Below are positions 1-64,000 of a DNA stretch of 64,000 nt, piece after piece. The stretch comes from Bifidobacterium ruminantium DSM 6489 (GTDB lineage Bacteria > Actinomycetota > Actinomycetes > Actinomycetales > Bifidobacteriaceae), in contig NZ_JDTK01000001.1 of NCBI RefSeq assembly GCF_000770925.1, positions 1-64,000 on the forward strand, written 5' to 3'. Both the position numbers and the translations under genes were made by a program. Positions within the stretch are counted from its first letter, which is position 1, and every line of letters begins with the position of its first letter. The notes beneath the pieces are model-generated. The model had not been told where the DNA came from and did not search any database. It saw nothing but the letters and a program-made list of their open reading frames with translations.

Positions 1-1649
1 GAGACGTTCTTGCCGCCGGCTGTGATGATGAGATCCTTCTTGCGGCCGATGATGTACAGGAATCCGTCGTCGTCGATCCGTCCCAGATCCCCGGTCCTGT
101 ACCAGCCATCCTCCGTGAACGAATCCTCAGTGGCCTCATCGTTCTTATGGTACTTCGGGAACACCGACGCGCCCTTGACCTGAATCTCACTGTCCTCGGC
201 GATACGAAGCGTGAAACCGGGGAACGCGATGCCGACCGAACCCTGATGATACGGCACGCCCAACACGTTGAACGCGCACGGCGCGGTCGTCTCGGTCAGG
301 CCGTAGCCCTCGTAGACGGGGACGCCCGCGCCGCGGAAGAACGCCAGAAGCTCCGGATCGAGCGGGGCGCCTCCCGCGACAATCCACTTGGCACGTCCGC
401 CAAGCACCTCACGCAATGCGGCATAGACCATCGGTTCGAAGGCCGCGCGGCGAGCCTTGGTGATCACACTGGCCTTGCCCTTGACGCTGACCTCCTTCAT
501 ATAGTTCTGCGCGGCGACCACCGCCGCTGCAAACGCGACGCCCTTGGCGCCATGTCCGGCCTTCTGCGAAGCCGCGTTGTACACCTTCTCCAGCACACGC
601 GGAACCACGATCATCACCGAGGGCTTCGCGATCTGCAGATCGGAAATGAGAGTCTTGATGCCCTGGGCGATATAGATGTGCAGGTTGCTTGCCACGCAGA
701 TGTAGTTGATGGCGCGGGCGAAGGAATGCGCCTGCGGCAGAAACAGCAGAACCGTGTTCTTCTTGTCATTCAGCAGTTCGGGCATATAGTCGGGCAGATT
801 GAACGCGGTCGCGCAATAGTGCTCGTGCGTCATCTCCACACCCTTCGGCGCGGCAGTCGATCCGGAAGTGTACACGATGGAGCACAGGTCGGTCTTCTTC
901 ACAGTGGCGATGCGGGCGTCGAGCTGCTCGTCGCTCACGCCCGAACCGTACGCCTTGATCTCCTCAAGTCCTCCGGTCTCGAAGCAGACGATATGCTCCA
1001 AGGTCGGGCATTCGGTTTCGGCGCCGTCCGACTTCTCCTTCATGTCCGTGGTCTCCACGACCAGCAGCCGCGCGTCGGAGTTGTTGACGATGTTGCGGAT
1101 CTGCTCGGCGGAATCGGTGTCGTAGATGGTGGCGAGCACTCCGCCGCAGGCCATGACGGCCGCGTCGAACACGTCCCAGGCATAGGAAGTGCGGCACATG
1201 AACGCCACGCCGTCGCCCTTCTTCAGTCCGTAGTGCAGCAGACCCTTCGCGACGGAACGGATGTCGGCGAGCGTCTCGTTGGCGGTTTTCGTGACCCAAT
1301 CGCCGTCCTGCTTGTAGGTGTACAGCGGCTCATCGCCCATGCGTTCGGCGCGATCGGCGTAGATGTCGTAGATGGTGGTGCCCTCATCGAGTGGGGGGTT
1401 GCCTTCGGTCTTCGTAGTCAGCAGACCGGTTTCCGGGTCGAGGAACGTGGTGGACGGATAACCTGGCCCCCATTCGGTGGTGTGCGGTAGCTCGATATGG
1501 CCGTCGGGGGAGAGGATGTTGTCCGGATCGTTGTAATCCGGAGTGTTTCCGGAATCGTCGCTGACTGGATGCACGAAATCGTTTCCCAGGCGCAGTGCCT
1601 TCTTCGCGAGATTGGTGGCCTGTTTGTTCAACGAGGTGATGATGGACAC
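1..1649 (-). CDS. fadD: Long-chain acyl-CoA synthetase (AMP-forming), 3' end cut by window
   Basis: Activates long-chain fatty acids to acyl-CoA through an acyl-adenylate; it probably works at the inner face of the membrane. Visible ANL-superfamily motifs in order are the P-loop-like SIVYTSGSTAAPKGVEMTH, the A5 motif YEGYGLTETTAP, a TGDLG aspartate, and the A8 hinge IIGRKKDLIITAGGKN just before the window edge. The GTG at 1649 is preceded by AGGAGA at good spacing. About 549 codons are present and only the C-terminal lid, with its catalytic lysine, is missing. It is divergent from the transhydrogenase operon, with a 12-bp dyad between them. Family is certain; chain-length preference cannot be read. 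Confidence 0.9.
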   Translation of the reverse strand, partial: MSIITSLNKQATNLAKKALRLGNDFVHPVSDDSGNTPDYNDPDNILSPDGHIELPHTTEWGPGYPSTTFLDPETGLLTTKTEGNPPLDEGTTIYDIYADRAERMGDEPLYTYKQDGDWVTKTANETLADIRSVAKGLLHYGLKKGDGVAFMCRTSYAWDVFDAAVMACGGVLATIYDTDSAEQIRNIVNNSDARLLVVETTDMKEKSDGAETECPTLEHIVCFETGGLEEIKAYGSGVSDEQLDARIATVKKTDLCSIVYTSGSTAAPKGVEMTHEHYCATAFNLPDYMPELLNDKKNTVLLFLPQAHSFARAINYICVASNLHIYIAQGIKTLISDLQIAKPSVMIVVPRVLEKVYNAASQKAGHGAKGVAFAAAVVAAQNYMKEVSVKGKASVITKARRAAFEPMVYAALREVLGGRAKWIVAGGAPLDPELLAFFRGAGVPVYEGYGLTETTAPCAFNVLGVPYHQGSVGIAFPGFTLRIAEDSEIQVKGASVFPKYHKNDEATEDSFTEDGWYRTGDLGRIDDDGFLYIIGRKKDLIITAGGKNV

Positions 1650-1711
1650 GTGACTCTCCTACACATATAAACAGTATCTAAGGAAGGAATGATAGCCCGT
1701 TGCGTCCGACA

Positions 1712-1739
1712 CGTCACCTTACGGTAGCGTAAGGTGACG
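1712..1739. promoter_or_regulatory. Perfect 12-bp inverted repeat, candidate operator
   Basis: CGTCACCTTACG, a 4-nt spacer GTAG, then CGTAAGGTGACG. It lies 63 bp upstream of the acyl-CoA synthetase start and 147 bp upstream of pntA. No U-run follows on either strand, so a terminator is unlikely. A palindrome with CTTACG/CGTAAG half sites between divergent genes fits a TetR-family dimer site (inference). Confidence 0.55.
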
Positions 1740-1885
1740 CGCCTTATATAACGGTTTTCGATGTGTGGTGGAAAGTTCCTAGATTCGAAAGATGAACGAT
1801 TGCGCGTATGGCAGCGTCACGTACGTTACACTTGAGCGCTGTATCTGTTCATTTAGATTTCTTTAATGAGGAAGAAAGGGCACCT

Positions 1886-3031
1886 ATGGCTGAAAAAGCT
1901 GAAGCCACCGTGGTCTTCGGAGTTCTCAATGAGACTTCCGAGCACGAGTCCCGTGTTGCTCTGACACCGGATATCGTAACGAGGTTGCGTAAATCGGGCG
2001 TTGCATGCCTGATTGAATCCGGTGCGGGCGCCGCTTCGCATTACGTCGATGAGGATTACATGAAGGCGGGCGCGCAGGTCGTCTCCGCCGATGATGTGAT
2101 CGCCCGCGCCGACGTGCTTGGATTCGTCGATTGTCCGGACAAGGATTTGCTCGCCCGCGTCAAGCGGGGCACGTGGATCATCGGCATGCTGGGATCATTC
2201 ACCGATGCCGATTACGTCGCCGCGATCGAGAAGGCCGGTCTGATCGGTGTGGCCATGGAGAAGCTGCCACGCCAGCTGAGCTCCGCTCAATCCATGGACG
2301 AGATGACGTCGCAGAATTCCGTGATGGGCTACAAGGCCGCCATCGTGGCAGCCAACGCCTACGGATCCTTCCTGCCGATGATGACCACCGCGGCCGGCAC
2401 CATCCGACCGGCCAAGGTGCTCATCCTGGGCGCGGGCATCGCCGGCCTGCAGGCCATCGGCACGGCCAAGCGTCTCGGAGCGGTCGTCACCGCGTACGAC
2501 GTTCGCCCGGCCTCCAAGGGTGAAGTCGAGTCTCTGGGCGCCAAATTCCTGGATCTTGGTCTGGACTTCTCCAAGGGGCAGGGCGAGGGCGGCTATGCCC
2601 GCGCGCTGAGCGCCGAGGAACAGGCCCAGCAGCAGGCTGCGGTCGATCAGAAGGCCGCCGGCTTCGACATCGTCATCACTACCGCCAAGGTGCCGGGACG
2701 CAAGCCTCCGGTCCTTCTGACCAAGGCCGGAGTCGCCGGTCTGCACCGTGGCGCAGTGATCGTCGACTGCGCCGCCAGCGATCTCGGAGGCAATGTCGAG
2801 GGCTCCACCGTCGGAACTCAGGTCACCGACAACGGCGTGACCCTCATCGGCGCCCCGTATCTGGCCAGTGGCGTGTCCACCACCGCGTCCAATCTGTTGA
2901 GCCGCAACGTGGCCGACGTGCTGGCGCATTTCGTCCGCGACGGCAAGCTCGCCGTCGATCTGAACGAGGAGCTTGACAACGCCATGGTCGTGGCAGGCCG
3001 TGGCGAGGAAGCCAAGAAGGAGGAGAAGTAG
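1886..3031 (+). CDS. pntA: Proton-translocating NAD(P) transhydrogenase, alpha subunit part 1
   Basis: NAD(H)-binding domain I of the membrane transhydrogenase that couples hydride transfer from NADH to NADP+ with proton flow. The 381-aa product begins MAEKAEATVV and carries the alanine-dehydrogenase/PNT fold with the Rossmann segment VLILGAGIAGLQAIGTAKRLGA, followed by the domain ending KPPVLLTKAGVAGL. The ATG at 1886 has a purine-rich GGAAGAAAGGG upstream; an upstream TTG/ATG extension is less likely. The alpha chain is split, as in organisms with three-subunit enzymes: the membrane part is the next gene, 2 bp away. In a fermenter it probably balances NADPH supply. Confidence 0.93.
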   Translation: MAEKAEATVVFGVLNETSEHESRVALTPDIVTRLRKSGVACLIESGAGAASHYVDEDYMKAGAQVVSADDVIARADVLGFVDCPDKDLLARVKRGTWIIGMLGSFTDADYVAAIEKAGLIGVAMEKLPRQLSSAQSMDEMTSQNSVMGYKAAIVAANAYGSFLPMMTTAAGTIRPAKVLILGAGIAGLQAIGTAKRLGAVVTAYDVRPASKGEVESLGAKFLDLGLDFSKGQGEGGYARALSAEEQAQQQAAVDQKAAGFDIVITTAKVPGRKPPVLLTKAGVAGLHRGAVIVDCAASDLGGNVEGSTVGTQVTDNGVTLIGAPYLASGVSTTASNLLSRNVADVLAHFVRDGKLAVDLNEELDNAMVVAGRGEEAKKEEK

Positions 3032-3033
3032 GC

Positions 3034-3339
3034 ATGGATATCGTCGTTGCGATCACACTGTTCATCCTCGCGCTGCTCATCGGCGTGGAGGTCATCGGCA
3101 AGGTGCCAGCCACCCTGCACACCCCATTGATGTCCGGCGCGAATTCCATCCACGGCATCGTCATCGCCGGCGTCGTCATCGTCGCCGCCCATGCGACCAG
3201 CCCGCTCGCCTGGGTGTTCATCTTCCTGGCCGCAGTGCTGGGCACGATGAACGTCGTCGGCGGCTATGTCGTCACCGACCGCATGCTGGAGATGTTCAAG
3301 TCCGATAAGGGCAAGAAGAAGGAAGAGGAGGCCAAGTAA
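3034..3339 (+). CDS. pntAB: NAD(P) transhydrogenase, alpha subunit part 2 (membrane)
   Basis: A 101-aa membrane subunit forming the first part of the proton channel (domain IIa). Three or four hydrophobic helices are visible (residues about 3-21, 42-58, 61-84), with the family signature LHTPLMSGANSIHGIVI. The C-terminus is lysine-rich and cytosolic. A GGAGGAGAAG Shine-Dalgarno lies inside the end of pntA. The stop codon abuts the pntB start, so the three genes are one translationally coupled operon. Confidence 0.93.
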   Translation: MDIVVAITLFILALLIGVEVIGKVPATLHTPLMSGANSIHGIVIAGVVIVAAHATSPLAWVFIFLAAVLGTMNVVGGYVVTDRMLEMFKSDKGKKKEEEAK

Positions 3340-4785
3340 ATGGGTACCCTGGCCGAAATGCTGAGCACGCCGCTCGGCGTCATCGAATGGTTCGTCTACC
3401 TGCTGGCCGCAGTGATGTTCGTCATCGGCCTGCACCTGATGAATTCGCCGAAGACCGCCCGCAAGGGCAACATGGTCTCCGCCATCGGCATGATCTTCGC
3501 CGTGGCCATGGCCTTCATCGTGCTGTTCGCCGGTGAGATCTCCAACGGTTTCAAACACTCCGTCGCCGTCGTGGTGCTGATCGTCAGCATCGTCATCGGC
3601 GCTGTAGCGGGCGTGGTCTCCGCCAAGAAGGTCAAGATGACCGACATGCCGCAGCTCGTCTCCGTGTTCAACACCGTAGGCGGTGGCGCGGCTGCGCTTG
3701 TTGCTCTGAACGACATTCTGACATCCGCCGAAACTCCGTCCATTGTGGTGCTCATCACTGCTGGACTGGGCATTATGATCGGCTCCGTCACCTTCTCCGG
3801 TTCGCTTATCGCGGCCGGCAAGCTGCAGGGTATCAAGTGGGTCAAGAGGCTGAGCTTGCCTGGCAAGGGCTTCTGGAACATCCTGTTCGTCGTACTCACT
3901 GTCGCATCCTTCGTGATGCTGTGCGTGCAGCCGAACCAGCGTCTGCTGTGGTCGGTCCTGACCACCGTGTTCGCCCTGTGCTACGGTCTTGTGTTCGTCA
4001 TCCCGATTGGCGGAGCGGATATGCCGGTTGTCATTTCCGTGTTGAACGCCTGCACCGGAACCGCCGTGGCCATGTCAGGCCTGGCCATCAACAATATCGC
4101 CCTGATCGTTGCCGGCGCGCTCGTCGGTGCCGCTGGCGTGACCCTGTCCATCGCCATGTCCAAGGCTATGAACCGTCCGCTGCTGTCCGTCTTGGCTGGT
4201 GGCTTCGGCGGCTCCAATTCTGCGGCGGGCGCCGGAGAGGGGCCGGAGGGCACCATGAAGGAGACCTCCGCCGACGATCTGGCCGTCCAGCTTGTATACG
4301 CCGAAAAGGTTATCTTCGTGCCGGGCTTCGGTCTTGCCCAGGCTCAGGCGCAGCGTGAGCTCGCTGACCTTGGCACCCTGCTCAAGGACCATGGTGTCGA
4401 AGTCTCCTACGCCATCCATCCGGTGGCAGGCCGTATGCCTGGCCATATGAACGTGCTACTCGCCGAGGCCAACGTCCCGTATGAGGAGCTCGTCGACCTG
4501 GATGACATCAATCCGCAGTTCCCGCAGTCCAACGTGGCTCTGGTGGTCGGCGCCAACGACGTGACCAATCCGGCTGCCCGCAAGCCGGGCACCCCGGTTT
4601 CCGGCATGCCGATTCTCGACGTCGACAAGGCGCAGAACGTGGTGGTCATGAAGCGTGGCCGTGGCACCGGTTATGCCGGCATCCAGAACGAGCTGTACTT
4701 CGAAGACAACACGCAGATGCTGTTTGGTGACGCCAAGGCGAGTCTGCAGGCCGTCATCGCAGCGGTCAAGGAACTCATCAACTGA
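3340..4785 (+). CDS. pntB: NAD(P) transhydrogenase, beta subunit
   Basis: A 481-aa beta chain: an N-terminal membrane domain of about eight helices (residues about 10-290) followed by the NADP(H)-binding domain III. Landmarks are the GGFGGSNSAAGAGEG hinge, the VIFVPGFGLAQAQAQ start of domain III and the NADP-binding stretch ALVVGANDVTNPAARKPGTP. Length matches the family. Its start codon follows the pntAB stop without a gap. A good intrinsic terminator 33 bp downstream closes the operon. Confidence 0.95.
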   Translation: MGTLAEMLSTPLGVIEWFVYLLAAVMFVIGLHLMNSPKTARKGNMVSAIGMIFAVAMAFIVLFAGEISNGFKHSVAVVVLIVSIVIGAVAGVVSAKKVKMTDMPQLVSVFNTVGGGAAALVALNDILTSAETPSIVVLITAGLGIMIGSVTFSGSLIAAGKLQGIKWVKRLSLPGKGFWNILFVVLTVASFVMLCVQPNQRLLWSVLTTVFALCYGLVFVIPIGGADMPVVISVLNACTGTAVAMSGLAINNIALIVAGALVGAAGVTLSIAMSKAMNRPLLSVLAGGFGGSNSAAGAGEGPEGTMKETSADDLAVQLVYAEKVIFVPGFGLAQAQAQRELADLGTLLKDHGVEVSYAIHPVAGRMPGHMNVLLAEANVPYEELVDLDDINPQFPQSNVALVVGANDVTNPAARKPGTPVSGMPILDVDKAQNVVVMKRGRGTGYAGIQNELYFEDNTQMLFGDAKASLQAVIAAVKELIN

Positions 4786-4817
4786 CGGACCGGCTCGTCG
4801 CCTACGCGAAGATCAGG

Positions 4818-4850
4818 CCCTTCCTCTTTTTGGAGGAAGGGTCTTTTGTT
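4818..4850 (+). terminator. Intrinsic terminator after pntB
   Basis: Stem CCCTTCCTC / GAGGAAGGG with a 6-nt T-rich loop, followed by TCTTTTGTT. It ends the pnt operon. Confidence 0.85.
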
Positions 4851-4860
4851 ATTGCGCAAG

Positions 4861-4916
4861 TTGTCCACAGACAGGTATGGGGGTGTGGATAGGTGGAAAT
4901 TGTCCACTTATCCACT
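4861..4916. promoter_or_regulatory. Cluster of four DnaA-box-like 9-mers
   Basis: TTGTCCACA (4861-4869), reverse-strand CTATCCACA (4884-4892), TTGTCCACT (4900-4908) and TTATCCACT (4908-4916, sharing one base with the previous). The first is identical to the actinobacterial DnaA box consensus and the others differ at one or two positions. They sit between the pntB terminator and the unknown gene at 4992. No dnaA, dnaN or long AT-rich unwinding element is nearby, so this is not taken as oriC. DnaA-controlled transcription or DnaA titration are the options. Confidence 0.5.
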
Positions 4917-4991
4917 TTTTTCAAAGGATTGTGACGGAGAGGTGGACGGATATGCGACAGTAGGTGCATCTCTACGACGAAGGAGTTGCAT

Positions 4992-6359
4992 ATGACAGTT
5001 GCCGTGGCCACGCCATTCAATATGGACGAACAGGCTTTCCTGCAAACGATGGATCGGCTGATCGAGCGCTTCGACCGGTACAGCTCGGGGCGTTGCTTCG
5101 CGGACCTTGATCGGATACGTCTCGAACACGATATGGAAGGTCCGCTTTCCCTGTTCGATGACGTGGTGCACGAGCTTGCGGATGACTTGTTCGGCGGCAC
5201 GTCATGGCCGGTGAACCTCGACATGGATATGATCATATTGGATCGGTTCCAAATAGGCTATGATGCCGAATTCCTGACCGGATGCCGCAATGTGGTTCGT
5301 AAATACGGCATGAGCGCATGGCTGTATGAAATGATTAATGATGCTTCCGTCGCGGTGGCGACGCATCGGCCGAGCAACAGGATGCCGTTCCAGCTTGGTC
5401 TGTTCGATACACGTGAGGTGTTCCGAAGGAAAAAGACCAAGGGGAAGAAGAGCGGAGGCGGAAGAAGGAAACGGCTCGAATGCATGATGGAATACCTGCG
5501 ACAGACCTACCGTCTGGCCGCATACACTCTGTTGCGATGGGGAGGGGGCGAGCCTAGGGCCGCTGATGCGGCGCTGATGGTTCTCGCTTATGGGGGATTG
5601 GGTATGTGTATGCTCCGCGATGATCCGAAAGTGGTCGAATTGGGATGTGATCCCGATTTCCGATACAGGCATGTATGCGCCCAGTTGCAGGATATGCGGA
5701 TCAAGGCGGATCTGGAATATGCCTGTTCCGTGGATCTAAGCGTCACCAGCTCATTGGAATATCCGGCTTGCCTCGATGCCAGATATCTGTATGACGCCGA
5801 ACACATTGTGGAGGCATATCGGAATCTGTGGGATGAGAACACTAAGCCCGTCGCCCAACTACTGGCCGAGATCGAGGACAATGGCGTATATGAAGTGGAG
5901 TATATATGGAAAGACCCGCTCTATCTGCATGACCTTGCCATCTCCCTTATGGGGCCGTCGGCTTCGGGTCTTCTCCAGGAAGGCTTCAGACTGCGTGATC
6001 GAACCATGTTCGAGAATGGTGTCAAAGAACTTGACGGCCAGGCACGCAATGTGAGGAAGGCTGGTCTGCTGCTTACCCTTGCCGGATATATCTTTTTCGC
6101 CGAACCGGAGGATCGCATGGATGCGATGCTCGCTTCGCACAAGGATCGCAAACGCATGTTGGACAACTATGAAAAGCTTGGCGAAATGGCCGCGACCATC
6201 GCCTTGTACCGTCTTCCTCGGGATCGCGAATCGCTTCGGGCAGTGCGGGCCCTGCTCATGCATGAGACGGGCGTGTACGCGGACAAGATGGGAGAGCTCA
6301 TGGATCTCGCCGACGAGCCGGACGGGGAAGACGAAGCCACCGCTCCGGTCATGGGGTGA
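4992..6359 (+). CDS. Hypothetical protein, 455 aa, no recognised domain
   Basis: I do not recognise a family. The ATG at 4992 has AAGGAG six bases upstream; an in-frame TTG at 4986 overlaps that site and is rejected. No signal peptide or clear membrane helix is present. The protein is rich in acidic residues and Leu/Met/Arg helices. A very basic segment near residues 145-160 (RRKKTKGKKSGGGRRKR) could bind nucleic acid or be a flexible linker between an N-terminal domain and a helical C-terminal domain. It sits alone behind a DnaA-box-like cluster. A 32-bp tandem duplication covers its last codons and stop. Confidence 0.75.
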   Translation: MTVAVATPFNMDEQAFLQTMDRLIERFDRYSSGRCFADLDRIRLEHDMEGPLSLFDDVVHELADDLFGGTSWPVNLDMDMIILDRFQIGYDAEFLTGCRNVVRKYGMSAWLYEMINDASVAVATHRPSNRMPFQLGLFDTREVFRRKKTKGKKSGGGRRKRLECMMEYLRQTYRLAAYTLLRWGGGEPRAADAALMVLAYGGLGMCMLRDDPKVVELGCDPDFRYRHVCAQLQDMRIKADLEYACSVDLSVTSSLEYPACLDARYLYDAEHIVEAYRNLWDENTKPVAQLLAEIEDNGVYEVEYIWKDPLYLHDLAISLMGPSASGLLQEGFRLRDRTMFENGVKELDGQARNVRKAGLLLTLAGYIFFAEPEDRMDAMLASHKDRKRMLDNYEKLGEMAATIALYRLPRDRESLRAVRALLMHETGVYADKMGELMDLADEPDGEDEATAPVMG

Positions 6360-6392
6360 AAGACGAAGCCACCGCTCCGGTCATGGGGTGAA
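6329..6392 (+). repeat. 32-bp perfect tandem duplication over a stop codon
   Basis: Two identical 32-bp copies beginning AGACGAAGCCACC (6329-6360 and 6361-6392), then a further AGACG. The first copy encodes the last codons and TGA of the preceding gene; the second is non-coding. It looks like a recent replication-slippage event. Confidence 0.9.
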
Positions 6393-6432
6393 AGACGGTT
6401 TTCCGCATATTGGACATGACAATGCTTTGGGA

Positions 6433-6463
6433 TTGACTCTACAACCATTGTAAGGTTTAGCCT
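6433..6463 (+). promoter_or_regulatory. MerR-type promoter/operator for the MATE-merR operon
   Basis: A TTGACT -35 (6433-6438) and a TAGCCT -10-like hexamer (6458-6463) are separated by 19 bp. The spacer holds the dyad TACAA-CCA-TTGTA (6440-6452). An over-long spacer with a central dyad is the hallmark of promoters untwisted by MerR-family activators, and a merR gene is the second gene of this operon. Confidence 0.7.
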
Positions 6464-6509
6464 TCCTGCTGGAAGACATAGGCCGAAACGGGAGGATAAG
6501 AGACAACCC

Positions 6510-7859
6510 ATGGGAAAGAACCTGACAACGGGAAGCGTGTTCAGAACGATCGTCACCTTCGCGTTGCCGTATCTGCTGTCGTATTTCCTGCAGACGCTGT
6601 ACGGCATGGCCGATCTGTTCGTCGCCGGACAGTTCATCGGCATCGACGGCATCACCGCGGTGGCGAACGGCAGCCAGGTGCTGTACATGCTCACCGTGGT
6701 CATCGTGGGTCTTGCCATGGGCGCGACCGTCACCATCGGCCGTGCGGTCGGCGCGAACAGGCTCGACCGTGCGGCCAAGGCCATCGGCAACGTCATCACG
6801 CTGTTCGCAGGAATCGCGTTGGCGCTGACGGTCGTTCTGCTGTTGAACGTGCACAACATCATCTCGCTGATCGGCGTGCCAGTCGAAGCCGTCGAGGGAA
6901 CCGCGCAGTATCTGACCATCTGCTATATCGGCATCCCGTTCATCGTCGCGTACAACATTATCAGCTCGGTGTTCCGTGGGATGGGCGATTCGAAAAGCCC
7001 CATGTATTTCATTGCGGTTGCATGCTTCTGCAACATCGTGTTCGACTACCTGTTTATGGGCTGGCTGCGTCTTGGTCCCTCGGGCGCGGCATTGGGCACC
7101 ACACTGGCGCAGGCCATCAGTGTGACCGTGACATTGGTGGCGATTCGCCGCCGGCGTACGGGCATCAGACTGAAGTTCGGCGATCTTCGCCCCGATAGGG
7201 CCATGCTCCGCGGCATTCTCGGCATCGGAGTGCCGACGGCGGTTCAGGACGGCTGCATCCAGATCGCCTTCATCATCATCACGGTCATCGCCAACTACCG
7301 TGGCCTGAACGATGCGGCAGCTGTCGGCGTCGTCGAAAAGGTGATCAGCGCGTTGTTCCTGGTACCGTCGTCCATGCTGGCCACGGTATCCGCCGTCTCG
7401 GCGCAGAACATCGGTGCCGGCAGGATGGAGCGAGCGACGAAGACACTGCGATACGCCACCGCGATCACCGTCGTCTACGGCATCGTCATATCGATTGTGG
7501 TGGAACTGACGGCGGGCTCCATCGTCGGCCTGTTCACCACCGATGCGACGGTAATCCTGCTGGGAACACAGTACATCCGCAGCTACATCGTCGACAGCAT
7601 CTTCGCGGGCATCCACTTCTGCTTCAGCGGCTTCTTCGCCGCATGCGGGCGCTCCTATATCGGATTCATCCACAATATCGTGGCCATCACCCTGGTCCGT
7701 GTGCCCGGGGCGTATCTGGCATCCAAGCTGTTCCCGAACACCTTGTTCCCCATGGGCGTCGCCGCACCCGCCGGATCGCTGCTTTCCGTGCTGATCTGTC
7801 TTGGCTTCTACGCGTGGCTCAAGCGTCACGGCGTAATTTCGGAGAAGGCGCGTGCATGA
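6510..7859 (+). CDS. MATE family multidrug/metabolite efflux transporter
   Basis: A 449-aa inner-membrane antiporter with about 12 transmembrane helices in two homologous halves. The N-terminal signature is typical of the DinF/NorM-like branch (TGSVFRTIVTFALPYLLSYF, then GMADLFVAGQFIG), and the second half repeats the pattern (GILGIGVPTAVQDG). It likely exports cationic drugs or metabolites using a Na+ or H+ gradient; the substrate is not readable. GGGAGG is about 14 bases upstream of the ATG, which is rather far. The last codons overlap the merR start (ATGA). Confidence 0.9.
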   Translation: MGKNLTTGSVFRTIVTFALPYLLSYFLQTLYGMADLFVAGQFIGIDGITAVANGSQVLYMLTVVIVGLAMGATVTIGRAVGANRLDRAAKAIGNVITLFAGIALALTVVLLLNVHNIISLIGVPVEAVEGTAQYLTICYIGIPFIVAYNIISSVFRGMGDSKSPMYFIAVACFCNIVFDYLFMGWLRLGPSGAALGTTLAQAISVTVTLVAIRRRRTGIRLKFGDLRPDRAMLRGILGIGVPTAVQDGCIQIAFIIITVIANYRGLNDAAAVGVVEKVISALFLVPSSMLATVSAVSAQNIGAGRMERATKTLRYATAITVVYGIVISIVVELTAGSIVGLFTTDATVILLGTQYIRSYIVDSIFAGIHFCFSGFFAACGRSYIGFIHNIVAITLVRVPGAYLASKLFPNTLFPMGVAAPAGSLLSVLICLGFYAWLKRHGVISEKARA

Positions 7860-8716
7860 CGGCGAGTGAGCGAAGTGGAGGGCGCGGCGCTTTGCCGGGT
7901 GACGGCAGACTGTTCCGTATAGGCAAGGTTGCAGATATGTTCAATGTGTCGCTGGGCACGCTTCGGCATTATGAGCGTTGCGGCTTGCTGGAACCCGAAT
8001 ATATCGACCCGCGCACCGGGTACCGGTATTACGGTGCCAAGCAGTTCGAGGTGCTGAACACCATTCGGTACCTGCGTGTGCTGGATATGCCGTTGACGCA
8101 GATAGCCGAGTTCCTGCACAATCGCGACGTGCATGTCATCGAGGACAAGCTTGTTGCACAGAAAGCCCTGATCGAGCGCAAACAGCATGGGCTGGAAATG
8201 GTCTCGCGGAAGATCGACCATCGCTTGGAGCGGCTGCGGGACGCTGAGCAGTCCGAATTCGACGTGATACGTGTTGTGCGGCAACCCGCCTGCAGGATCG
8301 TCTGGATCAGGGATTCACCGAAGGTCGACTCGTATCTCGGCCTGGAATATTCGATCCGCAAGCTGGAGCAGCATCAGAAGGATTCGCTGGTCTTCCTCGG
8401 CAAGGTCGGCGTCGGTATTGACAAGGAATCGTTGGAACAGGGCGGATATGCCGATTACGGGTTGGTGTTCCTATTGCTTGACGACGAGGACGAATATGAG
8501 GGCGACACCGTGGCATTGCCGGAGACCGATTGCGTGCGCATCCGGTTCCGGGGGAGTCATGGCGATGCCCCCGACCGGTACCGCGAGCTGATGCGGTACA
8601 CCGCAGAGCAGGGTCTCGACATCACCGGGTTCTCACGTGAGATCGCGTTGATCGATGAAGGGTTGACATCGGATCCCGCCCAGTTCGTGACCGAGATCTG
8701 CATCCCGGTGCGCTAG
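7856..8716 (+). CDS. MerR family transcriptional regulator, BmrR-like
   Basis: 286 aa. The N-terminal MerR helix-turn-helix (residues about 21-90) shows RIGKVADMFNVSLGTLRHYE and YRYYGAKQFEVLNTIRYLR. A coiled-coil dimer helix follows (residues about 95-135). The C-terminal ~150 residues look like a GyrI/BmrR effector-binding domain. The start overlaps the MATE stop as ATGA, with GGAGAAGG upstream, so the two are translationally coupled. By family behaviour it should sense a drug-like ligand and activate the promoter at 6433, autoregulating the operon (inference). Confidence 0.88.
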   Translation: MTASERSGGRGALPGDGRLFRIGKVADMFNVSLGTLRHYERCGLLEPEYIDPRTGYRYYGAKQFEVLNTIRYLRVLDMPLTQIAEFLHNRDVHVIEDKLVAQKALIERKQHGLEMVSRKIDHRLERLRDAEQSEFDVIRVVRQPACRIVWIRDSPKVDSYLGLEYSIRKLEQHQKDSLVFLGKVGVGIDKESLEQGGYADYGLVFLLLDDEDEYEGDTVALPETDCVRIRFRGSHGDAPDRYRELMRYTAEQGLDITGFSREIALIDEGLTSDPAQFVTEICIPVR

Positions 8717-8739
8717 CCACTTTTCGGCGACGTGTGGCG

Positions 8740-9300
8740 CTACTTGGCTTTCTCCTTCAGGGTCGGCGCAAGGGTGCCGGCCAGCGCGCGCTCGCCCGGC
8801 CTGGCCAATGGGCCGACCAGTTCATGTGCCGTGTACGGCTCCTCAAGATAGGCGATGTCGGATTCGCTGAGTTTTACTCCAAGTGCTTCGATGACGTCAT
8901 CCACGCGCTCCGTCTTCGAGCAGCCGACGATCGGTGCCGTGACGTTCTTGGCCCAATGCCAGGCGAGGGCGATCCGCGCCATCGGCGCGCCGAGCCGTTC
9001 CGCGAGCCCGTGCACGCGTTCGATGATCGGCATATCCTGCGCACGTGCCTGATCGTACTTGTTGCGCATGGTGCCGTCGGTGGTGCCGCGTTTGGAATCG
9101 GAATCCCAGGACGGATGGGTCAGATGGCCGGACGCCATGGGGAGTATGGGGTGAGCGCCATGTTGTACTGACGGCTGTTCGGTGGCGTCGGCATCGATGG
9201 TCCACTGATGGAATTACGGGGAGGTCTTGCCGAAACTCATACCGCCAAGGCAGACCTTGGAAACTTGGATGCCGGACCATCCCGGTGGGGCGTAGCTCAT
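8740..9300 (-). pseudogene. Aldo/keto reductase pseudogene
   Basis: Remnant of an NADPH-dependent aldo/keto reductase (normally about 325 aa). The N-terminal piece starts at 9300 with the family segments QVSKVCLGGMSFGK and FHQWTID, broken by an in-frame TAA at 9214-9216. Roughly 140 residues are then missing, including most of the barrel and active site. The next piece, NMALTPYSP, is shifted by one base in a C-run relative to MASGHLTHPSW. The C-terminal part, 8740 to about 9140, is well preserved (APMARIALAWHWAKNVTAPIVG). Stop, deletion and frameshift together make function very unlikely. About 200 bp upstream, up to the cupin gene, nothing else was recognised. Confidence 0.85.
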
Positions 9301-9503
9301 GTCAGTCATACTGAAGCTCTTCTGCCGTTGATGTTCGGAAGGTCAGCATATCCCGTTTCGATTGGCAGAGCCAACACTTCGCATGAATGGTTTGATATGC
9401 AATCGGCGCATGGAACGATATGCCATACTCACATTGGACATTCTTTTTCGCCGGGCGTTGAATAGGGGACGGTACAGAGCATAAATGAAAGGACGGGTCG
9501 ACA

Positions 9504-9911
9504 ATGGAAAATCCGAGCGCATTCCCGATGGGAGAACCGAACGACGGCTTCGCGCAGTACTTCGTGGGACAGAGCTACCTTGCTCCGGTGCTCGAGACTC
9601 CGCAGATTGCCATCCATAACGTGACCTTCGAGCCGGGTTGCCGCAACAACTGGCACATCCATCACAACGCGGCGCAGGTACTCATCGCGGTCGGCGGTCG
9701 CGGCTACTACCAGATCGAGGGACAGGAGCCAAAGGAGCTCAAGGCCGGGCAGGCCGTCTGCATCCCCGCGGATACGAAGCACTGGCATGGCGCCGCCCCC
9801 GGCGAATCATTCTCGCATCTAGCCTTCATGGTCCCTGCGGGCGATCCGGCATCCATGAGCAACGAATGGCTCGAGCCGGTGGATGCCGAAGCCTACGGCA
9901 AACTTGCCTGA
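9504..9911 (+). CDS. Small cupin-domain protein
   Basis: A single-domain cupin of 135 aa. Metal-ligand motifs are visible: HIHHN near residue 50 with the following beta-strand pattern QVLIAVGGRGYYQIEG, and the second motif PADTKHWHGA with H..H ligands. Such proteins are metal-dependent isomerases, decarboxylases or sugar-binding proteins; the reaction cannot be assigned. The GAAAGGA site before ATG 9504 is acceptable. It is the only intact gene in an otherwise decaying stretch and has its own terminator-like hairpin downstream. Confidence 0.85.
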   Translation: MENPSAFPMGEPNDGFAQYFVGQSYLAPVLETPQIAIHNVTFEPGCRNNWHIHHNAAQVLIAVGGRGYYQIEGQEPKELKAGQAVCIPADTKHWHGAAPGESFSHLAFMVPAGDPASMSNEWLEPVDAEAYGKLA

Positions 9912-9931
9912 GGTCTGTTGTTCTTATATGG

Positions 9932-9961
9932 AGGGCCATCCTGCAAAAGTGGGATGGCCCT
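9932..9961 (+). terminator. Hairpin after the cupin gene
   Basis: Perfect 10-bp stem AGGGCCATCC / GGATGGCCCT with a 10-nt loop. Only a short T stretch follows, so termination is probable rather than certain. Confidence 0.6.
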
Positions 9962-9969
9962 TCACCCAG

Positions 9970-10227
9970 CGTCTTGAACTACTGAGGTCCACAGGGTATG
10001 TCACACAGCATGCCGATTCGAAAGATCGTCGTCGTCGACTGGTCGGCTTGACCGATGAAGGACATGCGTTCCTCGCCCACGTAACCGCTAGCCAAACAAC
10101 TTGGCTGGCGCATGCCATCGAATATGCATTGGATGACGGCGAGCGCGGGGACCTCGCCGCTGCGACCACATTGATCGAACGCATCGCCGCCACGGAATCG
10201 CTGCCGACGGGAGGCGACACGCGATGA
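9970..10227 (+). pseudogene. MarR-family regulator, 5'-truncated remnant
   Basis: Only the wing and C-terminal dimerisation part of a MarR repressor remain. The segment TGYVTQHADSKDRRRRLVGLTDEG is the family's beta-wing, and the following helices end TESLPTGGDTR. The recognition helices and N-terminus are absent; the sequence upstream is the cupin terminator region. The end overlaps the MFS start (ATGA), so this was a MarR-MFS exporter operon. Without the DNA-binding half it cannot work as a repressor. Confidence 0.75.
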
Positions 10228-11599
10228 AGACGGCTGATAAGACAAGAGAAACTCCCGCGTTTCCCAAGACCTTCATCATGGCGATGATATTTGGGGTCGG
10301 TCTCAACCCTGTCAACAGCACGCTTATCTCGACGGCGCTCGCACCGATTTCACATGATTTGCGGATTGATGCCGGAAGGGCGACCCTGCTGATATCTGCG
10401 CTGTACCTGACATGTGCCATCGCGCAGCCGACGGCGGGCAAGCTTTCTGAGATCATTGGTCCTCGCTCGGTGTTCATGGCCGGTGCGGCATTGGTCATGA
10501 TTGGAGGACTACTGGGTGGTTTCGCTCCGAATCTCGGCGTGCTGCTGACGTCGCGTGTGCTTATTGGTGCGGGCACATCCTGTGGCTATCCTGCTGCCAT
10601 GCTGCTGGTTCGCAGACGGGCCGATCGCATGGGATTGGCGGAACCGCCTTCGTTGGTCCTTTCCATTCTCGCTATGGTGGGACTGGTGCTCATCGCTGTC
10701 GGTCCACCGTTGGGCGGCCTGTTGGTCACCTTTTGGGATGGCGCTCCACCCTCTTCGTCAACGTGTTGGTCGGCATCATCACGATTGTGCTGGGATTGGC
10801 AAGCATCGAGCCCGATGCGAAGCATGAACATCGCATGACCGTATCCTTCTTCATCGCGCATCTCGATGTCATGGGTCTGTTGCTATTCTCCATCACAATC
10901 AGCGCGCTGCTGATTGTTCTTATGAGTTTGCCTACTTTCGACAAGGTGTCCGGTTGCGTCACTGTCATCGCTTTGTTGGCTTTTGTCGCGTGGGAGTTGC
11001 ATGCGGCGACGCCTTTTGTCGATGTGCGTTCACTCGCGGCGGATAGTGCGATGACGTTGAATTTTCTGCGTGCGATGCTCACCATGCTTGGCGCTTATGT
11101 GGTCATGTACGCCTTGCCTCAGTGGCTGGAGGATGCCTGCCATATGAACGCCGGTGTTTCCGGCATGTTCATCATTCCGATGGGGGTGGTGGCGACAGTG
11201 GCTTCGCTATCCATCGCGAAGAAGCCGATAGTGCGCTTGCCGTTGATGGTGTGCTGTTCGGCAATGGTGGCGGTGGGCATGTTGTTGGCTTGCACGTCAT
11301 CCGCTGGCATGGTCGTATTGCCGTTGACCGCCTCCGCTGTCGCGGGACTGGTGTTGGGACTCAGCATGTCGACCAGTCAGACCGTGCTATATCGCCGAGC
11401 GGCATCCGAGCATATTGGCACGTCGTCTGGTCTGCTGCGCACGTCCATCTATATCGGGTCTATCGGTGCGTCCTCATTGAGTGGCGTGTTCTTTGGTGAG
11501 ACGGTCACTGATGGAGGGCTCCACGGCATTGGCATCACAGTTGCGGTTTTGGGGGTCGCCGCGCTATTGGCGACGATTATGGATCGTACGTTGCGGTAG
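10224..11599 (+). pseudogene. MFS drug exporter (DHA2-like), frameshifted
   Basis: A multidrug MFS permease interrupted by one frameshift. The first frame, from ATG 10224, gives the early helices with motif A-like GKLSEIIGPRSVF and reaches GGLLVTFW. The second frame continues correctly as GWRSTLFVNVLVGIITIVLGL to the stop at 11599. Adding one G to the GGG run at 10735-10737 would restore a single ORF of about 458 codons, as expected for this family. It was coupled to the truncated marR upstream. A homopolymer error in assembly is the alternative, but neighbouring decay makes a real mutation plausible. Confidence 0.82.
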
Positions 11600-11663
11600 T
11601 CCGGGGAAGTTGTCCGCATCGTGAATGATGGTACGGACGGCCTCGCGTGCCGGATATACTGGA

Positions 11664-11732
11664 CTGCGGTGATGGGACTCGCCTGAAGCCGTTACGGGCT
11701 TCGAACCGCAAACCCGCTGATAGTTCCTACGA
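11664..11732 (+). promoter_or_regulatory. Fluoride riboswitch (crcB motif)
   Basis: The leader has the hallmark order GCGGTGATGGGACTCGCC, an apical hairpin GAAGCC/GGCTTC, AACCGC, and the 3' box CTGATAGTTCCTACG. These match the conserved fluoride aptamer (GAUGG...CGCC, then CUGAUnnnUCCUAC) with its pseudoknot. A TATACT -10-like hexamer at 11655-11660 lies just upstream, so transcription probably starts at the aptamer. It precedes two crcB genes, the classic target. Confidence 0.9.
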
Positions 11733-11830
11733 CATAGGGTGTGCTGTACCTTATGGCATTCAGCGGTTGTGGCATCGCCATTCTTCCATGTCTGTCATAT
11801 TGGTTCGGCACCTCGCTGGAAAGAAGATAC

Positions 11831-12286
11831 ATGGCACGACAACATATCATTCGAGTCGATCTCATATGCGTGGTGTTCCTTGGAGGATGCATCGGAACCG
11901 CATTACGCTACGCTTGTTCGGTCATTCCCGACTGCGGCGCATTCCATATCGGCACATTCGCGGCGAATATGGCCGCCTGCTTCGTATACGCGGCGCTTTC
12001 GGCATGGCTGGGAGGAACCCGCAGAATCGTGGGGCGCGCGAAGGAATATGTGAACCGTGGATGTGGCATGGGCATGTGTGGAGGATTGTCCACCATGTCC
12101 ACTCTCGCCCTCGAGGAATTCACTATGCTGCATGACGGCAAAGCCATGGATTGTGCGGCATATTGTTGCACGACCTTCATCGTGGGCTGTCTGCTGGCAT
12201 ACGTTGGCGCGCATGTCGGGCTGCGGTTTGCCGGTGCCGAGCATAACGATGGTGATCGCCATGCCATGGGCAAGGAGGCGGACTGA
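11831..12286 (+). CDS. crcB: Fluoride channel CrcB/Fluc, first subunit
   Basis: A small four-helix membrane protein of 151 aa that exports fluoride. Family motifs: GGCIGTALRY in helix 1, GTFAANM in helix 2, and the Na+-site/helix-break motif GGLSTMSTLALEEF in helix 3. The ATG at 11831 follows GGAAAGAAG; an upstream in-frame start at 11741 would overlap the riboswitch expression region and is rejected. The end overlaps the second crcB by one base (TGATG), which suggests a heterodimeric channel made from two coupled genes. Confidence 0.9.
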   Translation: MARQHIIRVDLICVVFLGGCIGTALRYACSVIPDCGAFHIGTFAANMAACFVYAALSAWLGGTRRIVGRAKEYVNRGCGMGMCGGLSTMSTLALEEFTMLHDGKAMDCAAYCCTTFIVGCLLAYVGAHVGLRFAGAEHNDGDRHAMGKEAD

Positions 12287-12660
12287 TGAATAATGCGGTC
12301 ATCGCCGTATCGGTGTGCCTGTGTGGTGGTCTCGGCGCCGCCGCAAGGTATGTTTGTGATTCCGTTATCAAAGCTTCTTGGCATAAGGCATTTCCTTTGT
12401 CGACCTTTGTGATCAACAGTATTGCCGGATTCCTGGCAGGCGTGATTGCAGGTCTGTACTCACGCCGGTTTCTGTCGGATCCCGCGCATGTGATGTTGGC
12501 GACCGGCTTCCTTGGTGGATTCTCCACATTCTCCACCATGATGAACGAATCCGTGACGTTGCTGCGCGGCGGGCGGATCGCCGTGTTCGTGGGATATGTG
12601 CTGACGTCGGTGGTGGTTCCTGTGATGGCCGCCGCGTTGGGATATTGCCTCGTCGTCTGA
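12286..12660 (+). CDS. crcB: Fluoride channel CrcB/Fluc, second subunit
   Basis: 124 aa with four helices. Motifs GGLGAAARYVCDS, FPLSTFVINSIAGF and GFLGGFSTFSTMMNE carry the phenylalanine-box residues more completely than the first copy. Fluc channels are antiparallel dimers, and paired genes usually make heterodimers in Gram-positives. It is coupled to the first crcB and under the same fluoride riboswitch. Confidence 0.93.
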   Translation: MNNAVIAVSVCLCGGLGAAARYVCDSVIKASWHKAFPLSTFVINSIAGFLAGVIAGLYSRRFLSDPAHVMLATGFLGGFSTFSTMMNESVTLLRGGRIAVFVGYVLTSVVVPVMAAALGYCLVV

Positions 12661-12744
12661 GGCTGGAGCGAGGACGTTGACTCGGGGCGTCGTTTCATTG
12701 TCTCTGGGTATGGATGGTTTATGGATTACCGCGACGCGGATTGG

Positions 12745-12796
12745 ATAGTTTCCATGAAAACGAGGAAAAAACTATTGTCTTTTCCGTGTTTCCTCG
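12745..12796 (+). promoter_or_regulatory. Overlapping alternative hairpins before the ECF S gene
   Basis: ATAGTTTCC (12745-12753) can pair with GGAAAAAACTAT (12764-12775, with a 3-nt bulge). CGAGGAAA (12761-12768) can instead pair with TTTCCTCG (12789-12796). The two helices share bases and exclude each other, as in an attenuator. Ligand and function are unknown. Confidence 0.35.
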
Positions 12797-12840
12797 ATAC
12801 ATTGGTGGCTGGCCGCCCATGACAATCGAAAGAACTGATC

Positions 12841-13458
12841 ATGACGCAGCAGGGCATGTCGACCAAGTCGAGGCATCTGACCATTCCCGATCTCATCACG
12901 ATAGGTGTGTTCACTGCCTTGTATTTCGTGTTGGTCGCCATGGCCACGCTGTTCAGTTCAGTGGCTTTGATGGGATTCGGCATGATTCTTCTGCCTGCGG
13001 TCGCCGCATTGATCTGTGGTTGCGTATATATGCTCCTGGTTGCCAAGGTTGGAAAATTCGGCGCGATTAGCGTGATGGGCATCGTCGTCGGATTGTTCTT
13101 GTTCGTATCCGGACATTTCATCCTTTCCCTTGCTGCGAGCATCGTGTTTCCGGTCATCGCTGATGCCATCGCTCGCGCCGGGGACTATCGGAGCAAGACA
13201 GGTATCCTGGCGAGTTATGTCGTGTTCTGCTATGGGCTGACCGGTCCGATTCTGCCGTTGTGGTTCATGAAGGATGCCTATGTGGCCAGTCTGCAGGCCC
13301 GTGGCAAGGACTCGTCCTATATCGATGGTGTGTTCGCACATGTCAATACCGGCACGTTTTTCATTGCCATGATAGCGGTACTGGTATGTGCGTTGCTCGG
13401 AGGCTGGCTTGGGCAGCGTATGCTGAAGAAGCATTTTGCGAAGACCGGCATCATCTGA
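12841..13458 (+). CDS. ECF transporter S component, MptD/Trep_Strep family
   Basis: A 205-aa membrane protein with about six helices, resembling the MptD-type substrate-binding (S) subunits of energy-coupling factor transporters. It starts LTIPDLITIGVFTALYFVLVA and contains GFGMILLPAVAALICG and FVSGHFILSLAASIVFPVIADAIAR. The substrate of this family is not established. No strong Shine-Dalgarno precedes ATG 12841 (CGAAAGAAC). The stop overlaps the EcfT start by one base, so the S and T subunits are coupled. Confidence 0.78.
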   Translation: MTQQGMSTKSRHLTIPDLITIGVFTALYFVLVAMATLFSSVALMGFGMILLPAVAALICGCVYMLLVAKVGKFGAISVMGIVVGLFLFVSGHFILSLAASIVFPVIADAIARAGDYRSKTGILASYVVFCYGLTGPILPLWFMKDAYVASLQARGKDSSYIDGVFAHVNTGTFFIAMIAVLVCALLGGWLGQRMLKKHFAKTGII

Positions 13459-14144
13459 TGGCCCTGGACCCAAGAACCAAACTGTACCTAGTGGCATTGG
13501 CCAACCTGCTGCTGTTCTTCCATGTCGACGTGGTTGTGGAGTCGCTTACGGTGTTGCTGCTTCTTCTGCCACTGCTCGGCGCGGGACGATGGGCGGCTGC
13601 GGTACGCTCCGGTTGCATCTATGTATTGCTACTAGTGGGGACTTGGGCATCGACGCTTGACGATGGCAGCAGCTGGTTGCATATGCTTGGTTTGCTTTGT
13701 GTCGGCATCCGGATGATGATGCCTTGTCTGATTGCCGGCATATACGCATTCACCACGACTACGGCCAGTCAATTCGTGTGTGTCCTGCGGCGCATGCGCA
13801 TTCCGGAGACGATTGTGATTCCATGTGTGGTGTGCATCCGGTTCTTCCCGACAATCCATGACGATTACCATCAGATTCGTGACGCGATGGCATTACGTGG
13901 CATCGCCCAGGGGACATTCGCCCTGCTCCGTCATCCGGCTCAGTCTTTGGAATACATCCTGATGCCGTTGTTGATGAACGCTACGGGGGTCACCCAGGAT
14001 TTGTCCGTAGCCGCACTGACCAAAGGAATCGGCATTCGCGGGCCTCATACATGTCATACCGAAATCCGCATGCATGGCATTGATTGGGCATGGATGGTCA
14101 TCTGCACGGTTCCTCTGGCATTGGGCATTGGAGGAGCATGGTGA
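13458..14144 (+). CDS. ecfT: ECF transporter T component (EcfT)
   Basis: 228-aa transmembrane coupling subunit. It opens with the EcfT pattern LDPRTKLYLVALANLLLF and has a CbiQ-like helical region (IPETIVIPCVVCIRFFPTIHDDYHQI). Coupling-helix motifs with A-R-G appear as DAMALRGI near residue 155. It normally bridges the S subunit to two ATPases. Its ATPase gene immediately downstream is broken, so it must borrow ATPases encoded elsewhere or be non-functional. Confidence 0.8.
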   Translation: MALDPRTKLYLVALANLLLFFHVDVVVESLTVLLLLLPLLGAGRWAAAVRSGCIYVLLLVGTWASTLDDGSSWLHMLGLLCVGIRMMMPCLIAGIYAFTTTTASQFVCVLRRMRIPETIVIPCVVCIRFFPTIHDDYHQIRDAMALRGIAQGTFALLRHPAQSLEYILMPLLMNATGVTQDLSVAALTKGIGIRGPHTCHTEIRMHGIDWAWMVICTVPLALGIGGAW

Positions 14145-14420
14145 GTATCGGAAGTGATATCAATCGGACAGTCGCATGGACGCAACGGTGCTCATTCGCA
14201 TATCATGCTGATGAAGCTGCTGAGGTCGATGCGCTGAATGACATCAGCTGTGCCATACCGCAAGGCGAAATCGTCATCTTATGCGGACAAAGCGGTGTTG
14301 GTCGTAACCCATGATTATGAGCTTGCAGCGCAATGGTGCGACCGCATCATAGCGCTGGAAGACGAACTGCATAACGAACAGGGAGAAGAAGAGGATCGTC
14401 TGGCATGGACTTCAATGTGA
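14138..14420 (+). pseudogene. ecfA: ECF ATPase (EcfA) with central deletion
   Basis: The N-terminal ABC segment (ALNDISCAIPQGEIVILCGQSGVG) runs into Walker A, then a stop at 14312-14314. One frame over, AVLVVTHDYELAAQWCDRIIALE resumes at the H-loop. Everything between Walker A and the H-loop (Q-loop, signature, Walker B) is absent. The junction GCGGTGTTGGTC reads as GVG in one frame and AVLV in the other, which suggests deletion at a short homology. It starts inside the ecfT stop, consistent with a former S-T-A operon. Confidence 0.8.
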
Positions 14421-15073
14421 ACGATTGGCTGGGAGACTGGATTAGCTTCGAACATTTGATCAACAATCATGACCCGAACCTTGACCGGGCTTGGAAGGAT
14501 TCGACGAATGCCATGCGATCCAAGCCGCTGTTCGCGATCATGATGCTCGGCGATGCGCGACGCTTCTGGGCAAAAGCCTGCAAAACCTCGGGCAATGAGT
14601 GGCGATTCCGCATTGGTGGATGGCATATCGAGCAGCCGTCCGCAGTTGGCGACGATGATGCTGTCGCAGGCTTTAACCTGACTTGGCTGGACGAAAAACG
14701 CACCCCCATCACAACACATGAATATCGGCTCGATCATGTGCACGACAAGGGGCTGGAAGGCAAACCCTGCTATGTGTTCCACGCTAGCGATGCCGGTGCC
14801 TCCGATCCCTTCGCCGTACTCATCGCGATGGAGCCCATGCCTGAACGCTCCGCGCTCAGACACGGGGAACTGCTCAGTCATCTGCATTTTCAATATGCCT
14901 CTGATGAAGGCGAACTCATCAAAGGTACTGGCAAACAAGCCACGCTCCGCCATCGCATGTGGTATCCCACCATGTGCGCCGCTGAAGGGACGTTACTTGA
15001 TCAATGCAACATCGTACGTGCGCTGCATCATCTTCAAGCATGGCGGGAACTGCCTGTCCCATCATCAGACTGA
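14405..15073 (+). CDS. ZinT-like (YodA/AdcA C-terminal type) protein, cytosolic
   Basis: A 222-aa protein without signal peptide. The start DWLGDWISFEHLINNHDPNLDRAW matches the ZinT opening (W-x-G-x-W ... LD-x-x-W). The C-terminal half has the ZinT order of blocks: a Y-V-F strand, a conserved segment ending in HLHFQYAS (ZinT has H-x-H at this place), and a final M-W-YPT plus histidine pair ALHHL. ZinT-like domains bind Zn2+ or Cd2+ and usually act outside the membrane. ATG 14405 lies inside the broken ecfA, so it belongs to that operon. Assignment rests on motif order by eye, so it is moderate. Confidence 0.55.
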   Translation: MDFNVNDWLGDWISFEHLINNHDPNLDRAWKDSTNAMRSKPLFAIMMLGDARRFWAKACKTSGNEWRFRIGGWHIEQPSAVGDDDAVAGFNLTWLDEKRTPITTHEYRLDHVHDKGLEGKPCYVFHASDAGASDPFAVLIAMEPMPERSALRHGELLSHLHFQYASDEGELIKGTGKQATLRHRMWYPTMCAAEGTLLDQCNIVRALHHLQAWRELPVPSSD

Positions 15074-15100
15074 CTGCAGATGTCCGAAGATGGGGCAATA

Positions 15101-17653
15101 TCAGCATTGCGACGATTGTAGGTATCGTCCAGTGACGCTTTCCGGACATGCGGCGATCCGAGAAGGCGCTCCCTCGCATACTACGCGTCCGCCTGCATCA
15201 CCGCCGCCCGGTCCCATATCCACCACATAGTCCGCATTGGCAATCACGTCCAAATCATGTTCGATGACGACCACCGTCGCGCCATTCGCTACAAGTTCAT
15301 CAAACACGTGCAGCAGCACGCGAACATCAAGCGGATGCAAGCCGATTGTCGGCTCATCGAACACGAATACCGCATCATGCTGTTTCCGCCCCATCTCGCT
15401 GGCCAATTTCAAACGCTGGGCCTCACCGCCCGACAGCGCGGGAGTTGGCTCGCCCAACGCAAGATAGCCCAAACCCAATTCATGCAACGTGGCAAGCTTC
15501 GTCTGGATCGGTTTGACATCTCGTAAGACAGGCATGGCATCGTCGACGGTCATTGTCATTAACTGCGGCATCGAATACGCCACTCCGTCGGTGCAGGGGA
15601 GCTTCAGCTCGGCGATTGCATCGGAATACCGCGAGCCATGGCATGCCGGGCATTCGATATCGACGTCAGGCAGGAACTGCACGTCGAGCGAAATCGATCC
15701 CGTGCCGTCGCACGTCGCGCAACGCAGCTTGCCAGTGTTATAGGAGAATGCCCCCGCTTTCAGACCGATGGTCCGCGCAGCATCTGTTTTTGCGAACGCA
15801 CGTCGAAGATCGTCATGGACGCCGCAATATGTAGCGACGGTGGAACGTATGTTCGCGCCGATAGGCGTGGCATCGATAAGATGCGCCTTGGACACACCGT
15901 CCGCCTCGAGGAGCCGCACCTGCGTCGGCTGCGGCGACCTGTCGATCCGCGACTGCAAAGCGGGCATCAACATCTCCAGTACCATCGTCGTCTTGCCGGA
16001 ACCGGATACCCCTGTTACGGCGGTCAGCCGTCCACGGGGAATATCTACCGATAACGGGCCGACGGTATGCAGACGGTCGGTTTCCATATGAATTCGTCCT
16101 GCGGAGAAGATTTCATGGGCGTCAATGTTGTCACGCACACGGTCATGAACGTTGCCACCCTGGGCAAGGAACGGCGCGATGCGCGATTCGCGGGTATCAA
16201 TCACCTGCGGCACCGTTCCCTGCGCAATCACCTGACCGCCCTTTGCGCCGGCACCTGGCCCCATCTCGATGAGATAATCGGTTTCGGCCAGCACCCGAGT
16301 GTCATGATCGACCACTGCCACGGAATTGCCATCAGCCACCAGGTCACGCATGACACCGAGCAGTCCGTCGACATTCGCGGGATGCAACCCAATCGACGGC
16401 TCATCCAGCACATATAACACGCCTGTGGTGCGATTGCGCACGGCGCGGGCAAGCTGCACGCGTTGGCGCTCGCCGGTGGACAGCGTGGCTCCGGCGCGGT
16501 CCAAGGACAGATACCCGAGACCGAGTTCCAATAAACGCCGTGACGTATTGAGGAACGATTCACAGATGGCGCTCGCCATGGTGCGCATATGTGGTTCCAG
16601 CGATTCCGGCACGGACCCTACCCAGGAAACGAGTGCGTCTAGAGACATCGCGGTTGCCTGAGCCAGATTGATGTCTCTGATACGTGGCTGGCGGGCGCGT
16701 TCGGAAAGTCTGGTCCCTCCGCAATCGCTGCAGGGACGCTCTTTGAGGAACCTCGCAACACGTTTAAGCCCTTTTTCGTCCTTGGCTTTGGTGAGTGCGT
16801 TCTCCACGGTGTATACGGCGTTGTAGTACGTGAAGTCGAGTTCGGCGAAATCGTCGCCTTTTTTCGGCTTGTATAGGATGTGCTTCTTGATGGCTGGGCC
16901 GGCGAACACGATATCTCGTTCTTGTTCGGTGAGTTGGTTGAACGGTACGTTGGTACGTACTCCCATGGCTCCGCATACTTGCTTCATCAAATCCCACATC
17001 AACGATCCCCACGGCAGCACGGCTCCCTCGTCAATGCTTTTCGACTCATCCGGTACCAAGGCGGAACGGTCGACTTCCCTCATGATTCCGGTGCCTGAGC
17101 ATGTCGGACACGCGCCCGCGGCGTTGAATGCGAGATCCTCCGCTGATGGCGGATGCATGAGTCCGCCGCAGAACGTGCAATGCATCGGAAGCTCGGCGGC
17201 AACGTTCATCGTGGGTTGGTTGCGTGCTCCGCAGTGTTCGCACACGTGCGATCCGATCCGGGAGAACAGGAGGCGCAGACTGTTGAGCAGTTCGCTCATT
17301 GTGCCGAACGTGGAACGGACTCCAGGCACTGATGGACGCTGATGCAGTGCCAATGCCGCCGGAATATGACGCACCTCGTCGACGGTTGCGCGGCTTGCCT
17401 GGGTCGTACGTCTTCTTGTATAGGTCGATAGCGCTTCCAGATAGCGTCGTGATCCCTCCGCGTACAGCACGCCAAGCGCGAGGGAGCTTTTTCCTGAGCC
17501 TGAGATTCCGGCTATGCCGACCATGCTGTTGAGCGGGATGTCGATGTCGACGTCTTTCAGATTATGTACGTGGGCTCCGCGCACTTCGATACATGAGGGG
17601 AGTGGCCGAGACACTTGTGTTTCGTATGCAAAGACAGAAGGAGACGGTTTCAT
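15101..17653 (-). CDS. UvrA-like dual ABC ATPase (UvrA2/DrrC type)
   Basis: 850 aa with both UvrA ATPase halves. The first Walker A GISGSGKSS is near residue 50, the signature is LSTGERQRVQLARAV, the second Walker A is GVSGSGKTT and the signature is LSGGEAQRLKLASEM. Zinc-knuckle cysteines appear as CEHCG/CTFCGG/CPTCSGTG and CATCDGTG/CPACHG. It is about 100 aa shorter than housekeeping UvrA, and the UvrB-binding insertion after the first Walker A is strongly reduced, as in UvrA paralogues linked to drug resistance. ATG 17653 has no clear Shine-Dalgarno. It is divergent from a GNAT gene only 23 bp away. Confidence 0.88.
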   Translation of the reverse strand: MKPSPSVFAYETQVSRPLPSCIEVRGAHVHNLKDVDIDIPLNSMVGIAGISGSGKSSLALGVLYAEGSRRYLEALSTYTRRRTTQASRATVDEVRHIPAALALHQRPSVPGVRSTFGTMSELLNSLRLLFSRIGSHVCEHCGARNQPTMNVAAELPMHCTFCGGLMHPPSAEDLAFNAAGACPTCSGTGIMREVDRSALVPDESKSIDEGAVLPWGSLMWDLMKQVCGAMGVRTNVPFNQLTEQERDIVFAGPAIKKHILYKPKKGDDFAELDFTYYNAVYTVENALTKAKDEKGLKRVARFLKERPCSDCGGTRLSERARQPRIRDINLAQATAMSLDALVSWVGSVPESLEPHMRTMASAICESFLNTSRRLLELGLGYLSLDRAGATLSTGERQRVQLARAVRNRTTGVLYVLDEPSIGLHPANVDGLLGVMRDLVADGNSVAVVDHDTRVLAETDYLIEMGPGAGAKGGQVIAQGTVPQVIDTRESRIAPFLAQGGNVHDRVRDNIDAHEIFSAGRIHMETDRLHTVGPLSVDIPRGRLTAVTGVSGSGKTTMVLEMLMPALQSRIDRSPQPTQVRLLEADGVSKAHLIDATPIGANIRSTVATYCGVHDDLRRAFAKTDAARTIGLKAGAFSYNTGKLRCATCDGTGSISLDVQFLPDVDIECPACHGSRYSDAIAELKLPCTDGVAYSMPQLMTMTVDDAMPVLRDVKPIQTKLATLHELGLGYLALGEPTPALSGGEAQRLKLASEMGRKQHDAVFVFDEPTIGLHPLDVRVLLHVFDELVANGATVVVIEHDLDVIANADYVVDMGPGGGDAGGRVVCEGAPSRIAACPESVTGRYLQSSQC

Positions 17654-17676
17654 ACCGGCAATTCTATGCTTGCCAT

Positions 17677-18090
17677 ATGGTTATCACATATACGGATGAA
17701 AAGAAATTCACCAAGGAACAGACCCAGCGACTGTTTCTTTCAGTCGGTTGGGTGTCCGGTCAATATCCTGAACGGTTGCATAAGGCGTTGATGGGGTCGT
17801 CCACCGTATTCAGCGCATGGGATGGCGAACGTCTGGTGGGTCTGGTGCGAGTGCTTGATGACACGGAGATGGTGGCATACATGCACTATGTGCTGGTCGA
17901 TCCTGAATACCAAGGGCGCGGCATTGCCGGACATCTTGTCGGCATGGTCAAGCAGCGGTACCACGATTACCTGTATATCGAGGTTATGCCTGAGGAAAGC
18001 AAGAATGCCACGTTCTATGAGAAGCATGGATTCCATATTATGGAGGATGGCGTCGCCATGCAGATATGCAATCCGGGAGAACGGCACTGA
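17677..18090 (+). CDS. GNAT family N-acetyltransferase
   Basis: A 137-aa single-domain acetyltransferase. It has the acetyl-CoA pyrophosphate loop motif A as DPEYQGRGIAGHLV (Q-x-x-G-R-G) and the later FYEKHGFHIM motif B. The substrate cannot be read. ATG 17677 has no recognisable Shine-Dalgarno and lies 23 bp from the divergent UvrA-like start, so both may be leaderless or have promoters inside each other's coding sequence. Confidence 0.87.
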   Translation: MVITYTDEKKFTKEQTQRLFLSVGWVSGQYPERLHKALMGSSTVFSAWDGERLVGLVRVLDDTEMVAYMHYVLVDPEYQGRGIAGHLVGMVKQRYHDYLYIEVMPEESKNATFYEKHGFHIMEDGVAMQICNPGERH

Positions 18091-18193
18091 CGGAACGGGC
18101 ATCGGGCATGTCTTGAGAACTTCGGGCGGTGGGGGGCGCCATCTTTCGCCGGAGGCGTTTCCATTACCGCTTATATTTTTTGGGGTTCGGCTG

Positions 18194-19195
18194 TCAGATC
18201 TTGAATGAACGGCGGATGAATCCGTATACGGTGTCCCAGTAGCGTTTCGGATCCACGGCGGAGCTTTCCATATGATCGGCGTGAGGAACCAGCAGACGTT
18301 CGCGGTCGATGCTGGAGCAGGCGTTGTAGTTCATGTCGAGGAAACATGGGCTGACCATGCGGTCCTTTCCTCCATGGATGAACAGCATCGGAATGACCGT
18401 ATGCCGCAATGACGGTATGCAGGACGCTTCGGTGAAATCATAGCCGGCACGGCGCTTGCAGATCAGACCCGCCGCGTCCACACATGCCGAGGCGAGAAGC
18501 TTTGGCATGTGGAACATGCCTCGCGCGCTGTCTATGAATTCCATGCGGGCGGAAGTGTATCCGCTTTCGGCGATTGCCGCGATGACATTGCGTGGCAGTT
18601 CCGGCGTGCCGGTCGTCATCATCACCGTCGTGGCTCCCATGGATCCTCCGAATAGGAGAATGCGTGCTTGATCGTCGCTATCCACAATCAGCCGTATCCA
18701 ATCAAGCAGATCATTGCGCTCCAACCATCCCATGCCTACATATCGTCCTTCGCTCAGATCCTGGGCCCGTTGGGATGGTGCGAGGACGGTGAAGCCCATG
18801 CGGGCATAGCGGTGTGCCCATTTGGCTTGTTCTTCAGGGGCTCCGGTATAGCCATGCACGCAGATGGCATATAAATGCGGCGTCGGGTCGATGCAATCCG
18901 GATCGAAGAGCCAGCCATGCAGCTTAAGCCCATCGCGGCTGGTGATGGATACCGGCTGTTTCGTTTCGGAAAACCATTGCCCGGCCTCTTTGGCCTCGCC
19001 TTGGTTCATCTTTCCCTCGCGATCCGGAGCGATCAGCGCCTGATGGAAAATGGAATGCTTCCACTGCGTGTCGATGGCAAAGCGGAACAGCATATGTGCT
19101 GACGCCGCGAGCAATCCCGTCGCTGCGACGGTCATGACGCCAGTCGCGAGCTGAATGTTGCGGATGAGCGCGGAATGGTCATGCGTCGTTGCCAT
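18194..19195 (-). CDS. Alpha/beta hydrolase with N-terminal membrane anchor
   Basis: 333 aa. An uncleaved-looking hydrophobic helix at residues about 12-38 (LATGVMTVAATGLLAASAHML) is followed by an extracytoplasmic alpha/beta-hydrolase domain. The oxyanion HGYTG region and the nucleophile elbow GGSMG are present. A late aspartate (GGKDRMV) and histidine (HADHMES) complete a Ser-Asp-His triad. It resembles YqkD/BAAT-type surface esterases. ATG 19195 with AAGGAA upstream is preferred over the ATG at 19213. It converges with the GNAT gene. Confidence 0.82.
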   Translation of the reverse strand: MATTHDHSALIRNIQLATGVMTVAATGLLAASAHMLFRFAIDTQWKHSIFHQALIAPDREGKMNQGEAKEAGQWFSETKQPVSITSRDGLKLHGWLFDPDCIDPTPHLYAICVHGYTGAPEEQAKWAHRYARMGFTVLAPSQRAQDLSEGRYVGMGWLERNDLLDWIRLIVDSDDQARILLFGGSMGATTVMMTTGTPELPRNVIAAIAESGYTSARMEFIDSARGMFHMPKLLASACVDAAGLICKRRAGYDFTEASCIPSLRHTVIPMLFIHGGKDRMVSPCFLDMNYNACSSIDRERLLVPHADHMESSAVDPKRYWDTVYGFIRRSFKI

Positions 19196-19455
19196 TTTCT
19201 GATTCCTTACCACTGGTTGGTGCTTGTCTGACTACGATTGTACGTGGGTTTGCGCATAGTCCGCGTTTTATGCACCTTGCTCCTCTGATTGCAGGGAAAT
19301 GTCAGCGCACCATGTATACTAGATAACTGTTGTCTTGGCGAGGGAGGTTCCGCCTCCGTTATCGACTTGGCGTATGATATGAAACTCCTTGGGTTTTCTA
19401 TGCGGCTCGTCGGTGCGCCGAAACATAAGAACGATGTATCAAGGAGATATTGATT

Positions 19456-20061
19456 ATGGCTACCACCATCACTCTTGAAGGTGCTGCTCGTACCGAGTTC
19501 GGCAAGGGCGCTGCCCGCCGCATGCGCGTCGCGAGCCTCATCCCGGCCACCGTTTACGCGGGTGGCGAGGATCCGACCTTCGTGCAGCTGCCGATGAAGG
19601 AGACCACTCTGGCTCTGCGTCACACCAACGCCCTGTTCACCATCAAGTATGGTGACGAGACCAAGATGGCCGTTGTCAAGGACGTCCAGCGCAACCCGGT
19701 GAAGCGCATCGTCGAGCATATCGATTTCTACGAGGTCAAGGCCGGCGAGAAGATCGACGTCGAGGTGCCGGTGTTCGTTGAGGGTACTCCGAAGGGCGCT
19801 TCCGTCGCGTTCGTCGACATCCAGGAGCTCAAGGTTCGCGCCGATGTGACCAACCTGCCGGAGAAGATTGTGGTCAACGTTGATGGCCTGACCGATGGTT
19901 CCAAGGTCTTCGCCAAGGACGTTGTGCTGCCGGAAGGCGTCGTACTCGATGTCGAGGATCCGGAAGAATCCGTTGTCACCGTCGAGGTGCCGGAAGATGC
20001 CGCACTGGTTGAGGCCGCTCCGGCCGAGGCCGCCGCTGCTCCGGCCGCTGACGCTGAGTGA
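19456..20061 (+). CDS. rplY: 50S ribosomal protein L25/CTC
   Basis: 201-aa long form: an N-terminal 5S-rRNA-binding L25 domain (GAARTEFGKGAARRMRVASLIP, then VVKDVQRNPVKRIVEHIDFYEV) plus the CTC C-terminal domain and an Ala/Glu/Pro-rich tail. ATG 19456 has AAGGAG nine bases upstream; the TTG at 19450 is rejected. A TATACT hexamer at 19315-19320 is a possible -10 in the 240-bp upstream gap, which otherwise contains nothing recognised. Confidence 0.95.
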   Translation: MATTITLEGAARTEFGKGAARRMRVASLIPATVYAGGEDPTFVQLPMKETTLALRHTNALFTIKYGDETKMAVVKDVQRNPVKRIVEHIDFYEVKAGEKIDVEVPVFVEGTPKGASVAFVDIQELKVRADVTNLPEKIVVNVDGLTDGSKVFAKDVVLPEGVVLDVEDPEESVVTVEVPEDAALVEAAPAEAAAAPAADAE

Positions 20062-20111
20062 GCCGTATCGTTGTCTATACTGGCTGCTCCACAAGCATGA
20101 GGTAGCCGGTG

Positions 20112-20145
20112 AGGAAGGGGTCCGTATGGGCCCCTTCCTGCTTTA
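20112..20145 (+). terminator. Intrinsic terminator after rplY
   Basis: Stem AGGAAGGGG / CCCCTTCCT, loop TCCGTATGGG, then GCTTTA. It separates rplY from the ilvE leader. Confidence 0.75.
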
Positions 20146-20174
20146 TGAGGATCGTTATCTCATATCGCGAACGC

Positions 20175-20270
20175 CGGTTATCGAAAGCGTTTATGGTGTG
20201 AGAGAGTACATACCAGAACCCGGCGCCACAAGCGCCGGAGACCAATAACCGCTGGCCGCCTTTGGGTGGC
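20175..20270 (+). promoter_or_regulatory. Structured leader with three-way junction before ilvE
   Basis: Helix P1 pairs CGGTTAT (20175-20181) with ATAACCG (20245-20251). It encloses two hairpins: TGGTGTG / CATACCA (20194-20200, 20209-20215) and CCGGCGC-CACAA-GCGCCGG (20220-20238). A fourth hairpin, GCCGCC / GGTGGC (20255-20270), ends 24 bp before the ilvE start, where it could influence translation. The arrangement is riboswitch-like. No known class was recognised. Confidence 0.45.
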
Positions 20271-20294
20271 TGATGCAACTAGAAGAAGTAAAGA

Positions 20295-21422
20295 ATGACT
20301 GAACAGAATCATCACGATCCAGCGGAGCTTGACAAGCTCGCCGAGAAGTTCACCGTGCTCCCGAACGACAATCCGGCATCCGACGCCAAGCGCGCCGAAC
20401 TCATCGACAAGCCGGCCTTCGGTCAGGTCTTCTCCGACAATATGGCCCACATGACCTGGACCAAGGGTGAAGGCTGGTCCGACCGTCGCATCGAGCCGTA
20501 CGCGCCGCTGAAGATGGATCCGGGCGCATCTGTTCTGCATTACGCCCAGGAATGCTTCGAGGGTCTGAAAGCCTACCGTCACGCCGACGGCTCTACCTGG
20601 CTGTTCCGCCCGGACGCGAACGCCGAGCGTTTCCAGAACTCCGCCAAGCGCCTGTACCTGCCGGAACTGCCGATCGACGACTTCATCGGCTCCGTCGCGG
20701 CACTGGTCAAGCGTGATGTGAACTGGGTTCCGTCCCGTCGCGAATACACGCTGTACATGCGTCCGTTCATGTTCGCCTCCGAACCGTTCCTGGGCGTGCG
20801 TGCGCCGCAGGAAGTGGACTATTGCGTGATCGCCTCCCCGTCCGGCCCGTACTTCCCGGGCGGCGTGAAGCCGGTCAACATCTGGGTCGAGGACAAGTGG
20901 TTCCGCACTGGCCCTGGCGGCACTGGCTTCGCCAAGTGCGGCGGCAACTACGCAGCCTCTCTGCTCGGTGAATACACCGGCATCGACCATGGCTGCCAGC
21001 AGGTCTGCTTCGTCGACGCCGCCACCAAGACCTACCTGGAGGAGCTTGGCGGCATGAACATGATGGTCGTGCACAAGGACGGCCACGTTGAGACCCCGTC
21101 CCTGACCGGCAACATCCTGCCGGGAGTGACCCGTCGCTCCCTGATCCAGCTCATTCAGGACAACGGCCACGATGTGGTCGAGACCATGATCGCCCTGGAT
21201 CAGCTGCTCGAAGACATCAAGTCCGGCGAGGTCACTGAGGTGTTCGCCTGCGGTACCGCCGCCATCATCACCCCGATCGGCCGCTTCAAGTCCGAGAAGT
21301 TCGATGTGACCGTCGCCGACGGCGGCTCCGGTGAGTTCACCATGGCGCTGCGCAACCAGCTGCTCGGCATTCAGCTTGGCGAGATCGAAGATCCGCACAA
21401 CTGGATGTGGAAGGTCTGCTGA
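20295..21422 (+). CDS. ilvE: Branched-chain amino acid aminotransferase
   Basis: PLP-dependent fold-type IV transaminase interconverting Leu/Ile/Val and their 2-oxo acids with glutamate. The 375-aa length matches the actinobacterial/eukaryotic-type IlvE. Landmarks: YAQECFEGLKAYR, RFQNSAKRL, the PLP-lysine region GTGFAKCGGNYAASL, and EVFACGTAAIITPIG. ATG 20295 follows the purine-rich AGAAGAAGTAAAG. It is monocistronic: a structured leader upstream, a long inverted repeat downstream. Confidence 0.95.
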   Translation: MTEQNHHDPAELDKLAEKFTVLPNDNPASDAKRAELIDKPAFGQVFSDNMAHMTWTKGEGWSDRRIEPYAPLKMDPGASVLHYAQECFEGLKAYRHADGSTWLFRPDANAERFQNSAKRLYLPELPIDDFIGSVAALVKRDVNWVPSRREYTLYMRPFMFASEPFLGVRAPQEVDYCVIASPSGPYFPGGVKPVNIWVEDKWFRTGPGGTGFAKCGGNYAASLLGEYTGIDHGCQQVCFVDAATKTYLEELGGMNMMVVHKDGHVETPSLTGNILPGVTRRSLIQLIQDNGHDVVETMIALDQLLEDIKSGEVTEVFACGTAAIITPIGRFKSEKFDVTVADGGSGEFTMALRNQLLGIQLGEIEDPHNWMWKVC

Positions 21423-21467
21423 TTTTCAGATCGACTATCCGTGACGACGGATAGAGCATAATACCGC

Positions 21468-21552
21468 CGAAGGGCGGGATATGAGTTATGCAATATGTTT
21501 CGGCCTCTCAGGATGAGTTCGTATGACTGCATGACTCGTATCCCGCCCTTCG
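21468..21552 (+). terminator. Long inverted repeat after ilvE
   Basis: Arms of 25 nt (21468-21492 and 21528-21552) that pair fully if two G-U wobbles are allowed, around a 35-nt loop; the outer arm starts CGAAGGGCGGGAT. ATTTTCC follows. It can end ilvE transcription, but the stem is longer than needed. Confidence 0.65.
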
Positions 21553-21640
21553 ATTTTCCTGTTATGGGTGTTGTTCCCCGTTGTGCTATTTTTGACTGAT
21601 GTTCGGAAAAGAAGCATGAGGGGAAGAGGGGGAGCAGGAC

Positions 21641-22390
21641 ATGGAAATCGCGCTGGAAAGCAACGGCTTTTTCATGGGCATCGAATATCTGGCCACATTC
21701 TGTTGCGGCATGGTCGGCGGGCTTGCCGCCGTGCGCAAAGGCTACGATGTTTTCGCGATTCTCGTCACCACTTGGCTTACCGCATTGGGCGGCGGCATCA
21801 TCCGCGATGTGCTGCTCGGTGCGCTTCCTCCCGCAGGCGTCTCCGACAAAGGACTGGTCGTCACAGCTCTGCTTGCCGCCGTGGCCGTGGCGGTCATCCA
21901 TCCTGAAATCAACAAGCTCAAATGGTCCATGCTGTCTTTGGATGCGTTGGCTTTGGGGCTTTACGCGGTCAACGGCACATCCAAGGCCATGATGTACCAC
22001 ATGTCCGGCACCACGGCTGTGTTCCTTGGTATGTTCACCGCATTGGGAGGCGGTCTCATCCGCGACATGCTCATCAATGAGGTGCCCATGGTGATTCGGG
22101 ACAGACACTGGTATGCGGTTCCTTCGGCCGTCGGTTGCGTGCTGACGGTGTTGGTATGCAAGGGCGTGAACCTGGGAGTGGTCAGTTTCGCCGCCGAAGT
22201 GGTGCTGGATGTGCTGATCGTGGCGTTGATGGTGGGCATGCGGCTGATATCCGTGATCTTCGACATCCAACTGCCGGGCGCTTTGGTCCGGCACAACACT
22301 TATCTGCCAAGCGAAGCCAAATATCTCAAACGTCCGGTCATCCATCCCGATAGGGACGATGACGATACCGACCGCGATGGTCGTCAGTGA
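21641..22390 (+). CDS. TRIC-type cation channel family protein (UPF0126)
   Basis: A 249-aa membrane protein with seven helices in two repeats, each with a glycine-rich kink motif: ALGGGIIRDVLLG in the first and ALGGGLIRDMLIN in the second. Bacterial TRIC homologues form trimeric cation channels. The C-terminal tail is acidic (DRDDDDTDRDG), cytosolic and specific to this protein. ATG 21641 has GGGGAGCAGG upstream. It converges with rpsT through a shared terminator. Confidence 0.88.
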   Translation: MEIALESNGFFMGIEYLATFCCGMVGGLAAVRKGYDVFAILVTTWLTALGGGIIRDVLLGALPPAGVSDKGLVVTALLAAVAVAVIHPEINKLKWSMLSLDALALGLYAVNGTSKAMMYHMSGTTAVFLGMFTALGGGLIRDMLINEVPMVIRDRHWYAVPSAVGCVLTVLVCKGVNLGVVSFAAEVVLDVLIVALMVGMRLISVIFDIQLPGALVRHNTYLPSEAKYLKRPVIHPDRDDDDTDRDGRQ

Positions 22391-22403
22391 CGGAGTGTGA
22401 AAA

Positions 22404-22437
22404 AGAAGAAGCCCCGCAGGAGAACCTGCGGGGCTTC
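22404..22437. terminator. Bidirectional terminator between TRIC gene and rpsT
   Basis: Perfect 15-bp stem AAGAAGCCCCGCAGG / CCTGCGGGGCTTCTT with the loop AGAA. The A-rich 5' and T-rich 3' arms serve both strands. Confidence 0.92.
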
Positions 22438-22460
22438 TTGCCTGTTGTGAGTTAGAAAAC

Positions 22461-22721
22461 TCAGAGGGCGTTGATGGCCACGGCGAGACCGGACTTGCGG
22501 TTGGCAGCCTGGTTCTTGTGGATCACGCCAGCGCCGGCGGCCTTGTCGAGCTTCTGGGCTGCGACCTTGTAGGCGGCTTCGGCAGTGGACTTATCGCCAG
22601 CGGCGATGGCTTCGCGGGTGGCGCGAACGGCAGTCTTCAGGCTGGACTTCACGGCCACGTTACGCTTGTGCGCCTTCTCGTTGGTGAGAACGCGCTTCTT
22701 CTGCGACTTGATGTTTGCCAC
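22461..22721 (-). CDS. rpsT: 30S ribosomal protein S20
   Basis: 86-aa 16S-rRNA-binding protein. It is basic and all-helical, beginning [20 protein letters not shown] and ending [13 protein letters not shown], the standard family length. GGAGAAAT precedes the ATG. It is divergent from lepA, an arrangement common in Gram-positives. Confidence 0.97.
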
Positions 22722-22877
22722 TATTTCTCCAAACGACGTTTGCTATAAGGACATACAAACGATGATGATAACATGGCACGCGGATAAATCGCCAATGCAT
22801 ATAGGAGTGTCGCGGAGGAACATGCCGACACTACCGGTTAGAATCATGTGCGTCGAATATTTCCAGAGGAGGATGGC

Positions 22878-24758
22878 GTGGGGCAGCAGCATAATCAGCC
22901 CGGGTACACCGATCGGTCGTTGATCCGCAATTTTTGCATCATCGCGCATATCGATCACGGCAAATCAACGGTGGCGGACCGTATCCTGCAGCTGAGCGGC
23001 ATCGTGCCGGAACGAGAGATGCGTGACCGTTTCCTCGACCGCATGGACATTGAGCAGGAGCGCGGCATCACCATCAAATCGCAGGCGGTGCGCGTGCCGT
23101 GGACGGTCGACGGCACCGAATACACGCTCGGCATGATCGACACCCCCGGCCATGTGGACTTCACGTATGAGGTGTCCCGTGCGTTGGCCGCCTGCGAAGG
23201 CGCGGTGCTGCTCGTCGACGCAACGCAGGGCATCGAGGCCCAGACCCTGTCGAACCTGTATATGGCCATCGACCATGATCTGGCCATCATTCCGGTGCTG
23301 AACAAAATCGATCTGCCGAGCGCCGAACCCGACAAGCACGCCGAGGAGATCGCGGGTCTGATCGGCTGCGACCCATCCGACGTGCTGCGCGTCTCCGGCA
23401 AGACCGGAGAGGGCGTTTCCGAACTGCTCGACCGTATCGTCGCGGAAGTCCCCGCACCGAAAGGCGACCCGAATGCTCCGGCACGTGCGTTAATCTTCGA
23501 TTCCGTCTATGACTCCTATCGTGGCATCGTCACTTACATCCGCATGGTCGATGGCGAGCTGAAATCCCGCGAGAAAATGCACATGATGGGCATCGGCATG
23601 ACCCATGACCCCATTGAAATCGGCGTCATCAGCCCGGACATGATGCCCACCAAGGCTCTTGGCGCTGGTGAGGTCGGCTATGTGATCACCGGCGCCAAGG
23701 ACGTCAGCCAGTCCAAGGTGGGTGACACCATCACCTCCGCGGTCAACCCCGCCACCGAGCCGCTCGACGGCTACCGTGACCCCCAGCCGATGGTGTATGC
23801 CGGCCTGTTCCCGATTGACAACGCGCAGTATCCGGAATTGCGTGAGGCTCTCGACAAGCTCAAGCTCAACGATGCGGCGCTGATCTACGAGCCGGAGACC
23901 TCCGTGGCGTTGGGATTCGGCTTCCGCTGCGGTTTCCTCGGCCTGCTGCACATGGAGATCGTCACCGAACGGTTGGACCGTGAATTTGGACTTGACCTGA
24001 TATCCACCGCCCCGAACGTGCCGTACGAGGTCACTTCGGAAGACAATTCCGTGCACCGCGTCACCAATCCGAGCGAATTCCCCGAAGGCAAGATCAAGAA
24101 GATCGTCGAGCCGATGGTGGCCGCCGACATCATCACGCCGAAGGAGTTCATCGGCCCGGTGATGGATCTGTGCCAGGACCACCGCGGACAGATGGGCACC
24201 ATGGAATACATCTCCACCGAGCGTGTGGAGATGCACTACCGCATTCCGCTGGCGGAGGTCGTGTTCGACTTCTTCGACCAGCTCAAGAGCCGTACCAAGG
24301 GCTACGCCTCGCTCGACTACCACGAGGACGGCGAGCAGGCAGCCGATCTGGTGAAGGTGGATATTCTTATCCAAGGTGAGAAGGTTGATGCGTTCAGTGC
24401 CATCGTGCACCGCGACAAGGCATACAGCTACGGCGTGATGATGACGAAGAAGCTGCGCGAGCTCATTCCGCGCCAGCAGTTCGAGATTCCCATCCAGGCC
24501 GCCATTGGTTCGCGCATCATCGCGCGAGAGAACATCCGTGCCCTGCGCAAGGATGTTCTCGCCAAGTGCTACGGCGGTGACATCTCCCGCAAGCGCAAGC
24601 TGCTTGAAAAGCAGAAGGCCGGTAAGAAGCGCATGAAGATGCTCGGTCATGTGGAAGTGCCGCAGGAGGCGTTCATCGCGGCCCTGTCCACCGGCGAGGC
24701 TGGCAACGACCGCGACACCAAGGACAAGATCCGCGCCGCGCAGAAGTCCGAAGGCTGA
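22878..24758 (+). CDS. lepA: Elongation factor 4 (LepA), ribosome back-translocating GTPase
   Basis: 626 aa. G1 is AHIDHGKS, G3 is DTPGHVDF, G4 is NKID, followed by the EF-G-like domains and the LepA-specific C-terminal domain ([23 protein letters not shown]). GTG 22878 is chosen because AGAGGAGG ends five bases upstream; the earlier in-frame GTG would place that site inside the protein. It promotes back-translocation on stalled ribosomes or helps assembly. It is followed after a short gap by a fragmentary copy of the hemW start. Confidence 0.95.
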
Positions 24759-24766
24759 GCCTGTAC

Positions 24767-24904
24767 ATGGCGTTCGAGGTCCATATCCACGTCCCGTTCT
24801 GTCTGCGCCGCCGAGCCGTGAAACGGGAAACCCGATGGGTTTCCCGTAGGCGAGGGGAGCGGCTCTTCGCGACGGCAGCGGCGTTCCAGAGGTGCGATTC
24901 ATGA
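24767..24904 (+). pseudogene. Diverged duplicate of the hemW 5' end (45-codon ORF)
   Basis: The first 46 bp (24766-24811) match the start of hemW (24900-24945) at about 40 of 46 positions, giving MAFEVHIHVPFCLRR against MTFEVYIHVPFCLRR. Most differences are third-position changes. After that the sequence diverges into a perfect hairpin (24823-24847), and the reading frame ends in TGA overlapping the hemW ATG. The radical-SAM cysteines beyond the first are lost. Either it is debris from recombination with another hemW allele, or it acts as an upstream ORF coupled to hemW. Confidence 0.7.
24823..24847. repeat. Perfect 11-bp hairpin between lepA and hemW
   Basis: ACGGGAAACCC-GAT-GGGTTTCCCGT. 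No T-run follows, so it is probably not an efficient terminator. It lies at the point where the duplicated hemW fragment loses similarity. Confidence 0.8.
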
Positions 24905-26064
24905 CGTTCGAGGTTTACATCCACGTTCCATTCTGTCTGCGCCGCTGCGGATATTGCGATTTCAACACCTATACGGCTCCGGATATGGGCGAGGGGGTGT
25001 CCCGCGGCCATTACGCGAACATGGTGATCCATGAAATGGCAATCGTCCGCGATTGGCAGGCGGAACACGGCATATCGGAACCGTATGCGTCCACCGTCTT
25101 CTTCGGTGGCGGCACTCCGACCACGCTCAAAGCGCGCGATTTGGTGGCCATGCTGGATGCGGTGCGCGATACATGGGGCATCGCGGACGATGCGGAGATC
25201 ACCACCGAGGCGAATCCCGATACGGTGGATGCCGACTATGTGAAGGAGCTTGCCGACGGTGGTTTCAACCGTATTTCCTTCGGCATGCAGTCCGCGGTGC
25301 CGCATGTGCTTGAAACGCTTGACCGTACGCACACTCCGGCGAATGTCGCCGCCGGTGTCACCGCGGCCGATGCGGCGGGCATACGTTCCAGCGTCGATCT
25401 GATTTACGGCGCGCCGGGGGAAAGCCTCGACGATTGGCGCACCTCCGTTCGCACGGCCATCGATTTGGGCGTCAACCATATCTCCGCATATGCGCTCACC
25501 GTGGCACCGAATACGAAAATGGGACGACGAATCGCGGCAGGCGCACTGCGCAAGCCGGATGACGACGACGAAGCGAACAAATACGAGATCGCCGACGCGA
25601 TGTTCGCCGAGGCTGGCCTCGAATGGTACGAAATCAGCAATTGGGCACGTCCCGGCTACGAATCGCAGCATAATCTCGGCTATTGGAGAAATGTGGATTG
25701 GGCTGGTCTTGGACCGGGCGCGCATTCGCACTATAACACCCATGATGGCGTACGCGGGATGCGTTCCTGGGACATCGCGCATCCTAGGCTTTGGGGCGCC
25801 GCCATCAACGGAGGCTCGGTGCCGTGGGCCGGGCATGAGACCATCGCAGCCGAAGAGGATGTCGAAGAGACCATCATGCTCGGTCTGCGCCTGCATGAGG
25901 GACTGGATATCACCCGTCTCGAGGGTGTTGTGCCGGAAGAAGCCTGGCGCGGACTCGAGGATGACGGACTGATCACACGTGACGGAATGCGGGCGGTGCC
26001 CACATTGCGTGGCCGTCTGCTCAACGACACCATCATCGAACGCCTGTTTGCATTCTTGGATTGA
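24901..26064 (+). CDS. hemW: Radical SAM protein HemW (heme chaperone / CPO-like)
   Basis: 387 aa. The radical-SAM cluster motif is CLRRCGYCDFN at the N-terminus (C-x3-C-x2-C), followed by FFGGGTPTTL, RISFGMQS, DLIYGAPGES and the HemW C-terminal domain. Proteins of this branch are often labelled oxygen-independent coproporphyrinogen oxidase but act in heme trafficking; bifidobacteria generally lack heme synthesis, so the actual role is open. ATG 24901 has AGAGG eight bases upstream. It commonly follows lepA in bacteria. Confidence 0.9.
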   Translation: MTFEVYIHVPFCLRRCGYCDFNTYTAPDMGEGVSRGHYANMVIHEMAIVRDWQAEHGISEPYASTVFFGGGTPTTLKARDLVAMLDAVRDTWGIADDAEITTEANPDTVDADYVKELADGGFNRISFGMQSAVPHVLETLDRTHTPANVAAGVTAADAAGIRSSVDLIYGAPGESLDDWRTSVRTAIDLGVNHISAYALTVAPNTKMGRRIAAGALRKPDDDDEANKYEIADAMFAEAGLEWYEISNWARPGYESQHNLGYWRNVDWAGLGPGAHSHYNTHDGVRGMRSWDIAHPRLWGAAINGGSVPWAGHETIAAEEDVEETIMLGLRLHEGLDITRLEGVVPEEAWRGLEDDGLITRDGMRAVPTLRGRLLNDTIIERLFAFLD

Positions 26065-26326
26065 GAAGACGCGCCGTGGCGTTCGGATAAGGTGGGGACA
26101 CGCCGGACGGCTCTTTGTTCGACGCAAACGGAGATTCGCGAAACATATTGGAATCCGGCCGTTTACACGAAGGAAATATTCCGCGATGAAGTAGCCAGCC
26201 ATTGACTTTTCTGGGCATTCGTTATATGGACACGCGACAGTGGATGACATATGGGCGCGGTATTCTAAACCACGCATTAAAGAACCGCAAGACTTTTCTT
26301 GCCCAAAAACATTGAAGGTGGTTTCG

Positions 26327-30898
<4,572 letters not shown>

Positions 30899-30899
30899 C

Positions 30900-32447
30900 A
30901 TGGGAGATCCTCGTGGATTCCTGAAGGTCCGTACCCGTCGCGAACTGGCCGAACGCCCCGTTGAAGAGCGAATCAAGGACTGGTTCGACGTTCACACCGA
31001 ATCCGGCCTGCAGTCCTGGACCACCGAGCAGGCGGCCCGCTGCATGGACTGCGGCACCCCGTTCTGCATGAGCGGCTGCCCGCTGGGCAACATCATCCCC
31101 GAGTTCAACGATTTGGTCCGCCAGGAGAAGTGGGAGGACGCGTACAACCGTCTGTCCGAAACCAACAACTTCCCCGAAGTGACCGGTCGCATCTGCCCGG
31201 CATTGTGCGAAGCCGCCTGCGTGCTTGGCATCCACCAGCCGGCCACGATGATCCAGAACGATGAGCGCACCATCATCGATCAGGCATGGAGCCTTGACTA
31301 CGTCAAGCCTCTGCCGCCGCAGCGTCTGACCGACCAGACCGTTGCCGTGGTCGGTTCCGGCCCATCCGGTCTCGCCTGCGCCCAGCAGCTCACCCGCGCC
31401 GGCCATACGGTGGTCGTGTACGAGCGCGATGACGCCATCGGCGGTCTGATGCGCTACGGCATTCCGAACTTCAAGCTTGACAAGCGTCTGATTGACCGCC
31501 GTGTGGAGCAGATGGAAGCCGAAGGCACCGTGTTCCGCACCGGCGTGGAGATCGGCAAGGACATCTCTTGGGACGATTTGCGTTCCCGCTACGACGCCGT
31601 GGTGGTTGCCATCGGCTCCACCGTGCCTCGTGATATGAAGATTCCTGGCCGTGAGCTCGAAGGCATCCACTTCGCCATGGAGTTCCTGCCCGACGCGACC
31701 CGTCGAGTGTATGGCGTCAAGCCGGTCAACGACATCACCGCCGAAGGCAAGCACGTCGTCATCATCGGCGGCGGCGACACCGGTTCCGACTGCCTCGGCA
31801 CATCCCTGCGCCAAGGCGCGAAGGACGTCACCGTGCTGCAGATCATGCCGCAGGAACCGAAGCAGCGTCCCGACAACCAGCCGTGGCCGACGTTCGCGCG
31901 CCTGTACAAGGAGACCTCCTCCATGGAGGAAGGCTTCGAGACGCAGCGCGCCGAATATGTGTACAACACCGATTCGGTGAACTTCGTCGGTTCGGAAGAG
32001 GATCAGGCCAAGGTGAAGATCGAGAACTCCACCGCAACCGAGGGATTCGTCGCCGACGAAAACGGCCATGTCACCGGTCTGAAGGTGGTGAACGTCGCCC
32101 CGGGCGAGAATGGTCCGTTCACTCGCCAGGCTGGCACAGAGCGTGTGATTCCCGCCGACTTGGTACTCATCTCCGTGGGCTTCCTGCATCCGGACACCAC
32201 CACGCTGGTCGACCAGCTGCCAGTCGACCTCGACGGCCGTGGCAATGTGGCGCGTAACGACAAGTTCGCCACATCCCAGGATGGTGTTTTCGCCTGCGGC
32301 GACGCCGGACGCGGACAAAGCCTTGTGGTGTGGGCCATCTCAGAAGGCCGCTCCTGCGCGGCTGCGGTCGACGAATACCTCACCGGTGCCACTGAGCTGC
32401 CGGCGCCGATCGTCGCTTCCAAGCATCCGATGATGCTGCCGCGCTGA
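30900..32447 (+). CDS. gltD: Glutamate synthase (NADPH) small subunit
   Basis: 515-aa flavoprotein that passes electrons from NADPH through FAD and Fe-S clusters to GltB. The N-terminal ferredoxin-like cysteines are CMDCGTPFCMSGCPLGN and CPALCEAAC. The FAD Rossmann motif is AVVGSGPSGLACAQQL, the NADPH motif VVIIGGGDTGSDC, and the C-terminal FAD segment GVFACGDAGRGQSLVVWAI. GGAAGGAGCGC lies within the gltB end. A strong terminator follows. Confidence 0.95.
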   Translation: MGDPRGFLKVRTRRELAERPVEERIKDWFDVHTESGLQSWTTEQAARCMDCGTPFCMSGCPLGNIIPEFNDLVRQEKWEDAYNRLSETNNFPEVTGRICPALCEAACVLGIHQPATMIQNDERTIIDQAWSLDYVKPLPPQRLTDQTVAVVGSGPSGLACAQQLTRAGHTVVVYERDDAIGGLMRYGIPNFKLDKRLIDRRVEQMEAEGTVFRTGVEIGKDISWDDLRSRYDAVVVAIGSTVPRDMKIPGRELEGIHFAMEFLPDATRRVYGVKPVNDITAEGKHVVIIGGGDTGSDCLGTSLRQGAKDVTVLQIMPQEPKQRPDNQPWPTFARLYKETSSMEEGFETQRAEYVYNTDSVNFVGSEEDQAKVKIENSTATEGFVADENGHVTGLKVVNVAPGENGPFTRQAGTERVIPADLVLISVGFLHPDTTTLVDQLPVDLDGRGNVARNDKFATSQDGVFACGDAGRGQSLVVWAISEGRSCAAAVDEYLTGATELPAPIVASKHPMMLPR

Positions 32448-32475
32448 TCGAAGGCGTAATCGCAATACAGAATGG

Positions 32476-32525
32476 CAGGTAGCCCAGCTCGTGAATGAAT
32501 GGCGAGCCGGGCTACCTGTTTTTTG
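32476..32525 (+). terminator. Intrinsic terminator after gltBD
   Basis: Stem CAGGTAGCCC / GGGCTACCTG, extended by GCTCG / CGAGC across one mismatch, then a run of seven Ts. Confidence 0.93.
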
Positions 32526-32575
32526 CCGATAATGCGGTAAAGTAATCCCAGCACCATGTAACAAAGGAGTGACCA

Positions 32576-33037
32576 ATGCCAAATCGTGCCGAACGACGTG
32601 CCCAAGCCAAACGCAATCGCCGCGGAGTGCCCCAACAATATGATCAGACCCAAGGGCGCGCGCGTTCTGGAATGTTGGATGAATACCAGCTGCAGGAGAA
32701 GTCCCGCCGCTTGCAGGATGGCACCGATGGACCGTGGAAGCCGAGCGCCAGCACGATCACGGAAACCGAAAGCGTGCTGAACACCAATCCCGATTACAGG
32801 AATCCGAAGATGTTCAAGGCTCCGCATTCCATCCGTCAATGGTTCCGCGTGGCCAGCTGGGTGCTGATTGCTGTCGCAGCCATCGCCTTCCTGGTGATTA
32901 TGTGGCTTCCGTCGCATCCGATGTGGCTGATTGCCACGGTTTCCATCGTTTTCGCGGTCGGTGTATTGAGCCTGTTCTTCACTGCCGGTGACTCGAAACA
33001 CAATCCGAACCTTGATCAGAATGGCACAGCCGTCTGA
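32576..33037 (+). CDS. Small membrane protein, unknown function
   Basis: 153 aa. A strongly basic N-terminal cytosolic part (NRAERRAQAKRNRRG) leads to two adjacent hydrophobic helices at residues about 95-117 and 120-142, and a short polar tail. No family was recognised; similar basic two-helix proteins are common in bifidobacteria. AAAGGAGTGACC before ATG 32576 is a good ribosome site. It is monocistronic between two clear terminators. Confidence 0.8.
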   Translation: MPNRAERRAQAKRNRRGVPQQYDQTQGRARSGMLDEYQLQEKSRRLQDGTDGPWKPSASTITETESVLNTNPDYRNPKMFKAPHSIRQWFRVASWVLIAVAAIAFLVIMWLPSHPMWLIATVSIVFAVGVLSLFFTAGDSKHNPNLDQNGTAV

Positions 33038-33057
33038 ATCATATCCGAATTTTTCGG

Positions 33058-33107
33058 GAATCGCCCATGTCGTCGAGCGTATGAGATGACATGGGCGATT
33101 CTTTTTT
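33058..33107 (+). terminator. Intrinsic terminator after the 32576 gene
   Basis: Perfect 14-bp stem GAATCGCCCATGTC / GACATGGGCGATTC followed by TTTTTT. Confidence 0.95.
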
Positions 33108-33142
33108 GCACGCTCCACGGAACGAAGATACGGGAGACATCA

Positions 33143-33176
33143 TGAAAACGGTTGCCACAACTTGCAGCCGTTTTCA
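33143..33176. promoter_or_regulatory. Inverted repeat with cre-like half sites upstream of glgA
   Basis: TGAAAACGG, 16 bp, CCGTTTTCA. Each arm resembles half of a LacI/CcpA-type operator (TGAAAACG..TTTTCA). It lies 110 bp before the glycogen synthase start, consistent with sugar-responsive control (inference). Confidence 0.4.
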
Positions 33177-33286
33177 GAAAAAATGAAAAAAGAGATGATT
33201 CGGAAATGAAACAATACGGTATTTTCTGAAAAACTGTTTTACAGTAGTACTTGGAATGACTGGCAGACTCGAGGAGGAGAACAGAC

Positions 33287-34540
33287 ATGAAAGTTGACAT
33301 CCTATCCCGCGAATACCCTCCCAAGGTGTACGGAGGCGCTGGAGTACATGTGGAGGAGCTTTCCAAAGTGCTGGCGGAACGGGTCGATGTGACCGTCCGG
33401 GCGTTCGACGGCCCACGCACGCCATCCGATGTTCCCGAGATCCCGGGCGCCGATCCGAAGGGGTCCCTCAAGGTCGTCGGCTATCACGTGCCGGAGGAAA
33501 TGCGGGACGCGAACGGCGCCTTGAAGACGTTCAGCGTCGATTTGCAGATGGCCAACGACGTCGATGCCGATATTATCCACGCACATACGTGGTACGCATG
33601 TCTTGCCGGGTATCTTGCCAAGATGCTGCATGACACGCCATTGGTCATCACCGCGCATTCGCTTGAGCCCTTCCGGCCTTGGAAGCGCGAGCAGCTTGGC
33701 GGCGGATACAATCTGAGCTCCTGGGCGGAGAAGGACGCCTACGAGCATGCCGATCGGATCATCGCCGTGTCCGCCGGCATGCGCAAGGACATTCTTACGG
33801 CCTACCCGGATCTCGATCCGGACAAGGTGGCCGTGGTGCACAATGGTATCACCATGAGCCAGTTCGAGACCCCGGCGGATGACGATCCCGGCTGGCAGGT
33901 GTTCGACCGTTACCACATCGACCGCACCAAACCGACGCTGCTGTTCGTCGGTCGCATCACCCGTCAGAAAGGTCTGCCGTATCTGCTCCGGGCATTGCAT
34001 TTTGTCGATCCGAACGTCCAGGTTGTGTTGTGCGCTGGCGCTCCCGATACGCCGGAAATCATGGAAGAGGTCAAAACCGCTTTCGCCAAACTTGACGAGA
34101 AGCGCGGCAATATCATCTGGATCGAAGAGATGCTGCCGAAGCCGGAGCTCAACGCGCTCGAACATGGATGCGACGCGTTCATCTGCCCATCCATCTACGA
34201 GCCTCTCGGCATTGTGAATCTGGAAGCCATGGCTTGCGGATTGCCGGTTGTCGCCTCCGCCACCGGCGGTATACCGGAAGTGGTCGTGGATGGTGAGACC
34301 GGCTATCTGGTTCCCATCGACCAGCTTCACGACGGGACCGGCACACCCACCAATCCGGACAAATTCGTGCATGACATGGCCGATGCCATCAACCGCATCA
34401 TGTCCGATCCCGAAAAGGCGAAACTTATGGGACGTGCGGGCTATGAGCGCGCGCGTGACCATTTCAGCTGGGAATCCATTGCGGATAAGACGCTCAAGGT
34501 CTATGAGGACGTGCTTGCCGAACGTAACCGGGCGGAGTAG
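33287..34540 (+). CDS. glgA: Glycogen synthase, GT4 actinobacterial type
   Basis: 417-aa retaining glycosyltransferase of the ADP/UDP-glucose family used in actinobacteria for glycogen or maltosyl-phosphate synthesis. Features: the N-terminal KVDILSREYPPKVYGGAGVHV (K-x-G-G loop), IIHAHTWYA, RIIAVSAGMRKDI, the donor-site FVGRITRQKGLPYLL, and the E-x7-E motif CPSIYEPLGIVNLEAMACGLPVV. GAGGAGGAGAAC lies upstream of ATG 33287. It stands alone with a dyad upstream and a hairpin downstream. Confidence 0.9.
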   Translation: MKVDILSREYPPKVYGGAGVHVEELSKVLAERVDVTVRAFDGPRTPSDVPEIPGADPKGSLKVVGYHVPEEMRDANGALKTFSVDLQMANDVDADIIHAHTWYACLAGYLAKMLHDTPLVITAHSLEPFRPWKREQLGGGYNLSSWAEKDAYEHADRIIAVSAGMRKDILTAYPDLDPDKVAVVHNGITMSQFETPADDDPGWQVFDRYHIDRTKPTLLFVGRITRQKGLPYLLRALHFVDPNVQVVLCAGAPDTPEIMEEVKTAFAKLDEKRGNIIWIEEMLPKPELNALEHGCDAFICPSIYEPLGIVNLEAMACGLPVVASATGGIPEVVVDGETGYLVPIDQLHDGTGTPTNPDKFVHDMADAINRIMSDPEKAKLMGRAGYERARDHFSWESIADKTLKVYEDVLAERNRAE

Positions 34541-34584
34541 TGCTACTGAAGCAGAAAACCGGTCATAGGGCAAGACCCCGCATG

Positions 34585-34625
34585 AATGCCTCCTGCCGAC
34601 GCGTTACGCTGACAGGAGGCATTTC
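34585..34625 (+). terminator. Hairpin after glgA
   Basis: Stem AATGCCTCCTG / CAGGAGGCATT around a 17-nt loop, then TTC. A short T-run makes it a moderate terminator. Confidence 0.7.
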
Positions 34626-34660
34626 ATATCCAAACTGTCATTTGAAACCGTGGAGGAACG

Positions 34661-35512
34661 ATGAGCGAACAGGACGTCGCATTGAAACTGTCTGGTGTGG
34701 AATTCCGTCGTCGCAGGCGTGTGATTCTCACCAAAGTCAATCTGGAGGTCAAAAAGGGCGAGAAATGGGTGTTGTTCGGTCCCAACGGTATTGGCAAATC
34801 CACCTTGGTGCAGATGATGAGCACCCGTGGCTTCCCCTCTGAAGGAACAGTGGACATCCTTGGCAACCGTCTTGGCAAAGTGAATGTGTTTTCCTATCGC
34901 AACCGCATCGGACTGAGCTCCGCAGAACTCGGACGCGCGTTCCCGCCGCAGGAGGATCCGCTTGACGCCATCGTGACGGCTTTGACCGCCACGACAGGTC
35001 GCTGGCGCGACACCTACACCGATGAGGACTATGCTAAGGCACGTGCGCTTATGCGCGAGTTTGGCATCGAATATCTGGAAGGCAAGATGATGTTCAAGCT
35101 TTCCGAGGGCGAACGCACACGTGTGCTCATCTGCCGTGCGTTGATGGCTGATCCTGACCTGCTGATTCTTGACGAGCCGACCACGGGACTCGATCTGGGC
35201 GGACGTGAGATCGCACTGCGCGCATTGAGCCGTGTCGGCGCCGAGCAGTCCGACCGCGCCGTGATTCTGGTGACGCACAGGCTCGAGGAGATTCCGCAAG
35301 GTTTCGACCATGTGGCCATCATGGGTCGTATCACCGGCAATGAGGCGGACGCCTACGCGGACAATGTGGCTGGAAACGATCCGGCGCCGGGCACCATCGT
35401 GTATACGGGCGATCTGGAGCATGGCTTCACCTCGGAGCGCTTGAGCCAAGTGTTCGGCCTGGAGTTGAACGTGATGCATGCGAATGGACGCTGGAACGCG
35501 TACGCGGTGTGA
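34661..35512 (+). CDS. ABC transporter ATP-binding protein (stand-alone)
   Basis: 283 aa. Walker A is GPNGIGKST, the signature LSEGERTRV departs from LSGGQ, Walker B is LLILDEPTTGLD, and the H-loop is VTHRLEE. No permease or binding protein is adjacent, so this resembles the YlmA/ModF-like soluble ABC ATPases whose partners are unknown. The C-terminal ~45 residues lie beyond the ABC core. GGAGGAACG precedes ATG 34661. It is followed after 75 bp by trmI. Confidence 0.85.
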   Translation: MSEQDVALKLSGVEFRRRRRVILTKVNLEVKKGEKWVLFGPNGIGKSTLVQMMSTRGFPSEGTVDILGNRLGKVNVFSYRNRIGLSSAELGRAFPPQEDPLDAIVTALTATTGRWRDTYTDEDYAKARALMREFGIEYLEGKMMFKLSEGERTRVLICRALMADPDLLILDEPTTGLDLGGREIALRALSRVGAEQSDRAVILVTHRLEEIPQGFDHVAIMGRITGNEADAYADNVAGNDPAPGTIVYTGDLEHGFTSERLSQVFGLELNVMHANGRWNAYAV

Positions 35513-35587
35513 CGCCCGGATGATGCCGCCGATAAGGTAGCATGTATGTTCGGATTGTCCGGTGGCGAACAGTAAGGAGTGGTTTCC

Positions 35588-36643
35588 ATGCGTCGAGGCG
35601 CGTTGCAGGCCGGCGAAAAGGTGCAGTTCACGGATCGAAGGTCCAACAAAATCACCGACCAATTGGTGCTTGGTGGCGTGACACAGACCTCGCATGGCAT
35701 CATTCTGCATGATGATGTGATCGGACGGTCGGAAGGCTCGGTCGTGGTGACGGTGAGCGCGAAGCGCGAGGCTCAGGTCAACCAGATTCATCCCGAACGT
35801 GACGCGAACAAGCCTTGGAAAGGCACGCGTGCCATCGGCGGTTGGGAATTCGCTGTGATGCGTCCTCGTCTGGCCGATTATGTGCTGTCCATGCCTCGAG
35901 GCGCGCAGATCATGTATCCGAAGGACATTGCACAGGTCATCCAGCTCGGGGACATTCGTTCCGGAATGAATGTGCTGGAATCCGGTGCAGGATCGGGCGC
36001 GATGAGCATCAATCTGCTGGATGCCGTGGGGGAGAAGGGACGCTTAACCACCATCGAGATGCGTCCGGAATTCGCGCGCGTCGCCGAGGCCAACGCGACG
36101 GTGTATTTCGGGGAACGCCCCTCATGGTGGGATTTGAGAGCCGGTGACTTCGATTCGGTCGCGGCCGGACTGCCGGAGCACTCCTTTGACCGCATCATGC
36201 TGGACATGCTCGATCCATGGAACCGGCTTGAACAGGCGTACCGCGTGATCGCGCCCGGCGGCGTGCTTGTGGCGTATATCACCACCACGACGCAGCTCAG
36301 CCGTATGGCCGAGGCATTACGCGATGCCGGCTGCTGGACCGAACCGGACATCCAGGAGACTTTGGAACGTGATTGGAAGGCGCAGGGGCTGGCGGTACGT
36401 CCCGACCACCAGATGATAGGCCATACAGGATTCCTGATGGTCTCGCGTGCGATGGCTCCGGGATTTCCGGCGCTGCGCAAACGCGACCGGGCTACGAAGG
36501 ACACGGTCACCGACATCGATTCGATGACGGACGAGGAACGCGCCGAACAGCTTGAGGATCTGCAATTGCGGGACATTTCCGACCGCAAGCTACGCAAGGT
36601 GCTACGGGATCTCGACGCGCAGGTCGAAGCTATAGGCAAGTAG
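35588..36643 (+). CDS. trmI: tRNA (adenine-58-N1)-methyltransferase TrmI
   Basis: 351 aa. The N-terminal beta-rich domain is followed by the SAM-binding Rossmann domain with motif I VLESGAGSGAMSINLLDAVG, EMRPEFARVAEAN, and the active-site region DRIMLDMLDPW. It is longer than typical TrmI (about 280 aa) because of an acidic, charged C-terminal tail (about 60 residues). ATG 35588 has AAGGAG eight bases upstream; the GTG at 35579 overlaps that site. In actinobacteria this gene usually sits near proteasome/ARC genes; here it does not. Confidence 0.9.
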   Translation: MRRGALQAGEKVQFTDRRSNKITDQLVLGGVTQTSHGIILHDDVIGRSEGSVVVTVSAKREAQVNQIHPERDANKPWKGTRAIGGWEFAVMRPRLADYVLSMPRGAQIMYPKDIAQVIQLGDIRSGMNVLESGAGSGAMSINLLDAVGEKGRLTTIEMRPEFARVAEANATVYFGERPSWWDLRAGDFDSVAAGLPEHSFDRIMLDMLDPWNRLEQAYRVIAPGGVLVAYITTTTQLSRMAEALRDAGCWTEPDIQETLERDWKAQGLAVRPDHQMIGHTGFLMVSRAMAPGFPALRKRDRATKDTVTDIDSMTDEERAEQLEDLQLRDISDRKLRKVLRDLDAQVEAIGK

Positions 36644-36740
36644 GATTCCCGCGTTTCCTGCCCTGCTCCGCAGGAATATCTGCGACAATGGGACACGGAT
36701 ATTGAAATGCGGCGATGGATTCTGATCGGAGCGGACCGTC

Positions 36741-37301
36741 ATGGGAACAAGCCTGAAAAAGGTTGCCAAAAAAGCCAAGGAATACAAGTATGTGCTGCTG
36801 GTGATGCGCCACGCCAAAACCGAACCGTTCGGAAGCGACGGCAATGATTCGGGGCGTGAACTCACCGACAAGGGGCGCAAGCAGGCCAAGGCCGTGGCGA
36901 AGGGGCTGGATGCGATGAAAATGGTACCGGATCGAATCGCATGCTCGAGCGCCACCCGTGCGCGTCAGACCTGCGATAGGCTGCTGAAAGTCTTCGGTGA
37001 TGACCCGAAGGTCGATTATCGGCAAAACCTGTACGAGGGCGGAGTGCAATCCGTGTTTGACGAGCTCGCCCAAACCAAGGACAAACATCACAGGCTACTT
37101 GTTCTTGGACATGAGCCGACCGTGTCGATCGCCTGCCAATGGCTGGCGAGTGCGGAATCCGACCCGACTTTGCTCGACATGCTGAATCTGGGCATGTCTC
37201 CTGCATCAATCGCTGTGTTCGGTTCCAACGAGCCGTTCGGCAAATGGCAGCTGCATAGCGGCGAGCTGATAGCCCTGCTTACGGCCAAGGATTTCGAATA
37301 A
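36741..37301 (+). CDS. SixA-like histidine phosphatase
   Basis: 186-aa member of the phosphoglycerate-mutase-like superfamily. The catalytic RHG-type motif reads MRHAKTEP near residue 22. SSATRARQT follows, and the second histidine is in LVLGHEPTVS. SixA proteins dephosphorylate phosphohistidine on signalling or PTS proteins; the partner here is unknown. The basic N-terminal 16 residues (KKVAKKAKEYKY) are unusual. No strong Shine-Dalgarno is seen before ATG 36741. Confidence 0.83.
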   Translation: MGTSLKKVAKKAKEYKYVLLVMRHAKTEPFGSDGNDSGRELTDKGRKQAKAVAKGLDAMKMVPDRIACSSATRARQTCDRLLKVFGDDPKVDYRQNLYEGGVQSVFDELAQTKDKHHRLLVLGHEPTVSIACQWLASAESDPTLLDMLNLGMSPASIAVFGSNEPFGKWQLHSGELIALLTAKDFE

Positions 37302-37425
37302 AGGCTTGTCCTGCCTGAAGCCGTCATAGGCGCAATGCGGAACGTCGGATTGTGGTTTCAGCGCTTCACGACATGCGATGCGTTCCTGTCATTTCTGCCA
37401 TTCCCGTCATGGAACGTGGCGCGGA

Positions 37426-37794
37426 TCATTCGTCGTACTCCACACGGAACGTGCGCTCTCCCCGTAATACGGGAATGTTCGTGACGTCCACGTGCATCAC
37501 GCGGCTCCATTCCGGTCCTTCGCAAAGTTTTTCGTACATGGCGAACAATGCCTGCTGGGATCCCTGCGCTTCCACCTGTACGCTGCCGTCGCGCAGGTTG
37601 CGAACCCAACCCGTTACGTTCAGTTTATGTGCCGCAATGGATGCAAAATAACGAAATCCCACGCCTTGCACTTTTCCGGAGACGGTGGCGCGCATCCGTA
37701 GCAGTTTGCCTTGCGAGGCCACCCATTCCTCGAGCTCCTTCATATCCTGTTCGCTGGTATGCCGGTCGGTCTGCATCATCGCATCCTTAGCCAT
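37426..37794 (-). CDS. acyP: Acylphosphatase
   Basis: 122 aa. The acylphosphatase domain (residues about 32-122) holds the signature VQGVGFRYFA with the catalytic arginine and GWVRNLRDGSVQVEAQG with the asparagine. It hydrolyses acyl phosphates such as acetyl-phosphate, which bifidobacteria make in quantity through phosphoketolase (context inference). A ~30-residue polar N-terminal extension precedes the core. ATG 37794 with AAGGGG five bases upstream is chosen over the TTG/ATG at 37830. It is divergent from metE. Confidence 0.9.
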   Translation of the reverse strand: MAKDAMMQTDRHTSEQDMKELEEWVASQGKLLRMRATVSGKVQGVGFRYFASIAAHKLNVTGWVRNLRDGSVQVEAQGSQQALFAMYEKLCEGPEWSRVMHVDVTNIPVLRGERTFRVEYDE

Positions 37795-37975
37795 CAAAGC
37801 CCCTTTATAAGATGTGTTTTTGCTCACCAAGCCACGCTATCATGAGGTCGGGTGTTTCTGCAGGCACTGCTATAAGGAGCTTTTATAACGACACTCAAAT
37901 TTTCTTAATGCCTTGTGACAAGCGGTTTTGTGATAGCTTGAGCGGGTTGCATTGTTTTTATCAGATGGAGGATTC

Positions 37976-40282
37976 ATGTCCGCTCTCACTTCCGTCTCCG
38001 GTTTCCCGCGCATCGGCCAGAACCGTGAGCTGAAGAAGATTATCGAAGCGTATTGGAAGGGCAACGCAGCCCTCGAAGAAGTTCGCGCCACAGCCAAGGA
38101 ACTTCGAGCTAAGCACTGGAAGCTGCAGCAGGAAGCCGGAATCGACCTGATTCCGAGCAACGACTTCAGCTATTACGATCAGATGCTCGACACCGCGATT
38201 CTGCTGAATGTGATTCCGCAGCGCTACCAGCGTCTCGCCTTCGACAATCCCGAGGAGACCCTGTTCGCGATGGGCCGCGGCTACCAGGGCGACAAGGGCG
38301 ACGTGACCGCCCTGCCGATGAAGAAGTGGTTCACCACCAACTACCACTATCTGGTTCCCGAAATCGACGCGGCCACCGAGATCAAGCTTGGCAGCACCAA
38401 GCCGTTCGACGAGTTCAACGAGGCCAAGGAGCTGGGCATCCTCACCAAGCCGGTGCTCATCGGCCCGTACACCTTCCTCAAGCTCGCCCGCAACCCGCAG
38501 GCCGAAGAGCTCAAATACGACCAGGGCCTGATCAATGCCGTCGCCGCCGTGTACGACGAGGTCGTCGCCAAGTTCGCGGATCTGGGCGCCGAGTGGATCC
38601 AGATCGACGAGCCGTACCTGGTGCTCGACAAGGAGGAGGGCGACCTCTCCCTGTTCAAGTCCCTGTACTCTAAGATCCTGCCCGCCCGCAAGGGTGCCGT
38701 CAAGGTGCTGCTTAACACGTACTTCGGCCATATCGCCGACGCCTACGAGACCGTCAACCTGCTCGGCTTCGACGGCATCGGCCTCGACCTCAACGAGGGT
38801 CGCGAGGAGAACCTCGCCGCCGTCAAGCAGTACGGCGTCGCCGAGAACACCACCATCTTCGCCGGCGTGATCAACGGCCGCAACATCTGGCGCAACAACT
38901 ACGCCGTGAGCCTCGGCTTGGTCGACGCGCTCAAGCAGGTCACCAAGAACGTCGCCGTCTCCACCGCCAGCTCCCTGCTGCACGTGCCGTTCAGCACCGA
39001 GGGCGAGACCGGTCTTGCCGACGACGTGCGCAAGCACTTCGCCTTCGCCGTCGAGAAGCTCGGCGAATTGCACGAGGTCGCGGTTCTGGCCGATGCCACC
39101 GATGACGAGAAGAAGGCTTCCGCCGAGCTCAAGGCCAACCAGGCGCTGTTCGACGGCACCCGCGTCGCTCCCGATTCGGCCGTGGCCGCCCGACTTGCCG
39201 CGCTGACCCCGGACGACTTCGTCCGTCAGCCGGCTCGCGCCGAGCGTCAGAAGGAGCAGCGTGAGGCTCTTGGCCTGCCGCTGCTGACGACCACCACCAT
39301 CGGCTCCTTCCCCCAGACCAAGGAGATTCGCGCCGAGCGTGCCAAGCTGCGCAAGGGCGAGATCAGCAAGGCCGAATACGACGAGTTCATGAAGGCCCAG
39401 ATCGACGCCTGCATCAAGCATCAGGAGGAGATTGGCCTCGACGTGCTCGTGCATGGTGAATTCGAGCGTAACGACATGGTCGAGTATTTCGGCCAGAACC
39501 TTAATGGCTTCCTGTTCACCAAGAACGCTTGGGTGCAGTCCTACGGCACCCGCTGCGTGAAGCCTCCGATCGTGTGGGGTGACGTGTCCCGCGCCAAGCC
39601 GATCACCGTGGAGTGGAGCGCCTACGCGCAGTCCCGTACCGACCATGTGATGAAGGGCATGCTCACCGGCCCGGTGACCATCCTCAACTGGTCCTGGCCG
39701 CGTGAGGACATCACCCATGAGCAGCAGACCCAGCAGCTCGCACTCGCCATCCGTGACGAGGTGCTCGACCTGGAAAAGGCCGGCATCAAGGTCATCCAGA
39801 TCGACGAGGCCGCACTGCGCGAGAAGCTGCCGCTGAGGAAGACCGACTGGCACAAGAAGTACCTCGACTGGGCCATCCCGGCATTCCGTCTGGTGCACTC
39901 CGCGGTCAAGCCGACCACGCAGATCCACACCCACATGTGCTACTCGGAGTTCAACGACATCATCAAGGACATCGACGCGATGGACGCCGACGTGATTTCC
40001 TTCGAGGCTTCCCGTGGCGATCTGGTGGTGCTCGACGCCATCCACGACGCCAACTTCGAGACCGAGGCCGGCCCGGGCGTCTACGACATCCACTCCCCGC
40101 GCATCCCCTCTGAGCAGGAGATTGAGGACCGCATCTACGAGATCCTGAAGAAGATGGACGTGGAGAAGGTCTGGATCAACCCGGATTGCGGCCTGAAGAC
40201 CCGTGGCAACGCGGAGACCTGGCCGAGCCTGGAACATCTGGTGGCCGCGGCCAAGGCCGTGCGCGCCAAGCTCTCCAAGTAA
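37976..40282 (+). CDS. metE: Cobalamin-independent methionine synthase
   Basis: 768 aa; transfers the methyl of 5-methyl-THF (polyglutamate) to homocysteine. The N-terminal homologous barrel begins [16 protein letters not shown]. The C-terminal catalytic barrel holds [24 protein letters not shown], the zinc ligands in HTHMCYSEF and NPDCGLKTR, and [13 protein letters not shown] 37976 follows TGGAGGATTC. The 145-bp region upstream, shared with divergent acyP, has repeated TTTATAA words but no recognised riboswitch. metF follows by 42 bp. Confidence 0.96.
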
Positions 40283-40324
40283 CATCCGCAAAGGCAGAAA
40301 AGGCAAGGATTTCCAAGGAATCAC

Positions 40325-41164
40325 ATGCATTCGCCAATGTTCTCGCTGGAGGTGTTCCCTCCCAAGCGCACCAGTCCTGTAGGAACCATCTACGACACGT
40401 TGGATGGCCTGCAGGGACTGGATCCCGATTTCATCTCCGTCACCTACGGCACCGGCAAATCGTTCGACCGCACGCTGACCGCACGCATCGCGCATACGGT
40501 GGGTGAGTACGGCATTCCCTGTGTCGCCCACCTGACCGCGCAGTATCTCGACAAGGATGACGTGGACGAAGCGCTCGACCTGTTCGACCAAGCCGGCGTC
40601 TCCGGCGTGCTCGCCCTCCGTGGCGATCGCGTCGAAGGTGCCGAACCGGCGGGAGTGTTCGACCATGCGAGCGACCTGGCCGACTACATCCGGCAGAAAA
40701 GACCGAATCTCAAGATCTACGGCGCCTGCTATCCGGAAAAGCATCCGCAGGCGGCGACGCTTGACGAGGATATCGACAACCTCAAGAAGAAGGTCGACGC
40801 CGGTGTGACCCACCTGATTTCGCAGCTTTTCTACGATAACGAAGATTTCCTGCGATTCGTGGACAAGGCGCGTGCCGCCGGCATCGATGTGCCGATCGAA
40901 GCGGGCATCATGCCGGTGATGAACGCGAAATCGGTGCTGCGCATGTCGAAGATGTGCCAGTCGCGCGTGCCGGAGAAACTCTCCGTCCTGCTTGACAAGT
41001 GGGGAGGGGATACCGCTCTGCTGAAGGAAGCTGGTATCACGTACGCGTCCGAACAGATCTGCGATCTGGTGGCACGTGGCGTCGATGGCGTGCATCTGTA
41101 CACGATGAACCATCCTTGCGTCAGCCGACGCATCTGGTCCAACGTCAAACCATTCTTCGTCTGA
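40325..41164 (+). CDS. metF: 5,10-methylenetetrahydrofolate reductase
   Basis: 279-aa FAD-dependent TIM barrel supplying the 5-methyl-THF used by MetE. Motifs: SLEVFPPKR at the start, DFISVTYGTG, a LALRGDR loop, and FYDNEDFLRFVDKARAAGIDVPIEAGIMPV. AAGGAATCAC precedes ATG 40325. It forms the metEF operon, closed by a GC-rich terminator. Confidence 0.94.
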   Translation: MHSPMFSLEVFPPKRTSPVGTIYDTLDGLQGLDPDFISVTYGTGKSFDRTLTARIAHTVGEYGIPCVAHLTAQYLDKDDVDEALDLFDQAGVSGVLALRGDRVEGAEPAGVFDHASDLADYIRQKRPNLKIYGACYPEKHPQAATLDEDIDNLKKKVDAGVTHLISQLFYDNEDFLRFVDKARAAGIDVPIEAGIMPVMNAKSVLRMSKMCQSRVPEKLSVLLDKWGGDTALLKEAGITYASEQICDLVARGVDGVHLYTMNHPCVSRRIWSNVKPFFV

Positions 41165-41182
41165 TTCCGGACGATGCAACAG

Positions 41183-41222
41183 TGCGGGGGCGGCATGCGC
41201 GTATGTGTGTGCCGCCCCCGCA
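41183..41222. terminator. GC-rich hairpin after metF
   Basis: Perfect 13-bp stem TGCGGGGGCGGCA / TGCCGCCCCCGCA with a 14-nt loop. It lies between metF and the convergent immunity-like gene and may serve both. Confidence 0.8.
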
Positions 41223-41229
41223 TCCTATT

Positions 41230-41607
41230 TCAGAGCTCATCCTGCGGAATGATCTTCTTCAACCGCTCATTCTCGAACACCGCGGCAAGTCCATGCTCCG
41301 GATCGTAGCGGTAGTTGCACATCAACGCCACTTCGTGGACATCCGTATTCCTAAGCACGAAAATGTCGGTCGGAATGACGTATTTGAAGATATTCGTGAT
41401 GGAATCGCCGATCAGGTCCCCATCGCGATTAAGACAATACCGTGCAATCGCATCTTTGCTTGCCTCGACTTCGTTCCATGAAGCGAGGAACGCATCCCTT
41501 GCCTGGCGCTGCGAATCGAGGATATCCTCGTTGGAAGCGCAAACGAAGGAGACAGGCAGCTCGAAGTCCCTGCCCCACAATTCCCGCTTATCATTCTTCT
41601 CAGTCAT
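41230..41607 (-). CDS. Probable immunity protein of the adjacent nuclease
   Basis: 125 aa, soluble, acidic. The start overlaps the stop of the upstream nuclease gene (GATGACTGA), with GGTGG six bases before the ATG. Recognisable landmarks are ELWGRDFELPVSFVC near the N-terminus and DSQRQARDAFLASW. Small proteins of this W-G-x-x-F-E-L type are often found next to toxins. The name of the family was not fixed. Position (last gene, overlapping a WHH nuclease) is the main argument for immunity, so function is inference. An upstream in-frame start exists but would overlap the nuclease C-terminus extensively. Confidence 0.6.
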   Translation of the reverse strand: MTEKNDKRELWGRDFELPVSFVCASNEDILDSQRQARDAFLASWNEVEASKDAIARYCLNRDGDLIGDSITNIFKYVIPTDIFVLRNTDVHEVALMCNYRYDPEHGLAAVFENERLKKIIPQDEL

Positions 41608-42301
41608 CGAAACCACCATTCCTATTGTTCTTCTTATTGATTTCAAATACGCCGCCTGAATGTCTGAACGCTTCATGAATAATCGTCGGTACGAGTTCAC
41701 AGGTCTTCATATCGCTGTTCTCATGCCAGGTGAGCTTGTTCTCTTTGCGCCATTTTTCGATGTCGGTATGCGTCCAATCATCTTTTCCGTCACGCCGCTC
41801 TTTGTTCCATTGTTCGGCTAATTTGATGTTGGCTTTCTCGAAATTGCCGGCCAAGTGATTGCCGCTCTCATCTTTTCGTGAAAGCCTGTTCTCGCTCATG
41901 CCTTCGATTGTGACTTTTGCCTCCGCCACAGGACTGAAATCAACGACACCGTTTCTGTACTCGATACCATCTCTGCCATATTTGGCCAGTGCCTCGTTGA
42001 CTTCCGGATTGTTCAACATGTACTTTGATTCGCCGCGCTCGCCGACCCAGCTTCCATTTGGCCCGTCAACCGGCGTGTATCTGACTCTTTCCAAGCGTGT
42101 CGAATACAGGTCTTTCGAATCGATTCTGTCTGTGAGCCGAGTGATGAGCTTATCGAAGTCGATAAGTTTGCCGGGTTCAGAGGATTTCACCTCGGACTCG
42201 GATCCCTTCGGTTCGGAACCCATGAGACGGTCGGGATCGAAACCCAGCTTCGTCTCCTTTGAAGGCTTTGGCACCTCCGAAGTCGTTTTGTCGATGTTCA
42301 T
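41600..42301 (-). CDS. HNH/WHH-type nuclease, polymorphic-toxin-like
   Basis: 233 aa. The N-terminal ~70 residues are polar, with Ser/Lys/Glu-rich stretches. The C-terminal part (residues about 72-220) carries the order seen in HNH/Endo-VII toxin tips: SWVGERGES (85-92), a YG-DGI-x-Y-x-N-G-V-x-DFS block, EKWRKENKLTWHE (182-194), LVPTIIHEAFRHSGG (203-217). In the WHH family the motif is normally W-H-H; here it is W-H-E, with H193, H209 and H214 kept. No WXG, LXG, PAAR or signal peptide for secretion is visible. It lies 88 bp after the HerA-like ATPase gene, with AAAGAG before ATG 42301, and overlaps the presumed immunity gene. Confidence 0.75.
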   Translation of the reverse strand: MNIDKTTSEVPKPSKETKLGFDPDRLMGSEPKGSESEVKSSEPGKLIDFDKLITRLTDRIDSKDLYSTRLERVRYTPVDGPNGSWVGERGESKYMLNNPEVNEALAKYGRDGIEYRNGVVDFSPVAEAKVTIEGMSENRLSRKDESGNHLAGNFEKANIKLAEQWNKERRDGKDDWTHTDIEKWRKENKLTWHENSDMKTCELVPTIIHEAFRHSGGVFEINKKNNRNGGFDD

Positions 42302-42389
42302 AAGACTCTTTTCGTTGAATATGCGTACAGGAATTGGGATGAGGACATATGCTTGTCCGCCACGGGACAGGCGTTTGCCATTGGCGCCG

Positions 42390-45300
42390 CTATCGGATCA
42401 ACCCTCCGTTCTCATGCCAGTCGCTGAACGCCTTGTCGTTCTGCTCCTGCACATGAAGGATGTCGGTCATGATTCCTTGAATGACCACGGTTCTGACGAT
42501 GTCATCGATGCGGTGGCTGACGGACGCGCGAAGCGCCGAATCAGCTGCGACGGTCCACTGTCGGACATCAGTACATCGTTTGATTTCGTCTTTCGTGGCT
42601 TCGCGGACATTCGGGAACAGTGCGCCCATGATCGGAGCGAGCGACAGCATACGGGGTTCTTCGGGAGGATTCTGGATGGTTCGTAGAATGCGGACCTTCA
42701 TGGAGGAATCAAGGTCGATCCGGTCGAGTGCCTCCCGCAGATCGCGCAGCAGATCCTTATCGGTGATGCGGTCGCCTTTGGCAAGGACTTCCGCCACATC
42801 GAACGCATCATTGGCATTGACGCTCTTTTCCTTCGTTTCGGAATGCGTGTAGACGAGAGGTTCGGCATCGTCCGCTTTGGAGACCTTGCACATCACAGGC
42901 TCCACCCAGTCGTTCTGGTAGACCGCGGCGACGCCTTTGGGCAGGCGCGCCAATTCGACGATCTGCGGATCGTTGAGATTCGCTGCACGTCCCACCAGCT
43001 CACGGTCCGACAGATCAGGCAAACGATGGATGATTTTCGTGTTCGTGTTACGGATGGCGGCCATGTCGAGCAGCCCAGGCGCCTGATCGGCGATGATGAA
43101 CCCCTCGCCATAGGTGCGCATCTCCGCGATGGAATTGGACAGCATCTCAACGCTTTTGCCCAGAAGATTACCGCCCTCGGTGCTCTGTTCCATCGAGGTT
43201 CTCTTCAGCAGATTATGCGCCTCCTCCAGCACCGTCAGATGACGCAGCGGTTGATTCATGCCATCCGCGGCGGCCATGCGATGCTCCTGAAGCTTGAGCA
43301 CGATAAGACCCATGAACAGGGACTTGGTCTCTGTGGAACCCACGCGTGACAGGTCGATGATGGTGTTTCCGTCGAACAACGTCGCGTCATCCACTCCGTC
43401 GGAAGTGAGCATCATGCCGTTGAGCCCGTTGGTGAGCGAATTCAGACGTGTGAGTAGCGAACCCTTGTACGCGCCCTTGTTCTCCGCGTCGTATTCGCTG
43501 GAATCGAGGATCTCGCGCACATTGCGCGCCACATCCGCGAAAGAGGGGTAAAGTCCCTCCCCGAAAGAATTCTCCGACGTGGTGAGATTCCATCCACAAT
43601 CCTCATAGGAACGCGAGATGGCGTCCTTCAGCACGGCAGGCATAGCGGCGTACATAGGCCAGCACACGTTGAAGATCTCCACAAGCCGGTCAAGATGCTC
43701 AAGTACGTGGATGCCTTGGGGAAAGCTGAACGGATCGATGCGCAGCAATGGTGTGAAGGCCGGATTCGTGCCAAAGACATGCACGTCGTCGAGCCCGCCG
43801 AACACGTCCTTGTACTCGCCTTTGGCGGGTTCGATCACAAGAAATCCCACTCCCTGATCGTAGGCCTCGTCAAGAATACGGCAGACGGTGTTCGTCTTGC
43901 CCGCGCCGGTGCTTCCAGTGACGAAGACATGCGAGGCGAGGGAATCCTTTTCAAGCAGAACCTTGGCGGGCTCCTCACGGTGCATGTGGAATATCCTTCC
44001 GAGACGAAGCCCCTTGTCAGGCTGCGTTCCATCGAAAGTGGAGACGTTCCTTCCGAATGCCGCGCATTCGATGACCGGCAGACCCGGCACCGACTTCTTC
44101 GGAAAATTCAGCGAGTAGGCGAGCTCCTTGCCGGACAGGGCCGTGGTGGCGGTGACCGTGGCCGGATAGACCGAAAAGCTCGGATGCTCGTCAAGCAGAG
44201 CCGGATTCAACGCGAAGATCGGATGTCTTAGATCGCGCAGATATGCGCAAACCGCCGTCGCGTCCGCGCTGTCCTCGCCGAGATCCCCACGCCAGAGATT
44301 GACGGCTGCTTTGGACATGAAGGACTCCTTGCCTTGAGTGAGCGCGAGATAGGTGTGGGCCACATTGTTGGCGATGTTATGATCTTCCGAAAGCACATAG
44401 GCACAGAAATCCCACATGCCCAGCGCCGACGCCAGATCGAGCCGCTTCATCTGCGATTCGAGAATTTCAAGAGCATGCTGGATCGAGAAGTTCCTGAAAG
44501 TCTGCGTGATGCCTTCGTCGGCTCCGAGCGTTGCGGTGACGGTGCTTGACCGGGCGAAGGAACCACCGAAATTCGCGCCGAGATTCACGGCCTTGGAGAC
44601 TCCAGACGTGACGGACGAACCTTTGGATACGGCTTTGCCAATGCCGCTGGTTACCGCTTTGCCGAGCGATTTGGTAACGGCCTGCCCGACGGTGTCGGTG
44701 GTGCCCTTCGCTGTGGAGGTTGTGTGAGATGATCCATGAGAATGATTTAAAGATGCGCCAACACGAGCGATTTTGAGATCAAAACCTCCGGGAACGTCTA
44801 CTTGTGATGATTCATTGGTTCCATTGGAATCGGTGTCGGTGATGCTTTCGCTCGAGCTGGTGGAATCGGATGTTCCCTGGCTTTCCGATTGGGATGTCGA
44901 TTCGTTTGACGAATCCGTTTCGTTGTAGTTGTTTCCGATCGTCTGGCTGGTGCCGTTCTGCGTGCCGGCGCTCACACCCGCGTTGACGCCGATGGTGGCG
45001 GAGGAGCCTATGGAATCGTTCCTATGGTAGGTGTAGTTCGTCATCCATGAGGCGTAGGGGGTCAGCATCGAATGTAGTTCGGCAAGGCGTAGCTTGCGTT
45101 CCGCCACATCGTGTATGGGGGTGGCGAGCAGCACGATGGTGTAATCCTCGCCTCTATTGCTTGGCACAATGCCGTCGAGTACTTTTTCGATGGTTTGGAC
45201 CGTGAATCTGTCGTTCTTCTCGGTCGGGACATTCGACACGGCAGCAACTGAAAACGCATGTCGTTCCTGAAGGCAGGGAATCGTTCCGCGTTGCGCCGCG

Positions 45301-45842
45301 CCGATTTCGGAACCGGGGAAATTGCCTTTGATCGCGTCTGCGATGCGCTTGGTGAAGTTGTCGACGTTGATGTTGTCTTCCGTATTGTTCACGTCGACAA
45401 CCGCCAGATACACGTTCGTGGTGGATGAGGTACGGTTGAACACCAAAGCGATGTTGCAATCCTCGTCGGCGAGAACGTCATACACGTTGACGAGCTTTTC
45501 GAGACTGTCCTCCTTCGGGTCGACTATCCACTTCGTGACGTTCATGAATCGGATGTTGTGCGCTTCGTCGAATCCGTCGGGATGCTCAACCGTTGGGTCC
45601 ACTGGGCAGTAAACATCCCTGAGCTGGGACAGATACGCTCCATGGATTTCAACCCCGGCGGTCGCCAATAGGCGGTTCGTGAGCTCAACTGCCTGCGGGT
45701 CGGACGGGTCGGGTTTTTCGGACAGGTACGATTCGCGTTTCCGTTCGATCTCGTCAAGTTGGGCGCTGCTAAGGGATGAGACCTTCGCCACCGCGTTACC
45801 GGCCTTGTCTGCCACCCGTAATACCGCGTTTTTGATACCCAT
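42390..45842 (-). CDS. HerA/FtsK-like ATPase with Ser-rich insert (DUF87-type)
   Basis: 1150 aa. The N-terminal ~270 residues form an unassigned alpha/beta region. Residues about 275-350 are a Ser/Thr/Asn/Gly low-complexity stretch. Residues about 385-430 carry glycine-zipper-like repeats (LGKAVTSG, IGKAVSKG, VSKAVNLG). The RecA-like motor has Walker A GSTGAGKTN (643-651) and Walker B LTVLEEAHNLL (869-879), as in HerA/VirB4/TraG-type hexameric pumps, with a conserved arginine-rich tail after it. ATG 45842 has GGAAGG nine bases upstream and lies 5 bp after the dynamin-like gene. It could translocate DNA or protein; no relaxase, mating-pair or NurA gene is present. Confidence 0.8.
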   Translation of the reverse strand: MGIKNAVLRVADKAGNAVAKVSSLSSAQLDEIERKRESYLSEKPDPSDPQAVELTNRLLATAGVEIHGAYLSQLRDVYCPVDPTVEHPDGFDEAHNIRFMNVTKWIVDPKEDSLEKLVNVYDVLADEDCNIALVFNRTSSTTNVYLAVVDVNNTEDNINVDNFTKRIADAIKGNFPGSEIGAAQRGTIPCLQERHAFSVAAVSNVPTEKNDRFTVQTIEKVLDGIVPSNRGEDYTIVLLATPIHDVAERKLRLAELHSMLTPYASWMTNYTYHRNDSIGSSATIGVNAGVSAGTQNGTSQTIGNNYNETDSSNESTSQSESQGTSDSTSSSESITDTDSNGTNESSQVDVPGGFDLKIARVGASLNHSHGSSHTTSTAKGTTDTVGQAVTKSLGKAVTSGIGKAVSKGSSVTSGVSKAVNLGANFGGSFARSSTVTATLGADEGITQTFRNFSIQHALEILESQMKRLDLASALGMWDFCAYVLSEDHNIANNVAHTYLALTQGKESFMSKAAVNLWRGDLGEDSADATAVCAYLRDLRHPIFALNPALLDEHPSFSVYPATVTATTALSGKELAYSLNFPKKSVPGLPVIECAAFGRNVSTFDGTQPDKGLRLGRIFHMHREEPAKVLLEKDSLASHVFVTGSTGAGKTNTVCRILDEAYDQGVGFLVIEPAKGEYKDVFGGLDDVHVFGTNPAFTPLLRIDPFSFPQGIHVLEHLDRLVEIFNVCWPMYAAMPAVLKDAISRSYEDCGWNLTTSENSFGEGLYPSFADVARNVREILDSSEYDAENKGAYKGSLLTRLNSLTNGLNGMMLTSDGVDDATLFDGNTIIDLSRVGSTETKSLFMGLIVLKLQEHRMAAADGMNQPLRHLTVLEEAHNLLKRTSMEQSTEGGNLLGKSVEMLSNSIAEMRTYGEGFIIADQAPGLLDMAAIRNTNTKIIHRLPDLSDRELVGRAANLNDPQIVELARLPKGVAAVYQNDWVEPVMCKVSKADDAEPLVYTHSETKEKSVNANDAFDVAEVLAKGDRITDKDLLRDLREALDRIDLDSSMKVRILRTIQNPPEEPRMLSLAPIMGALFPNVREATKDEIKRCTDVRQWTVAADSALRASVSHRIDDIVRTVVIQGIMTDILHVQEQNDKAFSDWHENGGLIR

Positions 45843-45847
45843 CTTGT

Positions 45848-48430
45848 TCAGTCCTTCCAATCGATGACGCGTGTCACATAGGCTTTGCGGTCCTTGAGAA
45901 TGCCGAGCTTGGTTTCAAGCGCGTCTATCTGTGTGGTCTGTTGGTTGATCTCCTCCACGTAGTCATGCAATACGGGGTTGTAGTCGGTGATGTTGCTCTC
46001 GATCTGGTTCAGTAATTCGTTAAGCCAAGCGTTGAAACGGTCGATGTGTTTGCTTCTGATTTCGCCGCGCGCGTCATTGAAGCACTGCTCGATTTCCTTG
46101 TTGAACTTATCTTTGACCTTATTGAGAAAAAGCTTGTCTCTTTTGAAGATCACCTGGTTGCCCAATTTGATTTCATTGAATTCGGCTTTGTTGAAGTCAG
46201 GTACTCTTACACTATCCAATTGGAGGTCGTGATAGTTGATGATGATTTCTCCGACTTCCCTGCGTTTCTCTTCCGAAAGTGGGGCGTCATCATCCGTGGC
46301 GATTCGATAAAGCGATTGACGGCATTGTTCGGCGCAGGATTTGAGATATGCTTGCGATTCTCCGTCAACGGTCTGCGCGATGCGCATTGCGTAAGTCGTG
46401 TAGTCTGCCACGATTTCGTCGAATAATTGGTCGGCCGCGTTCCGGTCGGCCTCTTTTTCGGTTTTTGCAACCTCGGATTGTTTGCCTAAAGCGTCCTTGG
46501 CGTCGTCGAGAAGACCTTGGGTGGACGTTTTGAGTCCATCCGCGACCTTATTGACACGGTCCGCCAAACCAATGGTTCCGTCATTCTTGAACGTGTCGCC
46601 AAGCCTATCGGCAAAATGGGGGAGCACCGATCGGCGAGCTTCGGCTGCGGCGTCCGCGCGATGCGCATAGTCAAGGTCTTCGCGTTTGCTTTCGGTGATC
46701 TTCTGCTGCCGCGTGTTCAACACGTCGGCGCTGATGAACCATGTATCGGCGCTGATTTTGCCATTCAAATCGTCATCATATCCGCCTGCGGAAGCGTTCT
46801 TTTCATCGCAACAGCATGATTCGAGGCTTTCGATCAGTTTTTGTTTGTCCTGTTCGAGCTGTTCCTCCCGGTCTGCCTTCTGTTCCTCCACCAACTGCTT
46901 TTTAACGCTGATTTCCTCCTTGGTGATGTCGATGATCTCCTGCAGCAAGGATTCCGATCTGCTGCACTTGTTGTAGGCGGAATACCGTTCGGCGAACAGG
47001 CGAATCTCGTTCTCGATACAGAACAGTCCGCTGTTGGCCAGCAGCAGATCCTTGCATGTTTCCGACTCATGGTTGGTTCTCCGGCTGATCTGACCGGGAA
47101 GAATGTCATACCGGTAGAGTGTCTTGTAGAAACGGCTTGAGGGATCCACATATTTGCGTTGCTGATCCTCGAATTTCTCGGCGTAATTGTCGCTCATGAA
47201 TTCGCCCGAGTTCTTCGCACCCAAACCGAGAATCGATGAGACGAAATAAATGCCTTGTCCGTAAAGGTTCGATGGAATCGACCAGTGCATGATCTGACCT
47301 ATCTCATCATCATCGAAACCACCTTTGGGAAGGTCGGCGGAATCCGCCTTATTGACCACGATCATTGCGAAACGCTCATCGATTGCGGGAATCTGCTCGA
47401 TTTCCTGATACAGCTTTTTGTTGTCGGTCGAATCGAGGGAACTGTATTCGGCGACGAAAATGGGCAGGCCGTTCGATAAGCCTTCCATCGCCTCCCTGAG
47501 AACACGGGCATGGTCCGCGTTCGATGCGGAATTCGATCCTGGAGTGTCGAAGATGACGAACTCCCTATCGTGCGGCCATGGGTCGGTGTCGCTGAATGGA
47601 ACTTCGATGCTGATTAGATCGGAGATTCTGCGCCCGTCTTCGCTTTGCCGATAGGAATTAAGAGTTTTCAGCGCGCTGTTCATCTGGGCCGCCATACTTG
47701 TTCCGGCCTGTGCCGTTTTCGAAACTAAATCGTCATAGAAAGGGTCTCCGGCAAAATCCCGGTTGACCATAAGACCGTCCAAATCGAAACGAAGCAGATA
47801 ATGCCTGTCTCCGAAGGAAAACTGGATAATCGCCCTATCCCTGTCTTTGGAACGTTTGATCTGGAATACTCTCGCAGTCACCGGTTCGTCACCGTTCGGA
47901 AGGATTTCCATGCCGATAAGCGCGTTGATGAACGTCGACTTTCCCGCACTGTAGTTTCCAAGCACACACAAAGGAATGATGTCGCTGGAAACGTCGGTGA
48001 ATTTTGCGATTTTATCCGAAACCTTTCTGCGTTCGGATATGGCATCGTCAACAAGCGGCTGGATTTCCTTGAATACTTCGATGATTTCCGGAAGCACGTC
48101 GCGGGCATTGGACAGATAGCATTCGCCACGCTGCGCGTCAAACGATGACGCGTATGGCCCTTCGGAGCAAATAGCATTCAACTCCTGCCATTCGTCGTCG
48201 GAGCCTTCGAACACCAGTTGGATTCTGCCTCCATCGCCGAATTCCTTGGAGATGGTTTCGACGATCTCCTCGGCTTTGAATGGGAAGAATCCCCTGACGA
48301 GCCTCTCGCCGAGTAGTCCGCTGCCGGGATTCGTGCTGGTCGTGATTTCCCTCCAATACCCATGCCAGCTGTAATATCGGACCTTTTCCTGATATGGGTC
48401 GCTTTGGATTTTGATTCTCACCTCTGCCAT
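45848..48430 (-). CDS. Dynamin-like large GTPase
   Basis: 860 aa. An unassigned N-terminal domain (residues 1-110) precedes a dynamin-family GTPase: G1 GNYSAGKST (158-166), switch-I threonine in PVTARVF (185), G3 DTPG (295-298), G4 NKAD (360-363). Long helical stalk and coiled-coil segments follow (about 530-590 and 640-860), with a CCC triplet near 585. There are no obvious transmembrane helices. Bacterial dynamins remodel membranes and several act in phage defence or toxin release. ATG 48430 with AAGGTGG six bases upstream is preferred to an in-frame TTG at 48475. It is the first gene of the four-gene unit; its GC is visibly lower than that of glnE or metF. Confidence 0.85.
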   Translation of the reverse strand: MAEVRIKIQSDPYQEKVRYYSWHGYWREITTSTNPGSGLLGERLVRGFFPFKAEEIVETISKEFGDGGRIQLVFEGSDDEWQELNAICSEGPYASSFDAQRGECYLSNARDVLPEIIEVFKEIQPLVDDAISERRKVSDKIAKFTDVSSDIIPLCVLGNYSAGKSTFINALIGMEILPNGDEPVTARVFQIKRSKDRDRAIIQFSFGDRHYLLRFDLDGLMVNRDFAGDPFYDDLVSKTAQAGTSMAAQMNSALKTLNSYRQSEDGRRISDLISIEVPFSDTDPWPHDREFVIFDTPGSNSASNADHARVLREAMEGLSNGLPIFVAEYSSLDSTDNKKLYQEIEQIPAIDERFAMIVVNKADSADLPKGGFDDDEIGQIMHWSIPSNLYGQGIYFVSSILGLGAKNSGEFMSDNYAEKFEDQQRKYVDPSSRFYKTLYRYDILPGQISRRTNHESETCKDLLLANSGLFCIENEIRLFAERYSAYNKCSRSESLLQEIIDITKEEISVKKQLVEEQKADREEQLEQDKQKLIESLESCCCDEKNASAGGYDDDLNGKISADTWFISADVLNTRQQKITESKREDLDYAHRADAAAEARRSVLPHFADRLGDTFKNDGTIGLADRVNKVADGLKTSTQGLLDDAKDALGKQSEVAKTEKEADRNAADQLFDEIVADYTTYAMRIAQTVDGESQAYLKSCAEQCRQSLYRIATDDDAPLSEEKRREVGEIIINYHDLQLDSVRVPDFNKAEFNEIKLGNQVIFKRDKLFLNKVKDKFNKEIEQCFNDARGEIRSKHIDRFNAWLNELLNQIESNITDYNPVLHDYVEEINQQTTQIDALETKLGILKDRKAYVTRVIDWKD

Positions 48431-48543
48431 ACGGTCCACCTTTGCATCATCGACGAAGAAGGGATTGCTTACCAATGCTAAAACAGGACATTCCCCTTTT
48501 ACGGTAGGGAAACGGATTTTCCTCTTTCCGACCCCAAGACAAC

Positions 48544-48597
48544 ACCATCATGATGGTAGATACATGGCTGAAAGGAAAATTCAGTTGATGACTGAAT
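48544..48597. promoter_or_regulatory. Two palindromes between the dynamin-like gene and glnE
   Basis: A perfect 14-bp palindrome ACCATCATGATGGT (48544-48557) and a second dyad ATTCAGT-TGATG-ACTGAAT (48579-48597). Both lie in the 255-bp divergent intergenic region and are candidate operators for the four-gene unit or glnE. Confidence 0.4.
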
Positions 48598-48685
48598 TTC
48601 AGCGATTGATCCCGCTGCCAGTAGATGATACTTCGGGGACCGCGTCGCGCGTGGCTGCTGCTCCTTCCACGAACATGCCGCTACT

Positions 48686-51600
48686 ATGGGAACCATGGGT
48701 TCTACGCATAAGTTTGGGGTGCTCGATCTGATTCGGGCTGGATTGCAGGATTTGGACATGGCGCGTGAGCTGCTTGACGAGTTGCATGCCGACGGCATTG
48801 ACGATGACCAGCTGCATCTGCTGATGGAGACATTGGAAAAGACCTGCGATCCCGACGTCGCGCTGCGCAACCTCGTGGACATCATCAAGGCTCTGCAAAG
48901 CCAGGGACGTGATTTCCGACAGATCATCACCGACAACGAAGGACTCGTCCGGTTGGTCACCGTGCTCGGCGTGTCTGACGAAATGGGAAAACTCATGCGA
49001 TTCCGTCCCGAACTCGTCATGGCTGCGGCCAGCGACTCATGCGAAAGCCACCTGTACAACCATGCCCAGCGGCGCGCGCATGTGCTCGAAGCGGTCGGTG
49101 CCGACCCTGTCGACAGCCGCACGCCGAAAGCCTCGAAACCCCTTGCGGAGGCGGCGACCGCCTTGCGACAGACCTACAGGAAACAGCTTGCCGCCATCAT
49201 GGCGCAGGACACCACCGCGGAAGATCCCATCGAAATCCAGCCGAGAATCAGCCAGGAACTATCCGACCTCGCTGACGCGGCCCTGGAAGGAGCGCTCGCC
49301 ATCGCCCGCAATGAGGTGGACGGCAGTGAGCACGTGCGCTTCGCCATCATCGGCATGGGCAAACTCGGCGCGAGGGAACTCAACTATGTTTCCGACGTGG
49401 ATCTGATCTACGTGGTGGAGCCCGCCGACAAGGACACCAACGGCATGACGCTCAACCGCGTCGGCACGAAAATGGCCACGACCCTGCAGCGCGTATGCCA
49501 ATCCGTGATCATGGGAGTCGCCGAACCGACCCTCTGGCAGATCGATGGGGGACTACGGCCCGAAGGCAAGGACGGCCCACTCGTACGCAAGCTCGAATCG
49601 CATAAGGCGTATTACGAGCAATGGGCGGAGAACTGGGAATTCCAAGCCCTGCTCAAGGCGCGCCCCGTCGCCGGAGATCCCGACCTTGGCCAAGCTTATA
49701 TGGACATGACCCGACCGTTCGTATGGGCCGCATCCAAACGCGACAACTTCGTCTACGATTGCCAGCAGATGCGCAAGCGTGTCGAAGACCTTATTCCGGC
49801 GCCCCTGAAGGATCGTGAGATCAAACTCGGCCGAGGAGGCCTGCGCGACGTGGAGTTCACCGTGCAAATGCTCCAACTCGTCCACGGACGCGCCGACGAA
49901 TCGCTGCGCACCAGCTCCACCTTGGAATCATTGCGGCGTCTCGCCGAAGGTGGATACGTCTCACGCAAGCAAGCCAAGAAGCTTTCCTGGGATTACCGGT
50001 TCGAACGTGTCATGGAACACCGTCAGCAGATGTGGGCGCTGAAACGCACCCACCTGTTTCCGGATCTCGGCAAAGCCAGCCTTGGAGGCATGGAACGCAA
50101 ACGTGACACCAACGATGACGAGCTCAACCATAATCTTGAGCTTCGCCGTCTCGCACGCGCTTTCCACATGCATCCTGAGGAACTCGTGGACAAATATGAC
50201 GAAACCCGACGTGAGGTGCGTCACCTGCACATGGACATCTACTATCGGCCCATGCTGCCCATCAGTGCAGGACTTGATGACGAACAGGTGGAGCTGTCCG
50301 CCAACGCCATGCAGGAACGTTTCGCTTCCATCGGGTTCGATGACCCTGACGCCGCCATGCGTCATGTCACTGCGCTGACCGCTGGCATCTCGCGAGCGGC
50401 GAAGATCAACCGGATCCTGCTGCCCGCCGCGCTCCAATGGCTTGGTGAGGGGCAGAACCCCGATATGGGGCTACTCAATTGGCGCAAGCTTGAGGAGCAT
50501 TTCGGCACGGAAAGCGAATATCTCGGATTCCTGCGCGACTCGCCATCGGCCGCGCAGCGACTCTGTCACGTGCTGTCCAATTCCCGTTTTCTGGGCGACG
50601 CGCTCAACAAATCCGTGGAATCCGTCACATGGCTCGGCGGCGATAACGATTTGCAGCCACGCTCCCGTGAAAGCCTCGATGTGCAGACCCACGCGTCGCT
50701 CGAACGCAATGCGGACAGCATCAACGACTTCGCCAATTCCATCCGGGCCATGAGAAGGCATGAGATCGAACGCATCGGATTGGGATGGATGAGCGGCGTC
50801 ATCGATGACAGGGCTTCGCTCACGGGCATGACCGATGTATACGACGCGGCCATCGACGTGTCGCTCATCTGGGCCATCCGCCATCGCACGAAGGACATGG
50901 GGCTGACCGAGCCTCCGGCCGCGATCACGGTCATCGCCATGGGACGTTACGGCGGCGGGGAAGTGAACTTCAGCTCCGACGCGGACGTCATCATCATCTA
51001 CCGTCCCGCGGATGGCGCCGACGACGCCCAGGCCAACCTCTTCGCAAGGAAGGTGCAGGAGGATCTCCGCGCCATCCTGCAGGGGCCGACCACTCTTGAA
51101 CCCAAAATCGAACTCGACATGGATCTGCGTCCCGAAGGCAAGAACGGTCCGCTCGTGCGCTCCTATGCGTCCTGCGAGGAGTACTACCGTTCCTGGGCCA
51201 GCACTTGGGAGCATCAGGCGCTGCTGCGTGCGCGATACGCGGCAGGCGATGCGGCGCTCGCCGAGGATTTCCTTATGAACATCGCCGACCCGTTGCGCTA
51301 CCCCAAGACGGATTTGACCGATTCTCAAGTCGCGGAGATCCGCAAGCTCAAAGCGCGTATGGAAGCCGAGCGACTGCCGCGTGGAGTGCGCAGGGACCGG
51401 CATCTGAAGCTTGGCAAAGGCGGGCTGTCCGATGTCGAATGGACGGTTCAGCTGCTGCAATTGCGGCATGCCGGAGACAACGCGAACCTGCGGGTCAATG
51501 GAACGTTGCAAGCGTTGAACGAACTGGAACGCCGCAGGTTGATCAGTGCTGGTGACGCCGTCGTCCTACGCAAGGCGTGGCGCATGTGCACTGCGGCGCG

Positions 51601-51793
51601 CAACGGCAACTATCTGTGGAGCGGACGCGTCATCCAGGCGGACATCCTTCCCGACGACACCTATTCCTTGGGTGGAATCGCCGTCTATCTCGGCTATGAC
51701 GCGAATCGTGGACAGCATTTCGAGAACGACCTGCTCGCCGTGATGCGCAAAAGCCGTGATGTGATGGAGCGGCTTTTCTATGACCGTTCATGA
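48686..51793 (+). CDS. glnE: Bifunctional glutamine synthetase adenylyltransferase/deadenylase
   Basis: 1035 aa; adds and removes AMP on glutamine synthetase in response to nitrogen status. Two nucleotidyltransferase halves are visible. The deadenylase half has FAIIGMGKLGARELNYVSDVDLIYV, and the adenylyltransferase half has VIAMGRYGGGEVNFSSDADVIIIY (G-x-G-G-x-E and D-x-D). Each is followed by a LRPEGKxGPLVR segment. The length matches actinobacterial GlnE. ATG 48686 is weakly supported (no clear ribosome site; ATG 48695 is an alternative). Confidence 0.94.
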   Translation: MGTMGSTHKFGVLDLIRAGLQDLDMARELLDELHADGIDDDQLHLLMETLEKTCDPDVALRNLVDIIKALQSQGRDFRQIITDNEGLVRLVTVLGVSDEMGKLMRFRPELVMAAASDSCESHLYNHAQRRAHVLEAVGADPVDSRTPKASKPLAEAATALRQTYRKQLAAIMAQDTTAEDPIEIQPRISQELSDLADAALEGALAIARNEVDGSEHVRFAIIGMGKLGARELNYVSDVDLIYVVEPADKDTNGMTLNRVGTKMATTLQRVCQSVIMGVAEPTLWQIDGGLRPEGKDGPLVRKLESHKAYYEQWAENWEFQALLKARPVAGDPDLGQAYMDMTRPFVWAASKRDNFVYDCQQMRKRVEDLIPAPLKDREIKLGRGGLRDVEFTVQMLQLVHGRADESLRTSSTLESLRRLAEGGYVSRKQAKKLSWDYRFERVMEHRQQMWALKRTHLFPDLGKASLGGMERKRDTNDDELNHNLELRRLARAFHMHPEELVDKYDETRREVRHLHMDIYYRPMLPISAGLDDEQVELSANAMQERFASIGFDDPDAAMRHVTALTAGISRAAKINRILLPAALQWLGEGQNPDMGLLNWRKLEEHFGTESEYLGFLRDSPSAAQRLCHVLSNSRFLGDALNKSVESVTWLGGDNDLQPRSRESLDVQTHASLERNADSINDFANSIRAMRRHEIERIGLGWMSGVIDDRASLTGMTDVYDAAIDVSLIWAIRHRTKDMGLTEPPAAITVIAMGRYGGGEVNFSSDADVIIIYRPADGADDAQANLFARKVQEDLRAILQGPTTLEPKIELDMDLRPEGKNGPLVRSYASCEEYYRSWASTWEHQALLRARYAAGDAALAEDFLMNIADPLRYPKTDLTDSQVAEIRKLKARMEAERLPRGVRRDRHLKLGKGGLSDVEWTVQLLQLRHAGDNANLRVNGTLQALNELERRRLISAGDAVVLRKAWRMCTAARNGNYLWSGRVIQADILPDDTYSLGGIAVYLGYDANRGQHFENDLLAVMRKSRDVMERLFYDRS

Positions 51794-51846
51794 CGAACGG
51801 CACACGCCGGGCAGGCCGGATGCCGGTGCGTCCGACCTTCGACCGT

Positions 51847-52119
51847 TCAGCGCACGTACATCGACAGCACGATTGCGACCAGCGTCACGAGGACAGCTGC
51901 GCTGAGGGCAAGGGCTCTGCTTCCGTGCTTGCGCGTGCCGAACACCGCTATCAGCGCGATGACCGCGAACACGATGGACACGTCCACGAAAATGGAGCAG
52001 AAGAACTTCGCCAGCACGGGTCTGCCGAATGCCAGCGGAATGGAGGTCACTGCGGACACGATAGCCGTGATCGCGCTTTTGGAGATGGGCTTCTTCGCCG
52101 AATCGTTCGTATTGCTCAT
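51847..52119 (-). CDS. Small membrane protein, unknown
   Basis: 90 aa with a short polar cytosolic N-terminus (SNTNDSAKKPISKS) and two or three hydrophobic helices (residues about 16-34, 41-61, 67-88). The pattern resembles DUF4190-like small membrane proteins, but no motif is decisive. AGGAATATACGG precedes ATG 52119. It is convergent with glnE (53 bp apart) and divergent from pyrB. Confidence 0.65.
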   Translation of the reverse strand: MSNTNDSAKKPISKSAITAIVSAVTSIPLAFGRPVLAKFFCSIFVDVSIVFAVIALIAVFGTRKHGSRALALSAAVLVTLVAIVLSMYVR

Positions 52120-52338
52120 ATCCGTATATTCCTACCTTGGCCTGACATATCTTATTTATAGAATTATAGATATTGTTGATCGCATGCTTTTTCCGCCCGT
52201 ATCAAAGACTAATGCCGGACGATGTTCTTCTTTACATATGAACGTCCGACGTGTCTCCGCGAACGAACTTTTGAACAAACGCAAAACGTGAACACGCGGT
52301 GAATGATGGGAGTCAGCGTTTCAGGCTATAGTTGGCTA

Positions 52339-52355
52339 GGTCACTTCGAGTGGCC
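52339..52355 (+). promoter_or_regulatory. Hairpin in the pyrB leader
   Basis: Stem GGTCACT / AGTGGCC with loop TCG, 35 bp before the chosen pyrB start. A TATAGT hexamer at 52327-52332 could be a -10. Only a small structure is seen; no PyrR-type attenuator was recognised in the 255-bp gap. Confidence 0.3.
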
Positions 52356-52389
52356 ACCTTCAACCACAAGTTGCATGAAAGGTGAGCCG

Positions 52390-53388
52390 TTGTCCTCAGT
52401 ACTCGAACCGGCGATTGAAACGCCGATGGTCGGAAAAAGCGTCATCACGCTCGATGATCTTTCCCTTCGTCAAATCCAGGAACTGCTCCGTAAAGCGCAG
52501 TACATCGATTCCCATCGTAAGGAAGTGGCGCACACCTGCGAAGGCAGGGTGCTCGCCACTTTGTTTTATGAGCCGAGCACGCGCACTCGTCTGAGCTTCG
52601 AAACCGCCATGCTGCGACTCGGCGGCAAGGTGATCGGTTTCGCGGGCGCACAGCTCGCGTCCGTCACCAAGGGTGAGACCATCGCCGACACGCTGAAGAC
52701 CGTCTCCAACTACGTGGACGTCGTCGCCATCCGTCATCCGAAGGAAGGAGCGGCGCTCGTTGCCTCCCGTGCCGCATCCGTGCCGGTCATCAACGCCGGC
52801 GATGGCGGGCACATGCATCCGACGCAGACCCTGGCCGATCTGGCCACCCTGCAGTCCCGCTTCGGCCGCGTCACCAACCTCACCGTCGGCCTGTGCGGAG
52901 ACCTTACCTTCGGCCGCACCGTGCACTCCCTGATCGAGACGCTGTGCCGCTTCGGCAACGTCAACTTCGTGCTCATCAGTCCGGACGAGCTCAAGACCCC
53001 GCAGTATGTGCTTGACCGCATCGACGCCACCGACTCCTGCTCCTATGCCGAGGTCAAGGATCTCGTCTCCGTCATCGGCGACCTTGACGTGCTGTACATG
53101 ACCCGCGTGCAGAAGGAGCGCTTCTTCAACGAGGATGATTACCTGCGTCTGCGCGACACCTACATCCTTGATGAGGCGAAGATGGCGTACGCCAAGAAGG
53201 ACATGGCCGTGCTGCATCCGCTGCCGCGCGTCAACGAGATCGCGGTGGAAGTGGATGACGACCCGCGCGCCGCCTATTTCGAACAGGTCAAGAACGGCAT
53301 GCTCATGCGCATGGCGCTGGAAAGCTCGGTGGTCGGTGACGAACTGCCGGGATACGAACCGTCGGAAGCCAAGGAGGTACAGGCCTGA
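52390..53388 (+). CDS. pyrB: Aspartate carbamoyltransferase, catalytic chain
   Basis: Condenses carbamoyl phosphate with aspartate, the first committed step of UMP synthesis. Signature FYEPSTRTRLSFETAMLRLGG (carbamoyl-phosphate loop), then GDGGHMHPTQTLADLATLQ and HPLPRVNEIAVEVDDDPRAAYFEQ. Length is about 332 aa. The TTG at 52390 is closest to AAAGGTGAG; ATG 52375 (no ribosome site) and ATG 52426 are alternatives. It is the first gene of the pyr cluster and overlaps pyrI by one base. Confidence 0.94.
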   Translation: MSSVLEPAIETPMVGKSVITLDDLSLRQIQELLRKAQYIDSHRKEVAHTCEGRVLATLFYEPSTRTRLSFETAMLRLGGKVIGFAGAQLASVTKGETIADTLKTVSNYVDVVAIRHPKEGAALVASRAASVPVINAGDGGHMHPTQTLADLATLQSRFGRVTNLTVGLCGDLTFGRTVHSLIETLCRFGNVNFVLISPDELKTPQYVLDRIDATDSCSYAEVKDLVSVIGDLDVLYMTRVQKERFFNEDDYLRLRDTYILDEAKMAYAKKDMAVLHPLPRVNEIAVEVDDDPRAAYFEQVKNGMLMRMALESSVVGDELPGYEPSEAKEVQA

Positions 53389-53807
53389 TGGAAGTCACCA
53401 GCATTCAGAACGGCATCATCATCGATCACGTGCCGGCCGGCACCGCGCTCAAGGTGCTCGAATACCTGAAGATCGACCCGTCCAAAACCAAGCTCGCGCT
53501 GATCATGAATACCGACAGCCACCTGTACGGCACCAAGGACATCATCAAGATCGAGGACGAAACCGAGTCCATCGACCTTGACGTGCTGGGTCTTGTGGCT
53601 CGCACCGCCACCGTCGGCATCGTGCGCGGCGGCAAGATCGTCGAGAAGAAGAAGCCGACGCTGCCCGAGCATGTGGTGAACATCATCAAGTGCGTGAACC
53701 CGCGCTGCGTGACCACCACCGAACCTGCCGTGCAGATGTTCCACCTGGTGCATTCCGACCGTCAGGAGTACCGCTGCGACTACTGCGACGAGGAAGCGAA
53801 GTTCTGA
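53388..53807 (+). CDS. pyrI: Aspartate carbamoyltransferase, regulatory chain
   Basis: 139 aa. An N-terminal allosteric nucleotide-binding domain (IIIDHVPAGTALKVLEYL) is followed by a C-terminal zinc domain with CVNPRC and CDYC ligands that contacts PyrB. Its presence predicts an E. coli-like dodecameric, CTP/ATP-regulated ATCase. The start codon overlaps the pyrB stop (TGATG), which ensures matched expression. Confidence 0.95.
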   Translation: MEVTSIQNGIIIDHVPAGTALKVLEYLKIDPSKTKLALIMNTDSHLYGTKDIIKIEDETESIDLDVLGLVARTATVGIVRGGKIVEKKKPTLPEHVVNIIKCVNPRCVTTTEPAVQMFHLVHSDRQEYRCDYCDEEAKF

Positions 53808-53810
53808 TTC

Positions 53811-55229
53811 ATGTCCCTCATCCTTCACGACATCAAGGTCTGGAACACCGGAGAGGTCATCGACCTGGTCGTTCCCTCCGATACGAACGAATCTGTGGAT
53901 GCCTCGGCGATGACCATCGCTCCCGGATTCGAAGATCCGCATGTGCATTTCCGCGATCCCGGTCAGACATACAAGGAGTCCATGGTCTCCGGTTGCGCAG
54001 CCGCCGCATCCGGAGGATACACGAACGTTCTTATCATGCCGAACACCGTTCCCGCAATGGATGGCATGAAGGTGGAGCCTGGGCATCCGGGCGCATCCGA
54101 GGTGCTTAATGCCGGATATGACACTGTCATTGATTACCTGCAGCATTACGAATCCGCTCACGATGTGAAATTGCCGGTTCGCTATGACCTGTGCGTGTGC
54201 GCATCGAAGGGGCGCGCCGGCAGGGAGGCCACCGATGTGGCCGACTGGATCGGATATCTGCCGGGGCATGATGACGATCACAAGGACGCCTATCAACTGG
54301 CGCATCCGGTGACCGCCGTCAGCGATGACGGCGCGGCCGTGACTTCGGACATCCTCAAACAGGTGTTCGGGAATGTCAAGGAATCGGGCTTGTACCTCAT
54401 TGAGCACTGCGAGCATCACGACACCGGAGCGGTCAATGAAGGACCGGTGTCACGCGAGCTCGGCGTTCCCGGCATCCCGGAGGATACGGAGCTCAAAATC
54501 GTTGAGCGCGACATCGAGATGGCCCGTGAAACCGGTGTGCATGTGCATTTCCAACATGTCAGCACTGCGATCTCCTTCGAAGCGATCCGCAAAGCGAAGG
54601 CTGAGGGCCTTCCGATCACCTGCGAGACAGCACCGCACTATATCGCGTTGAATGACGAGGCGCTGCTTAAGTACGGCACTTTGGCCAAGATGAACCCGCC
54701 GCTACGCTCCGAGGCTGACAGACAGGCCACCATCGCGGCCATCGCCGACGGCACGGTCGATTTGTTAGCCACTGACCATGCGCCCCACACCATGGAAGAG
54801 AAGGAACTCGGCTTCCTCGACGCGCCCAACGGCATCATCGGGCTGGAATGCGCATACGGCGTCTGCCACAAGGTACTTGTGGACGGTGGATTCATTTCCG
54901 ACGAACGTCTCATCGAACTCATGTCCACCGGTCCGGCCGAACTCATGGGCCACGACAAAACGGATATCACGGCGGTACTCGACGACTACGCCGACGCCGT
55001 GCCGGGAGACGACGACACCAAGCGCGTGCTTGATCTGGGCCGCGTGCCCGAAAGCGACCAGGTGGATCTCGTGGTGCTGAACACCGGAGAGGAATGGACC
55101 GTCGACCCGGAGAAGTTCCACTCCTCGGCACGTAACACCCCATTCGGCGGATGGCAGGTCACCGGCCGGCCGCTCGCCACCATCATCGGCTCGAAGCTGG
55201 CCTTCAGCCGCATCGACAAGGAGGACTGA
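53811..55229 (+). CDS. pyrC: Dihydroorotase
   Basis: 472-aa metal-dependent amidohydrolase cyclising carbamoyl-aspartate. Metal ligands are in DPHVHFRDPG; later blocks are HVHFQHVSTA, TCETAPHY and DLLATDHAPHTMEEK. Longer than most type I enzymes because of an insertion around residues 130-180. It starts 3 bp after pyrI and overlaps pyrF by the ATGA arrangement. Confidence 0.93.
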   Translation: MSLILHDIKVWNTGEVIDLVVPSDTNESVDASAMTIAPGFEDPHVHFRDPGQTYKESMVSGCAAAASGGYTNVLIMPNTVPAMDGMKVEPGHPGASEVLNAGYDTVIDYLQHYESAHDVKLPVRYDLCVCASKGRAGREATDVADWIGYLPGHDDDHKDAYQLAHPVTAVSDDGAAVTSDILKQVFGNVKESGLYLIEHCEHHDTGAVNEGPVSRELGVPGIPEDTELKIVERDIEMARETGVHVHFQHVSTAISFEAIRKAKAEGLPITCETAPHYIALNDEALLKYGTLAKMNPPLRSEADRQATIAAIADGTVDLLATDHAPHTMEEKELGFLDAPNGIIGLECAYGVCHKVLVDGGFISDERLIELMSTGPAELMGHDKTDITAVLDDYADAVPGDDDTKRVLDLGRVPESDQVDLVVLNTGEEWTVDPEKFHSSARNTPFGGWQVTGRPLATIIGSKLAFSRIDKED

Positions 55230-56191
55230 TGGACCGTCTGATCGAAGCCATCGAAGCCAAGCAGAATCCAAGCGTCGTGGGACTAGACCCCACCGAAGCG
55301 CTGGTGCCGGAACAGATCGTGGCAAGCTTCGCGGAGGAGATCGGCGAACAGGTTGAGGATCCGACGGAGGCGCCGGCCACCCAGTTGTCCGTCGCCTTCT
55401 TCGAGTTCAACCGTGCCATCATCGACGCCGTGGCCGACATCGTACCGGCGGTCAAACCGCAGATCGCCATGTACGAGGCACTCGGCCCCGCAGGCATCGA
55501 CGCCTACGCCATGACCTGCGAATACGCCAAACAGCAGGGACTGTACGTGCTCGGCGATGTCAAGCGCGGCGACATCGGCTCCACTGCCGCGGCCTACGCC
55601 CACCATCTGAGCGGCATCGGAACAGGGGAAGACGCTTTCGATCCGTGGCATGAGGATGCGGTCACCGTGAATCCCTATCTCGGCACCGATGGCATCGCAC
55701 CGTTCGTCGAGGCCGCCACTTCGGCCGACAAGGACATTTTCGTGCTGGTCCGCACCTCCAACCCGTCCAGCAGCGAGCTTCAGGAGCTTGAACTTGCCTC
55801 CGGCGAGCACGTGTATGAGCATGTCGCCGATTTGATCGAAGGCTGGGGTGCCGAAACCGTAGGCAAGAGCGGATATTCGCGTGTCGGCGCAGTGGTCGGC
55901 GCCACGCATCCCGAGGAGGGTAAGGCGCTACGCGCGCGTATGCCCCATACGTTCTTCCTGGTGCCGGGTTACGGTGCGCAGGGAGGCACCGCGCAGGGCG
56001 TGGCCGGCATGTTCGACAAGGACGGCAGGGGAGCGCTCGTCAACTCGTCGCGCGGCATCATCGGCGCGTGGAGGAAATCCGGGAAATACGACGAATCCAT
56101 GAGCGCGGACGACGCGCTTGACCTGGTCGCCGAATCGGCGCGAGAGGCGGCGAAGAACATGCGTGACGATCTTCGCGCCGTATTGCCGTAG
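55229..56191 (+). CDS. pyrF: Orotidine 5'-phosphate decarboxylase, type 2
   Basis: 320 aa. The catalytic D-x-K-x-x-D set is in GDVKRGDIGSTAAAYA; GLDP opens the barrel and the phosphate loop is FLVPGYGAQGGT. The length and GTxA pattern are those of the long actinobacterial form. The start overlaps the pyrC stop by one base, with AAGGAGGAC immediately upstream. Confidence 0.94.
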   Translation: MDRLIEAIEAKQNPSVVGLDPTEALVPEQIVASFAEEIGEQVEDPTEAPATQLSVAFFEFNRAIIDAVADIVPAVKPQIAMYEALGPAGIDAYAMTCEYAKQQGLYVLGDVKRGDIGSTAAAYAHHLSGIGTGEDAFDPWHEDAVTVNPYLGTDGIAPFVEAATSADKDIFVLVRTSNPSSSELQELELASGEHVYEHVADLIEGWGAETVGKSGYSRVGAVVGATHPEEGKALRARMPHTFFLVPGYGAQGGTAQGVAGMFDKDGRGALVNSSRGIIGAWRKSGKYDESMSADDALDLVAESAREAAKNMRDDLRAVLP

Positions 56192-56251
56192 GCCGTGGGA
56201 AACCAATCCCAGTAACGTGTCCCATCAAACGAAGCATAAAGAGAGGAAGCC

Positions 56252-57070
56252 ATGACCGCCGCAGCAACGTTCATGCCGACCGTCACGGAGGCGAGGGAAG
56301 CCGGATTCTTTCCCAGCCGTCATACGGTCGAAGTCGTCGATAACCGTAAACTGGCCGATGGCGTATACCGTCTGACGTTCCGTGACGAATACATCGCCGG
56401 ACATGCCAAGCCGGCGCAGTTCGTAGATGTGTATTCCAACGATCCGACCCGGCTTATGCCTCGCCCGTTCGGCGTGGCCGAAGTAGACGGCGATGAGGTG
56501 AGTCTCATGTTCGCCGTCGTAGGCAAAGGCACTGCCGAATTCGCCGGGCTGCATGCGGGAGATACCATCCGCGTGATGGGACCCCTCGGCAACAGTTTCG
56601 GCACCAAGCAGGCGGCGAATTATGTGCTGGTGGCCGGAGGCCTCGGCGTGCCGCCACTGGTGCGTGCCGCGCAGTATATCGCGGGTCTGGAACATGCCTC
56701 AAGCACCGCGGTATTCGGCTATCGCAATGTGCGTTTCGGCGATGAGTATGTCGGCCGATACGCGGACAAGGTGTACAGCATCGACGAATCCGAGGGCAAC
56801 GTCATCACGTTGCTCGATCGTATCGAAAACGAATTGATGACGGGTGATAAGAAGCCGATCATCCTTTCATGCGGTCCGCTGCCGATGATGAAGGCCGTTG
56901 CCGCATGGGCGGCGAAACGCGGCATCGAGGCTCAGCTGAGCCTCGAACAGCGTATGGGCTGCGGCTACGGCACTTGCGTGCTTTGCACCGTCGACACGGT
57001 CGAGGGACGGTTGAAGGTCTGCTCCGACGGACCGGTATTCACCCGCGAACAACTGGGATGGGGGGAGTGA
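56252..57070 (+). CDS. pyrK: Dihydroorotate dehydrogenase B, electron transfer subunit
   Basis: 272-aa FAD/2Fe-2S protein passing electrons from PyrD to NAD+. The FAD-binding barrel has MPRPFGVAEV, the NAD-binding part YVLVAGGLGVPPLV, and the iron-sulphur cysteines GCGYGTCVLC plus a distal KVCSDGPVF. GAGAGGAAGCC lies upstream of ATG 56252. It is 2 bp from pyrD, its partner. Confidence 0.94.
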   Translation: MTAAATFMPTVTEAREAGFFPSRHTVEVVDNRKLADGVYRLTFRDEYIAGHAKPAQFVDVYSNDPTRLMPRPFGVAEVDGDEVSLMFAVVGKGTAEFAGLHAGDTIRVMGPLGNSFGTKQAANYVLVAGGLGVPPLVRAAQYIAGLEHASSTAVFGYRNVRFGDEYVGRYADKVYSIDESEGNVITLLDRIENELMTGDKKPIILSCGPLPMMKAVAAWAAKRGIEAQLSLEQRMGCGYGTCVLCTVDTVEGRLKVCSDGPVFTREQLGWGE

Positions 57071-57072
57071 GC

Positions 57073-58026
57073 ATGAACGTGGAGCAACCGCAGCATGCGA
57101 ACCTGTACGAACAGCATGAATGGAAGCATCCCACCCAGGTGGCGGGCGTTCCATGGAAGAATCCGGTGGCCACGGCCTCCGGCACATTCCAATACGCGGC
57201 GGTGCGCTGGTTCTACGACGTGAGCCAGCTGGGCGCGGTCACCACCAAAGGCGTCTCACCGGTGCCGTGGGAAGGCAATCCCGGCGTACGCACCGCGGAA
57301 GGTCCATCCAGCAACATCAACGCCGTCGGGCTGCAGAATCCGGGCGTCGACCACTATTTGGAGGACGATCTGCTCAAGCTCAAAGCCATCAACGCGACGG
57401 TCATAGCCAACGTCGCAGGCCATTGCGACGACGACTACGCCGAAGTGGTGGCCAAGCTCAACGATTCGCCGGCTGACATGCTGGAAATCAACGTGAGCTG
57501 TCCGAACGTGTCCGCCGGCGGCATGAGCGTCGGCACTGATCCGGTGGCATTGTCCAGGCTTATCACCCGGCTGCGCAAAATCACTGACAAGAAGATGATC
57601 GTCAAGCTTACGCCGAACGTCACTGACATCACCGTGCCGGCGCGCGCCGCCGTGGAAAGCGGAGCCGACGCGTTGAGCCTGATCAACACGCTGCTCGGAA
57701 TGCGCATCAACATCCGAACGGGCGAACCGGTCATCACGCATGTCACCGGCGGTGTTTCCGGTCCTGCCGTACTACCAGTCGGCCTTGCCGCGGTATGGCG
57801 CGTGCGTGCCGCGCTGCCGACCATACCGATCATCGGCATCGGCGGCATCGATTCCGGTGAGAAGGCCCTTGAATATCTGTATGCCGGAGCCAACGCCATC
57901 GAGGTCGGCGCGGCAGCGCTGTTCGAACCGACCGCGCCGCTGCGCGTGGCTCGTGAGCTTGACGATCTGCTCGACGATCGTCCCGAGCTCGCCGACAAAC
58001 TCGCCAAAGGGGAGACCTGGCGCTGA
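57073..58026 (+). CDS. pyrD: Dihydroorotate dehydrogenase B, catalytic subunit (class 1B)
   Basis: 317-aa FMN TIM barrel oxidising dihydroorotate with NAD+ through PyrK. Features: NPVATASGTFQYA, GLQNPG, the catalytic cysteine in EINVSCPNVSAGG, and the FMN phosphate site IIGIGGIDSGEKALEYLYAGA. ATG 57073 follows GGGGGAG and is preferred to the GTG at 57067, which would overlap the pyrK stop. Class 1B with PyrK suits an anaerobe that has no quinone chain. Confidence 0.95.
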   Translation: MNVEQPQHANLYEQHEWKHPTQVAGVPWKNPVATASGTFQYAAVRWFYDVSQLGAVTTKGVSPVPWEGNPGVRTAEGPSSNINAVGLQNPGVDHYLEDDLLKLKAINATVIANVAGHCDDDYAEVVAKLNDSPADMLEINVSCPNVSAGGMSVGTDPVALSRLITRLRKITDKKMIVKLTPNVTDITVPARAAVESGADALSLINTLLGMRINIRTGEPVITHVTGGVSGPAVLPVGLAAVWRVRAALPTIPIIGIGGIDSGEKALEYLYAGANAIEVGAAALFEPTAPLRVARELDDLLDDRPELADKLAKGETWR

Positions 58027-58110
58027 TTCGGCCGCAGGCATGACGAATACCATCATTCATCGCGGCATGTTATAGGCCGCAACCAACCGTCGAAAAGGAG
58101 AACCATACAA

Positions 58111-58806
58111 ATGACCGCTTCGCTCGATCATCGTTTCACTGAATTCCTGTTGGAGGCGCAGGCGCTGAAATTCGGCGAATTCACCTTGAAGTCCGGCCGC
58201 CAGTCGCCATATTTCATCAATGCCGGCGCATTCAACGACGGGCGTAAGATCGCTCGTCTTGGTTCGTTCTATGCCGAGAAGATCATCGCGGAAATCGAGG
58301 CTGGCAATCTGCCGAAGGACATCGATACTGTGTTCGGTCCGGCATACAAGGGCATTCCTCTGGGCGTGTCCACGGCCATCGCATTGACCAATGCCCATGG
58401 CATGGAAGTCGGCTATACCTTCGACCGCAAGGAGAAGAAGGATCACGGAGACGGCGGCATGATGGTTGGCGCCCAGCTCAAGGACGGTATGAAGGTGCTG
58501 CTCGTCGACGATGTGATGACCGCCGGCACCGCCGTACGAGAGGTCATTCCGAAGCTCAAGGCCGAGGCCGACGTCGAGGTCGTCGGACTGGTGCTGAGCG
58601 TGGATCGTATGGAAAAGACCAAGGATTCCGACACATCCGCGGTGAAGGCCGTCGAAGCGGAATTCGGCTTCCCCGTGTTCGCCATCGCCAACGTGAAGGA
58701 GATTTTCGAAGCAGGTCAGCATATCCAGACGGCGGATGGCGCTCCGTACGTCACTCCTGAGATCAAGGCGGCCGCGGAAGCGTATCTGGCACGATACGGC
58801 GCCTGA
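58111..58806 (+). CDS. pyrE: Orotate phosphoribosyltransferase
   Basis: 231 aa; joins orotate to PRPP to give OMP. The PRPP-binding motif [13 protein letters not shown] is near residue 130; other marks are [13 protein letters not shown] and [10 protein letters not shown], and the flexible-loop lysines are in [21 protein letters not shown] precedes ATG 58111. It is the last gene of the pyr cluster, which lacks carAB. A strong terminator follows. Confidence 0.95.
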
Positions 58807-58856
58807 TAGCGGTCCGGCAAACAGTGGCCCAACAATGTTGCCGTGAGTGACAGCTG

Positions 58857-58905
58857 CAACAAAAAGTCCCGCACCATCCATGAGTCGGTGCGGGACTTTT
58901 TGTTG
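58857..58905. terminator. Bidirectional terminator between pyrE and the LysR gene
   Basis: 19-bp perfect stem whose inner part is AAAAAGTCCCGCACC / GGTGCGGGACTTTTT, with an 11-nt loop. A- and T-rich outer arms serve both convergent units. Confidence 0.95.
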
Positions 58906-58946
58906 TCTTTAGGATCTGCGGATGGCAGACCTGCCGTCAACCGAAT

Positions 58947-59870
58947 CTAGTCGATGAGATTGTATCCGTGGCTTGAAACCACCGACTTCAGCTTCTCCAA
59001 ATATGTTTCCGCGGCCTTCGAAAGCTTGGCGCGTTCGTTGGTGATCCAACCGACCAGCATGGTCTCATCGGTGTCAAGCGGCACGGTGACGATCTTCTCG
59101 TTGTTGAGGTCGCCATTGTCGATGCCGGTGCAAACCGTGTAGCCGTTCAATCCGATGATGAAGTTCAGAATGGTGGCACGGTCGGTCACGTTGATCTGCT
59201 TGGGGGAATACTCCGGCCAGACGGCCTCCTCCGCGAAGAAGAAGCTGCCCTCCTCGCCCTGCTCATATTGGATGAACGGGAACGGCTTCAGATCATCCAT
59301 GGTGACCTTCTTCTTCCCGGCAAGCGGATTATTGCGAGAGATGAATACGTGCAGCGGTGCCCGGAACAGCGGATGGAACTCAAGATGCTTCTCCCGCAGC
59401 ATCTTGCCAATCACATCCTTGTTGAAATCGGACAGATAGATAATGCCTATCTCCGAAAGCATGTTCGCTACCTGGTTGATGATGTCCTTGGTGCGGGTCT
59501 CGCGGATGGTGAACTCGTATTCGTCGGATTTGGTGGAGTTGATCATCTCCACGAAAGCCTCCACGGCGAACATGTAGTGCTGGGTAGATACTGAGCACAG
59601 CTGCTTGCGCGGCTTCGCGTTCTTGTAACGTTCCTCGAGCAGCGAGGCCTGGTCAAGCACCTGACGCGCATAGGTGAGGAACTCCGCGCCGTCCACAGTC
59701 AAGGCGATGCCCTGCGAGGAACGGGTGAAGATCTCGATGCCGAGCTCGTTCTCAAGCTCTTTCACCGAGGAGCTCAGCGCGGGCTGGGAGACGTACAGTT
59801 CGTGCGAGGCTTCGTTCATGGAGCCGCATTCGACGATTTTGACAATGTATTTCAGCTGAAGGAGTGTCAT
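58947..59870 (-). CDS. LysR family transcriptional regulator
   Basis: 307 aa. The N-terminal winged HTH has the standard spacing (LKYIVKIVECGSMNEASHELYVSQPALSSSVKELENELG), then a periplasmic-binding-like effector domain (EFTIRETRTKDIINQVANMLSEIGIIYL). Its usual divergent target gene is absent: upstream is the HAD gene on the same strand and downstream is the convergent pyr operon. Its target is not known. Confidence 0.9.
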   Translation of the reverse strand: MTLLQLKYIVKIVECGSMNEASHELYVSQPALSSSVKELENELGIEIFTRSSQGIALTVDGAEFLTYARQVLDQASLLEERYKNAKPRKQLCSVSTQHYMFAVEAFVEMINSTKSDEYEFTIRETRTKDIINQVANMLSEIGIIYLSDFNKDVIGKMLREKHLEFHPLFRAPLHVFISRNNPLAGKKKVTMDDLKPFPFIQYEQGEEGSFFFAEEAVWPEYSPKQINVTDRATILNFIIGLNGYTVCTGIDNGDLNNEKIVTVPLDTDETMLVGWITNERAKLSKAAETYLEKLKSVVSSHGYNLID

Positions 59871-59994
59871 AACTACTACTTATACCAGCGTCGCTTTACG
59901 AAACGGCGATTTATGGGATTCCTCTTTGCATAATGGACAAGGTTGGACGGAGCCACTCGCCGAACGCGTTCGAATAGAGTGCCCGATAAGCGCC

Positions 59995-60630
59995 TCAGAT
60001 ACGTACTCCCAAAGATATTAGATCCCTGCGCGCCTGATCGGCATCGGTGAAACGGAACGCATGTATGCCGACCGCACGTGCTCCGGCGACGTTCTTCTCG
60101 GTATCGTCGAAAAACACGGAAGAGTCCGCGTTGATGCCGAAACGTCGCAGAGCAAGCTCGTAGAAATCGGAGTTTGGCTTGAATTTCCTCTCCACGCCGG
60201 ATACGACGGTGCCATCAAGAATATCCTCCAGTTGGGGGAACTTCTCGAATGCGAAATGGATGGTTTCCCGGGACCAATTCGTCAGTCCCCACACGCCATA
60301 TCCGGCTGCCTTCAAATCGCGCATCAGCTGTTCGGAGCCGGGAAGCAGACGGACCAGCGCGTCATCGTAGCGGGTGATGTAATCCTTGAAAATATCGGCG
60401 ATCCGCCGGCCATGATCACGTTCCACAACCGGTAGCACCTCGGCCAAGGCTTCGCCATGATCCATGCGGTCCTCATAGTCGAAGAATCCGAATTCGTCAT
60501 CATCGGAACAGATGCGGTCAACCAAATCCGCCGGATAGCGTCCCGCCAGAGCCGCACGAGATTGCCAGTCGATGACGACGCCGCAAAAATCGAAAATGAC
60601 ATCGGTGATTGACGGTGCTGTAATGGCCAT
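59995..60630 (-). CDS. HAD superfamily hydrolase, YihX-like
   Basis: 211 aa. Motif I reads VIFDFCGVVIDW: the nucleophile aspartate is present, but the usual second aspartate is replaced by Cys, similar to YihX-type sugar-phosphate phosphatases. Motif II is GLTNWS, the motif III lysine is in ERKFKPNSDFYELAL, and motif IV is VFFDDTEKNVAGARAVG. The substrate is unknown. GGAAGGGGCCCG precedes ATG 60630. Confidence 0.88.
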   Translation of the reverse strand: MAITAPSITDVIFDFCGVVIDWQSRAALAGRYPADLVDRICSDDDEFGFFDYEDRMDHGEALAEVLPVVERDHGRRIADIFKDYITRYDDALVRLLPGSEQLMRDLKAAGYGVWGLTNWSRETIHFAFEKFPQLEDILDGTVVSGVERKFKPNSDFYELALRRFGINADSSVFFDDTEKNVAGARAVGIHAFRFTDADQARRDLISLGVRI

Positions 60631-60732
60631 CGGGCCCCTTCCATAGATGTGTCTGCTTTCGCCAGTGTACCGTACCCATGATCATGGGTAAGACGTCCAT
60701 CTCGCCTTGCGTTCCGACTCGCCGCGGAAACG

Positions 60733-61710
60733 TCAGAACGTTAGATACGATACTGCCGGCAGCGTGAACAGGCTCGCCACAGTGGTGGCCAGCACCAGTC
60801 CCACCGCGTATTCGGGCATATTATGCTCGCGTTCCGAAAACATGACGATGGCGCTCATGGTCGGCAGTCCCGCGATGATCGTCATCATGTCCGCCATGCT
60901 GCGGGGGATTGCCCCTAGGCCGAGCATCGGCGGCACGGCGACGAGCAGCGCATGGAACGCGATGGGGAAGAGCACCATTTTGACCACGATGCCCACATAC
61001 AGCTCATACCGTTTCAGCACGCCGGCCCAGTCGCGCAGCACGAACAGGCCGCCGAGATAAATCATCGACAGCGGCGTGGAGATCGCGCCCAGCGAATGCA
61101 AGGGGGCAATCACCGCCTGCGGTACCGGAATGCCGATGAGCACGATCGCGATCGCGAGGATCACGGCCACCAGTGCGGGGCTCAGCATGCCGAGGATCCT
61201 CGATCCCAGCGTCTTCGCCGGATGCTCGTCCATATATGTCTGCCGGTTCGCCTTCGGCTTGGTGATCCACACGCCATAGGTCCAGAAGAAGAACTGATCG
61301 GTCAGCGACATCAGCGCGAAAGACAATGCGCCCTGCTTGGGGAACAGCGCTAGGATCAGCGGCAAGCCGATGAACCCGGCGTTGCCGAAGATGAACGCGC
61401 CCTGGAACATGCGCCCACGCTCGCCCGGCAGCCGAAGCAGCTTCGCCAGCAGCCACATCGATACGATAAGCAGCGCATACAACGCGATCGTAATGCCAAT
61501 GACCGCGGCGGAGCCGAACAAATCCTCTCGCGTGGTGCCGGACACGGCGTTGGAAAACACCAGCATCGGAATGCCCACGTTCAGGATCAGCCGGCACACC
61601 CCTTGCAGGGAATCCTCATTCAATAGCTTCGTCTTGACACATACCACGCCCACGACCAGCATGACGCCCATGCCGATGAGCTGATTCAGAACCACGGAAA
61701 ACTGTTGCAT
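60733..61710 (-). CDS. AEC (auxin efflux carrier) family transporter
   Basis: A 325-aa secondary transporter with about ten helices in two five-helix halves. N-terminal half: LNVGIPMLVFSNA, and the crossover motif with conserved asparagine in FIFGNAGFIGLPL. C-terminal half: SLGAISTPLSMIYLGGLF and AGLPTMSAIVMFSERE. Bacterial AEC proteins often carry malate, lactate or amino acids. ATG 61710 with GAGAGGTGG upstream is chosen; an in-frame upstream start adds a Cys-rich tail without ribosome site. It follows nnr across a terminator. Confidence 0.87.
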   Translation of the reverse strand: MQQFSVVLNQLIGMGVMLVVGVVCVKTKLLNEDSLQGVCRLILNVGIPMLVFSNAVSGTTREDLFGSAAVIGITIALYALLIVSMWLLAKLLRLPGERGRMFQGAFIFGNAGFIGLPLILALFPKQGALSFALMSLTDQFFFWTYGVWITKPKANRQTYMDEHPAKTLGSRILGMLSPALVAVILAIAIVLIGIPVPQAVIAPLHSLGAISTPLSMIYLGGLFVLRDWAGVLKRYELYVGIVVKMVLFPIAFHALLVAVPPMLGLGAIPRSMADMMTIIAGLPTMSAIVMFSEREHNMPEYAVGLVLATTVASLFTLPAVSYLTF

Positions 61711-61751
61711 GCACCCACCTCTCTTGCCAGACATCCAACATAAGAAGCGGG

Positions 61752-61807
61752 CAGGAAAACAGAAGGTGGCACACAAGGCATGGGCAAAGCCTGCTATGTG
61801 TGCCACC
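61752..61807 (-). terminator. Intrinsic terminator after nnr (minus strand)
   Basis: Stem GGTGGCACACA (61765-61775) / TGTGTGCCACC (61797-61807) with an inner AGGC/GCCT pairing. On the minus strand it is followed by TTCTGTTTTCC. Confidence 0.75.
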
Positions 61808-61858
61808 ATGCGCATCGCCGTCCGTCCGCGCGCGGGGCGGTAAGCGGAGTGGTAATTT

Positions 61859-63634
61859 CTAGCGGATTAGTTCGTCGAAGGCCTGGGGGATGGCGGCAAT
61901 GACGTCCGTGGCGACGATAGGATGACCAATCGCATTCGCGGAATGCCTGGTGGCATGGCCATACAGACGAGGACAGCACCAGCCGCGTTGCTCCGACTTG
62001 CTGGCGATCGCGCCTGCAAGCCCATGTGTGTATGCGGCGGCCGCCGCCACCTCCGGCACCAAAGCGGGATCGTCGGTGAGCAGACCGTCCTGCTGAGCCA
62101 TCAACGCCCCCAACATGCCGGCCAGCACGTCTCCCGAACCTGCGGTGGCCATCCACGCGGGCGCTCGTCCAGACAGGATGATTCGATCGCCTCCGTCACC
62201 GTCGGGACCGACCACGATGGTAACGGCGCCTTTGAGAAGCACCGTCGCGCCGGTCAGTTCATGCGCACGTAACGCCGAACGCAGTGGATTGGCCTCCACC
62301 TGCTGTCTGGAGACGGCTTCGACGCCGTCGCCATCCAAACGATTCAACAACACTGCCAATTCGCCGGCATGCGGCGTGACTACCACCTGTGGTACGACGC
62401 GGTTCGGCAACAGATCCAACGCGCCGGCATCCACTACGATGGGAGGCATAGCCAAAGCCCGCGCGTTCATCTCGTCATCGGTCTCATGCAAAGCGTAATG
62501 CTCCAGCAAGGCCGCGATCGTGACGCGCTGCGCGTCATCCTCGCCTGTCTCATCGCCTGCGGACGGTACCCCGGAGCCAACCACCCACGACTCGACTCGA
62601 CCTTTGCCAAGCACGGCCTCCGGCAATGCGGAAAGCACCATATCCTGCGCACGCTGTGGCCCCAGATACCGCACCATGCCGGCGTTCGTCCGAGCCGCAG
62701 CCCTCGCCGACAATATGGCAGCACCGGGATATCGTGCCGAACCGGTCACCAATCCAACCACACCACGCGAATACTTGCCATCCGCAAGACGAGGCAGACG
62801 AATCGAATCCGAGACGAAATCACCGTCCGTCATCTCGGCGAACGGAACGGCGTCGTCGATATCGAAGCCAAAATCCACCAGTGTGACCCGCCCGCACGCG
62901 TACGAGGCGGGAGGCACCATAGCGCATGGTTTCATCGCGCCAAACGTCACCGTCGCATCCGCGGGAATATACGGTCCTGGCAGTGAGCCGTCATCAACCC
63001 CCACTCCGGACGGCACATCGATGGCCACCACCAACGGCAGGTCGGCAGACGGCTCATTGTCCGGCAATGCTGGTTTGTCCGGCAGGTCGCCATCCACGCC
63101 GATGGACGCGGCCAATGTGCCTGCGATACCCCGCAACGCGCCAGCCGCCCCGATACCGGTCATCGCGTCAAGCACCACATGTGAACTCCGCGCATATTCG
63201 ACCGCCGCCTGAAGCCGTTCGCCGGCCTCACCTGCGGAAAACCCGGATGTGCATCCCGGAATGTCGGCCGCCGAATCCAACACCAGAACACGCCCACCGG
63301 CATGCACGAATGCTCTGAAAGCCTCCTCATGTAAGGAGCGTCCGACCGCAATCGCCGTCACCTGCGCACCCTCGTTCGCCAATTCGGCACCCGCATACAG
63401 ACCGTCGCCGCCATTATTCCCGGCGCCCGCTAACACGGTGACACGCGCATTCTCAATCGGGAGATCCTCGTCATCGAGCAACGACATCGTCACTTGGGCT
63501 GTGGCGGAGGCCGCCATGCGCATCAGCGGCACGCCATCATCCAGCAGAGGACGCTCCATCTGCCGTACGGTATCGGTGGAATAGGAGCTGTACAGCAGTG
63601 TTTGCAAACGGTCGGCATCATTGGAGACATCCAT
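61859..63634 (-). CDS. nnr: Bifunctional NAD(P)HX epimerase / ADP-dependent dehydratase
   Basis: 591-aa fusion that repairs hydrated NADH/NADPH. The N-terminal YjeF epimerase domain (residues about 1-255) has VLAGAGNNGGDGLYAG and AIDVPSGVGVDDG. The C-terminal ribokinase-like dehydratase (about 265-591) has VVTPHAGELAVLL, VLLKGAVTIV and the TAGSGDVLAGMLGAL signature. A short insertion near 185-205 is proline/Asp-rich. ATG 63634 with GAGGAAAGGA upstream is preferred over ATG 63655, which would include that site in the protein. It is divergent from the ABC gene at 63746. Confidence 0.92.
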   Translation of the reverse strand: MDVSNDADRLQTLLYSSYSTDTVRQMERPLLDDGVPLMRMAASATAQVTMSLLDDEDLPIENARVTVLAGAGNNGGDGLYAGAELANEGAQVTAIAVGRSLHEEAFRAFVHAGGRVLVLDSAADIPGCTSGFSAGEAGERLQAAVEYARSSHVVLDAMTGIGAAGALRGIAGTLAASIGVDGDLPDKPALPDNEPSADLPLVVAIDVPSGVGVDDGSLPGPYIPADATVTFGAMKPCAMVPPASYACGRVTLVDFGFDIDDAVPFAEMTDGDFVSDSIRLPRLADGKYSRGVVGLVTGSARYPGAAILSARAAARTNAGMVRYLGPQRAQDMVLSALPEAVLGKGRVESWVVGSGVPSAGDETGEDDAQRVTIAALLEHYALHETDDEMNARALAMPPIVVDAGALDLLPNRVVPQVVVTPHAGELAVLLNRLDGDGVEAVSRQQVEANPLRSALRAHELTGATVLLKGAVTIVVGPDGDGGDRIILSGRAPAWMATAGSGDVLAGMLGALMAQQDGLLTDDPALVPEVAAAAAYTHGLAGAIASKSEQRGWCCPRLYGHATRHSANAIGHPIVATDVIAAIPQAFDELIR

Positions 63635-63745
63635 GGAAAATCCTTTCCTCTGCATGGAACCACAGACCCTACTTTAGTCGTATAGTCAAAGAAAAAGCCT
63701 ATTGATCCGGACATGGATGTCAGACAACGGAACGGGGAGTGTGAC

Positions 63746-64000
63746 ATGGCATACATCGAAATGAGGGACAGCACCAAGCGCTACCATATGGGATCCACCA
63801 CCATCACAGCCAACGACAACGTGTCCTTCACCATCGACAGGGGGGAACTCGCCATCATTCTCGGTGCATCCGGCGCCGGAAAATCGACGGTGCTCAACAT
63901 TCTGGGCGGTATGGACACCAACACTTCGGGGCAGGTGATCATCGACGGCAAGGACATTTCCGGTTATACGCCCAAACAGTTGACCGCGTACCGTCGGACC
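63746..64000 (+). CDS. ABC transporter ATP-binding protein, 3' end cut by window
   Basis: The first 85 codons of a MacB/LolD-type ATPase: the N-terminal Y-H-M-G-x-x-x-I-T-A-N-D-N pattern, Walker A GASGAGKST and ILGGMDTNTSGQVIIDGKDIS. The branch usually pairs with FtsX-like permeases, which would lie beyond the edge. GGGGAGTGTGAC precedes ATG 63746. Confidence 0.88.
   Translation, partial: MAYIEMRDSTKRYHMGSTTITANDNVSFTIDRGELAIILGASGAGKSTVLNILGGMDTNTSGQVIIDGKDISGYTPKQLTAYRRT

Follow-up and report, generated by a model that had tools for sequence, protein, structure and literature searches.

A likely NdgR-type promoter and a conserved leader hairpin upstream of ilvE in Bifidobacterium ruminantium

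The leader of ilvE, the branched-chain amino acid aminotransferase gene of Bifidobacterium ruminantium DSM 6489, raises the question of whether the gene is controlled by a structured RNA or from a promoter. The window, which is the whole stretch of 64,000 nucleotides analyzed here (positions 1 to 64,000 of contig NZ_JDTK01000001.1), carries the ATG of ilvE at 20295, as read directly. A sequence-only reading had drawn a 77-nt three-way junction and a fourth hairpin in the leader, and had proposed a separate transcript start after rplY, metabolite control of ilvE, and an RNA outside the familiar riboswitch classes. It is likely, with a probability of about 0.7, that the leader comprises an NdgR-type-regulated ilvE promoter followed by a short 5′ UTR with a conserved hairpin (Table 1). 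We infer binding, activation, the start site, and the function of the hairpin; the conservation, the spacing, the covariation, the fit to the published consensus, and the co-occurrence with IclR are directly supported.

Table 1. Features of the ilvE leader and of the candidate regulator locus. Positions are those of the window unless a genome and contig are given.
Feature	Position	Strand	Basis
Likely NdgR/LtbR-type operator, TCTCATATCGCGAAC; genus form TTTCAnnATGTGAAC	20158-20172	+	Matches the published KTYCRSMWYSYGRRM at 13/15; unchanged across the window and 9 relatives
Three-way junction of the sequence-only reading with P1; not a conserved RNA	20175-20251	+	P1 whole in 2/10 sequences, hairpin 1 whole in 2/10
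Extended -10-like element, TGTGA + GAGAGT (hexamer 20202-20207)	20197-20207	+	Exactly 29 bp after the box
Predicted transcription start	20214-20215	+	Spacing to the hexamer, combined with the pyrimidine-purine rule (PMC4782308)
Hairpin A, 7-bp stem, loop CACAA (20227-20231), within the conserved 9-mer GCCACAAGC (20225-20233)	20220-20238	+	Covariation, 10/10 stem conservation, consensus fold
Hairpin B, upstream of the ribosome-binding region; support weak	20254-20271	+	Drawable; some hairpin in most leaders
Probable ribosome-binding stretch, AGAAGAAGT	20281-20289	+	By eye, most leaders conserve an AAGAAGT-like stretch before the start
ilvE, branched-chain amino acid aminotransferase	20295-21422	+	NCBIfam NF009897 and TIGR01123 above cut-off; Pfam Aminotran_4
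IclR-family regulator gene	G000:C5:75698-76519	-	IclR family certain
leuC	G000:C5:76835-78238	+	Named above cut-off
leuD	G000:C5:78297-78977	+	Named above cut-off

The window's genome is 2.23 Mb in 67 contigs, and its nearest named relatives are Bifidobacterium. In the genus-wide survey, ilvE is present in 110 of 112 genomes, and it was found in 130 of 151 genomes of the family. The named loci fetched for the leader comparison were the best 80 of 287. Twenty leaders were opened family-wide, 14 of which were new to the leader set. A terminator-like stem with a weak T run lies 3′ of rplY at 20113-20138; it was not listed in the mechanical scan, which also listed no plus-strand terminator between 20139 and 20295. 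Behind ilvE, an inverted repeat (CGAAGGGCGGGATA / TATCCCGCCCTTCG, about 21468-21480 and 21540-21552) is visible by eye and is possibly a terminator-like or repeat element.

All helices of the proposed junction can be drawn in the window by direct reading. They are P1 (CGGTTAT/ATAACCG, 20175-20181 with 20245-20251, spanning 77 nt), hairpin 1 (TGGTGTG/CATACCA, 20194-20200 with 20209-20215), and hairpin 2 (CCGGCGC/GCGCCGG, 20220-20226 with 20232-20238). For the 88-nt stretch, the folding energy is -32.3 kcal/mol (z -3.58), and none of 200 dinucleotide shuffles is as good. For the 130-nt stretch, z is -2.68 and 3 of 200 shuffles are as good. The fold of this one leader beats chance, yet single-sequence folding is weak evidence.

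The helices fare differently in an alignment of the window with 9 relatives. Both P1 and hairpin 1 keep 7/7 pairs only in the window and L002; in the other eight sequences, P1 keeps 4-5/7 pairs and hairpin 1 keeps 3/7. L002 is nearly identical to the window in the leader and adds little, and several other rows are near-copies of each other. Hairpin 2, called hairpin A below, keeps 7/7 pairs in all 10 sequences. The RNAalifold consensus of 20 leaders, a method that does not reach pseudoknots, yields hairpin A only. Eight of 9 close relatives thus break both P1 and hairpin 1, an outcome that the sequence-only reading had itself named as refuting its proposal, and the three-way junction is no conserved RNA. 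Hairpin 1 overlaps the -10-like element, and P1 has its 5′ strand in the spacer between the box and the hexamer. The mRNA thus probably lacks that strand and most of hairpin 1. Rfam curated covariance models at the gathering score gave no match in the window, and an Rfam search of five other ilvE loci gave none. A permissive Rfam search around the leader gave none in the leader and two chance-level snoRNA matches over the end of rplY.

The fourth hairpin, hairpin B, can also be drawn. It keeps 7/7 pairs in 8 and 5/7 pairs in 2 of the 10 aligned sequences, a count that includes the unrealistic pair 20261-20264 closing a 2-nt loop. A hairpin of at least 4 pairs is predicted in this region in 86 of 89 leaders. 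Nevertheless, the folding energy of the region is only modestly better than that of shuffled sequences (mean z -0.95), and the consensus fold does not include the hairpin.

The box upstream of the drawn junction is a 15-bp imperfect palindrome, whose match to the NdgR/LtbR consensus reaches 15/15 elsewhere in the genus. When the four Gardnerella leaders are left out of the 102 distinct leaders, 97 of 98 carry a box of at least 13/15 (29 at 13, 45 at 14, and 23 at 15). In L077, L084, L096, and L102, the top-scoring 15-mer differs from the dyad preferred by eye. Shuffled leaders (1000) reach 13 in 16.2%, 14 in 1.4%, and 15 in 0.1%. The window's box is weak evidence alone, since 16% of shuffled leaders equal it, and the 4-kb stretch around the regulator gene contains 13 boxes of at least 13/15. 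As such boxes are common, the weight of the window's box rests on its position and its identity in close relatives, and their number around the regulator gene slightly reduces the confidence in an NdgR-type promoter. The sequence TTTCANNATGTGAAC has 65 sites, spread over 64 of 112 genomes, and most by far are at ilvE. An operator with a single target was rejected, as MHS-like transporters also carry the box.

The distance between the box and the hexamer is 29 bp in 69 of 98 leaders and 30 bp in 17 (86 of 98 together); the other 12 gave no match to the search expression. The genus pattern is a 15-bp dyad, 29-30 bp, and then TGTGn followed by a hexamer of the nAnAGT type. Elsewhere in the family, genera outside Bifidobacterium have hexamers that are, by eye, nearer to the standard -10 (TAAGAT, TATGAT, and TACTAT). 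The general sigma-70 scan listed no plus-strand promoter at the leader because the hexamer is far from the consensus and no -35 is recognizable. B. breve promoters show the TATAAT/TTGACA consensus, and their -10 is better conserved than their -35 (PMC5746004). B. pseudolongum, one of four species in PMC4782308, is reported to start transcripts at a pyrimidine-purine step. A word search for ‘ilvE’ in the main text of the B. breve promoter paper gave no hit, and a literature search found no ilvE start sites in Bifidobacterium.

If the hexamer is taken to start at -12, the box lies at about -56 to -42, with its center near -49. This position and the missing -35 suit an activator, and thus activation appears likelier than repression. 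In some species, for example L037 and L067, the spacer (the equivalent of 20173-20207) contains by eye an inverted repeat ACTTTCTCACA...TGTGAGAAAGT, with the extended -10-like element as the right arm; no such repeat is visible in the window. The separate promoter after rplY that had been proposed is supported by the conserved box and the -10-like element.

In the window's genome, an IclR-family gene is divergent from leuC and leuD, which is the arrangement of ndgR. No NCBIfam model names the protein above its cut-off. By its IclR family and the leuCD synteny, the regulator may be orthologous to NdgR. A 13/15 box lies just before the IclR gene start, which means little given the 13 such boxes in the same 4 kb. 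A 14/15 NdgR-like box (GTTCCCATTGTGGGA, minus strand, G000:C5:76828-76842) overlaps the start of the called leuC frame. IclR domains are found in 99 of 112 genus genomes. In a sample of 69 of the 110 genomes with ilvE, the box scores at least 13 in 55 of 56 IclR-positive versus 2 of 13 IclR-negative genomes, and at least 14 in 35 of 56 versus 1 of 13; the IclR-negative genomes are related to each other, and these counts are not independent events. The IclR-negative genomes with the box are G096, which is 82% complete, and G076, which has a different 15-mer at -189.

The ChIP-seq analysis of S. coelicolor NdgR by Kim and co-workers gave a 15-bp motif with sites such as GTCCATCCTGCGGAC and a regulon that includes leuB, ilvE, ndgR, and leuC (PMC4340878), and a comparative study gave the NdgR/LtbR consensus KTYCRSMWYSYGRRM (PMC8222616). 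Published work describes NdgR as activating ilvE and leuCD. Titles in reference lists name LtbR as a repressor, and thus the sign of regulation may differ. The 15-bp imperfect palindrome, the regulator gene divergent from leuCD, and putative branched-chain amino acid targets including ilvE are shared with NdgR of Streptomyces and LtbR of Corynebacterium (PMC4340878, PMC8222616, and PMC10331944). In contrast to S. coelicolor, where ilvE is listed with leuB, ilvE follows rplY here. The bifidobacterial box also differs from the NdgR/LtbR systems in its fixed distance of 29-30 bp to a -10-like hexamer and in predicted targets that include MHS-like transporters.

Three other explanations compete with the NdgR-type promoter. 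A dyad of such size occurs in more than one family, and the box could be read by another regulator, such as an Lrp/AsnC or LysR protein. Lrp proteins often respond to leucine. Such a reader is unlikely, because the box follows the presence of IclR across genomes and matches the published NdgR/LtbR consensus. The search for rival domains covered AsnC/Lrp, and these domains were found in 73 of 112 genomes. They were not found in several box-carrying genomes, such as G006, G015, G021, G024, G030, and G032, and Lrp/AsnC was rejected as the regulator by this distribution. It is still less likely that transcription starts further upstream or reads through from rplY, giving an mRNA that includes the whole of 20175-20251. 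The weak T run of the rplY stem, uncalled by the scan, and the absence of a listed plus-strand promoter would agree with this. However, the 29-30 bp distance is held through variable sequence, as promoters do, and the terminator-like stem abuts the box in many species by eye.

It is highly improbable that the three-way junction acts as a riboswitch or aptamer that senses a branched-chain amino acid or keto acid. The appeal of this idea is that the leader in the window folds better than its shuffles and that ilvE is a plausible target. Against it stand the broken P1 and hairpin 1 in the close relatives, the consensus fold with hairpin A alone, the leader without an Rfam match, and the 5′ half, which consists of the conserved box and the -10-like element. 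From the proposal of metabolite control, the link to branched-chain amino acids survives, but the route is likely a transcription-factor box.

Hairpin A starts about 5 nt after the predicted transcription start. Its covariation was evaluated on leaders selected by the loop. Among 102 distinct leaders, the loop pattern was present at the expected place in 90 and missing there in 12 (L107-L110 from Gardnerella, L073, L099-L104, and L128). L096 was dropped as a wrong match, leaving 89 rows with 85 distinct strings; two near-duplicates were omitted, and 83 ungapped leaders were analyzed. The row-selection pattern [CT]C[AG]N[AG]AG imposes C16, A20, and G21 and limits three other positions.

In these 83 leaders, 82.3% of stem cells are paired versus 69.4 in shuffles, double-changed stem cells number 72 versus 29.8, and the stem covariation is 0.367 versus 0.172; none of 500 shuffles is as high in any of the three. 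Further pair types number 21 versus 17.7 (9 of 500 shuffles). The pairs changed on both sides show no excess (5/7 versus 4.8, reached by 424 of 500 shuffles). When the 3′ partners are slid by 1-3 columns, the paired cells fall to 21-44%. The three outermost pairs are unpaired in 37, 29, and 26 of the 83 rows. Next to the loop, G14 is kept in 83 of 83 rows and C22 in 82 of 83, and neither is imposed by the choice of rows. Minimum-energy folds contain the hairpin in 87 of 89 leaders.

Compensatory changes preserve the stem, and GCCANAAGC is conserved as sequence; the alignments thus indicate that hairpin A is a real conserved RNA element, one with no Rfam family. The covarying arms with G-U pairs and the asymmetric loop point to an RNA rather than a DNA site. 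The sequence-only reading had named compensatory changes in P1 and the hairpins as support for a conserved RNA; they are present in the hairpin at 20220-20238, while P1 and hairpin 1 are broken in relatives. Likewise, the structured element outside Rfam is this one hairpin and not the whole junction.

Outside the training set, the covariance model of hairpin A matches 7 of 14 family loci, all in the leader, and the other 7 have no match; these matches are weak (E 0.0012 to 0.22, with a threshold of E up to 1). The hairpin as a widespread motif was rejected, as 30 of 31 among the matches listed (E <0.02, 61 genomes) are at ilvE. Sixteen other places with hairpin matches were opened, and no loose operator pattern was found within 80 nt upstream. 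In one genome, a strong hairpin with a CACAA loop lies just before a lipoprotein-like gene (L211; G066:C84, about 533-568), again with no loose operator pattern upstream. The combined pattern of box and hairpin gave many coding matches among the matches listed.

The box is also found before transporter genes. In 112 genomes, KTYCACNATGTGARC has 71 sites versus 2 for the reversed control. Of the 71 sites, 20 were opened, and 14 of these 20 precede a second, paralogous MHS-like transporter (MHS2), where the label ‘MHS-like’ reflects TIGR00883 scores below its cut-off. TANNNT lies at 29-30 bp from the box in 14 of 14 MHS2 loci. The MHS2 leaders (L277-L287, L289, L291, and L296) contain a short frame ending in ARII after AAAGGAGG in 14 of 14 loci, a candidate isoleucine leader-peptide attenuator.

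The first MHS-like transporter (MHS1) was found via the box in three genomes. A box of at least 12 is present in 27 of 30 MHS1 loci fetched, and CAYACT lies at 29-30 bp in 18 of these 27. The MHS1 leaders (L247-L276) have a strong conserved hairpin of the CAGCGGU...ACCGCUG type, with GCCANAAGC directly after it. GCCANAAG(C/T) is found in all 27 MHS1 leaders with the GCACAGCG hairpin, and it is absent or out of range in L254, L270, and L271. The covariance model of hairpin A does not find this MHS-like leader motif above noise, and an Rfam search of 16 MHS-like loci gave no match inside the leader. A pseudoknot between the loop and the downstream sequence is plausible by eye, but it was rejected, because most of the 27 sequences gave no significant result (p 0.03 to 0.88).

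One opened KTYCACNATGTGARC site (L288) precedes a gene of the sodium/bile-acid symporter family. Before genes of this family, the boxes GTTCATTATGTGAAC and GTTCACAATGTGAGC are seen in the window's genome (G000:C56:13010-13024, L164) and at L288, and the box in the window's genome has one mismatch. Sites before a LivJ-like gene (below the model's cut-off) and BrnQ (L290 and L292) are single-genome matches, which may be chance matches. No convincing target gene was found at L293-L295.

Hairpin A probably either serves a protein or an RNA as a recognition site or protects the mRNA from 5′-end decay. Some stem-loops at the 5′ end of mRNAs, for example in ompA, slow decay. Recognition of the loop and simple 5′ protection rank as close rivals. 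Hairpin A resembles the ompA type in standing within a few bases of the predicted start. That position and the minimum-energy fold in nearly all leaders favor a generic 5′-terminal stem-loop that slows mRNA decay with its loop unread. This is a possible but somewhat doubtful explanation, because a plain stabilizer need not keep its loop, G14 and C22 are nearly invariant, and 27 of the 30 MHS-like transporter loci examined also contain GCCANAAG. Unlike plain 5′ stabilizers, hairpin A has GCCANAAGC kept across the genus and into other genera. More tentatively, GCCANAAGC, in the covarying stem of ilvE and behind the hairpin of MHS-like leaders, might be a new RNA regulatory motif of Bifidobacteriaceae, a second, post-transcriptional layer of an NdgR-driven branched-chain amino acid regulon, with an RNA-binding protein or a small RNA as its reader.

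Leaders of actinobacterial amino acid genes include ilvB leader peptides, the LEU element, and T-boxes (PMC1262725). Like these, the ilvE leader belongs to an amino acid gene. Unlike these, it has a 20-leader consensus fold of only one hairpin, no conserved upstream AUG frame in the leaders scanned, and no Rfam match. A leader-peptide attenuator at ilvE would need a short upstream frame with Ile/Leu/Val codons and a terminator. An AUG-only scan of 59 of the 89 leaders found no conserved frame, and the mechanical scan listed no plus-strand terminator in the leader.

In the proposed mechanism, an IclR-family regulator of the NdgR/LtbR type, encoded elsewhere and divergent from leuCD, would bind the box. 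The bound regulator would help RNA polymerase use an extended -10 promoter without a recognizable -35. Transcription would start near 20214-20215, so that only a few unpaired bases precede hairpin A at the 5′ end of the mRNA; hairpin A may act in the 5′ UTR as a recognition or stability element.

Among the papers listed in searches of a full-text literature that lacks most subscription papers, none was seen to describe an NdgR, IclR, or branched-chain regulon in Bifidobacterium, or a riboswitch or leader of the aminotransferase gene in this genus. PMC10704036 mentions Bifidobacterium and NdgR without linking them.

A spurious aptamer is replaced by a testable promoter, which points to a likely NdgR-type regulon in bifidobacteria. 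One small hairpin with a conserved loop is isolated, and another leader of the putative regulon also carries its 9-base motif. The proposed regulon predicts which transporters would respond to branched-chain amino acids in these gut bacteria.
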